Below are positions 1-64,000 of a stretch of DNA of 64,000 nucleotides, piece by piece. Below the pieces are notes generated by a model. The model saw nothing but the letters and a program-made list of their open reading frames with translations. It made no database searches and was not told the origin of the DNA. How positions within the stretch are numbered: the stretch's first letter is position 1; every line of letters starts with the position of its first letter. A program made the translations under genes and the position numbers. Origin of the DNA: Pseudofrankia saprophytica (GTDB lineage: Bacteria > Actinomycetota > Actinomycetes > Frankiales > Frankiaceae); NCBI RefSeq assembly GCF_000235425.2, contig NZ_KI912266.1, positions 3,663,671-3,727,670 of the forward strand, read 5' to 3'.

Positions 1-1
1 C

Positions 2-181
2 GATCCGCTGTTCGCGCTCGACCCGATCTACCAGTCGATTCTCGATCCGCGAGCCCGGAAGAGGCTGGTCGCGAGCTATGACCACGATCTGACCAGCCAT
101 GAGTGGGCAACCGGCTACCGGTGGGACGTGGTCGTGACCGGCGCCGGGCGGACCCATCTGGAGTCCGAGGACGCCCCATGA
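2..181 (+). CDS. pcaH: protocatechuate 3,4-dioxygenase beta subunit, C-terminal end (partial)
   Basis: This is the last 59 codons of a gene that begins before the window. The frame reads DPLFALDPIYQSILDP near its start and ends at TGA 179-181. PcaH forms the iron-binding beta subunit that cleaves protocatechuate between its two hydroxyls. The visible tail contains no iron ligand, so identification rests on the tail sequence and on its position directly before pcaG. Its stop codon overlaps the pcaG start in an ATGA, the usual arrangement for co-translated dioxygenase subunits. Confidence 0.85.
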   Translation, partial: DPLFALDPIYQSILDPRARKRLVASYDHDLTSHEWATGYRWDVVVTGAGRTHLESEDAP

Positions 182-732
182 CAATGATCGCGACTCCTGG
201 CCAGACTGTCGGGCCGTTCTTCCACCTTGGCCTGCCGTACGACGGCGATCACGATTTGGTGCCGCTGGACAGCCCGGGAGCCGTGCTGTTGCGGGGCCGG
301 GTGCTCGACGGCGCGGGCGACACGGTGCCGGACGCGCTCGTCGAGATCTGGCAGGCCCGCCCCGACGGTACGGTTCCGCGCGACACCGGTTCGCTGCGCC
401 GCGACGGCCGGACCTTCAGCGGATTCGGCCGGGCGGCCACCGGACCGGAGGGGTCGTACGTGTTCAGGACCCTCGTGCCCGGATCGACCGAACCGGGCCG
501 AGCGGCGTTCTTCGCCGTCACGGTCTTCGCCCGTGGCCTCCTGCACCGGCTCTTCACCCGCGCCTACCTACCCGACGACCCCGCGGCGCTGACGGCCGAC
601 CCGCTGCTGTCCGCGCTGCCCGCCGAGGCTCGCCGGACCCTGATCGCCGTGCGCGACGAGCAGGGCCTCGTGTTCGACATCCGCCTGCAGGGGTCCGGCG
701 AGACCGTCTTCCTGCGCTACCCGGATCAGTGA
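178..732 (+). CDS. pcaG: protocatechuate 3,4-dioxygenase alpha subunit
   Basis: The 184-residue protein is the alpha subunit of the intradiol dioxygenase that turns protocatechuate into 3-carboxy-cis,cis-muconate. The N-terminus ATPGQTVGPFFHLGL is the conserved family start. An intradiol beta-sandwich follows, with VLDGAGDTVPDALVEIWQA near residues 40-57 and GPEGSYVFRTLVPG near residue 95. As expected for PcaG it lacks the His/Tyr iron ligands found in PcaH. I chose ATG 178, which overlaps the pcaH stop, over a longer upstream extension whose translation is shadow of pcaH. It is followed after 9 bases by pcaB, so one pca operon is likely. Confidence 0.95.
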   Translation: MTMIATPGQTVGPFFHLGLPYDGDHDLVPLDSPGAVLLRGRVLDGAGDTVPDALVEIWQARPDGTVPRDTGSLRRDGRTFSGFGRAATGPEGSYVFRTLVPGSTEPGRAAFFAVTVFARGLLHRLFTRAYLPDDPAALTADPLLSALPAEARRTLIAVRDEQGLVFDIRLQGSGETVFLRYPDQ

Positions 733-741
733 CGCCGCGGT

Positions 742-1953
742 ATGAGTGATCTCTTCTGGCCCGGTGACGAGCGCGCGGGCGATCTGGTCACCGAGGCGGC
801 GTGGCTGGCGGCGATGACGAGGGTCGAGCAGGCGTGGCTCGACGCGCTCGCGCGGGCGGGCATCGCTCCGGAGACCGTCGACCTCGCCGGGATCGTCGGA
901 CCCGGCGAGCTCGCCGCCGTGGCCCGCGAGGCGGAGGGCGCCGGCAACCCGGTGCCAGCGCTCGTGACGCGGTGGCGGGAACGCGCGCCCTGGGCACACC
1001 GTGGCCTGACCAGCCAGGACGTGATCGACACCAGCCTCGTCCTGCTGCTGCGCGACGTCGTCGAGCGCCTGCTCCAGGAGCTGCGCGGCCAGGTGGGCTC
1101 GCTCGCCACGCTGGCCGACGCGCACCGCGGCACGGTGATCGCCGGACGTACCCTCACCCAGCACGCCGTCCCCACGACCTTCGGGCTCAAGGCCGCCGGC
1201 TGGCTCACCGGCGTGCTCGACGCGGCCGACTCCCTGCGGCGGGTGCCGCTGCCGGCGCAGTTCGGCGGCGCGGCCGGGACCCTGTCGGCAGCCGTCGAAC
1301 TCGCCAGGTTGCGCCGGGTGGCTGATCCGGTCGCCGCCGTGTCCGGCGCCGTGGCGGACGCCGCGTCCGTTCTCGGCCTGCGGGCCGCGCCTGCATGGCA
1401 CACGACCCGCACGGCGTTCGCCGCGATCGGCGACGCGCTGGTCGCCTGTGTCGACGCCTGGGGGCACATCGCGACGGACACGGCGACACTGTCCCGTCCC
1501 GAGATCGGTGAGCTCGCGGAACCTTCCGGTGACGGGCGCGGTGGATCGTCGACGATGCCGCAGAAGCACAACCCCGTCCTGTCGGTGCTCATCCGCCGCG
1601 CGGCCCTCACGGCGCCGCCGCTGGCGTCGACGCTGCACCTGGCGGCGGCGCTCGCCGGGGACGAGCGGCCGGACGGCGCCTGGCACGCCGAGTGGCCGGC
1701 GGTCCGTGACCTGGCCCGCCGGACGGTCGTCGCGGCAAGCCAGACCAGCGAGCTGCTTCGCGGGCTGCGGGTCGACGACGCCCGGATGGGCGCCACGGCC
1801 AGGAAAGCCTGGGCCGAGCTGACCGCTGAGCGCCGCTCGATCGCCGCCTTCGCCGGCGGCGAGCCGTCCGGCGACGACTACCTCGGTGTGGCCGACACCG
1901 TCGTCGCCGACGTGCTCGCGCGCGCCCGCGGCTACCTGGAGGACACGCGATGA
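742..1953 (+). CDS. pcaB: 3-carboxy-cis,cis-muconate cycloisomerase
   Basis: The protein has 403 residues and belongs to the fumarase/aspartase superfamily. It lactonises 3-carboxymuconate to gamma-carboxymuconolactone, the second ring-fission step of the protocatechuate pathway. The superfamily signature GGSSTMPQKHNPV lies near residue 268, and the helical TSQDVIDTSLVLLLRDV segment near residue 91 is also typical. The length is slightly short for the family (about 400-450). The stop codon overlaps the pcaL start by four bases, which implies translational coupling. Confidence 0.94.
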   Translation: MSDLFWPGDERAGDLVTEAAWLAAMTRVEQAWLDALARAGIAPETVDLAGIVGPGELAAVAREAEGAGNPVPALVTRWRERAPWAHRGLTSQDVIDTSLVLLLRDVVERLLQELRGQVGSLATLADAHRGTVIAGRTLTQHAVPTTFGLKAAGWLTGVLDAADSLRRVPLPAQFGGAAGTLSAAVELARLRRVADPVAAVSGAVADAASVLGLRAAPAWHTTRTAFAAIGDALVACVDAWGHIATDTATLSRPEIGELAEPSGDGRGGSSTMPQKHNPVLSVLIRRAALTAPPLASTLHLAAALAGDERPDGAWHAEWPAVRDLARRTVVAASQTSELLRGLRVDDARMGATARKAWAELTAERRSIAAFAGGEPSGDDYLGVADTVVADVLARARGYLEDTR

Positions 1954-3125
1954 CGGTTCCGCGCCTCACGGGCGCCCGGCTCTCAGGCCGCCCCCATCAG
2001 CCACTCCTGGTGGTCGGCCCATCGCTGGGCACGTCGTCGGCGGTTCTGTGGTCCACGGCCGCCGGTCTGCTCGGCGACGTCTTCCACGTCGTCGGCTGGG
2101 ACCTGCCCGGCCATGGCGGCGCCCCCGTCGCCGGGTCCTTCACGGTCGCCGAACTCGCCCAGGGCGTCCTCGGCTATGTCGACGAGGTAGGCGCGGCCCG
2201 TGGCGACGGCGCGCCCCGGTTCGCCTACGCGGGCGTCTCGCTCGGCGGCGCCGTCGGCCTGCGGCTGCTGCTCGACGCCCCGGGCCGCGTGGAGCGCGCC
2301 ACGCTCCTGTGCACCGGTGCGAAGATCGGTGAGGCGGGGGCCTGGCACGACCGAGCCGTGACCGTGCGCGCGTCCGGCTGCGCCGCCATGGTCACCGGCT
2401 CGGCCCAGCGCTGGTTCGCGCCCGGTTTCGCCGACCGGCAGCCGGCGGTCGTTGCGGAGCTGCTGCGTGATCTCGCCTCTGTCGACGCGGAGGGATACGC
2501 GTGGGCCTGTGAGGCGCTCGCCGACTTCGACGTCCGGGACCGGCTGGCCGAGATAGCCGCGCCGGTGCTCGCCCTCGCCGGTGCTCAGGACGTGGTGACC
2601 CCGCCGGCCAGCCTCCGGCAGATCGCGGACGGCGTGCGGGACGGACGGCTCGCCGTGCTCGACGGCGCCGCGCATCTGGCCCCGGCCGAGCAGCCACGGC
2701 AGGTCGCGGACCTGCTCCGTGGCCAGCCGCCCGCCCCGTCGCCGACCGTCGACGAGCTGTACGACGCCGGCCTGGCGGTGCGCCGGCAGGTCCTCGGCGA
2801 CGCCCACGTCGACCGCGCGACCGCGGCGGCCACCGACTTCACGAACGAGTTCCAGCGGTTCATCACCCGGTATGCCTGGGGCTCCATCTGGACCCGGCCC
2901 GGGCTCGACCGCCGCAGCCGCTCGATGATCACGATCACCGCGCTCATCGCCCGCGGCCATCACGAGGAGCTCGAGATGCATGTCCGGGCCGCGCTGCGCA
3001 ACGGGCTGACCGTCGAGGAGATCAAGGAGGTCATCCTGCAGAGCGCGATCTACTGCGGGGTCCCGGCCGCGAACACGGCCTTCAGGATCGCCGCGCAGGC
3101 ACTGCGGACGCAGGGGGAGCAGTGA
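1950..3125 (+). CDS. pcaL: fused 3-oxoadipate enol-lactonase / 4-carboxymuconolactone decarboxylase
   Basis: This 391-residue fusion carries two consecutive pathway activities. Residues 1 to about 255 form an alpha/beta hydrolase (PcaD) with nucleophile elbow GVSLGG near residue 96, a late Asp in AGAQDVVTPP and a His in GAAHLAPAEQP. Residues from about 270 form the PcaC decarboxylase, recognised by SRSMITITALIARGHHEELE and EVILQSAIYCGVPAANTAF. Such fusions are known in actinomycetes as PcaL. The product, 3-oxoadipate, would need the CoA-transferase and thiolase, which are not in this window. The start ATG 1950 overlaps the pcaB stop. Confidence 0.95.
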   Translation: MTVPRLTGARLSGRPHQPLLVVGPSLGTSSAVLWSTAAGLLGDVFHVVGWDLPGHGGAPVAGSFTVAELAQGVLGYVDEVGAARGDGAPRFAYAGVSLGGAVGLRLLLDAPGRVERATLLCTGAKIGEAGAWHDRAVTVRASGCAAMVTGSAQRWFAPGFADRQPAVVAELLRDLASVDAEGYAWACEALADFDVRDRLAEIAAPVLALAGAQDVVTPPASLRQIADGVRDGRLAVLDGAAHLAPAEQPRQVADLLRGQPPAPSPTVDELYDAGLAVRRQVLGDAHVDRATAAATDFTNEFQRFITRYAWGSIWTRPGLDRRSRSMITITALIARGHHEELEMHVRAALRNGLTVEEIKEVILQSAIYCGVPAANTAFRIAAQALRTQGEQ

Positions 3126-3233
3126 CCGGGCGCCGACGGCGACCCGCGACGCCCTCCTGGGCCGACGCACCGCCGGCAGGCGGCCGGTGCGCGCGTTGGT
3201 GCTCAGATTCCTCGGGCCTCGAACGGAGCGCTC

Positions 3234-4418
3234 ATGACCGTGATCGCCACCATCACTCGCACCCGCGTCGCGATCGTCGGCGGCGGGCCGGCCGGGCTGA
3301 TGCTCTCCCACCTGCTCCACCTCGCCGGGCTGGACAGCGTCGTCGTCGACAACCGGACGGCCCACACCATCGAGACCACGCACCGGGCCGGCATCCTGGA
3401 ACGCGACAGCGTCCGCCTCCTGGTCGACTCGGGCGTCGACCGGGTGCTCACGGACGGGCACCGGCACGAGGGCATCTCCCTGCGGTTCGCCGGGGCCAGC
3501 CATCGGATCGATTTCGAGGGCCTCATCGGCGCCTCGTGCTGGCTGTATCCGCAGACCGACGTGTTCGTCGACCTCCACCGGGCCCGCACCGGCGACGGCG
3601 CGGACCTGCGGTACGGCATCAGCGACACCGAGGTCCTCGACGTTCTGGACGCGCCCCGGGTCCGGTACACCGACGTGGACGGCCGTCGCCACGAGATCAC
3701 GGCGGATCTGGTCGTCGGTGCTGACGGCTCGCGGAGCATCTGCCGAGCCCTGGTCGACGGGGCCACGCAGTACTTCCGCGAATATCCGTTCGCCTGGTTC
3801 GGCATACTCGTCCAGGCACCGCCCAGCGCGCCCGAACTGGTCTACACCCGGGCCCAGCAGGGATTCGCACTCATCAGCCAGCGCACCGCGTCGATACAGC
3901 GAATGTATTTCCAGTGCGACCCGAGCGAGAACGCCGACGACTGGTCCGACGACCGCATTTGGGACGAGCTGCAGCGCCGGGTGGCCGGCGAGGACGGTTT
4001 CCGGCTCCAGGAAGGGCCGGTCATCGAGCGGACCGTGCTCCCGTTCCGCAGCTTCGTTCAGGCCCCGATGCGGTACGGCCGGCTGGTGCTCGCCGGCGAC
4101 GCCGCGCATACCGTGCCGCCGACCGGTGCCAAGGGCCTGAACCTTGCGCTCGCGGACGCCCGGCTCCTCGCCGAGGCCATCGAGCGGGCACTCGTCAAGA
4201 ACGACCAGGCCGCCCTGGACCGCTGCGCGGGCCAGGCGCTAGGCCGGGTATGGAAGGCCCAGCACTTCTCGTACTGGATGACCAGCATGCTCCACCTCGT
4301 CCCGGGCGCGACCGCGTTCGACGAGTTACGCCAGCTGGGTGAGCTGGACAGCCTCGTCTCCTCCCGGGCCGGTACCACCTATCTCGCCGAGGGCTATACA
4401 GGCTGGCCCACGCGCTGA
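3234..4418 (+). CDS. pobA: 4-hydroxybenzoate 3-monooxygenase
   Basis: The flavoprotein hydroxylase (394 residues, the usual length) converts 4-hydroxybenzoate to protocatechuate and so feeds the pca genes just upstream. Motifs seen are the Rossmann GGGPAGLM at residues 16-23, the DG motif VVGADGSRS near residue 162, and the FAD-binding GDAAHTVPPTGAKGLNLA near residue 287. AGILERDSVRLL near residue 57 is typical of PobA. A GGAG sequence six bases before ATG 3234 supports the start. The 108-base gap after pcaL contains no obvious terminator, so pobA may be the last gene of the pca operon. Confidence 0.93.
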   Translation: MTVIATITRTRVAIVGGGPAGLMLSHLLHLAGLDSVVVDNRTAHTIETTHRAGILERDSVRLLVDSGVDRVLTDGHRHEGISLRFAGASHRIDFEGLIGASCWLYPQTDVFVDLHRARTGDGADLRYGISDTEVLDVLDAPRVRYTDVDGRRHEITADLVVGADGSRSICRALVDGATQYFREYPFAWFGILVQAPPSAPELVYTRAQQGFALISQRTASIQRMYFQCDPSENADDWSDDRIWDELQRRVAGEDGFRLQEGPVIERTVLPFRSFVQAPMRYGRLVLAGDAAHTVPPTGAKGLNLALADARLLAEAIERALVKNDQAALDRCAGQALGRVWKAQHFSYWMTSMLHLVPGATAFDELRQLGELDSLVSSRAGTTYLAEGYTGWPTR

Positions 4419-4456
4419 CCGGCGCGTCGCGATAGCCCGTCCGGTCCCGCCGACGG

Positions 4457-5560
4457 TCAGGATGGCAGACGCAGGACCGGCTTGACGACGGTGCCGGCGT
4501 ACGACGCGTCGAGTGCCTTCTCCACGTCGGCGAAGTCGAAGAACTCCACCAGCCGGTCGAAGGGGAAGCGGCCCTGGGCGAACAGGTCCATCACCGCGGG
4601 AATGAGCTGGGAACTCAGGCCACTGCCGCCGAGAAGGCCGATGATCCGCTTGCCCCACAGCGTGGAGATGTGGTCGAGGGTGAATGCGGCGCCGGCCGGT
4701 GCACCCCCGATCAGGTAACAGGTGCCGAGCATCCCGACCGAGTCGGCGGCCTGCCGCACGACGCTGATCACTCCGGTGCACTCCAGGGCGAGGTCCGCCG
4801 GGCCGCCGCAGATGCCGTGGACGGCGGCGACGGGATCGACGTCCGCGGCGTTGACGACGTCCGTCGCCCCGAGCTCGGTCGCCAGCCGCAGCCGGCGGTC
4901 GTGCCGGTCGACCGCGATGATGCGGGTCGCGGGGGAGTTGCGGGCAGCCATGATGGCCGCGAGCCCGACGGTGCCCACGCCGTAGACGACGAGGCTGTCG
5001 CCCGGGCCAGGGCGGGCGTCGTTGAACACGGCGCCGGCCCCGGTCGAGATCCCGCAGGCCAGCGGGCCCATCAGCTCGAGGGGGAGGTCGTCGGGAACCT
5101 TCACCAGCGCGGCGGCTGTCGTGAGCGAGTGGCTGGCGAACGACGACTGCCCGAAGAAGTGGCTGTGCAGCGGAGCGCCGGAGGAGCGGCGGAACGCGGA
5201 TTCGCCACCGAGGCGGCCACCGCCCGCGAGGGCATCGCCCAGCCGGGCGCAGTAGCGGGGCTGGCCCCGGTGGCAGTTGCGGCACTGGCCGCAGGACGGC
5301 CAGCCGATGACGACACCGTCACCGACGCCGACTTCGGTGACTCCGGGGCCGACCGCGGCGACGCGCCCGGCGCCCTCGTGCCCCAGGACGCCCGGTAACG
5401 GGAAAGGCAGGTCGCCGTGGCGAGCCAGCCCGTCGGTGTGGCAGATGCCGGTCGCGACGAGCCGGACGAGAACCTCTCCCGGACCCGGTTCGTCGAGTTC
5501 GACCGTCTGGATGCTGAACGGGCCGTCATGCTCCTCGACGACAGCCGCGGAGATCTTCAT
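4457..5560 (-). CDS. zinc-dependent aryl-alcohol dehydrogenase
   Basis: This 367-residue medium-chain dehydrogenase/reductase resembles benzyl/aryl-alcohol dehydrogenases (XylB type). The catalytic zinc site is visible as GICHTDG near residue 38 and GHEGAGRVAAVG near residue 61. The four-cysteine structural zinc loop CGQCRNCHRGQPRYC lies near residues 91-105. The NAD-binding VYGVGTVGLAA is near residue 193. It would oxidise hydroxylated or methoxylated benzyl alcohols to aldehydes, the substrate of the aldehyde dehydrogenase 21 bases upstream on the same strand. The substrate is inferred from context. Confidence 0.85.
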   Translation of the reverse strand: MKISAAVVEEHDGPFSIQTVELDEPGPGEVLVRLVATGICHTDGLARHGDLPFPLPGVLGHEGAGRVAAVGPGVTEVGVGDGVVIGWPSCGQCRNCHRGQPRYCARLGDALAGGGRLGGESAFRRSSGAPLHSHFFGQSSFASHSLTTAAALVKVPDDLPLELMGPLACGISTGAGAVFNDARPGPGDSLVVYGVGTVGLAAIMAARNSPATRIIAVDRHDRRLRLATELGATDVVNAADVDPVAAVHGICGGPADLALECTGVISVVRQAADSVGMLGTCYLIGGAPAGAAFTLDHISTLWGKRIIGLLGGSGLSSQLIPAVMDLFAQGRFPFDRLVEFFDFADVEKALDASYAGTVVKPVLRLPS

Positions 5561-5581
5561 GCGCGCGGTTCCCCGTCCGAC

Positions 5582-7039
5582 TCAGAAAGGATAGGTGGCT
5601 GGCTGATCGCGCATGGTGATCCATCGGGTCTCCGTGAATGCCTCGACGTTGGCCGCCGGCCCGCCGAATCGAGCACCGGTTCCGGAGGCACCCACACCGC
5701 CGAACGGGCTGTTCGCCTCGTCGTTGACGGTCTGGTCATTGATGTGCACGATTCCGGTCGGGATCCGATCCGCGAGTGCCAGCGCGCCGACGGCGTTTCT
5801 GGTCACGATTCCCAGCGCGAGGCCGTATTCGCCGCGGGTCAGCTCGACCGCCTCGTCCAACGTGGAGAACTTCGCCACCGGGGCGATCGGGCCGAAGATC
5901 TCCTCGGCGAAGGCGCGTGAGTCGGGGGGCACGTCGGCGAGCACCGTGGCCTGATAGAAGAGCCCCGTGTAGGTGCCGCCCGCGGCGACGCGCCCGCCCG
6001 CGGCGACCGTGTCCGTCACGATCTTGTGGATCTTGTCGCGCTGGCCGGCGTCGATCAGCGGGCCGAGCGCGACCTGGGCGACGGCGGGGTCGCCGACGGG
6101 GAGGGCCGCCGCCTTCGCGGCGAGCTTCGCGACGAACTCGTCATACAGCCGCTCGGACACGACGTGCCGCCCGGTCGTCATGCAGATCTGGCCCTGATGG
6201 AAGTAGGAGCCGAACGCCGCCAGCGTCACGGCCTCGTCGACGTCCGCGTCCTCCAGCACGACCATCGCCGAGTTGCCACCGAGCTCGAGGTGGGCGCGCT
6301 TGAGGTGCCTGCCCGCGAGCTCACCGACGCGGCGGCCGGCCTGGGTGGAGCCCGTGAAGGAGATGACCCGCACCGCCGGGTCCACGACGAGTGCCTCCCC
6401 GACGTCGGCCCCGCCGGGGAGGACCTGCAGCACGCCGGCGGGCAGGCCCGCCTCGGCGAAGACACGGGCGATCGACACGCCCCCCGTCACGGGGGTGCGC
6501 GGATCGGGCTTGAGGATGACCGCGTTGCCGAGTGCCAGGGCGGGCGCCACCGAGCGGATGCTGAGGATGAGCGGCACGTTGAACGGAGAGATGACCGCCA
6601 CGACGCCGGCCGGGACGCGGCGCGCGAGCGAGAGCCGGGGCTGCTCGCTCGGCAGGATCTCGCCGGTGGGCCGGCCCGGCAGCGCCGCTGCCTCGAAGCA
6701 TTCCTGCTCGGCTGTGTGCACCGAGAACCCCGCCATCGCCGGGATCGCGCCGACCTCGCGGATGTTCCATCCGGTGATTTCCGCGGCGTGCTCGGCGAAC
6801 AGCGCGCCCGCGCGGCGCAGCACGGCTGCGCGCTCGGGATGAGGAAGGGCGGCCCATGCGCGCTGCGCCTTCACCGCGGCCGCGCCGGCGCGCGCGACGT
6901 CGGCGGCGCTGGCCATGCCGATCTCGCCGAGCGAGTCGCCGGTAGCCGGCTCGATGATCTTGGCTATTCCGGCAGAACCAGGCCCCCAGGCTCCCTCGAT
7001 GAAGATGTTGCCGGTCCAGGTGGCGGGTTCGAGCAGCAC
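5582..7039 (-). CDS. benzaldehyde/vanillin-type aldehyde dehydrogenase
   Basis: A 485-residue NAD(P)-dependent aldehyde dehydrogenase of the length of vanillin and benzaldehyde dehydrogenases. The general base lies in LELGGNSAMVVLEDADVD near residue 250. The catalytic cysteine lies in HQGQICMTTGRH near residue 285, and EEIFGPIAPVAKF near residue 385 is the family nucleotide-side motif. Its product would be a benzoate such as 4-hydroxybenzoate, the PobA substrate. It lies between iclR and the alcohol dehydrogenase, all on minus, with a GTTCC-N6-GGAAC palindrome just upstream that may be an IclR operator. Confidence 0.88.
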   Translation of the reverse strand: MLLEPATWTGNIFIEGAWGPGSAGIAKIIEPATGDSLGEIGMASAADVARAGAAAVKAQRAWAALPHPERAAVLRRAGALFAEHAAEITGWNIREVGAIPAMAGFSVHTAEQECFEAAALPGRPTGEILPSEQPRLSLARRVPAGVVAVISPFNVPLILSIRSVAPALALGNAVILKPDPRTPVTGGVSIARVFAEAGLPAGVLQVLPGGADVGEALVVDPAVRVISFTGSTQAGRRVGELAGRHLKRAHLELGGNSAMVVLEDADVDEAVTLAAFGSYFHQGQICMTTGRHVVSERLYDEFVAKLAAKAAALPVGDPAVAQVALGPLIDAGQRDKIHKIVTDTVAAGGRVAAGGTYTGLFYQATVLADVPPDSRAFAEEIFGPIAPVAKFSTLDEAVELTRGEYGLALGIVTRNAVGALALADRIPTGIVHINDQTVNDEANSPFGGVGASGTGARFGGPAANVEAFTETRWITMRDQPATYPF

Positions 7040-7106
7040 AGCGTCTCCCTAGCTCCCGAATGGTCGTCCGGGACGCTATGGCGACGATCACAGCAAGGCA
7101 ATCCAG

Positions 7107-7124
7107 AGTTCCGTTCGAGGAACT
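7107..7124. promoter_or_regulatory. probable IclR operator upstream of the aldehyde dehydrogenase
   Basis: The 18-base element AGTTCCGTTCGAGGAACT has perfect 6-base arms around a 6-base spacer. It sits 68 bases upstream of the minus-strand aldehyde dehydrogenase start and directly after the iclR stop. The same GTTCC/GGAAC half-sites occur in the iclR/ABC divergent promoter at 7994-8018, which supports one regulator acting at both places. Binding by this IclR protein is inference. Confidence 0.55.
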
Positions 7125-7130
7125 GCTGTT

Positions 7131-7979
7131 CTATCCACCGGAACCGTCCAGGGTGCCGAGGTACCCCAGCCGCGACGAGATCTCTCCCGCTGTCCGCCGC
7201 AGTGGTCCCTCGAGGCGGCGCGCCACAGCCTCCATCGAGGCGTTCCACGCGCCGAGGTGAACGGAGATGTTGACCGCCGCGACGGCCTGCCCCGAGCGGT
7301 CGCGTACCGGCGCCGCGATCGAGCGGAGGCCGGGAGCGAGTTCCTCGTCGTTGACGGCGAGGCCGTCGGCCACCACCTTGGCCAGGATCGTCGTCAGCTG
7401 TTCGCGGGCCGTCACGGTCTTGGGCCCGCGACGCGCCAGGTCGGTCCGGTCGAGGATCGCGCGCACGGTCGCGGGATCGCGGTAGGCGAGCAGGACCTTT
7501 CCCATCGACGTGCAGTACGCGGGCAGCCGCGCCCCGACCTGGATGTTGAGTTCGATGCGGAACGCGGCCCGCGTTGGGCGCCTGCGCTCGATGTACACGA
7601 TGTCCGCGCCGTCGAGCACCGCCATGTTGGCCGTGTGGCCCGTCTCGTCGGCGAGGGTCTGCAGGGGCCGGGCCGCGACCTTGCTGAGCTCCAGCGAGGA
7701 CAGCGCCGCGAAGCCGAGCTGGAGTGCCTGCGGGCCGAGCGCGTAGCGCCGCGTGCCGGCGTCCTGTTCGACGAAGCCGAGGCTCACCAGGGTCGCCATG
7801 TAGCGATGGCAGGTGCTCTTGCTCAGCCCGACCGCGCGGCTGATCTCCACCAGCCCCAGCGGGGCCCGCTCGGCGCCCAGGGCCGACAGGACCGAGAGCC
7901 CGCGTTCCAGTGCCTGGCTGGTGGAGGCGATCGGGTCGCCATCGGGCGTTGCCGGCGCGCCGGTGCCGTTCGAGGCCAT
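7131..7979 (-). CDS. IclR-family transcriptional regulator
   Basis: The 282-residue protein has an N-terminal winged helix (STSQALERGLSVLSALG, then LVEISRAVGLSKSTCHRYMATLVSLGFVE near residues 45-72). A C-terminal IclR ligand domain follows (MGKVLLAYRDPATVRAILDR, then IAAPVRDRSGQAVAAVNISVHLG near residue 240). The open frame extends 134 codons upstream, but I placed the start at ATG 7979 because translation beyond it is low-complexity and runs into the divergent operon. IclR proteins in such clusters sense aromatic acids. This one probably controls the adjacent dehydrogenase and ABC transporter operons. Confidence 0.88.
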   Translation of the reverse strand: MASNGTGAPATPDGDPIASTSQALERGLSVLSALGAERAPLGLVEISRAVGLSKSTCHRYMATLVSLGFVEQDAGTRRYALGPQALQLGFAALSSLELSKVAARPLQTLADETGHTANMAVLDGADIVYIERRRPTRAAFRIELNIQVGARLPAYCTSMGKVLLAYRDPATVRAILDRTDLARRGPKTVTAREQLTTILAKVVADGLAVNDEELAPGLRSIAAPVRDRSGQAVAAVNISVHLGAWNASMEAVARRLEGPLRRTAGEISSRLGYLGTLDGSGG

Positions 7980-7993
7980 GCCCGCACCGTAGC

Positions 7994-8018
7994 GGAACGC
8001 GGTTCCAGCTGCTGGAAC
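7994..8018. promoter_or_regulatory. overlapping GTTCC/GGAAC palindromes, probable IclR operator
   Basis: Two palindromes share an arm: GGAACGCGGTTCC (7994-8006) and the perfect 17-base GTTCCAGCTGCTGGAAC (8002-8018). They lie between iclR and the divergent binding-protein gene, 6 bases before a consensus -35. The placement suits control of both directions. Confidence 0.6.
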
Positions 8019-8024
8019 GAATTG

Positions 8025-8054
8025 TTGACACGTGGCGTGCGTCACGCGAATCAT
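8025..8054 (+). promoter_or_regulatory. sigma-70-type promoter of the ABC transporter operon
   Basis: A perfect TTGACA (8025-8030) is followed after 18 bases by AATCAT (8049-8054), four of six matches to the -10 consensus. The start codon of the binding-protein gene is 32 bases further on, with GGAGGA at 8075-8080. The operator pair lies immediately upstream. Confidence 0.5.
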
Positions 8055-8085
8055 CCGGCGACCCCACAACCCATGGAGGACACCG

Positions 8086-9411
8086 GTGACCCCTTTAGGT
8101 AGACCCGAGATCTGGGTTCCGGACCGGCGAGGACTTCTGAAGGCCGGCCTGGGTGTCGCGGCGATGGCCACGGCCGGGCCGGTTCTGTCGGCGTGCTCGG
8201 TCAGGGGCGGTGGGGGCGGCGGCTCGACGCAGACAATCAAAATTGGTTTCGTCAGCCCGCGGACAGGGCCGGCCGCGGCCTTCGGTGAGCCGGACTCGTA
8301 CGTGCTCGGCCTGGCCCGGGGCGTGCTGAGCAAGGGCCTGACCATCGGCGGCAAGAAATACGACGTGCAGATTTTCGACAAGGACGGTCAGTCGGACCCC
8401 CAACGGGGCGGTCAGGTCGCCAACGACCTCATTAGCGGGACCGGCGTCGACCTGATGCTCACCACATCGACCCCCGAGACGGTGAACCCCGTCTCCGACG
8501 CCTGCGAGGCGGCCGGGGTGCCCTGCATCTCGACGGTCGTGCCGTGGGAGGCCTGGTACTTCGGCCGCGGCGCGAAGGAGTCGGACAAGAAGGCCTTCAA
8601 GTACGTCTATCATTTCTGCTTCGGTGTCGAGCAGTTCGCCAACGCCTACACGACGATGTGGCCGCAGGTCGCGACCAACCGCAAGGTCGGCGTCATGTGG
8701 CCCAACGACGCCGACGGGAACGCCATCCGCGCGGCGCTCGGGCCGAAGCTGCAGAGCGCGGGATACACGATCACCGATCCCGGTGCCTACACCGACGGCA
8801 CGAACGACTACTCGTCGCAGATCGCGAGGTTCAAGGCCGAGGGCACGGAGATCTTCAACACCTTCCCGCTTCCGCCCGACTTCGCGACCTTCTGGCATCA
8901 GGCGGCCCAGCAGGGATACAAACCGAAGATCGCCCAGGTCGCCAAGACCGGCCTGTTCGCCTCCCAGGTCGAGTCCCTGGGCTCGATCGGCGTCGGCCTG
9001 GCCGGTGGCGCCTACTGGACACCGACCTACCCGTACACCTCCTCGCTGACGGGCATCTCCTCGAAGGACCTGGGCGCGGGCTACCAGCAGAAGACCGGCA
9101 AGCAGTGGACCCAGCAGCTGGGCCCGAGTCTCGCGTTGTTCGACGTCGCGGCGGCCGCGCTGAAGGCGGCGCCGGACCCCAAGGACAAGAGCGCGGTGGC
9201 GAACGCGATCGGCGCCCTGTCGGTGGAGACGTCGGTGGGCAACCTGCAGTGGGGCAAGGGCCCCAACGGAAACGTCGTCGCGACCCCCATCCTCGGCGGT
9301 CAGTGGGTCCCAGCCACCTCGGGCAAGTACCCGCTCGACTTCGTGCTGTGCGAGAACTCCTCCGACCTGAAGGTTCCGGTCGCCGCGCAGCTCAAGCCCT
9401 ACGGCACATGA
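8086..9411 (+). CDS. ABC transporter substrate-binding lipoprotein (branched-chain/aromatic type)
   Basis: This 441-residue periplasmic-binding-protein-type lipoprotein begins the transport operon. GTG 8086 was chosen because GGAGGA lies five bases upstream; a longer frame exists. The N-terminus has a twin arginine (DRRGLLKAG), a hydrophobic stretch and the lipobox LSAC near residue 33, so a Tat-exported lipoprotein is plausible. The mature part starts IKIGFVSPRTGPAAAFGEPD, typical of the Leu/Ile/Val-binding family, which in soil bacteria often binds aromatic acids. Its ligand here is probably a hydroxylated aromatic compound, inferred from neighbours. Confidence 0.88.
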   Translation: MTPLGRPEIWVPDRRGLLKAGLGVAAMATAGPVLSACSVRGGGGGGSTQTIKIGFVSPRTGPAAAFGEPDSYVLGLARGVLSKGLTIGGKKYDVQIFDKDGQSDPQRGGQVANDLISGTGVDLMLTTSTPETVNPVSDACEAAGVPCISTVVPWEAWYFGRGAKESDKKAFKYVYHFCFGVEQFANAYTTMWPQVATNRKVGVMWPNDADGNAIRAALGPKLQSAGYTITDPGAYTDGTNDYSSQIARFKAEGTEIFNTFPLPPDFATFWHQAAQQGYKPKIAQVAKTGLFASQVESLGSIGVGLAGGAYWTPTYPYTSSLTGISSKDLGAGYQQKTGKQWTQQLGPSLALFDVAAAALKAAPDPKDKSAVANAIGALSVETSVGNLQWGKGPNGNVVATPILGGQWVPATSGKYPLDFVLCENSSDLKVPVAAQLKPYGT

Positions 9412-10187
9412 CGGCGGGCACCACGGTGGCGGCCGGGAACGCGTCCACGCGCGACAGCCAGGCGCAGGGAGAGCTCGTCGCGCGCGGCCTGTCGGTCCGC
9501 TACGGCGACGTGCGGGTCCTCGACAGCGTCGACTTCCACGTCGGCGCCGCAGAGGCGGTCGGCATCGTCGGACCCAACGGCGCGGGCAAGACGACCCTGC
9601 TGTCCGCCCTGTCGGGTACGGTGCGCCCGGCCGCGGGCACGATCAGCCTGCGCGGCACGGAGATCACCCGCCTCGGCGCCGAACGCCGCTGCCGGCTGGG
9701 CCTCGCGCGGGCGTTCCAGGTGCCGAAGCCGTTCGGCGGGATGACCGTGCTGGAGAACGTCATCGTGGGCGCGGCCCACGGCGGCCAGCTACGCCGACGC
9801 GAGCGCTTCGACCGGGCCATCGAGGTCGTCGAGGTGTGCGGCCTCGCCAGCCTCGCCAACCGCCGCGCCGAGACGCTCGGACTGCTGCACCGCAAGCGGC
9901 TCGAACTGGCCCGGGCGCTGGCGACCGGTCCGACGGTCCTGCTCCTCGACGAGATCGGCGCGGGGCTGACCGACTCGGAGGCCGACGAGCTCGTCGGCAC
10001 GATCCTGCGGCTTCGCGAGCGCGGAATGTCCCTGGTGTGGATCGAGCACATCGTGCATGTGCTGGTCCGCGTCATCGACCGTCTCGTCGCGATGGACGCC
10101 GGGAAGATCATCGCCGACGGTGATCCGGACACGGTGCTGCGGGACGCGACGGTGGTGGACGCCTACCTCGGGAAGACACGCTCATGA
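9408..10187 (+). CDS. ABC transporter ATP-binding protein (LivG type)
   Basis: A 259-residue ATPase of the branched-chain amino acid transporter class. Walker A is GPNGAGKTT near residue 55, and Walker B is VLLLDEIGAGL near residue 183. PKPFGGMTVLENVIVGA is a typical LivG segment. The ABC signature is unusual: the position normally reading LPYGxQRRLEIARAL reads LGLLHRKRLELARAL. Start ATG 9408 overlaps the binding-protein stop, and its own stop overlaps the next ATG. Confidence 0.88.
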   Translation: MTAGTTVAAGNASTRDSQAQGELVARGLSVRYGDVRVLDSVDFHVGAAEAVGIVGPNGAGKTTLLSALSGTVRPAAGTISLRGTEITRLGAERRCRLGLARAFQVPKPFGGMTVLENVIVGAAHGGQLRRRERFDRAIEVVEVCGLASLANRRAETLGLLHRKRLELARALATGPTVLLLDEIGAGLTDSEADELVGTILRLRERGMSLVWIEHIVHVLVRVIDRLVAMDAGKIIADGDPDTVLRDATVVDAYLGKTRS

Positions 10188-10951
10188 CGGCGCTGGAAGT
10201 CACCGATCTGCATGCGAAGCACGGCCTGCTCCACGCGGTCCGAGGGGTCTCCCTCTCGCTCGTCGAGGGGGAGACGCTCGCGCTCGTCGGCGCCAACGGG
10301 TCGGGGAAGACGACGTTGTTGCGGGCGATCGCCGGCGCGCATCCCATCGACGCGGGCCACGTCCGGCTGTTCGGCGAGGACATCACCACCGTCCCGGCTC
10401 ACCGGCGGGTGGCCAGGGGGCTGGCTCTGGTCCCCGAGGGCCGTCGGCTGTTCCCCGAGCTCACCGTGCTCGAGAACCTCCAGGTGGCCGCGCGGCGCGG
10501 CCGGAAAGGGGAATGGACCGTCGCCACGGTTCTCGACGCCTTCCCCATGCTGCGCCCGATTGCCGGAAGGCTGGCGTCGCGGATCTCCGGCGGCCAGCAG
10601 CAGGCCGCCGCCATCGCGCGCGCCCTGGTGACCAACCCGCGAGTGCTCCTCATCGACGAGGCGTCTCTCGGGCTCGCCCCCGTCGCCGTGGACGCCGTCT
10701 ATGAGTCCCTGACCCGCCTGCTGACGGCCGGCGTGACCGTCGTCCTCGTCGAACAGGACCTCGAACGCGCGCTCTCGGTCAGTCAGCGGGTCATCTGCGT
10801 CCTCGAAGGCCGCGTCGCACTCGAGGCACCCACGCCGTCGGTGACCCGCGAGCAGGTCACCGCCGCCTACTTCGGAATCGGGTCCGCGCCCATACCCGAC
10901 CGCGCGTCGAACCCAACCGACGTCGCCAGCGCGGAAGTAGGGACATCGTGA
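10184..10951 (+). CDS. ABC transporter ATP-binding protein (LivF type)
   Basis: The second ATPase has 255 residues. Walker A is GANGSGKTT near residue 37, the signature ISGGQQQAAAIARAL is canonical near residue 138, and Walker B is VLLIDEASLGL near residue 160. LVPEGRRLFPELTVLENL is a family hallmark. It would pair with the LivG-type protein to drive the two permeases. Its first codons overlap the preceding stop (ATGA), and its stop overlaps a GTG start for the permease. Confidence 0.9.
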   Translation: MTALEVTDLHAKHGLLHAVRGVSLSLVEGETLALVGANGSGKTTLLRAIAGAHPIDAGHVRLFGEDITTVPAHRRVARGLALVPEGRRLFPELTVLENLQVAARRGRKGEWTVATVLDAFPMLRPIAGRLASRISGGQQQAAAIARALVTNPRVLLIDEASLGLAPVAVDAVYESLTRLLTAGVTVVLVEQDLERALSVSQRVICVLEGRVALEAPTPSVTREQVTAAYFGIGSAPIPDRASNPTDVASAEVGTS

Positions 10952-11826
10952 ACATCGTCAACGCCGTCGTCCAGGGCATCTTCCTGGGCAGTCTCTACGC
11001 GCTACTCGCCTGCGGGCTGTCACTCATCTTCGGAGTCATGCGGATCATCAACCTGGCGCACGGCGACCTCGCCATCCTCGGCGCGTTCCTCGTCTGGCTG
11101 GTGACCGACCAGACGGGCCTGTCACCGTTCCTCGCGATCCCGCTGGTTCTTCCCGCGATGCTCGCCGTGGGATACGGGCTGCAGCGCACGGTCCTCGCCC
11201 GCAGCCTCCGCGGCGGACCCCTGGTGCCGCTGTTGGCGACGTTCGGGCTGTCGATCGTGCTGCAGAACGGGTTCCTGCAGGTGTTCTCCCCGGATGTGCG
11301 CTCGCTCGGCTCCGACGTCGGCACCCTGTCGACCGGCAGCTGGAAGGTGGCCGAGGACCTGTCGATCCCCTATCTGGGCGTCGTGCTGCTGGTCGTCTCG
11401 GTCGTGGTGCTCGGCGGCCTGCACTACACCCTGCGCAGGACCCCGTTCGGCCGCGAGATGCGGGCCACCGCGCAGGATCCGGACACCGCTGGACTGGTCG
11501 GGATCCCGGCCTCGGCGGTGTATGCCCGCGCCGTCGCCATCGCCGTGGCCACCGCGGGCATCGCCGGTGCCTTCCTCGCCATCCGGACCTCCTTCGGCCC
11601 AGGCAGCGGCCCGGCCCAGCTGATCTTCGCGTTCGAGGCCGTCATCATCGGTGGCCTGGGCTCGCTGTGGGGAACGCTGGTCGGCGGCATCGCGCTCGGG
11701 GTGGCGCAGACCATCGGGGCCACGATCGACCCTCAGTACTCCATCCTCGCGGGCCACCTGCTCTTCCTCGTCGCGCTCGTCCTCCCGCGTATCAAGGCCC
11801 TGGCTCCCCGGAAGGCCCTCGCATGA
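10948..11826 (+). CDS. ABC transporter permease (LivH type)
   Basis: An inner-membrane permease of 292 residues with about eight hydrophobic segments. The N-terminus GIFLGSLYALLACGLSLIFGVMRIINLAHGD is the diagnostic LivH start. RATAQDPDTAGLVGI near residue 173 is the cytoplasmic loop that contacts the ATPases. GTG 10948 overlaps the preceding stop, and the stop overlaps the next ATG, continuing the chain of coupled genes. Confidence 0.9.
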   Translation: MNIVNAVVQGIFLGSLYALLACGLSLIFGVMRIINLAHGDLAILGAFLVWLVTDQTGLSPFLAIPLVLPAMLAVGYGLQRTVLARSLRGGPLVPLLATFGLSIVLQNGFLQVFSPDVRSLGSDVGTLSTGSWKVAEDLSIPYLGVVLLVVSVVVLGGLHYTLRRTPFGREMRATAQDPDTAGLVGIPASAVYARAVAIAVATAGIAGAFLAIRTSFGPGSGPAQLIFAFEAVIIGGLGSLWGTLVGGIALGVAQTIGATIDPQYSILAGHLLFLVALVLPRIKALAPRKALA

Positions 11827-12872
11827 CTTCCACGCCCGTCGCGACCCGGGCCGCCAGCCACCCAGCCCAGTCCCGCATCGCCCGCTCGACCCCGGCATCG
11901 AAGGCGATGTCGGGTGTCCTCCTGGTTCTCGGGGCCGCGCTGTTCGCGGTGCCCATGCTGTTCACCACGAATGTCGTCCTGCAATGTACGAACCTGTTCA
12001 TATTCATGATTCTCGCGGTCATGTGGAACGCTCTCGCGGGCTATGGAGGGATGGTATCGGTCGGGCAGCAGGCCTTCATCGGATTCGGCGCCTACGCGAC
12101 GATCTGGCTTACCCATCAAGGCATCTCGCCGTTCCCTTCCATGATTCTCGCCGCCGCTTTGTCTGCGGTTCTCGCTGCGGTCGTGGCCCTTCTCGTGCTG
12201 CAGCTCAAAGGCGGTCACCTGGCCGTCGGCACGTGGGTGGTCGCCGAAGCGCTCGGGCTTCTGGTGGTACTCGACAAAGGCCTCGGCGGTGGCACGGGGG
12301 TCTCGCTGCAGGGTCTGAACTCCTACGCCCCGGAGCTGCGCCGCGCCTACATCTACTGGCTGACGCTGGCGGTCCTGATCGTCCTGCTCGGCGCCCTGTT
12401 CCTGCTGCTCCGGCTGAAGACCGGCTCCGCGCTCCAGGCCATCCGGGACGACGAGGAGGCGGCGGCCTCGCTCGGGGTACGGGTCCGGCCGCTGAAGTTC
12501 GGGATCTTCGTTCTCGCGGGATTCGGCTGCGGCGCGGCGGGTGCGCTCATCCTCGCGAACACGTTGTTCATCCAGCCGCAGTCAATCTTCGGGGTCCAGT
12601 ATTCGGCCTACATGATCTTCATGGTGCTGGTGGGCGGTCTGGGTACCTTCGAAGGGCCGATTCTCGGGGCAATCATCTTCTTCGTCGTCCAACAGCAATT
12701 CGCCGACCAGGGGGCCTGGTATCTCATCGGCCTCGGGGTGATCGCGGTCCTGTTCGCGCTCTTCCTACCACGCGGGCTGTGGACGGTCGTCAGTGACCGT
12801 CTGCCCGTCCAGTTGCCACTCGGATATCATCTGTACACGGCCCCACAACCTGTGAAGGAGCGGCGCAGCTGA
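11823..12872 (+). CDS. ABC transporter permease (LivM type)
   Basis: The second permease has 349 residues. Family features are MWNALAGYGGMVSVGQQAFIG near residues 68-88, AIRDDEEAAASLGV near residue 205, and several hydrophobic helices. I used ATG 11823, which overlaps the livH-type stop, although the frame stays open upstream. The hydrophilic N-terminal stretch of about 35 residues before the first helix is longer than usual. Confidence 0.88.
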   Translation: MTSTPVATRAASHPAQSRIARSTPASKAMSGVLLVLGAALFAVPMLFTTNVVLQCTNLFIFMILAVMWNALAGYGGMVSVGQQAFIGFGAYATIWLTHQGISPFPSMILAAALSAVLAAVVALLVLQLKGGHLAVGTWVVAEALGLLVVLDKGLGGGTGVSLQGLNSYAPELRRAYIYWLTLAVLIVLLGALFLLLRLKTGSALQAIRDDEEAAASLGVRVRPLKFGIFVLAGFGCGAAGALILANTLFIQPQSIFGVQYSAYMIFMVLVGGLGTFEGPILGAIIFFVVQQQFADQGAWYLIGLGVIAVLFALFLPRGLWTVVSDRLPVQLPLGYHLYTAPQPVKERRS

Positions 12873-14380
12873 TGGCCCAGTCCGCGACGTCCGGCGACAC
12901 GCGGCGCAACGGGGCGATTGGCGGACCAACCACCATCCGTCATTACATCGACGGCCAGTGGGTCGACTCCTTCAACGGACGTACCTACGAGAGCCACAGC
13001 CCGTGGAGTGGCGAGGTCATGGCGACCGTCGCCGCTGGGGACGCGGACGACGCCCGCGCCGCGATCGACGTCGCGCAGCGGGCGCTCACTGACTGGTCGA
13101 GCTCGCTGCCGCATGAGCGTCAGCGCATCTTCCTGCGAGCGGCGGAGGTGCTGGATCGGCGATGGGACGAGCTCATCGTCCTGCTGGCCAGAGAGACTGG
13201 CTGTGGCCGTCACTTCGCCGAGGTGCAGGTCCGCTTCGCGGGCGCCCTCCTGCGGCAGTGCGCGGCCCTTCCCTATGCCGCCACGGGCCAGCTGCTGCCG
13301 TCGGACCAGCGGGGGACCTACTCGCTGGCAGTGCGTCAGCCCGTGGGCGTCGTGGGCGCGATCGCGCCGTGGAACGCGTCCCTGACGCTGTCGGCCCGGG
13401 CGATCGCGGGACCGCTGGCGCTGGGTAACACCGTCGTGCTGAAACCCTCGGAGGAGGCTCCGCTCACCGCCGGCGCGGTGTGGGCCCAGGTGTTCGAGGA
13501 GGCCGGCCTGCCACCGGGCGTGCTCAACGTCGTCACGCACGCGCCGGGCGAGGCGAGTTTCATCGGCGACGAGCTGCTGGCCAACCCGCTGGTACGACGG
13601 ATCAACTTCACCGGTTCGACCGCGACGGGGCGGCGGCTGGCGGAGGCCGCAGGCCGGCACCTCAAACGGGTCGTGCTGCAGCTCGGCGGACAGAACCCGC
13701 TTCTGGTCCTCGCGGGCGTCGACCTCGACTACGCGGTCAACGCCGCCGCCTACGGTGCCTTCGTGCACCAGGGCCAGGTGTGCATGTGCGCGCGGCGGAT
13801 CTTCGTGGAGGAGTCCATCGCGCAGGAGTTCTCCCAGCGATTCGCCGCCAAGGTATCCGCTTTGCCCATGGGCGATCCCGAGGATTCCGACACCGTCATC
13901 GGGCCCATCATCAACCACTGGGCGCTGTCGCTGCTCACCCGCCGGGTGGAGCAGGCGGTCGAACGAGGCGCACGTATCCTGGCCGGCGGAACCCCCTCGC
14001 CGCCCTGTTTTCCGGCGACGATCCTCACCGACGTGCCGGACGACATCGAGCTCGCCGTCGACGAGACCTTCGGGCCGGTCGTCGTCCTCGAGGTCGTCAG
14101 AGATCGCGAGGAGGCCATCGCGCGAGCCAATGCCTCCGGCTTCGGACTGACAGCGGCCGTGCTCGCGGCCGACCCGCAGGAAGGTCTGGAAGTGGCACGT
14201 CAGCTTCAGGCGGGAATCGTCCACGTCAACGACCAGCCAGTGAACGACGAACCCCAGATGCCCTTCGGGGGCGTCAAGGAAAGTGGCTGGGGACGATTCG
14301 GCGTCGGCTTCGCGGTCGAAGAGTTCACCGAGGCCCGGTGGATCACCGTACGCCGGCAGGCGCGCGAGTTTCCGTTCTGA
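12872..14380 (+). CDS. aldehyde dehydrogenase, last gene of the ABC operon
   Basis: A 502-residue aldehyde dehydrogenase with general base in LQLGGQNPLLVLAGVDLD near residue 268, catalytic cysteine in HQGQVCMCARR near residue 303, and DETFGPVVVLEVV near residue 393. The C-terminus PFGGVKESGWGRFG is typical of benzaldehyde/vanillin dehydrogenases. ATG 12872 overlaps the permease stop by one base (TGATG), with GAAGGAG 11 bases upstream. It is similar in kind to the enzyme at 5.6-7.0 kb, so the cluster may oxidise two aldehydes or one aldehyde under two controls. Confidence 0.88.
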   Translation: MAQSATSGDTRRNGAIGGPTTIRHYIDGQWVDSFNGRTYESHSPWSGEVMATVAAGDADDARAAIDVAQRALTDWSSSLPHERQRIFLRAAEVLDRRWDELIVLLARETGCGRHFAEVQVRFAGALLRQCAALPYAATGQLLPSDQRGTYSLAVRQPVGVVGAIAPWNASLTLSARAIAGPLALGNTVVLKPSEEAPLTAGAVWAQVFEEAGLPPGVLNVVTHAPGEASFIGDELLANPLVRRINFTGSTATGRRLAEAAGRHLKRVVLQLGGQNPLLVLAGVDLDYAVNAAAYGAFVHQGQVCMCARRIFVEESIAQEFSQRFAAKVSALPMGDPEDSDTVIGPIINHWALSLLTRRVEQAVERGARILAGGTPSPPCFPATILTDVPDDIELAVDETFGPVVVLEVVRDREEAIARANASGFGLTAAVLAADPQEGLEVARQLQAGIVHVNDQPVNDEPQMPFGGVKESGWGRFGVGFAVEEFTEARWITVRRQAREFPF

Positions 14381-14818
14381 GCAGCTAGCCGGCATGGGCC
14401 CGTCGCGTCAACCGGCTGTTTTCTCCGTGGGTTCGGGGCGCGGAAGATCGGCCCACGGGTCTCCAGCGGCCTGAGCATCGCCGCCATGGACGGCGGCGTG
14501 ACGAGGGAGCGCCGGGCCAGCTGGCGGCCGACACGCCACCTGCCCGGCTCCGCCGCGGCCAGCTCTCCTGCCTGTTGACCCTGTTGACAGGTTTCCTGAC
14601 GGCGGACCATCATGCGAGATCTTCAGGTTTCCTGTTGATCGGACGACCGATGAACACGACGATCCGCGACGTTGCGGGCTGGGTTCTGGCGCGCTGGCGA
14701 TGCAGGCCCGCGCCGTCGTCGCCGACGACCAGGCCCCTCCAGTGCTCGTCGAAAGTCGGGTGCGGAGGCGTCACCCGCGCGGTAGGCCGAAGTGATCAGT
14801 AACTCTGAGGAGCACACG
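14381..14818. other. intergenic regulatory region
   Basis: This 438-base stretch separates the ABC operon from the hydrolase unit. The open frames in it have no recognisable product. It holds one clear promoter with two CAGG-N3-CCTG boxes (14584-14634) and a GAGGAG ribosome-binding site at 14807-14812. I see nothing convincing in 14381-14570. Confidence 0.5.
14584..14634 (+). promoter_or_regulatory. promoter flanked by two CAGGTTTCCTG operators
   Basis: TTGACA (14584-14589) and CATCAT (14608-14613), 18 bases apart, form a plausible promoter. The interrupted palindrome CAGGTTTCCTG occurs twice, at 14588-14598 overlapping the -35 and at 14624-14634 near the expected start of transcription; the centres are 36 bases apart. 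The same element in inverse orientation lies at 18617-18627. A repressor that blocks RNA polymerase would be placed this way. The MarR protein at 22001 is the best candidate binder (inference). Confidence 0.65.
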
Positions 14819-16504
14819 TTGCCGACCGCGACGCCCGCAATTCCTGATTCCCGGCCCCGATCGAGGCGTCGGCGCTTCTTCGACAGCCTGACCCATGGCC
14901 GGCTCAAGGGCCGTCACCAGGCCACCACCGACTACCGGGTGACCAGTGACCTGCGGATCCCGATGCGCGACGGCGAGGTCTTACTGGCCGACCACCTCGC
15001 GCCCATGGGCAAGAGCCGCGGAACGGTCCTGGTCCGCGGTCCGTATGGCTTCGGCCCGTTGGTCGCCTCCATCACCGGCGGAATCTACGCATCCCGCGGG
15101 TATGACGTGGTGATGGTCCGATGCCGGGGAACCTTCGGCTCTGGCGGCCAATTCGACCCCATGGTCACCGAGATCGACGACGCTGCGGACACCGTTGCCT
15201 GGCTGCGCCAACAGCCCTGGTTCGGCGGCCGGTTCGCGACCGTGGGCGGTTCCTATCTCGGCTTCACCCAGTGGGCGTTGCTCATGGACCCACCGCCCGA
15301 GCTCACGACCGCCGTCATCCAGGTCGCTCCGCATGACTTCAGTCGGGTGGCATACCTGAACGGCGGTTTCACGCTCAGCGACTTTCTGAGCTGGAGCGAC
15401 AGCGTCACCCACCAGGAGGCCGGCTTTCTCAACTCACTGCGGCGGCGGGCGACGGCGGATCGGCGGCAGGCGTCGGCAGTGGCTGGACTTCCGGTCACGA
15501 ACTGCGCGGACGAGCTCTGCGACGGGCGCGCCACCTGGTTCCACGACTGGATCGGTCGGCGCGACCTGGACGACCCGTTCTGGGCGCCCATGCAGCTGGC
15601 CGCGGCCCTCGACCGCGTCCAGGTACCGATACTCCTGCAGACCGGCTGGCAGGACATGTTCCTCCAGCAGACCTTCGAGCAGTATGAGCACCTGCACCGC
15701 CGAGGCATCGACGTGGCGCTCACGGTCGGGCCCTGGACGCACCTGGGGCTCGCGGTACGCGGGTCCCGGACAGTGCAGCCGGAATCCCTGGACTGGCTCG
15801 CGGAACATCTCGCCCAGGACGGCGCCCGCCACCGGTCGCAACCCGTGCACGCCTACCTCACGGGAGCCGGGCAGTGGCGTGACCTGCCCACCTGGCCCCC
15901 GCCTTCGCGCGACCAGGTGCTGTTTCCCCAGCCCGACCGCGGCCTGAGCACCGACGCGGTAACCGAGGCCGACGCCACGGCATCGTTCACCTACGATCCC
16001 GCGGATCCGACGCCGACCCGGGGCGGCCGAGGGAGCTCACCCGCCCTCGGCGGCTACCAGGACGACACCGAGCTCGGCCGACGCGCCGACGTGCTCGCCT
16101 TCACTGGAACAGAGATCACCGCGCCCATCGAGGTGGTGGGTACGCCGGTCGTCGAGCTGTCCCACACCACCGACAACCCACACGCCGACCTGTTCGTCCG
16201 CCTGAGCGAGGTGGACCGCAAGGGCAAATCCCAGAACGTCAGTGACGGATTCCTCCGCCTCGCCCCCGAGCGGGCCAACGGACCCATCCGCATCGAGCTC
16301 GATCCCGTCGCCCACCGGTTCGCGGCGGGAAGCAGAATCCGGCTGCTCATCGCGGGCGGATCCTTCCCGCATTGGGAGCGCAACCTCGGCACGGACGAGG
16401 ACCCGGCCACCAGCACGAAGCTGGCACTCTCACGCCGCACGATCCACCTCGCCTCCTCATCCCTAATACTCCCGGTTACCAGCCTCGGTCATTCCGGCGA
16501 ATGA
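14819..16504 (+). CDS. CocE/NonD-family hydrolase (S15 peptidase/esterase fold)
   Basis: The predicted 561-residue enzyme has an alpha/beta hydrolase core with nucleophile elbow GGSYLGF near residue 145. A C-terminal jelly-roll domain follows (FTGTEITAPIEVVGTPVVELS, then RLRLLIAGGSFPHWERN-type text near residue 515). Such enzymes cleave esters or amides, cocaine esterase being the best known. TTG 14819 has GAGGAG at the right distance; GTG 14792 is the alternative without a good ribosome-binding site. It is first in a unit with a binding protein and a DUF3237 protein under the CAGG-N3-CCTG boxes. It may release an aromatic acid from a plant ester, which is inference. Confidence 0.82.
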   Translation: MPTATPAIPDSRPRSRRRRFFDSLTHGRLKGRHQATTDYRVTSDLRIPMRDGEVLLADHLAPMGKSRGTVLVRGPYGFGPLVASITGGIYASRGYDVVMVRCRGTFGSGGQFDPMVTEIDDAADTVAWLRQQPWFGGRFATVGGSYLGFTQWALLMDPPPELTTAVIQVAPHDFSRVAYLNGGFTLSDFLSWSDSVTHQEAGFLNSLRRRATADRRQASAVAGLPVTNCADELCDGRATWFHDWIGRRDLDDPFWAPMQLAAALDRVQVPILLQTGWQDMFLQQTFEQYEHLHRRGIDVALTVGPWTHLGLAVRGSRTVQPESLDWLAEHLAQDGARHRSQPVHAYLTGAGQWRDLPTWPPPSRDQVLFPQPDRGLSTDAVTEADATASFTYDPADPTPTRGGRGSSPALGGYQDDTELGRRADVLAFTGTEITAPIEVVGTPVVELSHTTDNPHADLFVRLSEVDRKGKSQNVSDGFLRLAPERANGPIRIELDPVAHRFAAGSRIRLLIAGGSFPHWERNLGTDEDPATSTKLALSRRTIHLASSSLILPVTSLGHSGE

Positions 16505-16551
16505 ACCATCGATATTCGCGGCCACTCGACGTCAACGGCAAGGTGGTAAAC

Positions 16552-17895
16552 ATGTCGCATATCCGGAGACCGGCGGCTCGGCGGCCAGGCGCGCAACCAT
16601 TCCCATTCATCATCTCCACCCGGTTACCCACCCTTCCGGCGGGGTTACGGCCGGCCGGCGTCGCGGTCCTGGCCGCGAGCCTGGCCTTTCTCGCGGCCTG
16701 CGGCGGCGGCTCCGACGGCACAGGTGGCTCCGCTCCGACGGCCAGTGCGCCCACCGCGCAGGCGGACATCCTGGGCCCGGTCGCCAGGGCGACGGGCGCG
16801 CCCGTCAAGATCGGCGTGATCACGGACGGGGCGAGCGCGGTCGCCGACCACACCAACGACAACAAGGTCGCCGAGGCCACCGCCAAGTACCTCAACGAGC
16901 ACGAATCCGGGATGGGCGGCCGGCCGATCGAGATCACGGTCTGTGAGACCCTCGGCGACCTGTCCAAGGCCACCGACTGTGGCAACCAGCTGGTCGAGAA
17001 AGGTGTGTCCGCCGTCCTGATCGGTGTCTCGGGCGTCGTCGAGAGCGCCTGGAAACCGCTGAGCGACGCCAGGATCCCCGTCATGCTCTACGGCTCGAGC
17101 GACCCCGGCCTGCTGACCAGCCCGACGACCTTCAGCCTCGGCAACCCGACCTTCCCCGTCATCGACCTGCCGATCCAGGTCGCGAAGGACCAGGGCAACA
17201 AGAAGGTCGCGTCCATCGTGATCGACGTCCCGGCCGCCCTGCACTCCGCCCAGGACGTGGCGCCGCCGCTGTTCGAGAAGGCTGGCATCGGCTACGAGCT
17301 CGTCCGCGTCGCTCCCGGCACCGCCGACATGACCCCCCAGATGCAGCAGATCGCCGACGACGGCTCCGACCAGGTCTTCATCATCGGCAACGACTCGTTC
17401 TGCATCAGCGCCATGAACGGCCTCAAGGCCGTCGGCTTCACCGGCACCATCACCGCTATCTCCCAGTGCATCACCGACGCCACCCGCAAGGCGGTGCCCG
17501 CCAGCACCCTGAAAGGCGTCGTCGTCAGCGCCACCGTGCCCATCGGTCCGGACAGCCCCTCGATGCGCCTCTACACCAAGGTCGCCGAGACCTACGGCGA
17601 CGGCATCGACCTCAGCGCCCAGGACGGAATGATCATGTTCTCGCTTGTGGCCAGCTTCCAGGTAGCGACCCAGGGCATCTCGGGCGACATCACGCCGGCG
17701 GCCATCACCTCGACGATCAAGGCGATGAAGGAGACCGCGCTGCCCGCCGGTGCCGGCCTGAAGTTCCGCTGCAACGGCAAGGCCATCCCGGACCAGCCCG
17801 CCGTCTGCGTCCTCGGTGGCCTGACGACCGCCCTGGACGACAAGGGCCAGCCCACCCAGTACAAGGTCCTCGGCAACACCCCGATCGCGGACTGA
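16552..17895 (+). CDS. substrate-binding lipoprotein (type I periplasmic binding fold)
   Basis: The predicted protein has 447 residues with a signal peptide ending in the lipobox LAAC, followed by a Gly/Ser linker. The binding domain begins VKIGVITDGASAVADHTND and ends with the receptor ligand-binding fold. I chose ATG 16552, preceded by AAGGTGG at five bases; an in-frame ATG at 16501 is the alternative. A very close paralogue is encoded at 45833-47122. No transporter subunits are next to it, so it may use the ABC transporter at 9.4-12.9 kb or act as a sensor-type binding protein. Confidence 0.85.
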   Translation: MSHIRRPAARRPGAQPFPFIISTRLPTLPAGLRPAGVAVLAASLAFLAACGGGSDGTGGSAPTASAPTAQADILGPVARATGAPVKIGVITDGASAVADHTNDNKVAEATAKYLNEHESGMGGRPIEITVCETLGDLSKATDCGNQLVEKGVSAVLIGVSGVVESAWKPLSDARIPVMLYGSSDPGLLTSPTTFSLGNPTFPVIDLPIQVAKDQGNKKVASIVIDVPAALHSAQDVAPPLFEKAGIGYELVRVAPGTADMTPQMQQIADDGSDQVFIIGNDSFCISAMNGLKAVGFTGTITAISQCITDATRKAVPASTLKGVVVSATVPIGPDSPSMRLYTKVAETYGDGIDLSAQDGMIMFSLVASFQVATQGISGDITPAAITSTIKAMKETALPAGAGLKFRCNGKAIPDQPAVCVLGGLTTALDDKGQPTQYKVLGNTPIAD

Positions 17896-17903
17896 CATCC
17901 CGG

Positions 17904-18473
17904 ATGGCGGCCACGGAGGCGACGAGCGGCGCGGACGCGCCGGACCCGGCGATGCCCGGCGGTGGGCTCGGCCTGCCACCCGGCACCGCGCTGCCCGACC
18001 TTCCAGCCGGGATGCCGCCTCCACCGCCGCTGGTGCCCCTGGCGCAGGTGCGCTGCGACGTCGGCGCGGTCGTCTCGCTTGGGCAGGCCACCTACGGCGA
18101 GCGCCGGTACGTGCCACTGGCCGGTGGCACGGTGCGAGGGCCGGAACTCAACGGGCGGCTGGTCGAGGGCGGCATCGACTGGCAGGTGGCGCGGGCCGAC
18201 GGCGTCCTGGAGATCGCCGCGCACTACGTGATCCGTACCGAGGACGGCGCGTTGATCGAGGTCCGCAGCGACGGCCTGCGCCACGGCCCACCCGAGGTGA
18301 TGGACCGCCTGGCGCGCGGGGAACCTGTCGCGCCGCGCGAGTACTTCTTCCGCACCATCGTGCGCTTCACCACCGGCGCGCCGGCCAGGCTGCACCTCAA
18401 TCGGACGCTCGCGCTGGCCGTGGGCCGGCGCGAGCCGCGGCGGGTGGTGCTGGACCTCTACCGCATCACCTGA
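17904..18473 (+). CDS. DUF3237 (UPF0311) family protein
   Basis: A 189-residue protein starting eight bases after the binding-protein gene. After a proline-rich N-terminus of about 45 residues it has the DUF3237 pattern: GERRYVPLAGGTVRGPELNG near residue 68, GGIDWQVARADG near residue 90 and AHYVIRTEDGALIEVRSDG near residue 107. The family has a small beta-barrel fold and an unclear function. It often sits in aromatic and lipid catabolic clusters. Here it closes the hydrolase/binding-protein unit. Confidence 0.8.
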   Translation: MAATEATSGADAPDPAMPGGGLGLPPGTALPDLPAGMPPPPPLVPLAQVRCDVGAVVSLGQATYGERRYVPLAGGTVRGPELNGRLVEGGIDWQVARADGVLEIAAHYVIRTEDGALIEVRSDGLRHGPPEVMDRLARGEPVAPREYFFRTIVRFTTGAPARLHLNRTLALAVGRREPRRVVLDLYRIT

Positions 18474-18498
18474 CGATGCGCCGCCATCGTCGGACGAG

Positions 18499-18534
18499 GC
18501 GCCGCCCGCCGCCCGCCGCCCGCCGCCCGCCGCA
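18499..18534. repeat. 7-base tandem repeat (GCCGCCC)
   Basis: About four to five copies of the unit GCCGCCC in the intergenic region before the crotonase unit. It contains no reading frame of interest. It could form a G-rich structure on the minus strand or vary in copy number between strains. Confidence 0.7.
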
Positions 18535-18616
18535 CCGACGGCCCGGATCCACCCGGCCGCCCTCGCGCAATCGGCGAACCCGGGGAGATCGCTGTGCCAT
18601 GATGCCGAAAGATAGA

Positions 18617-18627
18617 CAGGAAACCTG
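18617..18627. promoter_or_regulatory. CAGGAAACCTG operator upstream of the crotonase unit
   Basis: This is the exact reverse complement of the two boxes at 14588 and 14624. It ends six bases before the first possible start codon of the crotonase gene (TTG 18633) and covers the likely ribosome-binding region. Binding here would reduce initiation directly. It links the two transcription units into one regulon. Confidence 0.6.
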
Positions 18628-18632
18628 ATGAA

Positions 18633-19466
18633 TTGGTGGTGGCGGTGGACATCGAGTCACAGGCCGAGGTCGTGGTGCCACCCCAGGCCGCGGCCCTGCC
18701 CGTCTCGGTGCGGGTGCGGGCGGAGGGTCAGGTCCTTGTCGTGACCCTCGCCCGGCCGCGCAAACGCAACGCCCTCGACGACGCGACGATCGGTGCCCTG
18801 GAACGGGTGTTCCGGGAGATCGCGCCGGCCTACCGCGCCGCGGTCCTCGACGCCGAGGGCGACCACTTCTCGGCCGGCCTCGACCTGCACGAACTCGCCG
18901 AACGCGACGCCTTCGCCGGCGTCGCCCACTCCCAGTTCTGGCACCGCGCGATGGAGGCGATCGACGGCGGGCAGGTACCCACCGTGGCCGCACTCACGGG
19001 CGCCGTGGTCGGCGGCGGGCTGGAGCTCGCCGCCGCGTGCCACCTCCGGGTCGCCGACCGCTCGGCGTTCTACGCCCTTCCCGAGGGGCAGCGTGGGCTG
19101 TTCGTCGGTGGTGGCGGATCGGTGCGACTCCCTCGGCTCATCGGCGTGGCGCGGGTCATGGATCTCATGCTCACCGGCCGCCGCCTGGACGCGGACGAGG
19201 GCCAGGCGGCCGGCCTGACGCAGTACCTGGTCGAGACCGGCACCGCGAGTGCCGCGGCCCTCGAGCTCGCGCGGCGCATCGCGGGGAACGCCCCCCAGAC
19301 GAACTTCGCCGTGCTGCGGGCCCTGCCGCGCATCGCGCAGGCCAGTCCCGATGAGGGCTATCTGCTGGAGTCCCTGATGGCGGCCGTGGCCCAGAGCACC
19401 GAGGACGCCAAGCAGCGGATGGCCAGCTTCCTGGCCGGGCGGGCGCCGAAGGTCACCGACCTGTGA
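18633..19466 (+). CDS. enoyl-CoA hydratase/isomerase (crotonase), CouM-like
   Basis: A 277-residue crotonase. The oxyanion-hole segments are visible as AEGDHFSAGLDLHEL near residue 72 and GAVVGGGLELAAACHLRVAD near residues 125-144. The acidic active-site position is in YALPEGQRGLFVGGGGSVRL near residue 150. It would hydrate the side-chain double bond of a hydroxycinnamoyl-CoA. Several starts are possible (TTG 18633, GTG 18636, 18639, 18645). By family and position it corresponds to the hydratase of the Rhodococcus cou pathway, which is inference. Its GTGA stop overlaps the following 32-residue ORF. Confidence 0.82.
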   Translation: MVVAVDIESQAEVVVPPQAAALPVSVRVRAEGQVLVVTLARPRKRNALDDATIGALERVFREIAPAYRAAVLDAEGDHFSAGLDLHELAERDAFAGVAHSQFWHRAMEAIDGGQVPTVAALTGAVVGGGLELAAACHLRVADRSAFYALPEGQRGLFVGGGGSVRLPRLIGVARVMDLMLTGRRLDADEGQAAGLTQYLVETGTASAAALELARRIAGNAPQTNFAVLRALPRIAQASPDEGYLLESLMAAVAQSTEDAKQRMASFLAGRAPKVTDL

Positions 19467-19561
19467 GCGACACCAGCCGGGCCGCGACGCGGACCTCCGA
19501 TGGCAGCCGGACCGCCGATGGCAACGTGACGCTGGACGAGATCTCCGAGGAGCGGCAGTGA
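19463..19561 (+). CDS. 32-residue ORF coupled at both ends (unrecognised)
   Basis: GTG 19463 overlaps the crotonase stop as GTGA, and the TGA at 19559-19561 overlaps the GTG start of the CoA ligase as GTGA. The frame therefore fills the gap between two genes exactly. The predicted peptide is hydrophilic, rich in Ser, Thr, Arg and Asp, with no membrane segment or cysteine. It could keep ribosomes moving from crotonase to ligase or be a real small protein. GAGGAG for the ligase lies inside it. I do not recognise it. Confidence 0.4.
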   Translation: MSDTSRAATRTSDGSRTADGNVTLDEISEERQ

Positions 19562-21066
19562 ACGATCACGGGATCGGGTCGTGGACCCGGCGGCGGGCCC
19601 GCATGGTCGCCGACAAGACGGCGCTGGTCGAGAGCGACCGGACCGTGACCTACGGCGAGCTCGACCAGCTCGCGGTCCGCGTCGGCCACGGCCTCGCCGC
19701 TCGCGGCGTCCAGCGTGGTGACCGGGTCGCCTACCTCGGGCTCAACAGCATCGACCTGATCGTCTGCATGATCGGTACGGCGAAGCTCGGCGCGGTGTTC
19801 GTGCCGCTCAACACCCGCCTCGCGCAGCCCGAGCTCGCCGCGATCCTGCGCGACTGCGCGCCGGCGCTGCTGCTGCACGACACGGTCTTCACCGATCTGG
19901 TCATGTCCGCGGACGTGGCTTCCCTCGGCCTTGCGCGCGTGGAGGTGGGCGGACCCGCAGCGTCGGGTCTGGCCAGCCTCATGGCCGACGACGGCACGCC
20001 GTGGGACGAGCCGATCGGCCTCGACGACCGGTTCATGATCCAGTACACGTCCGGGACGACCGGCCGGGCGAAGGGCGTACAGCTCAGCCACGGCAACATC
20101 ACCTGGAACGTCGTCAACCTGCTCAGCGACCTCGACGTCCGCACCGATGAGATCTCCCTGGTCACCGCCCCGCTGTTCCACACCGCGGCGCTCAACCAGG
20201 TGCTGTTCCCGACCCTGTTCAAGGGCGGGACGTCGCTGATCGAGCCACGTTTCGACCCGGACCGCGCGCTGTGGCTCATCGAGCATCAACGGGTGACCAT
20301 GCTGTTCGGGGTCACCTCCATGTACCTCGCGCTCGCCGCCGTGCCGACCTTCGCCGACGCGGACCTCACGTCGCTGCGGATAGCAATGACCGGCGGCGCG
20401 CCGGTGCCCGAGAGCGTGCTGCGGCTCTGGGCCGACCGCGGGCTGCCGCTCATCCAGGGCTACGGCCTGACGGAGACCGCGCCGGGCGCCACCCTGCTGC
20501 GCGGTGAGGACGCGTTGCGACGACTCGGCTCGGCCGGGGCCGGCGTGTTCTTCGCCGACGTCCGGGTCGTCGCGCCCGACGGTGCCCCGGTCCGTCCCGG
20601 AGAGCCAGGCGAGGTACAGATCAGCGGCCCGAACGTCACCGAGGGCTACTGGCGCAACGAGCAGGCGACCCGGGACGCGTTCACGGCCGACGGCTGGCTG
20701 CGCTCCGGCGACGTGGCCGTGGTCGATGACGACGGCTTCTTACGCATCGTCGATCGCCTCAAGGACATGTACATCTCCGGCGGGGAGAACGTGTACCCCG
20801 TCGAGGTCGAGCAGGCCATCCACACCCACCCCGCGGTGGCCGAGTGCGCGGTGATCGGCGTGCCCGACGCGCACTGGGGCGAGGTTGGCCGAGCCATCGT
20901 CGCGCCGCGCGCGGGCTGGCGGCTCACCGAAGCCGATCTGCTCACCCACCTGGCCGGCCGGCTCGCCCGTTACAAGCTGCCGAGGTCGGTGGTGATCGTG
21001 GCGGAGCTCCCGCACAGCGCCGCGGGGAAGGTGCTCAAGTCCGTCCTCCGGGAGGAGTACCGGTGA
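19558..21066 (+). CDS. couL: hydroxycinnamate/feruloyl-type CoA ligase
   Basis: The 502-residue acyl-adenylating enzyme has the P-loop YTSGTTGRAKGVQLSHGN near residue 162, GYGLTETAPG near residue 301, the hinge DGWLRSGDVAVVDDDGFLRIVDR near residue 379 and the catalytic lysine in LPHSAAGKVLKS near residue 491. It would form the CoA thioester of p-coumarate, caffeate or ferulate. GTG 19558 has GAGGAG five bases upstream. The symbol is assigned from gene context (crotonase, amidohydrolase, MarR). Other aryl- or fatty-acyl-CoA ligases cannot be excluded. Confidence 0.75.
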   Translation: MNDHGIGSWTRRRARMVADKTALVESDRTVTYGELDQLAVRVGHGLAARGVQRGDRVAYLGLNSIDLIVCMIGTAKLGAVFVPLNTRLAQPELAAILRDCAPALLLHDTVFTDLVMSADVASLGLARVEVGGPAASGLASLMADDGTPWDEPIGLDDRFMIQYTSGTTGRAKGVQLSHGNITWNVVNLLSDLDVRTDEISLVTAPLFHTAALNQVLFPTLFKGGTSLIEPRFDPDRALWLIEHQRVTMLFGVTSMYLALAAVPTFADADLTSLRIAMTGGAPVPESVLRLWADRGLPLIQGYGLTETAPGATLLRGEDALRRLGSAGAGVFFADVRVVAPDGAPVRPGEPGEVQISGPNVTEGYWRNEQATRDAFTADGWLRSGDVAVVDDDGFLRIVDRLKDMYISGGENVYPVEVEQAIHTHPAVAECAVIGVPDAHWGEVGRAIVAPRAGWRLTEADLLTHLAGRLARYKLPRSVVIVAELPHSAAGKVLKSVLREEYR

Positions 21067-21950
21067 CCGTCTACACCCCCGCCGTGGACGTCGAGGCTGT
21101 CCGCGCTCTCGACATCCACGTGCATGTCGAGAAGGACAGCCACGGTTGTTGCGCCCTCGACGACGAACTGCTCGAGGCATCGGCCGGCTACTTCCGGGCC
21201 GTCGACAACCGCACCCCCACGGTCGCCGACCTCGCCACGATCTACCGCGGGCTGGGCATGGCCGCCGTGGTGTTCACCGTCGACGCGGCCACCAACCTCG
21301 GGCATCCGGCGCTGTCCAGCGAACAGATCGCGCAGGAGTGCGCCGAGCACGCCGATGTCCTGATCCCGTTCGGCTCCGTGGACCCGCTGCGCGGCGCGGC
21401 GGCCCTCGACCAGGCCACCCGGCTCGTCGAGCACTTCGGCGTACGCGGCTTCAAGTTCCACCCCAGCCTGCAGGGATTCGCACCCGACGATCCCGCGTAC
21501 TACCCGCTGTGGGCCCGGCTGGAGGAGCTCGGCGTCCCTGCCCTGTTCCACACGGGGCAGAACGGCATCGGCGCCGGTCTGCCCGGCGGGCGCGGCATCA
21601 AGCTGCGCTACTCCAACCCACTCCTGCTCGACGACGTCGCGGCCGACTTCCCGCGGCTCACGGTCATCCTGGCCCACCCGTCCGTGCCGTGGCAGGCCGA
21701 GGCGATCTCGATGGCCACCCACAAGGCCAACGTCTACATCGACCTGTCCGGCTGGCGGCCGAAGTACTTCCCGCCCGAGCTCACCCACGCCGCCGGCCAC
21801 CAGCTGCGACACAAGGTGATGTTCGGCAGCGACTACCCCCTCATCCCACCAGGACGGTGGATGGAGGACGCCGCCGCGCTCGGCTGGCCCGCCGACATCC
21901 GCCCCGCCATCGACAAGCTCACCGCCGCGCGGCTCATCGGCCTGGTCTGA
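21063..21950 (+). CDS. couO: amidohydrolase-superfamily enzyme, CouO-like
   Basis: This 295-residue metal-dependent hydrolase starts at GTG 21063, overlapping the ligase stop. Metal-site features are LDIHVHVEKD near residue 17, FKFHPSLQG, LFHTGQNG, ILAHPS and FGSDYPL. The Asp of the last motif is residue 257. From memory, Asp257 is the metal ligand changed in CouO of Rhodococcus jostii RHA1, which splits the beta-keto intermediate of p-hydroxycinnamate side-chain shortening. Matching position and context support the same role here. A decarboxylase of the same superfamily is the alternative. Confidence 0.72.
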   Translation: MTVYTPAVDVEAVRALDIHVHVEKDSHGCCALDDELLEASAGYFRAVDNRTPTVADLATIYRGLGMAAVVFTVDAATNLGHPALSSEQIAQECAEHADVLIPFGSVDPLRGAAALDQATRLVEHFGVRGFKFHPSLQGFAPDDPAYYPLWARLEELGVPALFHTGQNGIGAGLPGGRGIKLRYSNPLLLDDVAADFPRLTVILAHPSVPWQAEAISMATHKANVYIDLSGWRPKYFPPELTHAAGHQLRHKVMFGSDYPLIPPGRWMEDAAALGWPADIRPAIDKLTAARLIGLV

Positions 21951-22000
21951 GCCGGTCAGCCGATGCCGGGGCAGATCCCGGGCAGGCAAAATCTCGCTGT

Positions 22001-22471
22001 ATGGGCATCGCACACGAGCGCCGAGCGCCGCAACCGGATCTCAGCCCGGGCCCGACGATGCTCTACCTGGTCAAGCAGGTCGAGCTCGCGATCCGCACCC
22101 GCCTCGACGACCTCGTCCGCCCGGCGGATCTCACCGCGCTGCAGTACACGGCGATGACGGTGCTGGAGCGCCAGTCCGACCTCACCGCGGCGCGGCTGGC
22201 GCGCCGCTCGTTCGTCACCGCCCAGAGCATGGCCGACATGGTCACCGCGCTGCTCGACCGCGGCCTCGTCGAACGCCGCCGCGACCCCGCCGACGGGCGG
22301 CGTCTCCTGCTCGCGCTTACCGCGACCGGCCAGCGGGTACTCGACGAGTACCGCCCCAAGGTCGCTGCCCTCGAAGCACGGATGCTGCATGACCTCTCCG
22401 CCACGGAGGCCATGGAACTCCGACGAGTGCTCGAATCCTGCCGAGCCGCGCTGGTGGAGTGGGCACCGTGA
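22001..22471 (+). CDS. MarR-family regulator, probably of the hydroxycinnamate genes
   Basis: A 156-residue winged-helix protein. The recognition region reads LTAARLARRSFVTAQSMADMVTALLDRGLVERRRDPADGRR near residues 60-100, typical of MarR with its beta-wing. It follows the amidohydrolase by 50 bases and has no CAGG-N3-CCTG box of its own. In Rhodococcus the MarR protein CouR represses the cou genes and responds to the CoA thioester. The same arrangement here makes it the likely binder of the boxes at 14.6 and 18.6 kb, which is inference. Confidence 0.85.
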   Translation: MGIAHERRAPQPDLSPGPTMLYLVKQVELAIRTRLDDLVRPADLTALQYTAMTVLERQSDLTAARLARRSFVTAQSMADMVTALLDRGLVERRRDPADGRRLLLALTATGQRVLDEYRPKVAALEARMLHDLSATEAMELRRVLESCRAALVEWAP

Positions 22472-22553
22472 CCAGGCCGCCTGACACCCTGCCCCACGGC
22501 GGAGCGGTTCAGTGGACGTGGTCGCCAGCCGCGGCCGCGCGCCGGCCCGGTCG

Positions 22554-25500
22554 TCATGAGCTGGGCTCGGGTCCTCGGGGGAGTGGCGGTAGGCCGCGGG
22601 CGAAGGCGGCCAGCCAGCCGGGTGGCGGTATCTGGAACGGGCGTAGGCCGATGACGTCGCCGTCGTCGTTGAGCAGTGCCTGGCCGTCGCGCAGCCGGTT
22701 CGTCGCGAGTCCGGACAGGGCGTCGACCCGGTCGTACTGCTGCGGGCGCTGACGGGTCAGGACGATGCCGAACTGGTTCAGGATGTCGCGGTGCACGCGG
22801 CGCAGGCCGTTGCCGTCGATGGTCGCGACGACGAACACCCCGACCTCGGGTCCCTCTCGGAGCAGGTAGTCGAGCGGGACGCCCAGCCCCGCCGCACCGC
22901 CGCTCCAGGACGGTGCCGCGGAGATCCCGCGGCAGCGGTGCAGGCCGTTGAGGAGCAGGAACCGACAGTCCTCGACCAGGTCGACGGTGTAGCTGTCGTT
23001 CATGGTCCGCTTCTCCACCAGCTCCGCGAGCTCTCCGACGTGCGCCAGGGCGTCCGCCGCGCCGCACCGCCGCAGCCCGGGCAACAGCGTCACGAGTTCC
23101 TCATGCACCGCGGTGTACCGCTGGTCGACGGCGGTGAAGTCGACGACCGAGACCGCCGCCAGGCGGCCCGGGCCACGGCCTACACCCCCGGCGGCGAGCG
23201 ACGCGCACACGGCCGTCAGCACACCCACGTTCGCCGGGTCGTCGCCGATGGCCAGCAGCGCGCGGTCGGCGCGGGCGGCGAAGTCGGTGTGCACCGGTGC
23301 CGAGAGCCCGAGCGGCTCGCCCAGCCAGATGCGCAACGGCGCGGCGGGCTCCCGCCGCGCGCCGGCGAGCTCGGCGAAGACGCCGCTGGTGATGTCGCCG
23401 GGCCGGTCGCCGTCGTAGACCAGGGGATCACGCGGGAAGTCCCGCGACCGGGCGAGCGCGCGGAACGTGTCCAGCAGGGCGGCGCGGTCGGCTGTCTCGA
23501 GGTAGGCGACCTGGAACTTCGTGTCCCGGCCGCGCTGGCCCGAGCTGGCGTTGTAGATGGCCTCACCGCGTGGCGCCAGCTCGGTGGCGGCCGGGTTGTT
23601 CTCGGCGAGGATGCGGCGGCTCACCTGGTCGTGGCACCGCAACGCGATACGGATCTCCATGTTGCGCACGGCGTCGCTGCCCATGCTGACCGGGCTGCTC
23701 GGTGTCTGGGACGCGAGCAGGACGTGGACGCCGTAGGCGCGGCCCATCCGCACCAGCGTCGCCAGATGCCCGGCCGCCTCCCGCCCGGTCTCGTCGTCGG
23801 CGTCGAACAGGACGTGGAACTCGTCGACGACCAGCAGCACCCGGGCCAGCATCGGGTCGTCCGCGTCCGCGTCCGCGTCCGCGCCAGTGCCGGTGCCGGT
23901 GCCGGTGCCGGTGCGGGTGCCGGCGGCCTCGGCCCGGGCCCGCCGGTAGCCGGCAAGATCCGCCGCCTGGTACCTCTTGAACAGGGCGGCCCGTCTCTCG
24001 ATCTCCATCGTCAGCGTCCGCATCGTCTCCAGGCCGAACTCGCGCTGGCTGTGCATGGCGACGACCCGGGCGTGCGGCAGCGCCCGGCGCGCGTACTCCT
24101 GGAACTCGACGCCCTGCTTCATATCGATGAGGTAGAGCTCCAGCTCCGCCGGCGAGTAGAGGACCGCGGCCACGGTGATGAGCGTGTGCAGCAGGGTCGA
24201 CTTCCCGGCCCCGGTCATGCCGGCGATCATGACGTGGTTGCGGGTGCCGTCACCCAGACGCATGACCATCAGGTCGTCCAGGCCGTACGTACCGAGGGGA
24301 ACCGCGAGGCTCTCGGTCGCGTCCGCCTGCCACCAGGTGGACGGGTCACGCAGACGGACCAGCCGTTCGACACCGGCGATGCCACCCAGCTCCGGCCGGG
24401 TCGCCACCGGGAGCAGGTCGAACATCCGCTTCGGGGTGACGACGACCCGATCCGCGTCCCTCGCCGCGTCGGCGACGCGGTCCACGACGGTCCGCAGCAC
24501 CTCCGACGCCTCCCAGCTCGACGCGGCCGGATGCTCCAGTTCGAACGTCCACTCACCCACGGCGGCCGGGGTGAGGACCGCCGGACCCGTCGTGACCTGC
24601 CCGTCCTCGCCCATGGCCAGGTGATGGGGGTAGTCAGCACTGTCCTGCGCGATCACGAGGATGGTGTAGACCCCGCACCGCGGGCCGTTCAGCATGACCT
24701 GGTCGAGCCGGGTGCGGCTTTCCGGGGTGGTGAACCCGCGAGGGAAGTCGAAGACGACGACGACGTGGTAGGGCTCGGGCCGGGCGCCAGGCCGTCGGTT
24801 GAACTCGACGAGCGAGCCGAGCCGGTGCGGTCCCAGCAGGTCGCGGTCCACCCGGCCGATCCGCTCGACCAGCTCGGTGAGCTTGTTCTCGATCTCCTGT
24901 GGGCGCACGAGGGGGTCGTCCATCAGCCGTACGTCGTCGGAGTTGAGGCCGGCGAGCGACCGCACCGCGCTGCCGAGCGCGATCGGGTCGATCACCGAGA
25001 GGCGCAGCCGGCCCGCGGGGATCGAGGCCAGCATGCGCCCGACCACACCCAGGACCGCGTCCGCGCGCCCGGGAACCCCCCGGCCGGCCCGAACGACGAG
25101 GTTGGTCGTCCCTGGGAACGGGAACAGCGCGGGCACCGTCAGCGGCTCGTCCTCGCACCCGCGCCGCGAGTACGTGCCGATGCGCAGCGCGTCGACAGGT
25201 TGGGAGAGCGGGTGCCACGCGCTCCAGTCGGCGTCGGCGGGTGGCATGGCCGCGTCGAGCTCGGCGCGCAGGGCGTCGACGGTGCGCCGCAGCTGGGCGA
25301 GGTCGCGCCGCCAGGCGTTCAGCGCGTCCTGGACGGCCTCGTTCCGGCCTCGCGTGGCGGCCTGCATGCCCTCCTGCCACTTGCGCGCGGCGTCCGCGCC
25401 CGAACGCGCGATCAGGTCGTCGCAGCGGCGTACCGCCGCGACGGCGACCGCGACCCAGTGCCGCTTCCTGCGCAGCGGCGAGCGCAGGCGACGGACGGCC

Positions 25501-25832
25501 AGCGTGAGCTCGGCGAGGGCAGCGGCGGCGCTGACCTCGGACGACGGGCCGGTCTCGTCCCGTTCCGCCTCCTCCCACAGCGACCAACGGGAACCGAGCG
25601 CCTCGCGCGCGCGACCCACCAGGTGGTCGACCTCGCGGGCACGCCAGTCGGCGTTGCCGGTCAGTGCTCGGCCGCGCGCCTTGTCCAGCTCGCCGCGGCG
25701 CGTGGCCAGCGCGGTGTCGGCCTTCTCGATCGCCTGCTCGGTTCGCTGGATGACGCGGTGGGCGTCGGTGCGCACCTGGTCCCACCGGCCGGCCAGATCT
25801 CGCACCGGACCGCCCGCGGCCGTCTCACTCAT
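22554..25832 (-). CDS. FtsK/SpoIIIE-type ATPase with N-terminal helical domain (EccC-like)
   Basis: The protein has 1092 residues. The first 230 or so look helical (long Glu/Arg/Ala runs, possible coiled coil). Residues about 230-450 resemble an ATPase domain whose P-loop is degenerate. The central domain has Walker A GMTGAGKST near residues 538-546, Walker B LLVVDEF near residue 666, and the FtsK segment YLIDMKQGVEFQEYA. A third, degenerate ATPase-like domain follows from about residue 820. Several ATPase domains in a row recall EccC of type VII secretion. No transmembrane helices are obvious at the N-terminus, unlike EccC. It is last of three same-strand genes with a WXG100-like protein and a coiled-coil protein. 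Confidence 0.82.
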   Translation of the reverse strand: MSETAAGGPVRDLAGRWDQVRTDAHRVIQRTEQAIEKADTALATRRGELDKARGRALTGNADWRAREVDHLVGRAREALGSRWSLWEEAERDETGPSSEVSAAAALAELTLAVRRLRSPLRRKRHWVAVAVAAVRRCDDLIARSGADAARKWQEGMQAATRGRNEAVQDALNAWRRDLAQLRRTVDALRAELDAAMPPADADWSAWHPLSQPVDALRIGTYSRRGCEDEPLTVPALFPFPGTTNLVVRAGRGVPGRADAVLGVVGRMLASIPAGRLRLSVIDPIALGSAVRSLAGLNSDDVRLMDDPLVRPQEIENKLTELVERIGRVDRDLLGPHRLGSLVEFNRRPGARPEPYHVVVVFDFPRGFTTPESRTRLDQVMLNGPRCGVYTILVIAQDSADYPHHLAMGEDGQVTTGPAVLTPAAVGEWTFELEHPAASSWEASEVLRTVVDRVADAARDADRVVVTPKRMFDLLPVATRPELGGIAGVERLVRLRDPSTWWQADATESLAVPLGTYGLDDLMVMRLGDGTRNHVMIAGMTGAGKSTLLHTLITVAAVLYSPAELELYLIDMKQGVEFQEYARRALPHARVVAMHSQREFGLETMRTLTMEIERRAALFKRYQAADLAGYRRARAEAAGTRTGTGTGTGTGADADADADDPMLARVLLVVDEFHVLFDADDETGREAAGHLATLVRMGRAYGVHVLLASQTPSSPVSMGSDAVRNMEIRIALRCHDQVSRRILAENNPAATELAPRGEAIYNASSGQRGRDTKFQVAYLETADRAALLDTFRALARSRDFPRDPLVYDGDRPGDITSGVFAELAGARREPAAPLRIWLGEPLGLSAPVHTDFAARADRALLAIGDDPANVGVLTAVCASLAAGGVGRGPGRLAAVSVVDFTAVDQRYTAVHEELVTLLPGLRRCGAADALAHVGELAELVEKRTMNDSYTVDLVEDCRFLLLNGLHRCRGISAAPSWSGGAAGLGVPLDYLLREGPEVGVFVVATIDGNGLRRVHRDILNQFGIVLTRQRPQQYDRVDALSGLATNRLRDGQALLNDDGDVIGLRPFQIPPPGWLAAFARGLPPLPRGPEPSS
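23859..23922. repeat. hexanucleotide tandem repeats inside the FtsK-type gene
   Basis: Four copies of GTCCGC (23859-23882) are followed by four copies of GTGCCG, one variant and one further copy (23887-23922). On the coding strand they give an alternating Gly-Thr run followed by an Ala-Asp run, about residues 637-658, between Walker A and Walker B. Six-base units keep the frame when copies are gained or lost. Confidence 0.85.
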
Positions 25833-25932
25833 AGGTCCCGTTCACCCTTTCCCGGGATCCTTCGCGCGCTGCGTCAGTTCCCTCGCGCCCACTCGCGCCC
25901 ATTCACGACCGGTCGGAATCGGACGGGTCTTG

Positions 25933-26865
25933 TTAGAGACCGCCGCCCTGGTTCGCGAGACCGCCGAGTATCCAGTGCACGGCGGCCTGAATGTCGAAGG
26001 CCATGGTCACCGCTTCACGCAGCCCACCGATCATCGGAGCCAGATGGTTTTCCTGATAACGCCGGCCGACACTGTCGTTCCAGCCCTTCTCCAGATCCGC
26101 GGTGCCGACGTCGAGTCCGGCAAGCAGGTCGCCGAGGAGGTCCGCGACACCGCCGACGCCCGCGCCTTCGCCGGCGAACGTCCTGAGGCCGTGCCGTGCG
26201 GGGGCTCCGGCGATCTGCGCCATGAACGCGGGCTGACGCAGGCTCGTCGCGCTCGCGGCCTGCCCCGGCACGTCCGCGAGGTACACGTCCAGCAGGTCCA
26301 GCAGCTCCGCCAGGAGGAAGATCGCGTCCGCCGCGAGGTCACCGAACCGGGTGGCGCACGTCGAGAACGTCCGTCCTCGGTCGACCTGTTCGCGGGCCCG
26401 GCCGCGCAGCGCGAGCGCGTTCTCCCGTAGCCGGACCGTGACAGTCCGTTCCGCTCTCGCGCGCTCCAGCTCCGCCTCGGCCTCCTCGACCTTGCGCCCG
26501 GCCACGTCGAGCGCCTTGGCCGCCCGGCGTTCGGCCTGGAGCGCCGCCTCGGTGTCGACACCCTCTACACCGGCTGTCGCGCCTTCGTTTGCCTGGCCGA
26601 CGGCCGCCTCGGCCTCGCGCAGCGCACAGGCGGCCCGCTCCTCCTCCTCACGCGCGCGTTCCAGCGCCCGCTCGGCCGCGCGTACGGCATTCTCGGCCCT
26701 CGTGAGATCCTGGCTCGTGGCTCGCACCCGCTCCTCGGTCTGCTCGTAGAGGCCGGTCAGCCCGTCACGCTGCGTCACGATGGCGCGGTTGACGCTGGCC
26801 GCCAGGGCGGCGAGCTGGTGCGCGTGCGCGACCAGGACCGCTGGGACCACCGAGACGAGCGCCAC
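25933..26865 (-). CDS. coiled-coil protein of the FtsK/WXG100-like locus
   Basis: I do not recognise a named family for this 310-residue protein. Residues about 25-165 are long charged heptad-like helices (for example RAAERALERAREEEERAACA), strongly suggesting a coiled coil. The C-terminal half is more apolar, with AIFLLAELLDLLDVYLADVPG near residue 182 and Gly-rich turns near the end, and might associate with a membrane or partner. GTG 26865 was chosen, with AGGAG about 10 bases upstream. It lies 39 bases after the WXG100-like gene and 100 before the ATPase, so one operon is likely. Confidence 0.7.
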   Translation of the reverse strand: MALVSVVPAVLVAHAHQLAALAASVNRAIVTQRDGLTGLYEQTEERVRATSQDLTRAENAVRAAERALERAREEEERAACALREAEAAVGQANEGATAGVEGVDTEAALQAERRAAKALDVAGRKVEEAEAELERARAERTVTVRLRENALALRGRAREQVDRGRTFSTCATRFGDLAADAIFLLAELLDLLDVYLADVPGQAASATSLRQPAFMAQIAGAPARHGLRTFAGEGAGVGGVADLLGDLLAGLDVGTADLEKGWNDSVGRRYQENHLAPMIGGLREAVTMAFDIQAAVHWILGGLANQGGGL

Positions 26866-26904
26866 CTGGCATCCACTCCTGGTCGTGCCTGACCTGGCCG
26901 CCGG

Positions 26905-27174
26905 TCAGCTGGCCTCGAGATACTCCGCGAGCTTCTGCGCCTTGTTTCGCAGCTTCGGCGGGATTTCGCCCATTTTGTCCGAAAGTGGCTTGAGCCGGCT
27001 GGTCGATTCCTCCAGCAGGTCGGCGATGTGCCGCCGCGCGTCGTCGTCCCACTCGAGATCGTCAAAGCGCTTGCGCAGCTTCTCCAACTCGGCCTGGGTA
27101 TTTTCGACGAAGGTCTCTATTTCGCCGGCGAAATCCCGTAGCTCAGTCGGGTCCGCGTGTACGCGTCCGGACAT
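26905..27174 (-). CDS. WXG100-like small helical protein
   Basis: The predicted protein has 89 residues, close to the roughly 100 of ESAT-6/WXG100 proteins. It forms two charged helices around a central DLEWDDDARRHI turn near residues 38-49. The Trp-Asp-Asp takes the place of the usual Trp-X-Gly, a variation seen in some actinobacterial members. ATG 27174 fits this size; the open frame extends 28 codons further with unlikely sequence. It is first in the operon, as WXG100 substrates often are. No second WXG100 partner is seen. Confidence 0.65.
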   Translation of the reverse strand: MSGRVHADPTELRDFAGEIETFVENTQAELEKLRKRFDDLEWDDDARRHIADLLEESTSRLKPLSDKMGEIPPKLRNKAQKLAEYLEAS

Positions 27175-27536
27175 GCTGCCTCGCTCAGAAGAAAGGACGT
27201 GGATGCCCGCGGCAGGGACACGCCGCGGAAGAAAGAGACCGGTGGCTGAGCCGGCCAAGGTGGCACCGAGCGGTTGGACCCGCCGGATTCAGGGCGCGAC
27301 CCTGCCGCGCCCAACCGCTGTCGGGTGAGAGCGAGTGGCCATCGGCGGGTTCCCTTCCAGTCCGCACGGGGTCATGGTTCTTCCTCCCGCGGGCCGGGTC
27401 TCGGGGGTCCTGCGTCCCCGGTGGTCACGGCTCGCGGCAGTTACCAACAGAATGGCACGCGGGCCGGCCGGCGGGCAGCGAGTTCTCCTTTTGGTTGTTC
27501 CGGCGCCGTTCCGTTGTTTCGTTTACGGACCTGTGG
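27175..27536. other. intergenic region upstream of the WXG100-like operon
   Basis: These 362 bases separate the divergently ended MerR-type gene from the WXG100-like operon, which must be transcribed from here. A slightly less GC-rich patch lies at 27480-27545. I could not settle on a -35/-10 pair. No conserved reading frame or RNA is apparent. Confidence 0.4.
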
Positions 27537-27570
27537 TCATCGAGGCCGGAGTGGCCGGTGGCCGGGCAGA

Positions 27571-28496
27571 TCATCCGTGGGCGAGTGGGCGCAGCAGCGC
27601 CACGGCGGCGGGGAGGTCGGCGGGTCGTTCGACGGTGGGGGGCAGGTCCGGCCAGCCGGGGCCGGTCGCGACGAGCACGGGTCGGTGCCGGTGGCGCAGG
27701 CAGGCCTGAAGCTGGTGCGGGTCGGCGGTGGTTCCGTATGTGACCAGATGACGACGGCGGTTGGCCGGGTCCGGCGGACGGTCTCCGTGAGCGCCGGCGT
27801 GGGGACGCTGGCGCCGAGCAGGCGGCTGGGCACGTCGTGTTCGGCCAGTGCGGCGGCGAGTGCCTCGAGCGGCAGGCTGTGCTGTTCGTCCGCGGCGCAC
27901 GCGAGCAACAGCCGGGGCGGTCGTGCGCGGTCGGTGGGTCGGGGCACGGCGGCGAGTGCTTCGGAGACGCACCGCGACAGCAGGTGCTCGACCTCGATCA
28001 GCCCGCCGGTGGCGGCGTGCCGGCGCCCAAGGCCGGCGAAAACCGGCCGCAGGACCTCGTCCCAGGTGCCGGCGACTCCTCGTTCCTGGATGGCCGCGGC
28101 GATGATCTCGTGCATCGCGAGCGTGTCGAGCCGCATCGCGGCGCGGGCGAGGCCACGGGCGGCCGGGTCGGCGCGGCCGACCGGGACCGTGCGGCCGCCG
28201 CCGTCGCGGACGGCGGCGGGTGAGCTCCTCGGAGCGTGGTCCTCGGCGAGGGCGGTCCGGGCAGCCTCGGCGGCCGGCAGGCCGCGGGCGGTGAGACGGG
28301 CCATCAGGTCGAGCCTGGCGATGTCGCTCTCGGTGTAGCGGCGGTGTTGCCCGGGGGCGTGGTGGCTGGGTCCGAGGCCGTAGCGTTGATGCCAGGTCCG
28401 CAGGGTGGTGACCGCGACGCCCAGCCGGCGGGCGACGTCACCGGCGCTGGCGGTGTCCTGTTCGGGTGTCGGCTGGCCGGTCATGACTCGCGTCAT
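27571..28496 (-). pseudogene. LitR/CarH-like MerR regulator with B12-binding domain, apparently frameshifted
   Basis: The N-terminus has a MerR helix-turn-helix (DVARRLGVAVTTLRTWHQRYGLGPS). A helical domain and a cobalamin-binding-like domain follow, with ADEQHSLPLEALAAALAEHD as the ExH region that supplies the cobalt ligand in this family. After VVIWSH, near 27735, the frame continues into Pro/Ser-rich nonsense to a stop at 27537. The other minus frame continues the expected family ending, ADPHQLQACLRHRHRPVLVA and GPGWPDLPPTVERPADLPAA, to a stop at 27571. One missing base explains this. It may be a real mutation or a sequence error. These proteins commonly control carotenoid genes in response to light, which fits the upstream isoprenoid synthase. 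Confidence 0.75.
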
Positions 28497-28504
28497 GACT
28501 CGCG
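28481..28504. repeat. 12-base perfect tandem duplication at the gene junction
   Basis: TCATGACTCGCG occurs twice in direct succession (28481-28492 and 28493-28504). It spans the ATGA overlap between the diphosphate synthase stop and the regulator start. It therefore creates two in-frame ATG codons for the regulator, at 28496 and 28484. Confidence 0.85.
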
Positions 28505-29610
28505 CTGGCTGGCCGCGGCGCAGAGGCAGCCAAGCGCCTCGCGGGTCGCCGGGTCGAGCGGAGCCTCGTCGACCGCGGCGAACGCGCAGGCGACCCGCTC
28601 GGAGATCATCCGGTCCAGCTCGGCCGCCGCGCCCGTCCGGGTGAGCAGCGCGGCCAGTCGTGGCAGATCCTCCGGAGCCCGGCGGGCGAGCAGTCGCCGC
28701 AGCTCGTCGGCCTCGGCACCGGTGGCCATGGCGCGGGCGAGTTCCAGCAGCACGGTCGACTTCCCGCGGGCGAGATCCTCGCCGACCGGCTTGCCGGTGA
28801 CCCGCGGGTCGCCGTAGACACCGAGCAGGTCGTCCCGCAGTTGAAATGCCTCGCCCACCGCCATGCCATACCGGGTATATGCCCGCGCCAGCGGACCGTC
28901 GGCGGCCGCACCGCCGAGCACGGCTCCGTAGATCAGCGGTCTTGCCACCGTGTAGCTCGCCGTCTTGAGGCGAGCGACGTGCAACGCGCGCCCGATCGAG
29001 GACGACTCCAGCGCGCCGTCACCCAGCAGGTCCAGGAACTGCCCGGCAATCGCCTCCAGGCGCATGCGGTCGTAGCCCTGACGAGCGGCGATCAGCGTGG
29101 CCGCGGGCAGGTCCGCGCGGCTGGCGAGCCGATCCGCCCAGACCATGCACAGGTCGCCGACGAGGATCGCGGTGCTGCGCCCGAACTCGTCCGGGTCGCC
29201 GGGCAGTCCGAGGGCGACGTGCCGGCGGGCAGCCGCTCGGTGCGCGGTCGGCAGGCCGCGCCGGGTGGCCGAGGCGTCCATGACGTCGTCATGGACGAGT
29301 GCGCACGTGTGCAGAAGCTCCAACGCACCCAACGCCGGCAGAACCGACGTGGCGGGCCGACCCGGCCCGACGGCGCCACGCCACCCCCAGAAGGCGAACG
29401 CGGACCGGAGACGCTTACCGCCGCCGAGCACCATCTGCCGCGCGACGGTGACCAGTACCTCGAGGCCGGGATCCAGGCCCGTCAACGACGCTGACTCGCG
29501 TCCAGGAACTCGGTGAGCAGCCGGTCGACGGAGGTGGCGATCTCCCCGGAACGCGGTGACACGGCGCGGCGCGCGTCGGGGATTGACCTGGTAAGGGCGT
29601 CCTCTGCCAC
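28493..29610 (-). pseudogene. polyprenyl (geranylgeranyl-type) diphosphate synthase, apparent N-terminal frameshift
   Basis: The catalytic body has all family motifs: GGGKRLRSAF, the first Asp-rich LVHDDVMD, the second Asp-rich FQLRDDLLGVYGD, and GKPVGEDLARGKSTVLLELA. It condenses isopentenyl diphosphate with an allylic partner, probably to geranylgeranyl diphosphate. The natural N-terminus appears in another minus frame starting at GTG 29610, whose end SVDRLLTEFLDA is typical of this family. It would join the main frame at ESASLTGLDPGLE near 29505 if one base were restored. Without it the body must start from a TTG near 29492. It is coupled by ATGA to the LitR-like regulator. Confidence 0.75.
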
Positions 29611-29810
29611 GCCGACAGCGTACGCCTGCCGACAGGTTGCGTCGATTTGTGCGTCGAAACACTGGCCGATCGTGGCTGGTGCGCCGTCTGGTCGACGCCG
29701 AACTCACCCAGGGCTGTCAGCCAGGGGGTAGCCGACGTATCCGGTCGAGGGCTGTCTCGGCGGAACGTTCCGTCATGCGGACCCGCCGTTCACCGAGATC
29801 GCCCGGGGGA

Positions 29811-30476
29811 TCAGGCCGAGACGCTCAGGGTGCGGTGGATCGTGGCCGGGTCGGTGAGGGCGTTCGTGGCGACCCGGGCCACCTGGGACCGTGCCACCTT
29901 CATCCCGGCGGTCGTGTCGTCGGTCGTGACGTGCGCCGGCGCGTCGGTCTGGTCGTCGGTGAGCGAGACCGGGCGGATCAGCGTCCAGTCGAGGCCGCTG
30001 CCGCGGACGATCTCCTCCTGGCGCTCGCTGTCGCGGATCTGCGGGGCGAGCAGCAGCGCGAAGACCAGCTTGAGGGACCTGGGCAGCAGCCGGCGGCCCG
30101 CACCGAGGCCGTAGGTGGTCTGCGCGACGAGGCGGGGCACGCCGACCTGTCGCATCGCCGCGACGACGCGCGCCGTTCCCGTCGACCGAACGTCGAGCGG
30201 GGTGGCGGCGCGGCGCGCCAGCCGGACCTTCACCGGGTTGTCACTGATCCCGAGCGTGACGACCACCGCGTCCTGGCCGACCATCGCCTTCGCGAGTGCC
30301 TCGGCGTCCAGCACGTCGCCGTCGACGCGGACCACCTCCCGGTCCCGGTCGGCCGGCCCCAGGTCCGCGGCGCTCGCCGATCGCGCGAACGCGGTCACCC
30401 GGTGGCCTTCGGCCGCCAGCGCCCGGACCGCCGCGGCGCCGCTGCCCCTGCTCGCTCCTACGACCAGCACGTTCAT
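29811..30476 (-). CDS. NAD(P)-binding atypical SDR (NmrA/SDR a5-like)
   Basis: A 221-residue Rossmann protein. The dinucleotide motif is VLVVGASRGSGAAAVRALAAEGH at residues 3-25. DGDVLDAEAL near residue 54 and VAQTTYGLGAG near residue 122 fit the NAD(P)H-binding atypical SDR group. Such proteins reduce quinone-like substrates or act as redox sensors. ATG 30476 is chosen over upstream codons whose translation is Arg/Pro-rich. It is divergent from the AraC regulator at 30603, which probably controls it. Confidence 0.8.
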   Translation of the reverse strand: MNVLVVGASRGSGAAAVRALAAEGHRVTAFARSASAADLGPADRDREVVRVDGDVLDAEALAKAMVGQDAVVVTLGISDNPVKVRLARRAATPLDVRSTGTARVVAAMRQVGVPRLVAQTTYGLGAGRRLLPRSLKLVFALLLAPQIRDSERQEEIVRGSGLDWTLIRPVSLTDDQTDAPAHVTTDDTTAGMKVARSQVARVATNALTDPATIHRTLSVSA

Positions 30477-30602
30477 CGTCTGCCTCCTTCTCGCGGTTCC
30501 CCGCGGTCCGCCGTTCGGACCTGGTTCCACGATCACGCGACGCGGTCGGACGTACAATGCTCGGAAGCCCGGCTCGATTGCTCATCCGTCCAGGGGGGCG
30601 CG

Positions 30603-31553
30603 GTGGCCGACGTTCTTGACGAGACGCTCGCCCACTTCGGTATGACCGGCGTCTTCTACGCGGTCTCGGAGCTGAGCGCGCCGTGGGGGATCGGCATCCC
30701 GCCGATCCGCGACACCGTGATGTTCCACCTGCTCACCGAGGGCGAGTCCCTCGTCGTCGACGTGGAGGGCCAGCGGGCCACCTCGGGTGTTGGTGAGCTG
30801 GTGCTCGTGCCACACGGAGCGGGCCACGTCGTCGGTTCCGACGCGGACGGGCCGGCGGTGCCGCTGTGGGACCTGCCCCGCGAGGAGGTCACCGAGCGCT
30901 ACGAGCGGATGCGGATCGACGGGGGCGGCGCGCCGGCGCGGCTGATCTGCGGGGCGGTGGAGTTCACCGATCTGGCCGTCGGCCGGCTGATGGCGAGCCT
31001 GCCGCCACTGCTGGTCGCCGAGCAGCGCGACGGCTGGCTGCGCTCGACCGTCGAGGTGATGGCGGCCGAGTGCCGCGCGGCGGCGCCCGGCAGCGCGGTG
31101 GTGACCGCCCGGCTCGCCGACGTCCTCGTCGTCCACGCCGTCCGCGACTGGCTGCACCGCGAGCAGCCGACCCGCGGGTGGGTGGCGGGGGTCCGCGACC
31201 CACACCTCGGCCGCAGCCTGGCCGCGTTCCAGGCCGCGCCCAGCCGGGCCTGGGACCTGCCCGCCCTCGCCGCCGAAGCCGGACTGTCCAGGTCCGCGTT
31301 CGCCGCCCGTTTCACCGAGGTGCTGGGGGAGCCGCCGATGGCCTATGTCACGTCGTGGCGGATGGATCTGGCGGCCAGGCTGCTGGAGGACGGCGAGCTC
31401 AGCGTCGGTCGGGTCGCGGCCCGGGTCGGGTACGCCTCCGAGGCGGCGTTCAACCGGGCGTTCCAGCGGATCAAGGGGGCCACCCCGGGCCGGTGGCGGC
31501 GACCGTCCCCGCTGGAGGACGCGGCCCCGGCGTCACTGACCGGCGTCGACTGA
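30603..31553 (+). CDS. AraC-family regulator with N-terminal cupin domain
   Basis: A 316-residue regulator. Residues about 15-180 form the cupin-type sensor (VMFHLLTEGESLVVDVEG, GELVLVPHGAGHVVG). Residues from about 205 contain two helix-turn-helix motifs (LAAEAGLSRSAFAARFTEVLGEPP and VGRVAARVGYASEAAFNRAFQRIKG). This is the layout of the AraC group that regulates a neighbouring oxidoreductase. GTG 30603 lies directly after a GGGGGCGCG stretch. The 126 bases shared with the divergent reductase gene probably hold its operator. Confidence 0.88.
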   Translation: MADVLDETLAHFGMTGVFYAVSELSAPWGIGIPPIRDTVMFHLLTEGESLVVDVEGQRATSGVGELVLVPHGAGHVVGSDADGPAVPLWDLPREEVTERYERMRIDGGGAPARLICGAVEFTDLAVGRLMASLPPLLVAEQRDGWLRSTVEVMAAECRAAAPGSAVVTARLADVLVVHAVRDWLHREQPTRGWVAGVRDPHLGRSLAAFQAAPSRAWDLPALAAEAGLSRSAFAARFTEVLGEPPMAYVTSWRMDLAARLLEDGELSVGRVAARVGYASEAAFNRAFQRIKGATPGRWRRPSPLEDAAPASLTGVD

Positions 31554-31829
31554 ACAGGACCGGTCCAGACCGCCCGTCGCCCGCCGCTCGTCGTCCGCCG
31601 GCGATGTCACACGCTGGTCAGCGCGGGTGCGGCGCACGGACCAGTTATGATGGCGCCATCAGCTCGTCGAGCTCCTGCCGCGAGTTGTCCGTGCGTCGCA
31701 GCACCCGATTTCTAGCAGCGGCTTCTCAACATCCGCTTCTCGGCATCGGGCCTCCGCTCCGCGCGTAACCGGTCGAGATCCTCGGGTCCCTGGTTGTCGG
31801 CGGGACATCCGCACAGATAGCGATCTTTC
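31554..31829. other. long leader of the DEAD-box helicase gene
   Basis: These 276 bases hold a -10-like TATGAT (31646-31651) overlapping the perfect 14-base palindrome TGATGGCGCCATCA (31648-31661). The hairpin AGCTCGTCGAGCT follows at 31661-31673, then a 25-codon upstream ORF from GTG 31691 to TAA 31768. If transcription starts near 31658 the mRNA leader is about 170 bases. Long leaders are common on cold-induced RNA helicase genes, so control at the RNA level is possible. Confidence 0.4.
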
Positions 31830-33332
31830 TTGTCTTCGTTCACCGATCTTGGCGTGCCCGCGCGCCTGACCGACGTTCTCACCCGTCTCGCCATCGAGAC
31901 CCCCACCCCGATCCAACGGGCGACGCTGCCGGACGCGCTCGCCGGACGTGACATCCTCGGCCGCGGCCGCACGGGCTCCGGCAAGACACTCGCCTTCCTC
32001 CTGCCCGTGGTCGCGCGGCTGTCCGGCGGGCCTCGGGCCCGGGCCGGGGCCCCGCGCGCGCTGATTCTGGCGCCCACCCGCGAGCTCGCCGCGCAGATCG
32101 ACACGGCGCTGCGGCCGCTGGCCGCCGCGGCCGGCCTCACCTCGTGCACCGTGTTCGGCGGCGTCGGTCAGAACCCGCAGGTGGCCGCGATCCGGCGGGG
32201 CGTCGACATCGTCGTGGCCTGCCCTGGCCGGCTCGAGGATCTCCTCGATCAGCGGCACTGCTCGCTGGCCCACGTGAAGATCACCGTGCTGGACGAGGCC
32301 GACCACATGGCCGACCTGGGGTTCCTGCCCGCTGTACGCCGGCTGATCGGCCAGACCCCGGCAGGCGGGCAGCGCATGCTGTTCTCGGCCACCCTGGACA
32401 AGGCCATCGACACCCTGGTGCGCCAGTACCTCACCAGACCCGCGGTACACGAGGCCGACTCGGCCCAGTCCCCGGTGGGCACCATGACGCACCATCTGCT
32501 GCACGTCGAGCGGGACAGCCGGCTTCCCGTGCTCGTGCACCTGTCCAGCGCACCAGGCCGCACGGTCGTGTTCACCCGCACGAAGCACGGCGCCAAGGCT
32601 CTGGCCCGCCACCTGAACCGCGCCGGCGTGCCCACGGTCGAGCTGCACGGCAACCTGAGCCAGAACGCGCGTACCCGCAACCTCGACGACTTCCAGGCGG
32701 GCCGCGCCTCGGCGCTGGTCGCCACGGACATCGCCGCCCGCGGCATCCACGTCGACAACGTGGCCCTCGTGATCCACGCCGACCCGCCGGCCGACCACAA
32801 GGCCTACCTGCACCGTTCCGGGCGTACCGCGCGCGCCGGCAACAGCGGCACCGTCGTCACCGTGGCGACCACGGAGCAGATCCGTGAGGTCACGCAACTG
32901 GCCCGCGCCGCTGGCATCAAGCCGACGACCACCCGGGTCGCATCCGCCGATCACCCGGTGCTCGCCTCGCTCGCCCCGGGCGCCCGGTCGCTGCCCAGCC
33001 CCGCGGCCGCGATCCAGCCGGAGACCCGAACCGCCCCAGCCCAACGGGTGCCGGCAGACGGAAACCGCGGCACCGAGCCGACACCTCGAACAGGCAGACG
33101 ACGTGGACGCCGCCCCGCCGGTAACCACAGCCGCGGCGCCGGGCGGACCACAGCGTCTGCCGGGCGGACCACGGCGTCTTCCGGGCGGACCACGGCGTCT
33201 CGACCGCGTGCGGCCACGGCCACGGCTCGTGCCGGCTCACCTGATCACGAGGCCGCCCCGTCGCCCGCCCAGCGACCTGGGTCGCGACCGACCCACAGCG
33301 CCGCGACGTTCAGCGCACGCCGCGCCCGCTGA
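31830..33332 (+). CDS. DEAD-box ATP-dependent RNA helicase
   Basis: This 500-residue helicase has the full motif set: Q motif TPTPIQRATLPDAL near residue 30, motif I GRTGSGKTLAF near residue 47, APTRELAAQI, CPGRLEDLL, DEAD at VLDEADHM near residue 155, SAT at LFSATLD, and RSGRTARAGNSG near residue 332. The tail from about residue 370 is basic, low-complexity and Gly/Arg/Thr/Ser-rich, including three repeats of GRTTAS with one spacer residue, and probably binds RNA. It acts in RNA unwinding, ribosome assembly or cold adaptation. The start is a TTG, which suggests restrained initiation. Confidence 0.9.
   Translation: MSSFTDLGVPARLTDVLTRLAIETPTPIQRATLPDALAGRDILGRGRTGSGKTLAFLLPVVARLSGGPRARAGAPRALILAPTRELAAQIDTALRPLAAAAGLTSCTVFGGVGQNPQVAAIRRGVDIVVACPGRLEDLLDQRHCSLAHVKITVLDEADHMADLGFLPAVRRLIGQTPAGGQRMLFSATLDKAIDTLVRQYLTRPAVHEADSAQSPVGTMTHHLLHVERDSRLPVLVHLSSAPGRTVVFTRTKHGAKALARHLNRAGVPTVELHGNLSQNARTRNLDDFQAGRASALVATDIAARGIHVDNVALVIHADPPADHKAYLHRSGRTARAGNSGTVVTVATTEQIREVTQLARAAGIKPTTTRVASADHPVLASLAPGARSLPSPAAAIQPETRTAPAQRVPADGNRGTEPTPRTGRRRGRRPAGNHSRGAGRTTASAGRTTASSGRTTASRPRAATATARAGSPDHEAAPSPAQRPGSRPTHSAATFSARRAR
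33139..33201 (+). repeat. three 21-base tandem repeats in the helicase tail
   Basis: Near-identical 21-base units at 33139, 33160 and 33181 encode GRTTAS plus one spacer residue each. They extend the basic C-terminal tail. Confidence 0.8.
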
Positions 33333-33430
33333 CCAGACCCGGTCACGACGCGCCAGCGGTCACGTGATCGCCGAGTCCGCACGCTGTTCGCCGGTTGAGG
33401 CGGCCTGGTCAGGCCGGTGACGTGCGGCGA

Positions 33431-33505
33431 CAGCGGCCACAGCGGTTGGGGATGCCCGGAGTGTGCCCCCCAGGGGCTCCGAGCATTCCCAACCCGTGGC
33501 CGCTG
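33431..33505. terminator. long hairpin between convergent genes
   Basis: The left arm 33431-33461 and right arm 33477-33505 pair over about 29 bases. Ten outer pairs (CAGCGGCCAC with GTGGCCGCTG) are perfect, then a 2-base bulge, then GGTTGGG...CGGAG pairs with two mismatches, and a 15-base loop. It lies between the ends of the helicase (plus) and the monooxygenase (minus), so a two-way terminator is the simplest reading. No T-run follows, as is usual in actinomycetes. Confidence 0.7.
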
Positions 33506-33523
33506 ACCATCCTTGGCGCTGGC

Positions 33524-34543
33524 TTACGCGGCCTGGCGCCACGCTTCGGCCAGTGCGGCGAAGCTGGCCTTGCGACGATCGCGGTCGAGGCTCGGGGTGA
33601 CGATGACGATCTCGTCGACCTCGGCCTCCCGCTTCATCTCCAGGAGCCGTTCGGCTACGGCCTTCGGCTCGCCGGTGACCATCCGGCCGTCGTCGTGGCG
33701 GGTGGAGCGGAACTGCGGCGACCTGGCGAACTCGCGGACGTCCTCCGGCCGCAGCGGCTCGCGTATCCCGCGGCTGATGTTCTGGATGGTCAGGGTCCAC
33801 GCCGCCGTGAACTCGAGGGTCGCTTCCTCGTCCTCGCTCGCGAAGGCCAGCACGGACATCGCCGAGTACGGTGCCGCGCCCTCGGCCCGGGCAGTGAACT
33901 CGCGCCGGTAGCCGCGCAGCGCCTCGAACGCCAGGTCGGGGCTCATATGGTGCGCGAACACGGCGCTCAGGCCGTTGACGGCGGCGAACCGCGGGCCGTA
34001 GGGGCTCGATCCCAGGACGAACAGTTCGGGCCTCTCGTCGACCACGGGAGCGGCCACGAGTCGCGAGTAGGGATGCGAGGGCGGAAAGCCGTCCCCGAGG
34101 AACGCCAGCAGCTCGCCGACCTGCCCGGGGAACTCCGCGCCTGGATCGGCGGATGCCCCGCGGCGCAGCACGTGCGCGGTCAGGGGATCGGTTCCCGGCG
34201 CCCGGCCGAGCGCCAGGTCGATCCGTCCGGGGTACATCGCCAGCAGCGTCCGGAAGGTCTCGGCGACCTTCAGCGAGGTGTGGTTGGGCAGCATGATCCC
34301 GGCCGCGCCGACCCGGATCCGGGACGTGTGCGCGCCGACGTGCGCGGTCAGCAGCTCCGGGGCGCTGCACGCCAGGCTGGTCATGTTGTGGTGCTCGGAA
34401 ACCCAGTACCGCCGGTACCCGGCCGCCTCGACGGTCTGGGCGATACTCACCGCGCCGGCGATCGCCGCGCTCGGGCTCTCGCCGTGCTCGATCCCGACGA
34501 AGTCCAACACGGCCAACGGAAGCGAACCCTCGGCACCACTCAC
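33524..34543 (-). CDS. luciferase-like flavin monooxygenase (LLM class)
   Basis: A 339-residue protein of the bacterial-luciferase superfamily (MsnO8-type LLM). It begins LPLAVLDFVGIEHGESPSAA, and has YWVSEHHNMTSLACSAPELL near residue 50, GAAGIMLPNHTSLKVAETF near residue 80 and GRIDLALGRAPGTDP near residue 105. It would use reduced flavin to oxidise an unknown small molecule. GTG 34543 gives the family start; upstream translation is Pro/Arg-rich. Confidence 0.85.
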   Translation of the reverse strand: MSGAEGSLPLAVLDFVGIEHGESPSAAIAGAVSIAQTVEAAGYRRYWVSEHHNMTSLACSAPELLTAHVGAHTSRIRVGAAGIMLPNHTSLKVAETFRTLLAMYPGRIDLALGRAPGTDPLTAHVLRRGASADPGAEFPGQVGELLAFLGDGFPPSHPYSRLVAAPVVDERPELFVLGSSPYGPRFAAVNGLSAVFAHHMSPDLAFEALRGYRREFTARAEGAAPYSAMSVLAFASEDEEATLEFTAAWTLTIQNISRGIREPLRPEDVREFARSPQFRSTRHDDGRMVTGEPKAVAERLLEMKREAEVDEIVIVTPSLDRDRRKASFAALAEAWRQAA

Positions 34544-34810
34544 CTTCAGCTCAAGGGCAGGCCCGCCAGCCGCATTCCCCGACCTCGACGTTCCCGTTGG
34601 TAGGCGGCGGGGCTCTGCGGGCGAGTGTCGGCGCCGGTCGCGCCCTCGCCGGTCAGCTCGCCCTGCGACGCCCGAAGCGCCGGTCGGTCGTCGCGGTTCG
34701 GATTGGGGGCTGGCTGACGTACCGTCGGCCCGTGTGGGGGACAGCTGCCCAGGAGACACCGCCGGCCGGGCTCGGCGGGGACCGGACGTGCCCGGCTGGT
34801 GGGCGTGTTC

Positions 34811-36154
34811 ATGAGCGCTGACGGCGCTGACCTGTGGCGGGGTGGCGACGCGAGGCTGCCTGGGGACGGCGGTCCGCCGCTGGTCGGGTACACGCTGCGG
34901 TACCTGCGGGACCCGGCGCCGCACTGGCGGGCACGCTATGACCGGTACGGGCCGGTGTCGTGGGAGCGGACGTTCGGGCTGCGGGTGGTGACCATGCTCG
35001 GCGCGGACGCCGCGGGCGTGGCCCTGCGCAACCAGGAGCGGGCCTTCGCCAACGGCCCCGGCCAGGAGCTGCTCGCCGGGCCGTTCTTCCGCCGCGGGCT
35101 GACGATGCTCGACTTCGACGAGCACCGCCACCATCGCCGGATCATCGCCGCCGCCTTCGCCCCCGACCGGCTGCGCGACTACCTGGCGGGTATGAACCCG
35201 TCCATCGCGCGAGGCCTGGCCGGCTGGCGGCCGGACGAGCGGTTCAGGGTCTATCCGGCGATGAAGCAGCTGACCCTCGAGCTCGCGACCGAGATCTTCA
35301 TGGGGGAGCGGCTCGGCCCGGAGGCCGACCGGTTCAACGCGGACCTGTTCGACTGCCTCCGGGCGGCGGCCTCGGTGGTCCGGGTACCGGTCCCGGGGCT
35401 GCGCTGGTCCCGTGGCCTGGCCGCGCGCCGGCGGCTGGAGGAGTTCCTACGGCCACAGGTGTCGGCGAGGCGGGCCGGCGACGGCCCGGACATGTTCAGC
35501 CGCCTGTGCCGGGCTCGGGACGAGGACGGCAACTCGCTGACCGACGACGACGTCGTCAGCCACATGATCCTCATGATGGCGGCGGCGCACGACACGTCGA
35601 CGGGCACGATGACCAGCATGATCTACTTTCTGGCCCGGCATCCGGAGTGGCAGGAGCGCTGCCGCGACGAGTCACGCGCCCTCGGCACGGACGCGGTGGA
35701 CCACGCCGACCTGGCCCGGCTGCCGGCGCTGGACATGGTGATGAGGGAGTCGCTGCGCCTGATCACCCCGGTGCCGCTCCTCGTGCGTCGGACGGTCCGC
35801 GACGTCGACGTGCTGGGTGTGCCGATACCGGCTGACACCCTCGTCGCCGTCGTGCTGGCCTTCAGCCACCGGATGCGCGAATACTGGCCGGATCCGGAGC
35901 GCTTCGACCCGGAGCGCTTCGCCGAGCACCGCCGCGAGGACAAGGCGCACCCCCACGCGTGGCAGCCCTTCGGGGGCGGCGCGCACACCTGCATCGGCCT
36001 GCACTTCGCGGGCCAGCAGGTCAAGGCGATCCTGCACCAACTGCTGCTGCGCTACCGGTGGAGCCTGCCGGCGGGCTACCGGCTCTCCCTCGACCGGTTC
36101 CCGCTCCCGGTCCCGCGTGACGGTCTGCCCGTCCAGCTCGAAGCGATCACCTGA
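34811..36154 (+). CDS. cytochrome P450
   Basis: The 447-residue P450 has the I-helix oxygen-binding AAAHDTSTGTMTS near residue 260, the K-helix ExxR in MRESLRLITP near residue 315, and the heme-cysteine loop FGGGAHTCIGLHFAGQQ near residue 385. It has no membrane anchor, as is normal in bacteria. Redox partners are not nearby. The gene order gives no substrate. ATG 34811 is used; GTG 34799 in the same frame adds four residues. Confidence 0.9.
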   Translation: MSADGADLWRGGDARLPGDGGPPLVGYTLRYLRDPAPHWRARYDRYGPVSWERTFGLRVVTMLGADAAGVALRNQERAFANGPGQELLAGPFFRRGLTMLDFDEHRHHRRIIAAAFAPDRLRDYLAGMNPSIARGLAGWRPDERFRVYPAMKQLTLELATEIFMGERLGPEADRFNADLFDCLRAAASVVRVPVPGLRWSRGLAARRRLEEFLRPQVSARRAGDGPDMFSRLCRARDEDGNSLTDDDVVSHMILMMAAAHDTSTGTMTSMIYFLARHPEWQERCRDESRALGTDAVDHADLARLPALDMVMRESLRLITPVPLLVRRTVRDVDVLGVPIPADTLVAVVLAFSHRMREYWPDPERFDPERFAEHRREDKAHPHAWQPFGGGAHTCIGLHFAGQQVKAILHQLLLRYRWSLPAGYRLSLDRFPLPVPRDGLPVQLEAIT

Positions 36155-36203
36155 CCTGAGCGGCCACACCGGCCGTCCTGAGCGTGGTTCTCAGCAGTCT
36201 GAA

Positions 36204-36221
36204 CTTCATTGACTTCATTGA
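36204..36221. repeat. two tandem CTTCATTGA copies at the rph stop codon
   Basis: CTTCATTGA at 36204-36212 is repeated at 36213-36221. The rph stop lies in the second copy, and the first gives a duplicate downstream. It is a small slipped-strand duplication. Confidence 0.8.
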
Positions 36222-38821
36222 GGGGATGGCAGGATCTCGACGTATCCGTCGGTTCCGTGCACGCGGATCCGCTGCCCGTCGGGGATCAGCCGGGTGGCGT
36301 CCACCACGCCGACGACGGCGGGCAGTCCGTACTCCCGTGCGATCACCGCGCCGTGAGTCATCAGTCCTCCGACCTCCGTCACCAAGCCCGCGATGGCGAC
36401 GAAGAGGGGCGTCCAACTGGGGTCCGTGTGAGCCGTGACGAGGATGTCACCCGGTTCGAGGTCGGCCCGTGCCATGTCCAGGATGACGCGGGCCCGCCCT
36501 TCGACGGTCCCGGCGGAGACCGGTAGGCCGAGCAGCGCGCCGGCCGGCATGCCGTCGCGCCGGTAGGCCCCGGTGATGGCCTCCCCATCCGACGTGAGCA
36601 CCCGGGGCGGCGTGAGCGCCTGATACGACCTGAACGCGTCCTTGCGTCGGCCGATGAGCTGGGCATCCACGCGGTTCGTGCGCACGACGTCGTGGAGCTC
36701 CTGGAACGTGAGGTAGAAGATGTCCTCCCGCTCGCGAAGTACGTGGGCCTGGGCGAGGCGCTCGGCTTCTGCCAACAGGGCGTGCTTGTACACGAAGTAG
36801 CGACTGACCATGCCGTACTTCGGATACTCCCGGTACCCGATGAAGGTCCGGACCCGATCGATCATCCGCTTCGTCTCTTCGGCCTTGCGCTCCCCGTCCG
36901 GCAGGGCCCGCAAGCGCTCCAGCAGCTCCTGCTCCTTCTTCCAGGCCTCCTGCCGCCCTTGCTCGAAGCGCCGCTCGCCGGCTCCCGGCTCGAAGTTCCT
37001 GATGTTGCCGAGAATCATGGGCACGAGCGTGGAGGGGCGTTCGCTCCAACGCGGCCGCGTGATGTCGATCTCGCCGACGCAGCGCATGCCGTACTTGTCG
37101 AGCCAGGCCTCGATGGCGTCCCGCGCCGCCCGCCCGCCCGCGAGCTTGGGCAGCTCATCCAGGAAACCCTCGTCCTCGACGCGCCGCAGGAACGCCACCA
37201 CGCCCGGATGCGGGCGGATCGCGTCAGCGACGTCGAGCAGTGCCAGCCCCATCTCCGACGTGATGTTGTGGGGCACGGACTGCGTGAGCGTGTCCGCCGC
37301 GTTCTTCTCGCCCAGCCACGCCTCCAGCCGCTCATTGAGCCACCACGTGGCATCCATCGCCGACATGAACACCTGATGGCTCCGCGGATCGAACAAGATC
37401 CGCCTCAGCTCCTGGATGTCCGCCCGGATGAAGTCGAGCAGCGCCTCTCCCGACTTCGTCCGGATGTCACTTTCCAAGGCGGCGAGGGATGCCTCGCTGC
37501 GCCCGATCAGCTCGGTGACGATGGCCGGATCGGTCTCGATCGGGGCTGACGCGCCGCCCGACAGCGGGCCGGGGGGACCCTCGTCTGGCAGCGGCCGGAT
37601 GAAGCCGTCGCGCTCGAGGATCGTCTGCAGCGCGTCCGCGGTCAGCGGATCGGATTTCCCCATGAGCTCCAGGAGGCCGGCGCGGCTCGTCGGCGAGGCC
37701 ACCCTCTGGGTGACGTCGACGAACAGGCGGCCGCCGGCCTCGGCCATGGGGGCGGGGGTCGTCATCTGCCAAAAGGAGAGCCCCAGGGGCTTCATGGGGT
37801 CGGTCATCATCTGCTGATGGCCGACGGAGAGGTAGACGTGGTTCTCCCGGTCGCCGGACTCGGGGATGGGGAACAGCGTGGTGATCGGCCGGCTCTGGAC
37901 GATCTGGAAACCGTCGTCGGCCAGGCACCACTCGATGTCCTGAGGGCGGCCGAGGTGCGCTTCGATCCGCCGGCCGAGCTGGACGAGCCGCACGACCTGC
38001 GCATCCGTCAGCGCCGGCTGTTCCCGCCGTTCCGGGGCGATCGCCTGTTCCTGCGTCCCGCCCGCCGGCGAGACGTGGATGGCGAGCTGCTTGGCGCCGA
38101 CCGCCTTCGCGACGACCTCACCGTCGCGCACCGTGAAGACGTCCGGGTTCACCAGGCCGGAGACCAGGGCCTCGCCGAGGCCGAAGCTGGCCTCCACAGA
38201 GGCGACCTTCCGGTTGGACGTGATGGGGTCGGCTGTGAACAGGATGCCGGCCGCATGCGGGAAGACCATCCGCTGCACGACCACGGCCATGTGGACGGTG
38301 CGGTGGTCGATGCCGTTGCGCTGGCGGTAGGTCACGGCCCGCTCGGTGAACAGCGAGGCCCAGCAACGGCTGACGTGCTGGAGGATCGCCGCCGGCCCCA
38401 CGACGTTCAGGTACGTGTCCTGCTGGCCGGCGAACGACGCCGTCGGCAGGTCCTCGGCCGTCGCGCTGGATCGGACGGCGTAGGCGGCCTGCTCGCCGAG
38501 CTGGGCGAGCGAGCCGGTGATCGCCGCCGTGAGATCGCCCGGGATGGCGATCCCTTCGAGCGTCCGGCGGATCTCCGCGCTGCGCGCGCGGATCGTCTCC
38601 CGGTCGTCCGGGTCCAGGCGCGACAGCTGATCGAGCCGATCGTCGATCGACGGCGCCTCCGCCGCGATCCGCCGGAAGGCGTCCGTCGTCACGCAGAAGC
38701 CAGCCGGCACGCGGATGCCTTCGATCCGCGACAGCGCCCCCAGGTGCGCGCCCTTGCCGCCGACGACCGCGACCTGCGTCTCGTCAACCTCTTGAAGATC
38801 CAACACGTACTGCTCGCTCAT
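36215..38821 (-). CDS. rph: rifampin phosphotransferase
   Basis: The 868-residue enzyme has the PEP-synthase-like layout of rifamycin-inactivating phosphotransferases. The N-terminal ATP-binding domain has VGGKGAHLGAL, AYAVRSSATAEDLPTASFAGQQ and IEWCLADDGFQIVQSRPIT. A central antibiotic-binding domain begins around HVYLSVGHQQMMTDPMKPLGLS. The C-terminal swivelling domain has the phospho-histidine at about residue 823 in GGLMTHGAVIAREYGLP. It transfers the ATP beta-phosphate to rifampin. ATG 38821 is preferred since GGAGG lies seven bases upstream. A rifampin-associated element lies 72 bases upstream. Confidence 0.93.
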   Translation of the reverse strand: MSEQYVLDLQEVDETQVAVVGGKGAHLGALSRIEGIRVPAGFCVTTDAFRRIAAEAPSIDDRLDQLSRLDPDDRETIRARSAEIRRTLEGIAIPGDLTAAITGSLAQLGEQAAYAVRSSATAEDLPTASFAGQQDTYLNVVGPAAILQHVSRCWASLFTERAVTYRQRNGIDHRTVHMAVVVQRMVFPHAAGILFTADPITSNRKVASVEASFGLGEALVSGLVNPDVFTVRDGEVVAKAVGAKQLAIHVSPAGGTQEQAIAPERREQPALTDAQVVRLVQLGRRIEAHLGRPQDIEWCLADDGFQIVQSRPITTLFPIPESGDRENHVYLSVGHQQMMTDPMKPLGLSFWQMTTPAPMAEAGGRLFVDVTQRVASPTSRAGLLELMGKSDPLTADALQTILERDGFIRPLPDEGPPGPLSGGASAPIETDPAIVTELIGRSEASLAALESDIRTKSGEALLDFIRADIQELRRILFDPRSHQVFMSAMDATWWLNERLEAWLGEKNAADTLTQSVPHNITSEMGLALLDVADAIRPHPGVVAFLRRVEDEGFLDELPKLAGGRAARDAIEAWLDKYGMRCVGEIDITRPRWSERPSTLVPMILGNIRNFEPGAGERRFEQGRQEAWKKEQELLERLRALPDGERKAEETKRMIDRVRTFIGYREYPKYGMVSRYFVYKHALLAEAERLAQAHVLREREDIFYLTFQELHDVVRTNRVDAQLIGRRKDAFRSYQALTPPRVLTSDGEAITGAYRRDGMPAGALLGLPVSAGTVEGRARVILDMARADLEPGDILVTAHTDPSWTPLFVAIAGLVTEVGGLMTHGAVIAREYGLPAVVGVVDATRLIPDGQRIRVHGTDGYVEILPSPQ

Positions 38822-38892
38822 CGCCATACCTCCGGGGCAGCCGTGCTTCGTTGTCCGCTGCTGGTCAGGCCGACGATTCTGCGGCGCGACCC

Positions 38893-38911
38893 GGGTCTTG
38901 CGGCAAGCCCC
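38893..38911 (-). promoter_or_regulatory. rifampin-associated element (RAE)
   Basis: The 19-base inverted repeat, read on the gene strand as GGGGCTTGCCGCAAGACCC, has one mismatched pair. Its CTTGC-GCAAG core and 19-base size agree with the RAE that precedes rifamycin-inactivating genes in actinomycetes, as I recall it. Its position upstream of rph supports rifampin-inducible expression. Confidence 0.8.
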
Positions 38912-38989
38912 CCAGGCCGCTGTACGTTGAAGATGGCAAGGAGTGGGATCTCCTTGCCTCGGGCGGGTCTTGCCTCGACGGGTCCTGTC

Positions 38990-39397
38990 TCAGACAGGGA
39001 GTCGGCGAGCCACGGCCGGCACCACGATGGCGGCGGCGACCAGGTGGGTCGTCATGAGCAGCAGCTTCGTGACCCAGGTGGCGTCCGCCAGCAGATCCGG
39101 CACCAGAGACAGCGCGGTGAGCACCACGGTGGTGCGGATGAAGATGCCGCGCGGGTGCCGCGTCACGCGCGACAGCACCACGGCGAGAACCAGCCCGACC
39201 AGCGAGAGCACCGCGGTCAGCATGGCGAACCCGAGCACCGGGATCGCCTCGCCGCTCATGTCGAGGCTGATCCCCGCCGCATGGCCGGCGGCGGCGACCG
39301 TCGTGGTGGCGGCGCTCGCGACGACAGCGGCGGCGACACCGGTCCAGACGAGCGGGCCGGTCTTCGTGGTGACAGTGGCGGTGGGGGTGACGGCCAT
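38990..39397 (-). CDS. small membrane protein (DUF6069-like)
   Basis: This 135-residue protein has four apolar helices: TGVAAAVVASAATTTVAAAG, PVLGFAMLTAVLSLVGLVLA, a segment around GIFIRTTVVLTALSLVPDL, and LLLMTTHLVAAAIVVPAVA. This pattern, including ATWVTKLLLMTTHLVAA, matches small actinobacterial four-helix membrane proteins (DUF6069). Function is unknown. It lies upstream of rph on the same strand with 168 bases between. Confidence 0.7.
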   Translation of the reverse strand: MAVTPTATVTTKTGPLVWTGVAAAVVASAATTTVAAAGHAAGISLDMSGEAIPVLGFAMLTAVLSLVGLVLAVVLSRVTRHPRGIFIRTTVVLTALSLVPDLLADATWVTKLLLMTTHLVAAAIVVPAVARRLPV

Positions 39398-39716
39398 CGT
39401 GGCCTCCGTAGCGGTGGCGACCGGCCCGGTGCCGGTCTCTCACCAGAGCTACGAACGCGACCGGGCCCGATCGACAGGTCCGGCGAAAGTCTTCTGAGAA
39501 TCCTCCGCCTGGTGCCGTCGGGAAACGGATCCGACTTCATCGCTCCAGGACCGGCCGAAGCTGTGTCGCCACGTGGTGGCCGAATGGCCGAACGCCGGCC
39601 GGGAATGCCGGTGAACGGTTCCTGGCGCCAGGCCCGCGCCGGCCGGTACGAGGCGACCATCTCGCGCCGTCGATGGTGGACGGGAGGCATTCCTCGGGGG
39701 ATGGAAACGTGTTACC
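39398..39716. other. divergent intergenic region
   Basis: These 319 bases lie between two divergent membrane-protein genes. I see no reading frame, repeat or RNA fold worth naming. Promoters for both genes must lie here. Confidence 0.4.
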
Positions 39717-40229
39717 GTGTCAGCGCTCAGCCGGTTGGAGCGCTGGGCGCGCGACGTGTTGCACTATCGAAAACGGTCGCGGCTGGCTTCTGCGGGAAGG
39801 GCCGGTTGCGTGTACGCCCTGGGCGCCACCCTCGCCCTCGGCCAGCTCATCCTGATAGCTGGCTATCTCGAGCCGTCGTTGGGGTTGGCGATACTCCTCT
39901 TTCTCGCCGCGGCCGTCGCGGATCTCATCGTCCTGGGCCTTGTCTACGCGGCGTTTCGCCCGCTGGGCCTGGCGCGGGACTCCGAGACATCCGCCCCGCC
40001 GCGGCTGTTTGATTATGTCGCCGCTTCCTTCGGCGCCGGCGCCATGGCCATGTTCGGCCTGTCCATGGTTGCCCTGGGCTCCTGGCTGTACATCGGCCTG
40101 CACGGCTGGGGGCTGCATCCGGTGCTCAGCGTCGCGATCACCTTGCCGCTGATGCTCGTCGGGCTGTTCGTGGTTTTGATCTTGTCGATGCTGCTCCTGG
40201 GACTGGCCATCAAAGATCCTAAGAAATGA
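39717..40229 (+). CDS. hypothetical four-helix membrane protein
   Basis: I do not recognise a family. The 170-residue protein has an N-terminal basic stretch, then apolar helices around residues 29-48, 55-77, 105-127 and 134-160. It ends in a short basic tail KDPKK, so the C-terminus is probably cytoplasmic. GTG 39717 is the only sensible start. It is flanked by unrelated genes. Confidence 0.6.
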   Translation: MSALSRLERWARDVLHYRKRSRLASAGRAGCVYALGATLALGQLILIAGYLEPSLGLAILLFLAAAVADLIVLGLVYAAFRPLGLARDSETSAPPRLFDYVAASFGAGAMAMFGLSMVALGSWLYIGLHGWGLHPVLSVAITLPLMLVGLFVVLILSMLLLGLAIKDPKK

Positions 40230-40477
40230 ATCTCGGATCGCGCCCGCGGCCTGCCTGAGTATCTCCGCGCTGGCCACACCTCGGGTTGATCATGGTCGGC
40301 GCAGGTTGTGGCGTGGCGGCGGGCGACGGCGCGTTCGACGGCGGAGGGGAGAGCGGACGGCGCGGCACGCCCGGCATGCCGCGCCGGCCGGACCGAGGTC
40401 GCCGGCCCGCCCGGGCGGGAAGCGCAGTCTCGTCGTCCTGGCGGGCCCGAGCGTCCCGTGGTCCTGACCGGGACGGA

Positions 40478-40684
40478 TCAGGCTGTGCTCTGATCTCCTC
40501 GCAGCAACGACTCCAGATGTGCGCCGGCCTCGCGGACAGCCACGTCCGGGGCGGCTCCGGCGTCGCGGGCAACGATATAGGCGGCGTACCAGTCCGACCA
40601 GTGGTGCGCGGGAGCGACTGCCTCATAGGCGCCGTGATGCTCCTCCGCCTCGCGGAGCAGTCCGGCCAGTGCCGTGACGTTCAT
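40478..40684 (-). CDS. small protein downstream of the VOC gene
   Basis: A 68-residue soluble protein with segments LAGLLREAEEHHGAYEA and HHWSDWYAAYIVARDAG, a pattern seen in small actinobacterial proteins encoded beside VOC-fold genes. It starts five bases after the VOC stop on the same strand, so the two are co-transcribed. Function unknown. Confidence 0.6.
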   Translation of the reverse strand: MNVTALAGLLREAEEHHGAYEAVAPAHHWSDWYAAYIVARDAGAAPDVAVREAGAHLESLLRGDQSTA

Positions 40685-40689
40685 CGGCC

Positions 40690-41133
40690 TTAGCGTCCGG
40701 GAAGCCGGGTCGTGATTTCCTGAACGACCCAGCCGTTGCCATCCGGGTCGCTGAAGGAGACGAACGACGAGTAACTGCGACGCTCCGGATCCGGCCCGGG
40801 CACCCGCCCCTGCGTTCCCGCATGGTGGAACACGCCGCCCGCGTCGTGAAAGACCTCGCTCACGTCGACGCCAAGCCCGGCGAGTTCGGCCCTGGCCGCC
40901 TCGACGTCGTTGACGACCAGGTGCAGGCCCTGCGCGGAACCCGGCGTGGCGGTCGTCAGGCCGGTACCGAAGATGACCGAGGACGGCGACCCGGGTGGCG
41001 TCACCTGGACGACGCGGAACGGCTCGTCCGTGGCGAAGTCGGCGTCCAACCGCCACCCCAGCGACACATAGAATTCCTTGGCCTTGTCGACGTCGGAGAC
41101 AGGGATGACGACGACCTCGAGCTTCATGTCCAT
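40690..41133 (-). CDS. VOC (glyoxalase/bleomycin-resistance fold) protein
   Basis: A 147-residue VOC-fold protein with two beta-alpha-beta-beta-beta repeats. VVVIPVSDVDKAKEFYVSLGWRLDAD begins the first, and HLVVNDVEAARAELAGLGV the second. FVSFSDPDGNGWVVQEI ends it, with the Glu a possible metal ligand. ATG 41133 has GAGG eight bases upstream; an earlier GTG at 41151 is less likely. The family includes dioxygenases, glyoxalases and antibiotic-binding proteins, so the role is open. Confidence 0.82.
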   Translation of the reverse strand: MDMKLEVVVIPVSDVDKAKEFYVSLGWRLDADFATDEPFRVVQVTPPGSPSSVIFGTGLTTATPGSAQGLHLVVNDVEAARAELAGLGVDVSEVFHDAGGVFHHAGTQGRVPGPDPERRSYSSFVSFSDPDGNGWVVQEITTRLPGR

Positions 41134-41424
41134 GTCGGCTACCTCGTTCACACGGAGGTGGTGCGATTGGCGTGCTCATCTTCGCGTGGCCCGCGTCTCT
41201 CAGGGCTCAGTTGGCCCAAGTCGGGCGATGGCCTGACGAGGTGGGTGGAGAAGGGGCCGGCGGTTGTTCTCGCCGCGGCGGGCCTGTTCAGGTGGGCGCG
41301 GTCCGCCGGCCCGGTTGATGATCGCCGTCCGTGCCCTCCCATGGTTGTCCGCCGGGCCGGATCGCGACCACGGGAGGGCGCGGATGGCGATCAAGCTCGT
41401 GGGGTCGCTGAAGTGAACCGACGA

Positions 41425-42072
41425 TCAGCATCCGCTCGGCGGCGTCGGCGACTGACTGTCCGTCGGCGGCGGGACGGCCGTGGCGAGGGTGGCGGTCGCG
41501 TCGGCGCATGCGGCGACGACCTCATCGAAGCAGGCGACGAGTGACGGTCGGTCCTCGGTCAGGTAGAGGTGGGTGGCAGTCGTGAACCAGCTCATCGCCA
41601 TCAGAGCCACCGCGTGGATCTCGAGTGAGGACCAGCGGGTGCCGGCACGACCGAGGAGGATCTCGGTGGCCGTCCTGATGAACCCGCCGATTCCCAGCGG
41701 AAGTGGCTCGATCGTGGGTCGTGGCTCGGTCGTCAGCACGGCGCGAATCTGGGTCAGCAGGCCTCGGTCGTAGCCCTGGTCGCACAGTTCCCGCAGGACC
41801 GCGTGCAGGCTTCCCAGCGGCGCCTCGGTGGCTGGCCGCTCGGCGAGACGAGCGAGGGCGACCTCTCGCCGGACGACGAGGTGGTCCACCAGGATCGCTT
41901 CCTTGGTCGCGAAATGGTGGAAGACGGTGCGGCGGCCGACATCGGCGGCGGCGGCGATCTGGTCGATCGTCGTGTCGGTGTAGCCCTGGGTCTGGAACAA
42001 CTTCAGGGCCGCGGCGGCGATGCGCGCCCGTTTCGCCGTCGGGTCTCGCTCGCGGGTCGGTGCAGCTGACAC
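41425..42072 (-). CDS. TetR-family regulator
   Basis: The 215-residue protein has an N-terminal helix-turn-helix: RARIAAAALKLFQTQGYTDT then TIDQIAAAADVGRRTVFHHFATKEAIL. The C-terminal part is the variable ligand domain. The start is taken as GTG 42072. It lies 128 bases downstream of the secreted hydrolase gene on the same strand and may regulate it. The CACTA-N6-TAGTG element upstream of the hydrolase (43820) is a candidate site. Confidence 0.85.
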   Translation of the reverse strand: MSAAPTRERDPTAKRARIAAAALKLFQTQGYTDTTIDQIAAAADVGRRTVFHHFATKEAILVDHLVVRREVALARLAERPATEAPLGSLHAVLRELCDQGYDRGLLTQIRAVLTTEPRPTIEPLPLGIGGFIRTATEILLGRAGTRWSSLEIHAVALMAMSWFTTATHLYLTEDRPSLVACFDEVVAACADATATLATAVPPPTDSQSPTPPSGC

Positions 42073-42200
42073 GCGGCGACATGTTACCGACCAGGCATGG
42101 TCTCGTCGCTCGACGTCGTGACGCTCGCAGGTCCGTGCCACCTGTCGGCGCAGCGGCCCGGGTCACCGACGTGAGCGAGCTTGTGCCGGCGCCGAGCGGC

Positions 42201-43748
42201 CTAGCTCGTGGGGAAAAGCTTGGCTGCGTTTGTTGCCGCGGCCGCCCTGATGGAGTCCGCGTCCTGGGCCAGGAGGTATCCGGCGCTGACGGCCTCGTCG
42301 ACGGCGTGGTTGTAGGCGGTGAGATAGGCCTGGCCGTCCGGGTACAGCGAGTGCAGGCGGTCGGGTGAGAAGTTGGACATCGACCCGAACAGGGATTCCA
42401 TCGCGGATGCGCCCGGTACGACGCCGCTGTAGGTCGCGACGGGTACCTCCAGCTCGGGCATCCGGATGCCGCCGAGTGCGTTGCCGTACTCGTCTCGCTC
42501 GATGCGCGGTGGGTTCTCGCCGAGGGAGATGCGAGGCAGGACAGGCGGTGGGGTGTTCCCAGATGCCCATTCCGTCAGGCCGACGCGGGCCGTGGATATG
42601 ACTGGCAGCCAGTCGAGGGAGTTCGGAGCCGACGTCGCGCCGACCGCTCCTGACGTCGATCCGAGGTCGCCCGAGGGCAGTTTGAGGCCGTCGCGCACGA
42701 AGAGCGTGACCACGTCCCCGATGCTGTCGGCGCCGGCGCCGGCGTGGGCCGCGCCAGCGATCTCCCAGTACCGGAAGGTGGCCGAGTCCGGTTGGCGCAC
42801 GGGGTAGATCGATTCGGCCTCGGTCTCGGTGCTCACGAGAATGACGGGAATGTCGAGGTCGTCCCGGATGCGCACGGGCGGCCGGGTGAGAAGCGTGTCC
42901 GCGTCGTCGGTGTCCGAGCCTGTGTCGACCCTGGCCGCACGGCCGAAGTTGGCGATCAGGAGCGCACCGTCGAGCGCATTGCTCAGTGGCTGCACGCCGT
43001 CAAGATAGGAGGTCAGGCGTATGGCGGACTGGGACGCACCGGTGGCGAACACGTGCTTGACGTCGAATCCGGCCATCGGGTCGACCGGCAGCTTTCCGCG
43101 GTCATGCCCGACGAGGAGCGCGGCCTTCGTGAAGATGCCGTAGGAGAAGTCGTCCCCGGGATGGGCGAGCGATCCGTACCGCTTTGGGTCCCACCTTCTA
43201 AGCCCGTTCCCCTCGGCGCCAGGAACGCCGTCGAGGCCGATCTTCTGCGCCGACACGTACACGGTGGCGTCGCCTTCGCGCACACTCGCGCGGGTGAAGT
43301 CGCCAATCTCGAATCCGGCCGTCACGTTGAGCCAAGACAGCCAGACGGTCCCGCTGAACTTCTTGGGATCGCTCGGACGCAGGACGAGCATCCGGGACCT
43401 GAACGGCGCCGTGCCAGACGGTTGCAATGCCCACCGGCCGTCCGTGCCGAGCTGCGTGCCAGGCGCCGGGGCGTAGGAGACGGCGTCGCCGCCGAAGAAG
43501 TACTCCCGCGCGGAATATCCGTAGCCGTCGAGGTCGAACACCGGCAGCGAGAAGGGGTTCGGGCGCTCGCCGTTGGCTGTCGGCCCGGTCACGGTCACCC
43601 CGGCCAGCTCGGCCGCGTTGCCGGTCGGTGTCGTTGTGCCGGCGGCCGCGCCGCCATCGCCACCGTCGCCGCGCGCGGTACGGCCAGGTAAGGCCGCTCC
43701 GGCGGCGAGCAGGAACACGGCTAGTCGACCCGGCCTGATTCGGCTCAT
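42201..43748 (-). CDS. secreted alpha/beta hydrolase domain protein
   Basis: A 515-residue protein with a signal peptide at the start (RPGRLAVFLLAAGAALPG). The body is of the large actinobacterial alpha/beta-hydrolase-domain family: YSAREYFFGGDAVSYAP near residue 77, the nucleophile region VFATGASQSAIRLTSYL near residue 233, and a late His in WEIAGAAHAGAGADS. The family is poorly characterised, with esterase activity most likely. It is divergent from the carboxylesterase gene at 44115. Confidence 0.75.
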   Translation of the reverse strand: MSRIRPGRLAVFLLAAGAALPGRTARGDGGDGGAAAGTTTPTGNAAELAGVTVTGPTANGERPNPFSLPVFDLDGYGYSAREYFFGGDAVSYAPAPGTQLGTDGRWALQPSGTAPFRSRMLVLRPSDPKKFSGTVWLSWLNVTAGFEIGDFTRASVREGDATVYVSAQKIGLDGVPGAEGNGLRRWDPKRYGSLAHPGDDFSYGIFTKAALLVGHDRGKLPVDPMAGFDVKHVFATGASQSAIRLTSYLDGVQPLSNALDGALLIANFGRAARVDTGSDTDDADTLLTRPPVRIRDDLDIPVILVSTETEAESIYPVRQPDSATFRYWEIAGAAHAGAGADSIGDVVTLFVRDGLKLPSGDLGSTSGAVGATSAPNSLDWLPVISTARVGLTEWASGNTPPPVLPRISLGENPPRIERDEYGNALGGIRMPELEVPVATYSGVVPGASAMESLFGSMSNFSPDRLHSLYPDGQAYLTAYNHAVDEAVSAGYLLAQDADSIRAAAATNAAKLFPTS

Positions 43749-44114
43749 GCGGACTCCCGAGGTGTTCGGCCGGCGAGCGCCACCAAGGAGATGTGAACGA
43801 CCCGTCGCGAGAGATGCGACACTAGTGCCATAGTGGAAGGGTGGTCAAGACCGCGCCACGCTGTCGACGCGCGATGGACCGTGGCGCGCCTGGCGGCGTG
43901 GATGTCAGGCGGGAGTTCTTCCGCTCAGCGGAATCGTGGTGTTCGCGAGTGCCGCTGTGGGTCCTACGCTGCGCTCCACGCGCGGCGCCGGCGCTCGGGA
44001 TCGAGTGCCTGGGTCGGACAGTCAGGCCGCTCACCGATCCGCTCGACCGCCCTGATGCGGGAGGTCCGCGAACGGTGCCTCAGGCCAGCGGCGTACAGCG
44101 AGAGGATCCATGAA
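43749..44114. other. divergent intergenic region between two esterase genes
   Basis: These 366 bases separate the secreted hydrolase (minus) from the carboxylesterase (plus). The plus frame is open but its translation is not esterase-like. The region contains GTCGC-N7-GCGAC (43804-43820) and CACTA-N6-TAGTG (43820-43835), adjacent inverted repeats that could be a TetR-type operator. Nothing else stands out. Confidence 0.45.
43804..43835. promoter_or_regulatory. paired inverted repeats, possible TetR operator
   Basis: GTCGC-N7-GCGAC runs directly into CACTA-N6-TAGTG, which itself contains the perfect 8-base CACTAGTG. The site is 56 bases upstream of the secreted hydrolase start. The TetR gene two positions downstream is the natural candidate. 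Confidence 0.4.
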
Positions 44115-45680
44115 ATGATCACCGAGACCGCGTCGGGCGCTGTCCGTGGCGCTGAGAACGATGGCGTCGTTTCCTTCAAGGGCATTCCCTACGGCGATGA
44201 CACCGGTGGAGACGCCCGGTTCCTCCCGCCCCGCCCGGCACCCGCGTGGTCCGGCGTGCGGGACTGTCTGACCTACGGGCCGTCCTGCCCACAGCCGTCC
44301 AGCGAGGAGGTCACCGGAGCCAGCCGACCGATCGACATGGAACGGATGACCGGGATCTGGAACTACGAGCGTCAGTTGGGCGAGGACTGCCTGGTCCTCA
44401 ACGTATGGGCGCCGACCGGGGCTGTAGGCGCGCCCGGCGCGGGTGCGCGGCGCCCAGTCCTGGTCTGGCTGCACGGCGGCGCCTTCACCATCGGTTCGGC
44501 GTCCTGGCCGCTCTACGATTTCACGAATCTCGCTCGCAACAACGACGTGGTCATGGTCGGAGTCAACCACCGGATCGGTGCGCTGGGTTTTCTCGACCTG
44601 TCCCACCTGGGCGACGAGTTCGCCGACTCGGCCAATGCCGGCATGCTTGACATCGTCGCGGCGCTCGAGTGGGTCCGCGACAACATCGCCGCGTTCGGTG
44701 GTGATCCGAGCAATGTAACCATTTTCGGCGAGTCCGGGGGCGGCGCGAAGGTGAGCGTGCTGCTCGCCATGTCGGCGGCTCGGGGCCTGTTCCACCGTGC
44801 CTTCGCCATGAGCGGCGCCTTCCTCGACTGCATGCCCCCAGCGGAGTCACGGGAGCTGACGGACCTTACGCTGCAGCTCACGGGGCTCGCTGACGTGACC
44901 GATGACGCCGCTGTCGATGCCCTGCGCAAGCTTGACGTAATGACCCTCGTGAACTCACAACTGTCCCACCCCTTGGGCCTGCGGGCGATCACCGAGATGC
45001 GTGGGCGGTTCAGCCCGGCCCGATGCCCAAGTCTTCCGCGCGATCCCGTGGACGCGATCGCCGACGGCTCCGCCGCTGACGTGCGCGTCGCACTCGGCTG
45101 CACGACGCACGAACTGGAACCGTTTTTGGGGACACCTGAGGTATGGAGCGCCGATGACACGTTCCTGATGGGGCGGCTGCGGGGCTTCCTGGGCGACGAC
45201 ACCGACCATGTGCTCACCGCCTACCGCAGTGCCCAACCCGATGACAGTCTTGTCTCGCTCTACCTGCTGATCGCTTCCGACCACGCTTTCCGGATCCCAA
45301 CGGTGCGGATCGCCGAGGCGCTCCTCGCCGGTGGCGGCCTGCCCCCGTATGTCTATCTCTACGCGTTCGGAAGGCGTAGTCCCGACGGTGTCGTGCGCGC
45401 CGGGCACGGCAGTGACATGTGGTACTTCTTCGACAACGTCAGCGTGGGGCCCGCTTTTGACGGTCCGCACGCCGCTCCGCTCGTCCAGGCCATGGCGGGC
45501 TCGCTGGTCGCCCTTGCGCGCCAAGGCGACCCCAACCACCAGGGCCTGGCGACCTGGCCCCCCTACGACACCACCAACCGGCCGACCATGATTTTCGATG
45601 TCGAGTCCCGCGTCGAGCCCGACCCGATGGGAGCGGAACGGCGGGCCTGGCAGGACATCGTCACCGTCGGCCTCGGGTGA
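44115..45680 (+). CDS. type B carboxylesterase
   Basis: A 521-residue esterase. Family motifs are SFKGIPYGDDTGG near residue 18, EDCLVLNVWAP near residue 90, the oxyanion VLVWLHGGAFTIGS near residue 117, and the nucleophile elbow FGESGGGAKVS near residue 206. The late GHGSDMWYFFDN region carries the expected His. It has no clear signal peptide. GAGG at 44102-44105 precedes ATG 44115. A substrate-binding lipoprotein gene follows at 45833, repeating the hydrolase-plus-binding-protein arrangement at 14.8-17.9 kb. Confidence 0.9.
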   Translation: MITETASGAVRGAENDGVVSFKGIPYGDDTGGDARFLPPRPAPAWSGVRDCLTYGPSCPQPSSEEVTGASRPIDMERMTGIWNYERQLGEDCLVLNVWAPTGAVGAPGAGARRPVLVWLHGGAFTIGSASWPLYDFTNLARNNDVVMVGVNHRIGALGFLDLSHLGDEFADSANAGMLDIVAALEWVRDNIAAFGGDPSNVTIFGESGGGAKVSVLLAMSAARGLFHRAFAMSGAFLDCMPPAESRELTDLTLQLTGLADVTDDAAVDALRKLDVMTLVNSQLSHPLGLRAITEMRGRFSPARCPSLPRDPVDAIADGSAADVRVALGCTTHELEPFLGTPEVWSADDTFLMGRLRGFLGDDTDHVLTAYRSAQPDDSLVSLYLLIASDHAFRIPTVRIAEALLAGGGLPPYVYLYAFGRRSPDGVVRAGHGSDMWYFFDNVSVGPAFDGPHAAPLVQAMAGSLVALARQGDPNHQGLATWPPYDTTNRPTMIFDVESRVEPDPMGAERRAWQDIVTVGLG

Positions 45681-45832
45681 CCGACGTCCGGTCGGAGGTT
45701 GGCGCGTCGCGGTTCTGATGCCGACGCAGCCGGTGGATGACCAAAGCGCAGTCGACTCATGGAAGGCACCTCGCAATGGATTCGCGGCAAGCTCGGCCCC
45801 TTTCGCGGCCGATCCTACGATCAGGGAGAAAA

Positions 45833-47122
45833 GTGAAACACATCTGGAGAAACACCTGCCCGGCCGGCTTACGCTCGACCGCCGCCGCGATGATGGCCGC
45901 CGCCCTGTGCGTCGTCGCGGCCTGCGGCGGCGGCTCCGACGACAAGGGTGGCTCCGCCGCCCCGTCGGCGAGCGGCTCCGCCAGCCAGGCGGACGTCCTC
46001 GGTCCGATCTCCAAGGCGACCGGTGCACCGGTCAAGATCGGCCTGATCTCAGAAGGGGCGAACCCCGTCGCGGACGCCAGCGACGAGGCCCGCATCGCGC
46101 AGGCCACCGTCAAATGGCTGAACGAGCACAGGGCCGGGATCGGCGGCCGGCCGGTCGAGCTGACGGTCTGCGAGACCCTCGGCGACCTGTCCAAGGCCTC
46201 CGACTGTGGCAACCAGATGATCGATGACGGGGTCGCCGCGGTCATCATCGGCACGTCCGGCGTCGTCGAGAGCGCCTGGAAACCACTGAACGACGCCAAG
46301 GTCCCGGTCATGGTCTACGGCTCGAGCGACCCCGGCCTGCTGTCCAGCCCGACGACCTTCTCCCTGGGTGACCCGACCTTCTCGGTCATCGATCTGCCGA
46401 TCCAGGTCGCCAAGGACAAGGGCAACAAGAAGGTCAGCGCCATCGTCATCGACGTCCCGGCCGCCCTGCACTCTGCCCAGGAGGTCGCGCCGCCGCTGTT
46501 CGAGAAGGCCGGCATCGGCTATGTGCTCGTCCGCGTAGCGCCGGGTACGGCCGACATGACGCCGCAGATGCAGCAGATCGCCGACAACGGCTCGGACGAG
46601 GTCTTCATCATCGGCAACGACGCCTTCTGCATCAGCGCGATGAACGGCCTCAAGGCCGTCGGCTTCACCGGCACCATCAGCGCCATCTCCCAGTGCATCA
46701 CCGACGCCACCCGCAAGGCGGTGCCCGGCGGCACGCTGAAGGGCATGGTCGTCAGCGCCACCGCGCCGATCGGCCCGGACAGCCCGTCGATGCGCCTGTT
46801 CCTGGCTGTGGCCAACACCTATGGCAAGGACATCGACACCAGCAACCAGGGGAGCCTGACGATGTTCACGCTCCTCGCCGGCCTCCAGACGGCGACGCAG
46901 GGCATCACAGGCGACATCACGTCGGCGACAATCACCTCGACCATCAAGGCGATGAAGGAGACCGAGCTGCCCGGCGCCGGCGGCCTCAAGTTCCGCTGCA
47001 ACGGCAAGGCCATCCCCGACCAGCAGGCCGTCTGCGTCCGCGGTGGCCTGGCGTCGACCCTGGACGACAAGGGCCAGCCCGCCGACTACAAGGTCCTCGG
47101 TAACACGCCGATCCCGGACTGA
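45833..47122 (+). CDS. substrate-binding lipoprotein, paralogue of the 16.5 kb gene
   Basis: A 429-residue lipoprotein with signal peptide and lipobox VAAC followed by a Gly/Ser linker. GTG 45833 with AGGGAGA upstream is the start. Side by side with the protein at 16552-17895 about four residues in five agree by eye over the mature domain, including shared stretches such as TVCETLGDLSKA, SGVVESAWKPL and RVAPGTADMTPQMQQIAD. The signal peptides and linkers differ more. Both lack adjacent permeases, so both may feed the same transporter. Confidence 0.85.
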   Translation: MKHIWRNTCPAGLRSTAAAMMAAALCVVAACGGGSDDKGGSAAPSASGSASQADVLGPISKATGAPVKIGLISEGANPVADASDEARIAQATVKWLNEHRAGIGGRPVELTVCETLGDLSKASDCGNQMIDDGVAAVIIGTSGVVESAWKPLNDAKVPVMVYGSSDPGLLSSPTTFSLGDPTFSVIDLPIQVAKDKGNKKVSAIVIDVPAALHSAQEVAPPLFEKAGIGYVLVRVAPGTADMTPQMQQIADNGSDEVFIIGNDAFCISAMNGLKAVGFTGTISAISQCITDATRKAVPGGTLKGMVVSATAPIGPDSPSMRLFLAVANTYGKDIDTSNQGSLTMFTLLAGLQTATQGITGDITSATITSTIKAMKETELPGAGGLKFRCNGKAIPDQQAVCVRGGLASTLDDKGQPADYKVLGNTPIPD

Positions 47123-47449
47123 GCGTCACCTCGGCACCGTGCCAGTACCCGGCCGCGGACACGTCCCGCGGCCTCGTTGCCAGGCCATCCGTGGAGCGAC
47201 AGCCAAACGGGGTTCTGGCACGGTGTCGATCGCCACGGGCGAACGGAAGACAGCGAGCGCGATCACCACCAGCGACGGCCCGCATCAGCCCTGCCCCCGT
47301 CGTCGCCCCCAGGTAAACCGCTTGCCATGCCCGGAGGGTTCCGGGAAGGTGATCGCATGATGCTCTGACCGACAGCGCTATTTCTCCGTGGTGCCAGTCC
47401 GCACCGCGGGTGTCGGTCATGTTCCCCTCCTGGTGAAAGAGCATCCTTC
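47123..47449. other. intergenic region before rtcB
   Basis: These 327 bases start with a probable terminator (47151-47173). The rest has short open frames without recognisable content. The rtcB start is a weakly supported TTG. Confidence 0.4.
47151..47173 (+). terminator. GC-rich hairpin after the binding-protein gene
   Basis: GGCCGCGG (47151-47158) and CCGCGGCC (47166-47173) form a perfect 8-pair stem with a 7-base loop, 29 bases after the stop codon. This is the expected form of an actinomycete terminator lacking a T-run. Confidence 0.55.
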
Positions 47450-48643
47450 TTGTCTCAGCGACATTCCAGCCAGGTGACCTCGCAGCGATCCGGCCCGCCC
47501 GCGACGGTCAGGGATTCGGCGTCGGTCACCGTGTTCGCCTCGCCCGCGAGCTGGATCGAGTCGGACGCCGTCGCGCAGTGCCACCAGGTGGCCGCCCTCG
47601 AAGGCATGATCCATGTTGCCGGGATGCCGGACCTGCATCCCGGGAAGGGTGCCCCGATCGGTGCCGCGATGGCGTCGAGCGTGCTGTACCCGACGCTGGT
47701 GGGATCCGACATCGGCTGCGGTATCGCCGTGTTCCCCATCAGGCTTGGCCGCGCCGCGCCGGAGAAGCTCGCGAGGCGCTTCCCGGACCTCGACCGCGCG
47801 CTCGATCCCGAGCGGGATGTCGACGACCCCGCCTGGGACGCCGCCCGGGGCGACATTCCCGCCGGCCATGGCGACGGCCTCGGGACGGTCGGTCGAGGTA
47901 ACCACTTCGTCGAGCTGGCGCGGATCGCCACCGTCGACGAGCTGGAGCACGCGGGCCGCCTCGGGCTTGCCGTCGGGGACCTGGTGCTCGTCGTCCACAG
48001 CGGCTCCCGCGGGCTGGGTGAACGGATCCTGCGGGCGCACACCGAGGTTCACGGCGCCGGCCCCGCTCCCGACCCCGCCGCCTACCTGGCGGCCCACGAC
48101 GACGCCGTGCGCTGGGGGTCGCTCAACCGCCGACTGATCGCCGCCCGGGTCGCCCACGCGCTGGGCACCGAACCCACCGAAGCCGTCGTCGACCAGTGCC
48201 ACAACCTGGTCGAGATCCGCGACGGGGTCTACCTGCATCGCAAGGGCGCCGCGCCCGGGGATGGCCGCGACGTGCTCGTCGCCGGCACCCGCGGCACCGC
48301 CTCCTACCTGGTGGCCGCCCACGCCGGGGCGGCGGCCAACCATTCCGTGGCACACGGCGCGGGCCGCAAGATGTCGCGCGCCGACGCGCTGCGCCGGGGC
48401 CGGGCCAAGCACACCGTCGAGCAGCTGCGCCGCACCCCGGTGGGGTCGCTGGTGATCTGCGGCGACCGTCAGCTCCTTTTCGAGGAGGCCCCGACGGCCT
48501 ACAAGCGCATCGAGCAGGTGATCGCCGACCTCGTCGGCCACGGCCTGGCCACCCCCATAGCCACCACGATCCCCCTCGTCACCTACAAGACGCCCGACCT
48601 CCCGGACCGCCAGAACCACCGCCGCGAGCGTGGCCGGCGGTGA
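47450..48643 (+). CDS. rtcB: RtcB-family RNA ligase
   Basis: The 397-residue protein has the RtcB metal and guanylate site motifs: GMPDLHPGKGAPIG near residue 58, GSDIGCGIAVF near residue 85, GRGNHFVELA near residue 148, HSGSRGLGERI near residue 182 and the nucleophilic-histidine segment SVAHGAGRKMSR near residue 300. RtcB joins 2',3'-cyclic phosphate RNA ends to 5'-hydroxyl ends, using GTP and Mn. TTG 47450 is the longest start; GTG 47474 is an alternative. No Archease or release-factor-H gene is next to it. Confidence 0.88.
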   Translation: MSQRHSSQVTSQRSGPPATVRDSASVTVFASPASWIESDAVAQCHQVAALEGMIHVAGMPDLHPGKGAPIGAAMASSVLYPTLVGSDIGCGIAVFPIRLGRAAPEKLARRFPDLDRALDPERDVDDPAWDAARGDIPAGHGDGLGTVGRGNHFVELARIATVDELEHAGRLGLAVGDLVLVVHSGSRGLGERILRAHTEVHGAGPAPDPAAYLAAHDDAVRWGSLNRRLIAARVAHALGTEPTEAVVDQCHNLVEIRDGVYLHRKGAAPGDGRDVLVAGTRGTASYLVAAHAGAAANHSVAHGAGRKMSRADALRRGRAKHTVEQLRRTPVGSLVICGDRQLLFEEAPTAYKRIEQVIADLVGHGLATPIATTIPLVTYKTPDLPDRQNHRRERGRR

Positions 48644-48702
48644 CGTCGTCGCGTCGATCGCTGATCGCGGATCGCGGATCGATCGTGGCCACTGGGCAGT
48701 GA

Positions 48703-49770
48703 TCAGCCGCCATCTGGCCTGTGCCTGATCAGGCGATGTTCTCGCTGGTCAGAGGCCTCGGTCGGGTCTGGTGGCCCTTCGGTCGGCTCCGGGGCGGCGC
48801 CTGGTCCGGCCCGGCTGTTTCTGGCTGGCCGAGACTGCCCCGGCCGAGGTGTGGAGGGGAGCCGGCCGATCGCGAGTTCGATCAGTTCCGCGGCCAGCGG
48901 GGTCGGCGCGTGACCGGACCAGACCGCGTGCAGCGGTCGGACCAGCTCCAGGTCGGCCACCCGCAACCGGACCAGCTCGCCGGTGGCCAGGCCGGCCGCC
49001 GCGGCCCGGGCGCTCACGACGCCCACGCCGCCGCCCGCCCGGACGGTGGCCAGGATCGTCGCCGTCGAGCCCAGGCTGGTCACGTGCTGGATGGGCGGAG
49101 TGCGACCGAGCGCGCCGGCGAGAGCGCGTAGGAACGTCTCGCGCGTGCCGGAGCCGGGTTCGCGCAGCAGGAGCGGCACCTCGGTGAGATCCTTGGCGCG
49201 CAGATCCCGTTCGGCCCGGGCGGCCAGGGGATAGCGGGCGGCCACGACCAGCGCCAGGCCGTCCGTGCCGACCACTCGGCGGCCGAGGTCGGCCGGGACG
49301 TCGGGCGACTCGACGAAGCCGAGGTCGGCCCGGCCGGAGCGGATCGCCGCGCAGACGTCCTCGCTGTTGGCGACGCTGGCCGAGATCTCCAGATCCGCGT
49401 GGCCGCGCCGCAGGACCAGCAGCCAACGGGGCAGCAGGTACTCGGCCACGGTCAGGCTGGCCGTGATGCGTAGGCGGGCCCGCTGGTCGGCCCGTAGTGA
49501 GAGCACGCCGTCGGCCAGCGTCTGGGCCGCGTCGACGACCGGGTGGATCCAGGCGACGACGGCCTCGCCGGTCGGGGTCAGCGTGCTGCCGCGCCGGGTC
49601 CGGACCAGAAGTGGCACCCCGAGACGCCGTTCCAGCCGGGCCAGCCGTTCGCTCGCGCTGGGTTGGCTGATGCCGTGCGCCTGGGCGGCGCGGCCGACGC
49701 TGCCGGTCTCGGCGACGGACAGGAGCAGGTCGAGCGTCGCCAGGTCGGTGGCCCAGCTCGGGAGGGACAT
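48703..49770 (-). CDS. LysR-family regulator
   Basis: A 355-residue LysR protein. The N-terminal winged helix has LDLLLSVAETGSVGRAAQAHGISQPSASERLARLERRLGVPL near residues 13-54. The substrate-binding part runs from about residue 90 to 310. The last 40 residues are Pro/Glu-rich and atypical. It begins 14 bases after the YeiH-type gene, so the two form one operon. The perfect palindrome at 50967-50983 upstream of that operon is its probable binding site. Confidence 0.88.
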   Translation of the reverse strand: MSLPSWATDLATLDLLLSVAETGSVGRAAQAHGISQPSASERLARLERRLGVPLLVRTRRGSTLTPTGEAVVAWIHPVVDAAQTLADGVLSLRADQRARLRITASLTVAEYLLPRWLLVLRRGHADLEISASVANSEDVCAAIRSGRADLGFVESPDVPADLGRRVVGTDGLALVVAARYPLAARAERDLRAKDLTEVPLLLREPGSGTRETFLRALAGALGRTPPIQHVTSLGSTATILATVRAGGGVGVVSARAAAAGLATGELVRLRVADLELVRPLHAVWSGHAPTPLAAELIELAIGRLPSTPRPGQSRPARNSRAGPGAAPEPTEGPPDPTEASDQREHRLIRHRPDGG

Positions 49771-49784
49771 CGCCGGACAGCGTG

Positions 49785-50909
49785 TCACACCACCCTGGCG
49801 ACGGTGAGGCTGGTCAGGCTCACCGTGACCCACAGCAGCAGACCGAGCAGGAGCGGCCGGTACCCGGTGCGGCGCAGCGCCGCGACGTCCGTGGCGAGGC
49901 CGGTCGCGGCTAGGGCGACGGCGACGAGAATCATCGTGGCGCGATGCAGCGGCTCGTGGCTCGCGGCGGGGAGAAGCCCGGCCGAGTTGGCCGACGCCAC
50001 CAGCACGAACGCGATGAGGAACCCGGGAACGAGGCGGACGCCGCGCCGCACCACGGCCAGCAGGCGACGTGACCGGTGCCGCGGCTGGCGGCGCGACTGG
50101 CCGCGAGGCCGGTGGCACGGCCCACCGTCTGGGCCGGAAGGGGCCACGCGGTCGCAGGCGAGCGCGCCCAGCGTCAGCACGATCGGAATGATCATGAGTG
50201 TGCGGACGAGCTTGACCACGACCGCCTGCTGGACGGCGGCCGGGTCGTAGGCGCTGGCCGCGGCGACGACCGAGGACATGTCGTTGACCGCGGTCCCGGC
50301 GAACAGGCCGAACCCGCTCGGGCTCAGGCCGAGCGCGTGCCCGAGCGGCGGGAAGACCAGGGCCGCGGCGACGTTGAACACGAAGATCGTCGAGACGGCG
50401 TAGGTGACGTCGGCGTCCTTGGCTCTGATCGTCGGGCTCGTGGCGGCGATCGCCGACGCCCCACAGATCGCCGTCCCGACCCCGATGAGGATGCGCAGGT
50501 CACGGCCGACCTGGAGACATCGGCCGAGCAGCGCCGCACCGGCCACGCAGACGGCGAGGGTGGTCAGCATGACCGGCAGCGAGGCCACCCCGACGTCGGC
50601 CACCTCACCCAGGGACAGCTGCGCGCCCAGCAAGGCGACGGACGCCCGCAACAGCCGGGTCCGGGCGACGTCGAGACCCGGTTGAAGGACGCGCCGCCAT
50701 CGCCGGGCGAGTGGGCTGAGCAGGACGCCCCCGACGACCGCCACGACGGGCGCGCCGATCACCGGGCTGGCCACGCCGACGGCGGTCGCGGCCAGTCCGA
50801 TCGCGATGGCGAACGCCAGCCCGCCGGACACGCCGGAGACGGCGGACACGGTGGGCGGAAGCCGCGCGGGCCGGACGACATGGCGTTGCCCGGCGGGGAC
50901 GGTGGTCAT
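49785..50909 (-). CDS. YeiH/UPF0324-family sulfate/sulfonate exporter-like membrane protein
   Basis: The 374-residue membrane protein has about ten apolar segments. Family signatures are LLRASVALLGAQLSLGEV near residue 88, GVGTAICGASAIAATSPTIRA near residue 140, and GLFAGTAVNDMSSVVAAASAY near residue 200. A basic loop rich in Arg and His near residues 260-285 is longer than usual. The family is often next to a LysR regulator and is linked to export of sulfur compounds such as sulfite or taurine-derived products. The start is ATG 50909. Confidence 0.85.
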   Translation of the reverse strand: MTTVPAGQRHVVRPARLPPTVSAVSGVSGGLAFAIAIGLAATAVGVASPVIGAPVVAVVGGVLLSPLARRWRRVLQPGLDVARTRLLRASVALLGAQLSLGEVADVGVASLPVMLTTLAVCVAGAALLGRCLQVGRDLRILIGVGTAICGASAIAATSPTIRAKDADVTYAVSTIFVFNVAAALVFPPLGHALGLSPSGFGLFAGTAVNDMSSVVAAASAYDPAAVQQAVVVKLVRTLMIIPIVLTLGALACDRVAPSGPDGGPCHRPRGQSRRQPRHRSRRLLAVVRRGVRLVPGFLIAFVLVASANSAGLLPAASHEPLHRATMILVAVALAATGLATDVAALRRTGYRPLLLGLLLWVTVSLTSLTVARVV

Positions 50910-50966
50910 GGACCCAGCCTCAGCCGGCCGCGGGCCCCTCGGTACCGACCGACTGCCAGGGATGGG

Positions 50967-50983
50967 CATAGGGAATCCCTATG
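50967..50983. promoter_or_regulatory. perfect 17-base palindrome, probable LysR operator
   Basis: CATAGGGAATCCCTATG has perfect 7-base arms around AAT. It contains ATAG and CTAT ends that fit the T-N11-A rule of LysR sites. It lies 58 bases upstream of the YeiH start. Confidence 0.7.
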
Positions 50984-51093
50984 GCTGGATCCCGTGGACT
51001 AGCCGAACATTGTCATATGGGGCTACAGCCTGGAAAACTCCGGCTACTCGACCTCTGTGAGTCGTGGAACCGTGAGATGTTGAGGGGACAACT

Positions 51094-51699
51094 GTGCGGC
51101 GGCTGACCCGCTACGCAAGAATCGTCACGCTGATCGGATTCGTCGCCGCCATCGGCGCGGTCGGCTGCTCGGAAACCACCGGAGCGACCTCGCTCACCTC
51201 GTCCGGCACCGTCGCGCCGGCGGACAGTACCAATGCGCCGGCTGACATCAAGCCGCCGGCCGAGGGGCCGACGCTGTCAGCGCAGATCGCCCTCGACATG
51301 ACCAGTGTCGCTCAAGGCGGCCAGATTGCCGGCACGCTCACGGTCACCAATCGTTCCACCGAGGCCATCGGCATCACAGAGAAAAACGGCTGCCACCCGG
51401 CCTGGACGGTCGGCCTCCAACGACCCGGGATGCCCGTCCAGTTCGCCTACACGCTGATGTGTGAACTGCGGCCACTCGTCTTCCCGCCCGGCACGACGAG
51501 TTTCGATCTCTCGATCCGCACGACGTACATCAGCTGCTCCTCGGACGAGTCGACGTCGGTAGCCGGGTCGTCGCTGCCCCGGTGCGAGAACGGCGAGGCG
51601 CCACCGTTCCCGATCGGCGACTACGAAGCGGTCGTGGTAAGCAATTCTCCCGACTTCCCGAGAGCCGCGGCTATCGGCGTGCGCGTGGTCGCCCGCTAG
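51094..51699 (+). CDS. hypothetical secreted lipoprotein
   Basis: A 201-residue protein with a signal peptide ending in lipobox AVGC near residue 25. A Thr/Ser/Pro-rich linker follows, then a beta-rich domain (LTVTNRSTEAIGITEKNG near residue 82, FPPGTTSFDLSIRTTYI near residue 130). Four cysteines in the mature part (CHPAW, MCEL, SCSS, RCEN) could form two disulfides. GAGGGG precedes the GTG start. It resembles immunoglobulin-like BsuPI-type domains in outline only; function unknown. Confidence 0.65.
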   Translation: MRRLTRYARIVTLIGFVAAIGAVGCSETTGATSLTSSGTVAPADSTNAPADIKPPAEGPTLSAQIALDMTSVAQGGQIAGTLTVTNRSTEAIGITEKNGCHPAWTVGLQRPGMPVQFAYTLMCELRPLVFPPGTTSFDLSIRTTYISCSSDESTSVAGSSLPRCENGEAPPFPIGDYEAVVVSNSPDFPRAAAIGVRVVAR

Positions 51700-52023
51700 C
51701 ACGCACCGGTAGCCGGCGGGACTGGCACCTGTTCTGCTCGGGTGAGGTCGCTGTCGCGGGCTGCCGGGTCGGCATGGGGTCCACAGGTGAGGCGGTTCGG
51801 GCGGCGTCCGTCGTCGCCCTTGGACATGGTCGATTGCCTGACGGCTACGAGGAGTTGGTAGCAGCGCGGTAGGCCGCGTTCAGGCGCTCGCGAACGCTGG
51901 GCGATCGCGGTGGGGTGCCGGAGCCAAGGTGCGCGTGGCGCGGTTCGTCCATGAACTCTTGCCAGAGCGCCGGGCACTAGGCTCCCGACAAGCGGTTGCA
52001 ACCACAAGCGGAGGGAGCCACCG
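51700..52023. other. intergenic region, nothing recognised
   Basis: These 324 bases carry one open frame of marginal interest that continues from a shadow of the lipoprotein. The good ribosome-binding site GGAGGG of the next gene lies near 52011. I see no operator or RNA. Confidence 0.4.
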
Positions 52024-52827
52024 GTGTTGAGGCAGGTCGTGGAGGGCGTGCTGATCCACGAGAGCGAGTTCCTCCAGAGCAACACCATCGTGGTGCAGGG
52101 CCGGGCTGGCGTGTTGCTCATCGACCCTGGGGTGACCGGCGACGAAATCGCCTGCCTCGCGAACGACCTCCGCGAGTTGGGCCAGCCTGTGGTGGCGGGG
52201 TTTTCGACGCATCCGCATTGGGACCACCTGCTCTGGGACGCCCGGCTCGGCGTGGCGCCTCGTTACGGTACGGCCCGCGGCGCGTCCACTGTCCGAGAAC
52301 GGCTGTCGGACGCGCGCGCGAAGGCCTTCGTCGCCTCGCTGATACCGCCGGACATCGCCGAGCAGGTACCGCTGGACCTGCTCGGAGTCATCACCGGCCT
52401 GCCCGCCGGGGAGACGCAGATTCCTTGGGATGGCCCGCAGGTCCGGATTGTCGAGCATCAAGCGCATGCCCCGGGCCATGCAGCGCTGTTGATTGAGGGA
52501 CGCGGGGTTCTCGTCGCCGGCGACATGCTTTCCGACATCTTGATTCCTATGCTCGACTTGAACAGCACCACTGACCCGGTCGAGGACTGCCTCGTCGCGC
52601 TGCGGCTGCTCGAGGGCGTGGCGGGCGGCGTCGATGTCGTCATCCCGGGTCACGGGTCCGTCGGCGGAGGTGGTCAGGTACACGCACGGATCGACCAGGA
52701 TCGCGCGTACCTGCATTCCCTGCGCGATGCCGAGGTTCCCAGCGACCCGCGGCTCGGCCCGACGGCGTACGGCAAGGATTGGCTTCCCGGCGTGCACGAA
52801 CGGCAACTTCAGCGCATCGCGCGATGA
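52024..52827 (+). CDS. metallo-beta-lactamase-fold hydrolase
   Basis: A 267-residue MBL-fold protein with the metal-binding STHPHWDHLLW near residue 60, HAPGHAALLIEG near residue 150, GDMLSD with the bridging Asp near residue 166, and a final His in IPGHGSVGG near residue 210. The full ligand set suggests a real hydrolase such as a glyoxalase II-type or lactonase enzyme. GTG 52024 follows GGAGGG by eight bases. It is convergent with the radical SAM gene. Confidence 0.85.
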   Translation: MLRQVVEGVLIHESEFLQSNTIVVQGRAGVLLIDPGVTGDEIACLANDLRELGQPVVAGFSTHPHWDHLLWDARLGVAPRYGTARGASTVRERLSDARAKAFVASLIPPDIAEQVPLDLLGVITGLPAGETQIPWDGPQVRIVEHQAHAPGHAALLIEGRGVLVAGDMLSDILIPMLDLNSTTDPVEDCLVALRLLEGVAGGVDVVIPGHGSVGGGGQVHARIDQDRAYLHSLRDAEVPSDPRLGPTAYGKDWLPGVHERQLQRIAR

Positions 52828-52877
52828 AGGCGGCCCGTCGCCGGGGAAACAGTCTCGGCGACGGAGGAATCGACTCC

Positions 52878-54110
52878 TCAACGACGCGTCTTGTCCCACG
52901 CTGGTGGCCAGTGGATGTCCTCGGGGGCGAGGCGGGGGCGCTGGTCGGCGGGCCACGGCGCGGTGAGCTCTTCCTGGACGATCTCGAAGAGGCCGTGGTC
53001 GAAGGGGGTACCGGGGGCGGGTGTGGTCTGGACGAGCCGTTCGCGGGTGCCTGCCCGCTGGTGGGTGAGCGCCCGGTGGTGGCAGTAGGGGTTGTTGCCG
53101 GGGCGGCCGAAGAAGGTGTGCGCGGTCCAGGTACAGCCGCCGCGGCACACGTCGGCGTATTCGCAGGACCGGCAGAACCCCCAGGTGTTCTCCGTGGCGG
53201 CGTCGGTTCCGGCGGTCATGTTGATGGCCAGCTGGGGTGCGTCCCGTAGCAGGTCGACCAGTCCCCGCTCGCGGATGTCGCCGGCCGCGTAGTCGCCAGT
53301 GGGCAGCGATGGGCAGCCCTTGATGGTGCCGTCCGCCTCGATGCCGAGCGTGGTCAGCCCTGCCTGGCATCCCGACCAGAATGCCGTGCCTTCCGGCGAG
53401 CGCAGCAGCCGTTCGTAGGGGCCGTAGTAGCCGACGTTGTTGCCCGCGTGGATGCGGATGCCGTCCGCCGCGGCTCGGCGCGCGACCTGGGCGAGCATCG
53501 GGAAGACGTCGAGAAGCTCGACCGGCTGGAGCAGCATCTCGGAGTGGTCGGCCGCGTTTCCCATCGGGACGGTCAGCTGCCATTGCCAGGCGGCGACCCC
53601 GGCGGCGCGCAGGGCGAGGTACAGCTCGGGCAGTTCCGGCGCCGTCAGTCGGTTGATCTGGGTGTTGCAGGTGGCGGTGACCCCGGCGGCGCGCAGGTGC
53701 CGGATGGTGGCGAAGCAGGAGTCCCACGAGCCGGTACGGCCGCGGAGCCGATCGTGCGTGGCCGTCATGCCGTCGACCGACACGGAGCACTGCTCGATGC
53801 CGGCCGCCCGCAGACCCCGGGCCATCGCCGCACTCATCCGATATCCGCCGGTGGTCATGGTGCAGGCCATTCCCCGACGGGTGATCTCGGCGGCGATCGT
53901 CAGCCAGTCGCGCCGCAGGAACGCCTCACCGCCGATGAGGGTCACCTCGTCCACGCCGGCCTGTTCGAGCTGGGCGACGACGTCGAGGGCCTGCGCCGTG
54001 GTGAGTTCCGCCGGACGTGCCTGGCCCGCCCGGGAACCGCAGTGCCCGCAGGCCAGGTTGCACGCGAGCGTCAGCTCCCACACCGCGTAGGTGCGACGCG
54101 GGGTGGTCAT
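52878..54110 (-). CDS. radical SAM/SPASM enzyme, probable peptide maturase
   Basis: The 410-residue protein has the radical SAM cluster motif CNLACGHC (Cys 17, 21, 24). IGGEAFLRRDW near residue 58 provides the SAM-binding GGE, and SVSVDGMTATHDRLRG lies near residue 107. From about residue 255 a SPASM domain carries seven cysteines (SGCQAG, GTIKGC, FCRSCEYADVC, RGGC and NPYC), enough for two extra iron-sulfur clusters. Such enzymes usually modify ribosomally made peptides. ATG 54110 overlaps the stop of the proline-rich peptide gene, its likely substrate. Confidence 0.85.
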   Translation of the reverse strand: MTTPRRTYAVWELTLACNLACGHCGSRAGQARPAELTTAQALDVVAQLEQAGVDEVTLIGGEAFLRRDWLTIAAEITRRGMACTMTTGGYRMSAAMARGLRAAGIEQCSVSVDGMTATHDRLRGRTGSWDSCFATIRHLRAAGVTATCNTQINRLTAPELPELYLALRAAGVAAWQWQLTVPMGNAADHSEMLLQPVELLDVFPMLAQVARRAAADGIRIHAGNNVGYYGPYERLLRSPEGTAFWSGCQAGLTTLGIEADGTIKGCPSLPTGDYAAGDIRERGLVDLLRDAPQLAINMTAGTDAATENTWGFCRSCEYADVCRGGCTWTAHTFFGRPGNNPYCHHRALTHQRAGTRERLVQTTPAPGTPFDHGLFEIVQEELTAPWPADQRPRLAPEDIHWPPAWDKTRR

Positions 54111-54517
54111 CGACGGCGCAGCCGGTCCAGCAGCCGCCGCCATCCCGAAACAGGTCCAGGCGACGGCGGATAGCCCTGACGGGACCAGGGCGGCGGACCG
54201 CCGTAGACCGGCGCTGGCGGTGGTGGCAACGGCGGTGGCGGCATGGGAGGCGGTGGAAACGGCGGCGGCGGTGGAGGCGGTGCCCCGTAGACCGGCGCCG
54301 GCGGCGGGCCGAGCCGATGAGGGTCGGGAGACGGCGCGATGGGTGGCGGGAAACCGGAAGGAGAACGGTCGGTACCGAGACGGATCGTGTCGTCGCGCTC
54401 GGCGTCCTCTTCCTCCGCGAGCCGTCGCGCGATGGCGTCGTCCCGCTCACGGCCTATCTGCTCGTCACGGCCAGGCCCTCGCGGCAGGCGTGGTTCGGAC
54501 GACTCCGCTGGAATCAC
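54107..54517 (-). CDS. proline-rich peptide, candidate precursor for the radical SAM enzyme
   Basis: The predicted protein has 136 residues. Residues about 15-50 are charged and helical (ARRLAEEEDAERDD). The middle is dominated by Pro runs broken by Phe, Met and Leu, with two copies of APVYG followed by A or G and PPP. The end carries GYPPSPG and a basic amphipathic tail GWRRLLDRLRRR. It has no cysteine. GTG 54517 is preferred over GTG 54523 since AGGAG lies eight bases upstream. Its ATGA overlap with the enzyme gene is strong evidence that it is translated. A leader/core reading is inference; a scaffold protein is the alternative. Confidence 0.6.
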   Translation of the reverse strand: MIPAESSEPRLPRGPGRDEQIGRERDDAIARRLAEEEDAERDDTIRLGTDRSPSGFPPPIAPSPDPHRLGPPPAPVYGAPPPPPPPFPPPPMPPPPLPPPPAPVYGGPPPWSRQGYPPSPGPVSGWRRLLDRLRRR

Positions 54518-54667
54518 CTGCACGTCTCCTGTCCTGTAGGGGCGGCTTCCAGGACAGACCGTACGCCGGGGACACTGGGGCCTGGCCGGTTCTGACGCCG
54601 GCCGTCCTGCCCGCGCCCACCGGCCTCGGCCGCGCGGTGCCTGGCCCGCCCGCGCGCCGGCCGGCGA

Positions 54668-55474
54668 TCAGAACTGGGTGCCGCCGTCGATGTTGATGAC
54701 GGCGCCCGTGAGGTATCCGGCCCGGGATGACAGGAGGAAGGCGAACAGCTCGCCGACCTCCGTGGGTCTGCCCGGGCGGCGCAGGGCGACGTCCATGTGC
54801 CACTCGTCGGCCATGACCTGCTCGAGAAGCCCGTCCGGCGGCACGCCCCGCTCGCGCGCGAGGGCCTGGCGCACGGCGGCGAGTGAGTCGGTCTCGATGG
54901 CACCCGGGCAGACGCAGTTCGCCCGCACGCCCGAGCCGCCGTACGCGCGGGCGACGGTCTTGGTGAACGCTGCCACGCCGCTCTTGAGGGTGACGTAGGG
55001 CAGTCGGTCCGGGTGATAGGCGCGCATGCCGTAGGCCCCGGTGGTGACCACGGTTCCCCCGCCACCGGCGACCAGGTGCGGCACGGCGGCGCGTACGGTG
55101 CGCACCGTTCCCATCAGCACGTCGTCGATCGCGTTCGCCCACACCGCGTCCGAGGCCCCGTCGAGGTCGGCATGCGCGGCCGTGGAGGTTCCGGTCGTCA
55201 CCGCGACGCCGGCGAGCGAGCCGAGCGAGGCGACCGCCTCGGCCAGGATCCGCTCCGCCGCGCCGGGGTGGGTGACGTCGCCTACCAGGGCCGTCGCCCG
55301 CCCCTCGCCGGTTCCCTCATCGATCCGCCGGACGGCTGCCCGCGCGCGGTCGGCGTCCCGGCCCACGAGCACCACCCGCGCGCCCTCGGCGACGAGCACC
55401 TCCGCCGTGGCCAGTCCCATGCCCGCCGTCCCGCCGACGACGACGAACCCGTGGTCGCGGATGCCAAGATCCAT
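54668..55474 (-). CDS. short-chain dehydrogenase/reductase
   Basis: The 268-residue SDR has the cofactor motif VVVGGTAGMGLATAEVLVAEG near residue 12, an acidic start of strand 3 (GRDADRARAAV), and the catalytic YVTLK with preceding TTGAYGM near residues 144-162. VCPGAIETDS and the C-terminal YLTGAVINIDGGTQF are also classical. The substrate is unknown. It starts eight bases after the amidohydrolase gene, so the two form an operon. Confidence 0.88.
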   Translation of the reverse strand: MDLGIRDHGFVVVGGTAGMGLATAEVLVAEGARVVLVGRDADRARAAVRRIDEGTGEGRATALVGDVTHPGAAERILAEAVASLGSLAGVAVTTGTSTAAHADLDGASDAVWANAIDDVLMGTVRTVRAAVPHLVAGGGGTVVTTGAYGMRAYHPDRLPYVTLKSGVAAFTKTVARAYGGSGVRANCVCPGAIETDSLAAVRQALARERGVPPDGLLEQVMADEWHMDVALRRPGRPTEVGELFAFLLSSRAGYLTGAVINIDGGTQF

Positions 55475-55482
55475 CTCGACTC

Positions 55483-56691
55483 CTAGGAAGTGGGTAGCCC
55501 GACCAGCTCCGCGCAGTTGGCGCGCATGATCCGGTGGACCTCGTCGGGGCTGAAGGCGGTGAGCTCGTCGGTGAACGACGCCGGCTCGGCGAGGCCCTCG
55601 CCATGTGGCCAGTCGGAGCCGAACAGGACCCGCTCGACGCCGATCGTGTCAGCGAGTTTGCGCAGGTCCTCCTCGTAGTAGGGCGTGACCCAGACATGGC
55701 GCCGGATCGTGTCGAGTGGGTCGGCGGCGAACAGCGACGGGGCGCGGTTCGCGAGCTTGCGCAGGCCCTTGAGCAGGGGATAGACCCAGTCGGAGCCGTT
55801 CTCGATGCTGGCGACCTTCAGGTCCGGGTGGCGGGTGAACACGCCGCCGACGATGAGGCTGGCCATGGTGTCGTGGATGGCCCGGTCACCGATGAGGACG
55901 CCGCCGAGGAGGTCCGGCGCGCGGAAGGGGGCGAACTCCTCGGCGCCACCCCAGGAGGCTCCGATCATCGCGTTGTAGCCGCTGTCGCCGAGGTGGAACG
56001 CGACCGGCACGCCGGCCGCGGCGAGGCGGGCGAAGACCGGGTCGTGCAGCTTGTCGCCCAGCGAGCGGCCCTTGGCGGTCCCCGTCGGAACCGGCGCCGG
56101 GCGCATGTGGACGACGCGGGCGCCGAGGCCGAGCACACGGTCGATCTCCGCCAGTGCCGCGTCCGGGTCGGCGAGCGAGATCATCGGCGCGGCGATGATC
56201 CTGTCCTCGTGGGAGTAACCCCAGTCGTCCTCGAGCCAGTGGTTGAACGCGGTGAGGCTCGCCATCGTGGCGGGGATGTCGTTTCTGAGCGCCTGTTCGA
56301 CGCCGCAGCCCAACGTGGGGAAGAGCAGCACCGCGTCGAGGCCCTGGGCGTCCATCGTGGCGAGCCGTGCCTCCCGGTCGCGGTACTCGGGCCGGATGGG
56401 CTCGACCTTGGTGAGGCTGCGCGGGTCGACGCCGTCGGGGATCTGGCCGCGGAACTGCAGGTCGAGGCAGCCGGGGACGATGACGGGGTCGAACGTCGGG
56501 TTCGGGATGAAGTTGTTGACCTTCCCGCCGATGACCATCTCGACGTGGCGGCCGTCCTGGACGACACGCACCCCGCGGTGCCGGAACTTCCGGTCGAGGT
56601 GGCGGGTGAACGCGTCGAGCGTCTCGTAGTAGTGGTTGTCCGCGTCGACGGGCCGCGCCGCCGCCGGTTCATGCCCTGGTAGCGCCGCCAT
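55483..56691 (-). CDS. amidohydrolase-2 family metal-dependent hydrolase
   Basis: A 402-residue amidohydrolase of the ACMSD/LigW-like group. It begins VDADNHYYETLDAF near residue 15, where the usual HxH reads NHY, and has VAFHLGDSGYNAMIG near residue 230. FGSDWPHGEGLAEP near residue 363 is the metal-Asp motif. Proteins of this type act as decarboxylases or hydrolases on aromatic and terpenoid acids in actinomycetes. The substrate is not indicated. It forms an operon with the downstream SDR. Confidence 0.82.
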   Translation of the reverse strand: MAALPGHEPAAARPVDADNHYYETLDAFTRHLDRKFRHRGVRVVQDGRHVEMVIGGKVNNFIPNPTFDPVIVPGCLDLQFRGQIPDGVDPRSLTKVEPIRPEYRDREARLATMDAQGLDAVLLFPTLGCGVEQALRNDIPATMASLTAFNHWLEDDWGYSHEDRIIAAPMISLADPDAALAEIDRVLGLGARVVHMRPAPVPTGTAKGRSLGDKLHDPVFARLAAAGVPVAFHLGDSGYNAMIGASWGGAEEFAPFRAPDLLGGVLIGDRAIHDTMASLIVGGVFTRHPDLKVASIENGSDWVYPLLKGLRKLANRAPSLFAADPLDTIRRHVWVTPYYEEDLRKLADTIGVERVLFGSDWPHGEGLAEPASFTDELTAFSPDEVHRIMRANCAELVGLPTS

Positions 56692-56720
56692 GGCAGCCTC
56701 CCTGCAGACTGTGAAGAGAT

Positions 56721-56734
56721 GTAGATATTTCTAC
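56721..56734. promoter_or_regulatory. AT-rich palindrome upstream of the amidohydrolase
   Basis: GTAGATATTTCTAC has perfect 5-base arms around TATT. It is the most AT-rich spot locally, 30 bases upstream of the amidohydrolase start. It could be an operator overlapping a minus-strand -10 (TAGAAA). Confidence 0.45.
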
Positions 56735-56771
56735 TCGCCTAGCCGCCCGGAGCCAAGCCGGTCCGGCGGTG

Positions 56772-57536
56772 CTACGAGTTGCTGTGGCGGTCAGCCGGCT
56801 GGCCGCTGAGGGGGAGTACCCGGGGCGCGCCGAGCAGGTGGGCGAGTACGACGGCGGCGACCGTCTCCGCCGTGAGCAGGCCGGTCAGGATGACGATCTG
56901 GAAGCGGGCCGCGTCTCCCGGGCTCGCGCCGCCGAGCAGCGCGCCGACGAACGCCCCTGGCAGGGTCACCAGTCCGGTGGTGCGGGTCTGGTCCAGCGCT
57001 GGCACCAGCGCCTCGCGCACGGCCTCGCGGGCGATCGGCGCGCAGGCCTGCCGGGGCGTGGCGCCCAGCGCGAGCCACCCCTCGACCTCGTCACGACGGC
57101 GCATGAGCCCGTCGGCCAGCCTGCGGCCGACCAGGGTGCAGGCCGTCATGGTGCCGCCGAAGACGCTGCCGGACAGCGCGATCAGGTGCCGCGTCGAGGG
57201 GTCGAGCACCGGTACGGCGAAGACGATGCCCAGCGTCACGGCGGCGCCGGCCACACACGAACCGGCCACGGCCAGGACCGGCCGTCGGAAGGCCGTCAGC
57301 CTCCGGGCCGCTGTGATCACGGCGGCTGTCAGCATCAGGGCCAACGCCGCAGCGGTGGCCGGCGGAGCCGCGAACACCCCGCGCAGCGCGAGACTGACCA
57401 GCGTGAGCTGGATGACCGCTCGCACCACCGCGGTCACCACCGCCGGTGCCCGGTCGACCCGTGCCCACAGCAGGCACCCCACCGCCACCGCGACGAGGCA
57501 GCCGAGCCCGATGATCAGATGTGCGTCCATCAGCAC
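56772..57536 (-). CDS. FetB/YbbM-type ABC permease
   Basis: The 254-residue membrane protein belongs to UPF0014 (FetB, iron export). It has about seven helices, and the family motif VFGGTMTACTLVGRRLADGL near residue 130. WLALGATPRQACAPIAREAVREALVPALDQTRTTGLVTLPGAFVG-type text runs through residues 153-198. Its usual ATPase partner FetA is not on either side. It is divergent from a cation efflux gene, which hints at metal handling. Confidence 0.82.
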   Translation of the reverse strand: MLMDAHLIIGLGCLVAVAVGCLLWARVDRAPAVVTAVVRAVIQLTLVSLALRGVFAAPPATAAALALMLTAAVITAARRLTAFRRPVLAVAGSCVAGAAVTLGIVFAVPVLDPSTRHLIALSGSVFGGTMTACTLVGRRLADGLMRRRDEVEGWLALGATPRQACAPIAREAVREALVPALDQTRTTGLVTLPGAFVGALLGGASPGDAARFQIVILTGLLTAETVAAVVLAHLLGAPRVLPLSGQPADRHSNS

Positions 57537-57736
57537 CGACCGGACCTCCTCGTCGCCTCGGCTCTAGGCGATTCCGGTGGCTCCGAGTGTGTACACGCTG
57601 ATCGGCTGGTTGGTGGTGACGCCCGTCCGCTGGCGCAATCGAAGGTCGGGGCCGCATGAGGTCGGGGGTTCGCCTCAGGTCCGCCGTCAGTCCGTGACCA
57701 GGACGGCGTGGTGTCCGGGTTAGAAGGTGGGGGTTT

Positions 57737-58984
57737 GTGGCGAGGACTGTCTGCATGCCGACCGAGCCGGAACCCCAGCCCTCCATCGGCACCCAGTCCT
57801 CGACCGGCAACCCACCCTCGGTCAGCGAGCAGGCCTCGCCAGGGAAGCAGGACTCACCGGAGGAACAGGACTCACCGGAGGAACAGGTCTCACCACGGGA
57901 GCAGGTCTCACCCGAAGATCTGTCGCCGGAGGCCGCGGCCGCGGTCCCGTTACAGCAGGACGGGGGCGCGGGGGCGAGCGAGAGCACCCTGACCATCGCG
58001 GTCGCCTTCGGCGCGAACCTGGTGATCGCGATCGCGAAGTCGGTGGCCGCGCTCCTGACCGGTTCGGCGTCGATGGTCGCCGAGGCGGCGCACTCGTGGG
58101 CCGACGCCGGCAACGAGGTCTTCCTGGTGATGGCGGACCGGCGCTCCCGCCGGCCGCCGGAGCCGGCCCACCCGCACGGTTTCGGCCGGGAGGCGTACGT
58201 CTGGTCGCTGTTCGCCGCCATGGGGCTGTTCGTCGCGGGCGGCGCGGTCTCCATCACCCACGGGGTCCAGGAGCTGTTCGCCGGTGGGTCCGACGGAGGC
58301 GACTACCTCATCGGCTACCTGGTTCTGGCGGCGTCGTTCCTGCTGGAGGGGACGTCCTTCCTCCAGTCGGTGCGGCAGGCCAGGCCGGAGGCCGAATCGA
58401 TGAACCGGGACGTCATCGAGCACGTGCTGGAGACCACCGACCCCACGCTGCGGGCGGTCTTCGCCGAGGACTCGGCGGCGCTGGTCGGCATCGTCATCGC
58501 TGCCCTCGGCCTGGCGCTGCACGAGATCACCGGAGCGGCGGCCTTCGACGCGGTGGGGTCGATCCTGGTCGGGGTGCTGCTCGGCGCGGTCGCCCTGGTC
58601 CTGATCAGCCGCAACCGGCGGTTCCTCGTCGGGCAGGAGGCCGATCCGCAGGTCCGGGTGGCGACGATACGGGCGTTGCTGGCGATGCCGGAGGTGGACC
58701 GGGTGACCTACCTGCGGGTGGAGGTCGTCGGGCCACGGATGGTCACCGTGGTCGGGGACGTGGATCTGGTCGGCGACGACATCGAGCCGCGCATCGCGAT
58801 GCGGCTGCGCGAGATCGAGGCCAGGCTGTCGTCCTCGCCCGCGGTCGTCAACGCCGTGCTGAGCCTCTCGGCTCCCGACGAGCCCTCCGTGACACCCGAG
58901 GGCGGGCGACCTGATCATGCTGAGCGGGGCCAGGACGGTGACGACCCGGCCGCGCGGGTCGACTGCCCGGTGGGAACCCACTGA
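57737..58984 (+). CDS. cation diffusion facilitator (CDF) transporter
   Basis: The 415-residue protein has a disordered N-terminus of about 80 residues containing repeated SPEEQ units. The CDF membrane domain follows: SVAALLTGSASMVAEAAHSWADAGNEVF near residue 97 holds metal-site residues, and the second half has EDSAALVGIVIAALGLALHE near residue 240. A cytoplasmic domain follows (VTYLRVEVVGPRMVTVVGDVDL). It exports Zn, Fe or another divalent metal in exchange for protons. GTG 57737 with AAGGTGG upstream is used; ATG 57755 is the alternative. Confidence 0.87.
   Translation: MARTVCMPTEPEPQPSIGTQSSTGNPPSVSEQASPGKQDSPEEQDSPEEQVSPREQVSPEDLSPEAAAAVPLQQDGGAGASESTLTIAVAFGANLVIAIAKSVAALLTGSASMVAEAAHSWADAGNEVFLVMADRRSRRPPEPAHPHGFGREAYVWSLFAAMGLFVAGGAVSITHGVQELFAGGSDGGDYLIGYLVLAASFLLEGTSFLQSVRQARPEAESMNRDVIEHVLETTDPTLRAVFAEDSAALVGIVIAALGLALHEITGAAAFDAVGSILVGVLLGAVALVLISRNRRFLVGQEADPQVRVATIRALLAMPEVDRVTYLRVEVVGPRMVTVVGDVDLVGDDIEPRIAMRLREIEARLSSSPAVVNAVLSLSAPDEPSVTPEGGRPDHAERGQDGDDPAARVDCPVGTH
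57851..57922 (+). repeat. 18-base tandem repeats in the CDF N-terminus
   Basis: Two identical 18-base units (57851-57868, 57869-57886) and two diverged ones (to 57922) encode the SPEEQ-type hexapeptides of the disordered N-terminus. Confidence 0.8.
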
Positions 58985-59093
58985 CGGAGACACACTGACG
59001 GGAACCCACTGACCATCGAGCAGGGGCCATGTCCGGTTTCCTTCGGACAGTGTGGGTATGGCGGCGGCATCTGGATATCTGGAGGCGACGCTC

Positions 59094-59513
59094 ATGACGA
59101 CACACAAGCCGCGGGCCGGCACCGACTTCAGGCCAGTCGCGATCAGCGGCCGTGCGCGTCTAGGACTCTTCGGGTCCGGAGTCTTTCTGGCCGGCGTGCT
59201 CGCCGGGGCGCTGGTGGCCTGGCGGCTGCGCCGGGAGTCCGTGCGCACGATGGCGCCGGCCGGCGAGGCGCGGCCACCCGAGCGCTCGGTGCCCGAGGAC
59301 GGCGGCCGGCCCCCTGTGGATCCGAGCGGCCGCTACTACAGCTCGGCGGCCGACCCGGCGGGTGGCTCGGTGGCCGGGACGGTGTTCGACGGCTCCGGTG
59401 AGCCACGGCCAGTCGCCGTCGGGGCCGGCGCCGACGAGGTGCCCGTGGTCTCCGCGGCGACGCACCGCGCCAGCCTCAACGGCTCCCGCCGCGGCGGAAC
59501 AGCGTCGCGCTGA
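59094..59513 (+). CDS. hypothetical single-helix membrane protein
   Basis: A 139-residue protein with one apolar helix (LGLFGSGVFLAGVLAGALVAW near residue 26) followed by a basic stretch and a long Pro/Gly/Ala-rich tail, likely disordered. GGAGG lies eight bases before ATG 59094. I do not recognise a family. Confidence 0.55.
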   Translation: MTTHKPRAGTDFRPVAISGRARLGLFGSGVFLAGVLAGALVAWRLRRESVRTMAPAGEARPPERSVPEDGGRPPVDPSGRYYSSAADPAGGSVAGTVFDGSGEPRPVAVGAGADEVPVVSAATHRASLNGSRRGGTASR

Positions 59514-59602
59514 TGGGCGGCCGCGCTGACGGACCGAACCCGCGCGCCGCGCCGGGTTCGGTCCGTCAGGGGGACGACGCCGAGCCGGGTACCGTCGGGA
59601 CG

Positions 59603-60373
59603 ATGTACCGCGAGCGGCGCGCCGGGGCGCTGGCGGCCACGATGTGGCTGGCGACCGCGCCGGCCCCCCGGGGCGAGACGGGCGAGGCCGCCGCGACCTC
59701 GCCGCAGGCCGCGGAGCATCGCGTCCTGCCCGACGGCTGCATGGACCTGATCTGGTCGCGGGCCGGGCCGGGCGATCTCGGGCAGGTCATCGTCGCCGGT
59801 CCCGACACCGCCCCGGCGGTCGGGCTCTGGCGGCCGGGCTCGCGCCACCTCGGCGTGCGGTTCGACTCGGGGGTCGGCCCGGCGTACATCGGCGTCCCGG
59901 CCAGCGAGGTCCGCGACCGCAGGGTGCCCCTGGCCGAGATCTGGGGCCTGGCCGCGGCAGCCCGGCTCGCCGAGCGCCTCGCGGCCGCCGAGGCGCCGGC
60001 GGCGGCGTTCGAGGCCGAGATCGCCAGCCGGGGCCGCCTCGACGGGTTGGCCGACCTGCTGCCCCCGGTGGCGCTGGCCGGCATCCGCGCCGGGGCTCCG
60101 GTGGCCCAGGCCGCCCGGGCGGCGGCGCTCAGCGAGCGCCAGCTCCTGCGCCGCTGCCAGCTCGCGGTCGGCTACGGGCCGAAGACGCTGGCCCGGATCG
60201 TCCGTTTCCGCCGCGCGCTGGCGCTCGCTCGCGCCGGGTCGCCGTTCGCGGACGTGGCCGCCGCGGCCGGTTACGCCGACCAGGCTCACCTGGCCCGCGA
60301 GGTTCGTGCCCTCGGCGGGGCGCCGCTACGCGAGCTGGTCACGCCGGCGATCGCCTCCGCCGGCGCCTCCTGA
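59603..60373 (+). CDS. AraC-family regulator
   Basis: A 256-residue regulator. The N-terminal sensor has the pattern HRVLPDGCMDLIWSRAG near residue 40 and GVRFDSGVGPAYIGVPASEV near residue 85, typical of the DUF6597 sensor. The C-terminal double helix-turn-helix has AARAAALSERQLLRRCQLAVGYGPKTLARIVRFRRAL and FADVAAAAGYADQAHLAREVRALGG. An in-frame ATG at 59513 overlaps the preceding stop and is an alternative start. VOC genes are often regulated by such neighbours; one follows convergently. Confidence 0.85.
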   Translation: MYRERRAGALAATMWLATAPAPRGETGEAAATSPQAAEHRVLPDGCMDLIWSRAGPGDLGQVIVAGPDTAPAVGLWRPGSRHLGVRFDSGVGPAYIGVPASEVRDRRVPLAEIWGLAAAARLAERLAAAEAPAAAFEAEIASRGRLDGLADLLPPVALAGIRAGAPVAQAARAAALSERQLLRRCQLAVGYGPKTLARIVRFRRALALARAGSPFADVAAAAGYADQAHLAREVRALGGAPLRELVTPAIASAGAS

Positions 60374-60377
60374 TCGG

Positions 60378-60439
60378 CGGAGCCTGAGCTGCCCGGCCGG
60401 CCAGCCAGCCGGCCAGCCAGGCGGTCGGCTCAGGCTCCG
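60378..60439. terminator. bidirectional terminator between convergent genes
   Basis: CGGAGCCTGAGC (60378-60389) and its exact complement (60428-60439) form a 12-pair stem around a 38-base loop with GGCCGGCCAGCC-type nested repeats. It covers the ends of the AraC and VOC genes. Confidence 0.65.
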
Positions 60440-60822
60440 GCCAACGGCGCGAACAGGTCGACGTGGTTGCCGTCGGGATCGGCCACGGTCGCGTACCGCT
60501 GGCCCCAGAAGGCGTCCCACGGTTCGCGTTCGCCGGTGTAGCCGGCGCCGGTCAGGTCGGCGTAGGCCTTGTCGACCTCGGCCGGGTCGGCACAGGCGAA
60601 CGCTAGCCCGAGGCGCGGTGAGCCGGTGCCCGGCCGCCAGCTTGGATCGAACGAGCGGATCGTGTCGTCGGTGTCGAAGGCGAGACGGCCGTTCGGCGTG
60701 GTCACCTCGACATGCGGCTCCCCGTCTGCCTCGGCGGGGATCTCCAGGCCGAGGCGGCGGTAGAACGCCAGCCCCCGCGCCATGTCGGACACGACGATTC
60801 CAGTCAGTGAGAACGTTGGCAT
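60430..60822 (-). CDS. VOC-fold protein
   Basis: A 130-residue glyoxalase/bleomycin-resistance-fold protein: FSLTGIVVSDMARGLAFYRRLGLEIP at the start, LGLAFACADPAEVDKAYADL near residue 72, and YATVADPDGNHVDLFAPL at the end with metal-ligand candidates His and Asp. ATG 60822 gives the compact family length. Substrate unknown. Confidence 0.85.
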   Translation of the reverse strand: MPTFSLTGIVVSDMARGLAFYRRLGLEIPAEADGEPHVEVTTPNGRLAFDTDDTIRSFDPSWRPGTGSPRLGLAFACADPAEVDKAYADLTGAGYTGEREPWDAFWGQRYATVADPDGNHVDLFAPLAGA

Positions 60823-60974
60823 ACCCAGACCGTAGGGACAGCGGCCCCCGCCTGGCTTGAACGAATCGGACGCCGTGCCGGCGCGGCGCATCACCCGTCG
60901 CCAGGCGCCGATCGCCCGGGGCGGCCGACGGCCGCCCCGGGCGATCATGGATTTCCGGTGGATCTGAATGTCGG

Positions 60975-61319
60975 TCAGGGGTTTCGGTTCCCCCGCTTCC
61001 TGAGGAGAACGACGGCGAGCACCGCGCTGATAGCCGCGACCGGGACCGCGATCGCCATTGCGATGATCGACGACCGTCGCCCGGCGACATCCCTGACGGT
61101 GCTGGCGGTTCCGCCGAGGCGGTCCTCCAGCCCACTGGTCAGATCAGAGGCCTTCTGGCGGGCGGGTGCCGTGACCTCGACGACCTTGTGGATCGCCGGC
61201 GTCGCCACCTCCACGGTCTTGTGTCGCACCGGGGCGGTGAGCTCGTCAGCCTTGTGGATCACCGGCGCCGCGGCCGCTGTGGCCTTGTCCATGACCGTCG
61301 ACGCGGTCGACTTCGACAT
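60975..61319 (-). CDS. small membrane protein with four 11-residue repeats
   Basis: The predicted protein has 114 residues. Residues about 18-61 consist of four consecutive 11-mers: APVIHKADELT, APVRHKTVEVA, TPAIHKVVEVT and APARQKASDLT. Eleven-residue periodicity with alternating charged and apolar positions is typical of amphipathic surface helices in LEA-like and apolipoprotein-like proteins. A single helix (IIAMAIAVPVAAISAVLAVVLL) and a basic tail RKRGNRNP follow. It may line a membrane and respond to stress. It is divergent from an SRPBCC gene. Confidence 0.65.
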   Translation of the reverse strand: MSKSTASTVMDKATAAAAPVIHKADELTAPVRHKTVEVATPAIHKVVEVTAPARQKASDLTSGLEDRLGGTASTVRDVAGRRSSIIAMAIAVPVAAISAVLAVVLLRKRGNRNP

Positions 61320-61649
61320 TGGTTTCCTGCCTCCTTGGCCGTGTGAAGATCGCCTTTGACGCCTTTGATCGTTCCTGTCGGCAACGTTGGCGCCGCCCGG
61401 TTCCCTTTCCTCTTGCCGACCACCGCCGGCTGGCCGGCGACGGCTTCCGTTCTATTGGTTTTGCCCCGGAGTGGTCCGAATACACCTGGTCGCGAATTCC
61501 GCGAGCATGGTCTTCCTCGCGGCGGCGAGGCCTCCCACCCCGAGGGGTGGTCTTGCGGGTCGATCGATGACGGCTGGTGTTGTCGACGGCCGGGCGGGGG
61601 AGGGGGTGGTGGTCTACGTCAGCAACAAGACGACAGGAGGACAGACCTG
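61320..61649. other. divergent intergenic region
   Basis: These 330 bases separate the 11-residue-repeat protein from the SRPBCC gene. A TTTGACGCC/TTTGATCG pair near 61352-61370 is the only promoter-like text, and AGGAGG at 61635-61640 serves the SRPBCC gene. No conserved frame is visible. Confidence 0.4.
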
Positions 61650-62108
61650 ATGGCCACCACAGTCGCGGAGTCGATCGACGTCGCGGTGCCGGTCCGTACC
61701 GCCTACAACCAGTGGACCCAGTTCGAGTCGTTCCCGCACTTCATGAATGGCGTCGAGTCCATCCAGCAGATCGACGACACCCACACCCACTGGCACGTCA
61801 AGGTGGCCGGCCAGGACCGTGAGTTCGACGCGGCCATCACCGAGCAGCTGCCGGACGAGCGAGTCGCCTGGAAGAGCACCGACGGTCCCACCCACGCTGG
61901 TGTGGTGACCTTCCACCGCCTCAACGCCGACGAGACCCGGGTGACGGTCCAGCTGGACTGGCAGCCCGAGGGCGTGGCCGAGAAGGTCGGTTCGGCGGTC
62001 GGCGCGGACGACCGGCGGGTCAAGGCCGACCTGAAGCGGTTCAAGGCGTTCATCGAGAACCGGGGCAGCGAGACCGGTGCCTGGCGCGGTCAGGTAGACC
62101 GGCCCTGA
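61650..62108 (+). CDS. SRPBCC (polyketide cyclase/dehydrase-like) protein
   Basis: The 152-residue protein has the START-like pattern: ESIDVAVPVRTAYNQWTQFESFPHFMNGV near residues 7-35, HWHVKVAGQDREFDAAI near residue 48 and HAGVVTFHRLNADETRVTVQLDW near residue 84. The group is often called cyclase/dehydrase; many members are stress-associated lipid-binding proteins. AGGAGG lies nine bases before ATG 61650. Confidence 0.85.
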   Translation: MATTVAESIDVAVPVRTAYNQWTQFESFPHFMNGVESIQQIDDTHTHWHVKVAGQDREFDAAITEQLPDERVAWKSTDGPTHAGVVTFHRLNADETRVTVQLDWQPEGVAEKVGSAVGADDRRVKADLKRFKAFIENRGSETGAWRGQVDRP

Positions 62109-62199
62109 CGCCGGGTTGACCGACCCGCACACCGGGGCGTTCGCATCACGCGGGACGCCGGCCGATCGTGGCCGGCGTCCCGCGGCCGTCTGAGCGGCG

Positions 62200-62684
62200 T
62201 CCGACGGGCGAATCCGAACGACCGAAAGATCCGAGCCGGCAGCGGCCTTTCTCGGGCGCTGACCCGGCGGATCGGGTTCGGCGCCGCCCAGGTACCGGAA
62301 CCCGTCGTCGACTCGCTCGAGCAGATGGTCGCGAACACGCCGATTCCCGTGGTCGGAGCGTTCCTGCCGACTCTTCTCGATCATGATCGGCTGGCCGCCG
62401 TCGGTGTGCTGAGCGCGATCCCCACCCTGTTGCTCGTCGGGGACGAGGACGTCATGACTCCGATCGAGCACAGCCGGATCCTGGCCGAGGCCCTGCCCGA
62501 GGCCGAGCTCGTGGTCGAGAAGGGCGCCGGGCACGCGGTGATCCTGGAACGTCCGGACGCGGTCAACGCCCACCTGCGTGACCTCGTGAACCGGGCGGGG
62601 CCGAGGCGGCGAATATGCCTGAGGCCGGGCTGGCGGCTGAGCGTTAGGAAGGCGCGTATCACCGCGGCTCCGCTTCCGACCTGA
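62200..62684 (+). pseudogene. remnant of an alpha/beta hydrolase gene
   Basis: The plus frame through 62325 reads as the C-terminal half of an alpha/beta hydrolase: TRRIGFGAAQVPEPVV, then TLLLVGDEDVMTPIEHSRIL with the catalytic Asp, and VEKGAGHAVILERPDAVNAHL with the catalytic His. The nucleophile elbow and all upstream strands are missing, and no full-length partner frame is found. It ends with an unrelated Arg-rich tail to 62684. It is probably a decayed gene. Confidence 0.6.
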
Positions 62685-62718
62685 CCATCCGGTGCCGGCG
62701 GGTGATCCCCCGGGGATG

Positions 62719-63765
62719 TCAGGCGGCGAGCCGGTATGACGTGCCCGAGCTGCTGGGCACCCAGGCCTGGGGGAGCGCGGTGGCCAGTGCGTGCTGGGCA
62801 CGCCAGCCGCTGCAGTGCGCGCTGACGACGAGGTCGGGCGTCATCTCGGTCAGGGCGCTGACCGTCGGTGCGATGATCGGTTCGAAGGCTGGTCCGCTCA
62901 GGTGCAGGCCGCCGATCAGCGCGTGCAGCCGGTCGATGCCGGTCAGCCGTAGCGCGTGCCGCGCGATGTTGACGACGCCCGCGTGCCCGCATCCGGTCAG
63001 CACGACCAGGCCCTTGCCGCGTACGTGCACGACGAGCGCCTGGTCGTCGAGTACGAGCGGGTCATGACGCCAGCCGGCACCGTCCCAGGCCTGGTGCGCG
63101 GGTGGCATGCCACGCTCGAAGTCGGTGGTGCGGTCGACCTCGCCGGTGATCAGCACGCTGCCGTCGACCAGCAGCGACGGGGACCGCCGCTCGATCACCT
63201 CGAACCCCTCCGACTCGCACGCGCGCCTGCTCAGCGTCGGCAGCGCGGCCGGGTCGAGGCCGGGGGGCGCCAGCCGCCGGCGTGTCCAGACCAGGGGGTG
63301 CACCGTCATCGGCAGGCCGCGGACCCCGCGGCGGCCGGCCAGGCCCGCGAGGCCGCCCGCGTGGTCGAAGTGACCGTGGCTGAGCACGACGCCCTGGATC
63401 TCGCCGAGATCGAGGCCGAGCCGCTCGGCGTTGTGGACCATCCCGTCGGGTGAGACCCCGGTGTCGAACAGCAGGGTGGTGACCGTGTCGCCACGACGGA
63501 CCCGGACCAGCGCCGAGAACCCGTGCTCGGCGCGCAGCCCCGCCGTCGTCAGCCCGTCCTCGAACTGGGGGGCCTGCGCCAGTCCGGCCCCGCGCGGCGC
63601 CCGCCTGACCCGCTCGTCCCCCGCCAGCAGGGCGTCGAAGGTGTTGTCCATCAGCGTGGTGATGACGACCTCGTCGACCGGGGCCAGCCCGATCGGATCG
63701 ACAGCCGTACCCGTCACGGGCCGCGGAACGGCGGCGAGCACACCCGACGCGTCGTCATCGCACAT
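62719..63765 (-). CDS. MBL-fold hydrolase (MptE/dihydropterin synthase-like group)
   Basis: The 348-residue metallo-beta-lactamase-fold protein has LLFDTGVSPDGMVHNAERLG near residue 95, the metal motif VVLSHGHFDHAGGLAGL near residue 125, VVLTGCGHAGVVNIA near residue 255 and IGGLHLSG near residue 285. This pattern matches the large MBL group often named 7,8-dihydropterin-6-yl-methyl-aminobenzene phosphate synthase-like. The actual reaction is unknown. Confidence 0.82.
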   Translation of the reverse strand: MCDDDASGVLAAVPRPVTGTAVDPIGLAPVDEVVITTLMDNTFDALLAGDERVRRAPRGAGLAQAPQFEDGLTTAGLRAEHGFSALVRVRRGDTVTTLLFDTGVSPDGMVHNAERLGLDLGEIQGVVLSHGHFDHAGGLAGLAGRRGVRGLPMTVHPLVWTRRRLAPPGLDPAALPTLSRRACESEGFEVIERRSPSLLVDGSVLITGEVDRTTDFERGMPPAHQAWDGAGWRHDPLVLDDQALVVHVRGKGLVVLTGCGHAGVVNIARHALRLTGIDRLHALIGGLHLSGPAFEPIIAPTVSALTEMTPDLVVSAHCSGWRAQHALATALPQAWVPSSSGTSYRLAA

Positions 63766-63787
63766 GTCTCGACCTTAGGCCGGTGAG

Positions 63788-64000
63788 TCAGCCCGGTTCC
63801 CGCAGGAGCGGGTGGACGAGCTCGGCGAGGGCGAGCCGTGTCTGCTCGGGGTCGAGCCCCATGTCCTGCCTGAGGATCCGCCAGGTCGTGGCGTCGCAGA
63901 CGGCGACGAGCTGGGCCAGGCGTCGCTCCCGCGCGGCCGGGTCGCCTCGGGTGTCGAGGTGCGCGGCGAAGGCGCTTCGACACCAGTCGAGGTGGTACTC
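63788..64000 (-). CDS. C-terminal end of a probable TetR-family regulator (partial)
   Basis: The last 70 codons of a minus-strand gene that begins beyond the window. The text LAQLVAVCDATTWRILRQDMGLDPEQTRLALAELVHPLL is helical and typical of TetR ligand domains. The helix-turn-helix is outside, so the family call is tentative. Confidence 0.5.
   Translation of the reverse strand, partial: EYHLDWCRSAFAAHLDTRGDPAARERRLAQLVAVCDATTWRILRQDMGLDPEQTRLALAELVHPLLREPG

Follow-up and report, generated by a model that had tools for sequence, protein, structure and literature searches.

The window, a stretch of 64,000 nucleotides from Pseudofrankia saprophytica, carries two overlapping genes on its minus strand, one for a proline-rich protein and one for a radical SAM/SPASM enzyme, with the following features:

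52878..54110, minus strand: radical SAM/SPASM enzyme, 410 aa, TIGR04103-like, a predicted tyramine splicease on the basis of family, motifs, tree and fold
54039..54062, minus strand: radical SAM motif C17-x3-C21-x2-C24, invariant in 15 sequences
53082..53369, minus strand: SPASM region from C248 to C343 with seven cysteines, invariant in 15 sequences
54107..54517, minus strand: putative proline-rich substrate protein, 136 aa, GTG start, supported by sequence, orthologues and purifying selection
54526..54530, minus strand: AGGAG, candidate ribosome-binding site 8 nt before the GTG at 54517
54404..54487, minus strand: LPR motif with a charged segment that is probably helical, residues 11-38, conserved in Frankiaceae; proposed recruiting element
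54284..54292, minus strand: predicted splice site 1, Val76-Tyr77-Gly78 in APVYGAPP, from motif conservation
54200..54208, minus strand: predicted splice site 2, Val104-Tyr105-Gly106 in APVYGGPP, from motif conservation
54110..54145, minus strand: basic amphipathic C-terminal tail GWRRLLDRLRRR, residues 125-136, seen in the sequence and recurring in the substrates of relatives

The longest open reading frame for the proline-rich protein begins at a first GTG (54107-54523, minus strand); the second GTG at 54517, which gives 136 residues, is the better choice of start because AGGAG lies 8 nt upstream of it. The enzyme frame as listed (52878-54143) encodes 421 aa, and an internal ATG at 54110 yields the 410-aa form, whose start is overlapped by the stop of the peptide as ATGA, the overlap described in the earlier note on this DNA. 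The sequence also agrees with that note's account of a cysteine-free, proline-dominated protein of 136 residues, as it contains 42 Pro, no Cys and two APVYG sites within Pro runs. Its highest 19-residue Kyte-Doolittle mean is -0.28, so that a hydrophobic stretch is absent, and searches of NCBIfam (E <= 10) and Pfam (E <= 1) returned neither a family nor a Nif11 leader. Purifying selection acts on the peptide frame, with pN/pS values of 0.39, 0.44 and 0.43 in three pairs (0.22, 0.15 and 0.22 for the enzyme) and with the motif kept, in line with its being a conserved reading frame.

The seven-cysteine SPASM domain claimed for the enzyme is borne out by the alignment of 15 homologues, in which C248, C266, C313, C316, C322, C326 and C343 are invariant together with C17, C21 and C24. 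The enzyme matches Pfam Radical_SAM at E 2.4e-20 and Pfam SPASM at E 4.3e-4, the latter with 20.9 bits and thus slightly below the cut-off of 21.5. The top family is TIGR04103, nif11-class peptide radical SAM maturase 3, at 635 bits (below the curated cut-off of 725), followed by TIGR03913 of the GDL system at 399.5 bits (far below the curated cut-off of 591.75). Three cyanobacterial relatives pass the TIGR04103 cut-off of 725 with 815-840 bits, and the homologue from Gordonia misses it with 580. The AlphaFold model of the enzyme (pLDDT 82.5, pTM 0.85) found SkfB, BlsE, SuiB, anSME and PqqE among its top matches in a fold search, which, as far as a predicted model goes, confirms the radical SAM/SPASM fold and not the reaction.

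A Pfam scan of six neighbouring genes gave a metallo-beta-lactamase fold (opposite strand), SDR, amidohydrolase, UPF0014 and Cons_hypoth698, with no match above the cut-off for the sixth. None of these six is a peptidase or known peptide exporter, as had been said of the adjacent genes before. The enzyme and the proline-rich protein form a conserved unit and the flanking genes are not conserved: when eight window proteins were sought in nine regions of relatives, the enzyme was found in 9/9 and the other six genes in 0/9, and the peptide was recovered by tblastn at 1e-8 in 3/9, the remaining regions being recognised by the motif. The enzyme is found in 11 of 35 Frankiaceae genomes, and in ten of these 11 (own, G001, G003, G005, G012, G019, G022, G028, G034 and Frankia canadensis) it is preceded by an ORF with P-(V/I/A)-Y-G-(G/A)-P-P that overlaps the enzyme match or lies at most ~170 bp away. 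This is the neighbourhood check that the earlier note had proposed, and since a partner precedes the enzyme in 10/11 genomes, the lack of a conserved partner, which that note had named as speaking against its proposal, was not what we found. At the locus of F. canadensis (L040) the remaining 151 bp of the contig read PAPVYGAPPPPP...RWRRWWERCAGR-stop, and in G028 the enzyme match is split into two pieces. The eleventh genome (G030, C621, locus L016) holds enzyme fragments only, and the xYG motif was not found on the enzyme strand of this locus; joint decay of the pair or an assembly break may be behind this. Among the relatives, flanks are common to L128 and L130 and to L131 and L133. A protein of 282-291 aa (~45% identity) lies near the pair in these four Frankiaceae loci and, as far as tested, not in the surroundings of the window.

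The DNA pattern for APVYG(G/A)PP was searched in eight genomes. It has two matches in the own genome of 9.98 Mb, both inside the proline-rich gene, and the reversed pattern has 0 there. Two copies each were found in G001 and G005, and the pattern is absent from the enzyme-free genomes of the same genus, G002, G004 and G006. G016 has neither the enzyme nor the pattern, and G012, in which the enzyme is present, has 0 matches to the pattern, its single site reading TPVYGGPP.

A pattern scan limited to a single genome for each species found 325 relatives of the enzyme, of which the best 80, corresponding to 79 loci, were kept. Within this best 80 of 325, 67 loci are cyanobacterial, five belong to Frankiaceae and two to an Eremiobacterota MAG, and a Nocardiopsis MAG, Gordonia asplenii, a Myxococcales MAG, a Bryobacterales MAG and bacterium SZAS-1 contribute one each. 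Identity of the enzyme to its cyanobacterial relatives is 56-60%, and outside Frankiaceae it reaches at most 68%. At E <= 1e-90, among the matches listed, TIGR04103 was found in one of 396 actinobacterial genomes, the own one, and profile A2 at E <= 1e-60 in 10 of 393 genomes of the own class, all in the own family. Searches for the enzyme gave 1/59 genomes in the genus of Gordonia asplenii and 3/299 in the class of the Bryobacterales MAG.

An xYG ORF lies within 2 kb upstream of the enzyme in 67 of the 68 loci with enough flank, against 6/68 in a control window of 2 kb downstream, in a fixed-motif test for which the motif was picked after the cores had been inspected. Over all loci the figure is 74/79, the exceptions being L040, L064, L067, L068 and L089; a partial xYG ORF is present in L040 and a downstream one in L067 and L068, and at L064 and L089 an xYG precursor was not found. 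A greedy count of non-overlapping ORFs (68/79 loci) was rejected, since it missed the Frankiaceae precursors, which are overlapped by longer spurious ORFs. Tyr is followed by Gly in 153 of 456 cases in the best adjacent ORFs versus 273 of 4050 elsewhere, fractions inflated by the choice of the best ORF at each locus. Upstream of the cyanobacterial enzymes lie Nif11-type precursors whose cores resemble QP(L/M)YGV, and the one tested matches the Nif11 model. A small PlpY-like ORF that contains LLPRSAWxSQxAYLRxxFRAKKALDRIEKEA follows the enzyme in 66/79 loci; L068, the sole uncounted cyanobacterial locus, has one 2.3 kb downstream. Of the 12 non-cyanobacterial loci, 11 were checked in this count and all 11 lack the PlpY-like ORF, and none was seen at the twelfth, L040.

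The candidate substrates outside cyanobacteria are diverse. That of Bryobacterales has four VYGGPP around a likely membrane segment, that of Eremiobacterota L048 has five VYGAP, and that of Nocardiopsis is an ORF of 57 residues with one AYGGPP and a basic tail. In bacterium SZAS-1 an ORF of 319 aa (L101:4006-4965) with ten QPxYGV repeats lies before the enzyme, so that up to ten splice sites are predicted in one protein. In Gordonia asplenii a protein of 464 aa (L056:3583-4977; Pfam Pkinase, E 2.4e-13) adjoins the splicease homologue and carries three VYGGPP repeats and a basic tail at its C-terminal end, a kind of tail also present on Frankiaceae and Nocardiopsis substrates. By eye, its catalytic HRD and DFG motifs look altered, so that it may be a pseudokinase whose tail is spliced. 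To judge from these sequences, the constant feature across lineages is x-Tyr-Gly and not proline-richness, and the other parts of the substrates change.

The enzyme tree was built from 58 chosen rows, with L098 left out. The window enzyme groups with Frankiaceae (100/99) and next with Nocardiopsis and Gordonia (100/97), and this actinobacterial clade (100/97) is nested in a clade of 40 rows (100/100) that includes cyanobacterial TIGR04103-type enzymes. A branch of 0.91 changes per site separates the 40-row clade from the GDL-like enzymes of Myxococcota. The rows labelled as having proline-rich VYG substrates do not group together in a single clade (3 changes), and therefore this substrate type is older than the clade or arose repeatedly within it.

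The GDL-motif maturases of TIGR03913, many of them in Myxococcota, are a sister family by score. Unlike them, the window enzyme is on a separate branch, and GDL substrates resemble zinc-ribbon lipoproteins. Profile A2 is matched at E <= 1e-90 by 82 of 235 Myxococcota genomes. At about two thirds of 30 Myxococcota loci (L147-L173), inspected by eye, a neighbour has a zinc-ribbon-like N-terminus and a hydrophobic or Cys-containing segment; the same neighbours carry xYG(A/G/V)P repeats on an acidic tail and lie beside GDL-like radical SAM enzymes.

The window pair can be compared with the splicease PlpXY, of which PlpX is WP_019503880.1 and PlpY WP_019503879.1, and with its spliceotides from Pleurocapsa sp. 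PCC 7319 (PMC11002830, PMC10533398, PMC10373908). According to the literature, tyramine-excising spliceases lie beside XYG-containing ORFs (PMC11002830, PMC10533398), the plp locus has an arrangement of Nif11 precursor and PlpY (PMC11002830), prototype splicease precursors have Nif11 or nitrile-hydratase-like leaders, and splicease products are called protease inhibitors (PMC11117315 among others). Like PlpXY, the window pair combines a SPASM radical SAM enzyme with X-Tyr-Gly in the partner, here as two VYG sites, and the AP-V-YG of the window has Pro two residues before Tyr, as does the splice tag GGPIRPGYGLPI published in PMC10533398. The cyanobacterial relatives of the window enzyme further share Nif11 precursors and a PlpY-like ORF with that system. 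Unlike PlpXY, the window pair is a two-gene locus without a Nif11 leader in which no PlpY gene was found, and its VYG sites stand in a polyproline context in a protein with a basic tail. After YG the window substrate reads GP or AP, whereas the cyanobacterial cores mostly read V-V or V-I. Unlike sactipeptides and ranthipeptides, the window precursor has no Cys for a thioether (0 in 136 residues).

The splicease survey of Scott et al. 2022 (Chem 8:2659) reportedly names peptides and proteins in its title. The window pair may be one of the 939 systems predicted in Scott et al. 2022; our literature search, with the contents of that survey outside its scope, found no report of a Frankia splicease. 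We take IPR026482 to be equal to TIGR04103, and the link of the window enzyme to PlpX runs via this family and not via direct comparison. A review places PlpX in IPR026482, and PMC10533398 cites 939 predicted and 27 further characterised splicease systems.

We propose, with a probability of roughly three in four, that the two genes form a stand-alone substrate/splicease pair in which the enzyme binds the proline-rich protein and excises tyramine at both Val-Tyr-Gly sites. Gene pairing, motif conservation and enzyme clade were computed, and from them we infer splicing, recruitment and role as follows. The radical SAM enzyme would bind the proline-rich protein, probably via the N-terminal LPR-helix. 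A tyramine equivalent (C8H9NO, 135.07 Da) would be excised from each Val-Tyr-Gly site and the remaining Tyr carbonyl rejoined to the preceding Val, giving a product with two Ala-Pro-Val-alpha-ketoamide (beta-amino acid) units in polyproline arms. By analogy with known spliceases, the most likely mass change is -135.07 Da per site rather than -2 Da. Relatives of this enzyme presumably excise a small fragment from protein chains at Tyr-Gly sites, so that two built-in reactive groups are probably present in the proline-rich protein. The locus would represent chemistry known from cyanobacteria on an unusual substrate, probably as a leaderless tyramine-splicing pair.

It is considerably less probable that the enzyme crosslinks or oxidises Tyr (or Trp or Arg) without removing tyramine, as the earlier note had suggested. 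Many SPASM enzymes make crosslinks, and SkfB and SuiB are among the best matches of the modelled fold; yet Tyr-Gly is constant across lineages with otherwise unrelated substrates, Trp and Arg lie outside it, and the nearest relatives have the layout of spliceases, with clade members adjoining XYG ORFs in the published splicease arrangement. That note overlooked the meaning of the motif as a predicted x-Tyr-Gly splice site, and of its proposal of an undescribed RiPP-like system the pairing of a SPASM enzyme with a proline-rich protein stands (10/11 genomes), while 'undescribed' is not supported, the enzyme falling in a clade whose members lie beside XYG-containing ORFs. We consider it unlikely that the proline-rich protein is an adaptor or scaffold and that the enzyme modifies another target in trans, even though separate recruiting proteins exist in radical SAM systems, PlpY being described as one (PMC11002830). 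The xYG motif lies within the proline-rich protein itself, and APVYG(G/A)PP occurs nowhere else in the own genome. Very improbable is a Val-Tyr crosslink or decarboxylation on VYG as in mycofactocin maturation by MftC, a SPASM enzyme that acts on a Val-Tyr pair. Such a pair is also present in the window substrate, but here VY is internal, homologues differ in the residue that precedes Tyr (L, M, V, I and others), and the window enzyme does not reach the cut-off of TIGR03962 (106 bits versus 265). That the proline-rich ORF is an artefact of GC content, with the enzyme as a lone gene, as the many overlapping long ORFs in this high-GC stretch and the lack of a Pfam or NCBIfam match for the peptide might suggest, is in effect refuted by purifying selection, conserved ends and motif, and the ATGA coupling.

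If the pair does splice out tyramine, a protein that stays in the cell or at the membrane surface is a likelier product than a small peptide for secretion, because the proline-rich protein lacks a hydrophobic segment and neither an exporter nor a protease was found among the scanned neighbours. By analogy, and as the weakest step of the scheme, the product could plausibly inhibit a serine protease in a covalent and reversible manner. An Ala-Pro-Val unit followed by a ketoamide is similar to synthetic inhibitors of elastase, and Val at P1 and Pro at P2 suit elastase- or HtrA-like proteases. Because of this fit we tentatively envisage, as a rather doubtful extension, a leaderless and PlpY-less branch with its own recruiting helix, in which the two warheads of a resident protein would inhibit or sense an endogenous elastase- or HtrA-like protease and the tail would sit at the membrane or at a partner. 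If the splicing proposal is true, backbone beta-amino acid formation would occur in Frankiaceae, on a leaderless, probably non-secreted protein and in a two-gene system, and the question would become what a backbone ketoamide does inside the cell. Incomplete conversion and elaborate optimisation of the tag are reported for PlpXY as a tool (PMC10533398); a PlpY-free two-component splicease acting in a proline-rich sequence could be a simpler tool for introducing a ketoamide handle.

The LPR-helix near the N-terminus of the substrate may stand in for PlpY. A search for PlpY gave no match at E <= 1 in the own genome, and over 14 genomes four had weak matches (E 0.07-0.92). LPR occurs within the first 25 residues in 37 of 1379 background ORFs and in four substrate lineages, a count made after the motif had been seen. 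A PlpY profile was built from 66 cyanobacterial PlpY cores and searched against 2796 ORFs from non-cyanobacterial loci; the best match was the substrate of Eremiobacterota L098 (E 0.012), and Frankiaceae substrates were absent from the 15 best. Over 299 scored LPR-anchored stretches this profile placed L098 at rank 2 and L142 at rank 7, with Frankiaceae substrates at ranks 17 to 150 and L046 at rank 199, so that among these stretches the Frankiaceae N-termini were not above background; ranks 1 and 3 were ORFs of L139 and L140, themselves fetched by the PlpY search. Conversely, a profile of Frankiaceae N-termini over 295 LPR-anchored stretches had L046 as the first match outside Frankiaceae (E 0.0022), L098 as the sixth and L142 as the 250th. 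Against the full ORF set L046 dropped to third place outside Frankiaceae (E 0.84), after two ORFs that are not considered relatives. The hhalign probability for PlpY versus Frankiaceae N-termini was 0.8%, rising to 4.2% with L046 added and to 22% with L046 and L098. L098 through the PlpY profile and L046 through the Frankiaceae profile would make a suggestive chain linking the LPR-helix to PlpY, but the Frankiaceae sequences themselves do not match PlpY in these comparisons. An ORF of F. canadensis matched by the iterated PlpY profile at E 0.04 was rejected, as it appeared by eye to be a helix-turn-helix regulator.

Some further observations concern individual loci. L139 and L140, in the genomes of L048 and L101, are similar frames of 153 aa with ILPR(D/G)AWNQFLAKL that lie away from the splicease locus; their matches to the PlpY profile have E-values of 0.57 and 0.92, and they are possibly a PlpY acting in trans. 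L142, from the class of the Bryobacterales MAG, has a substrate candidate of 294 aa that starts LPRSAPDPNYLLRLRERAFARMRQDE, with a twin-arginine-like signal by eye, followed by PAPQYGAP. Beside the splicease, ORFs of 111-115 aa at L048:6261-6608 and L101:3650-3985 look alike by eye and may represent a further conserved gene.
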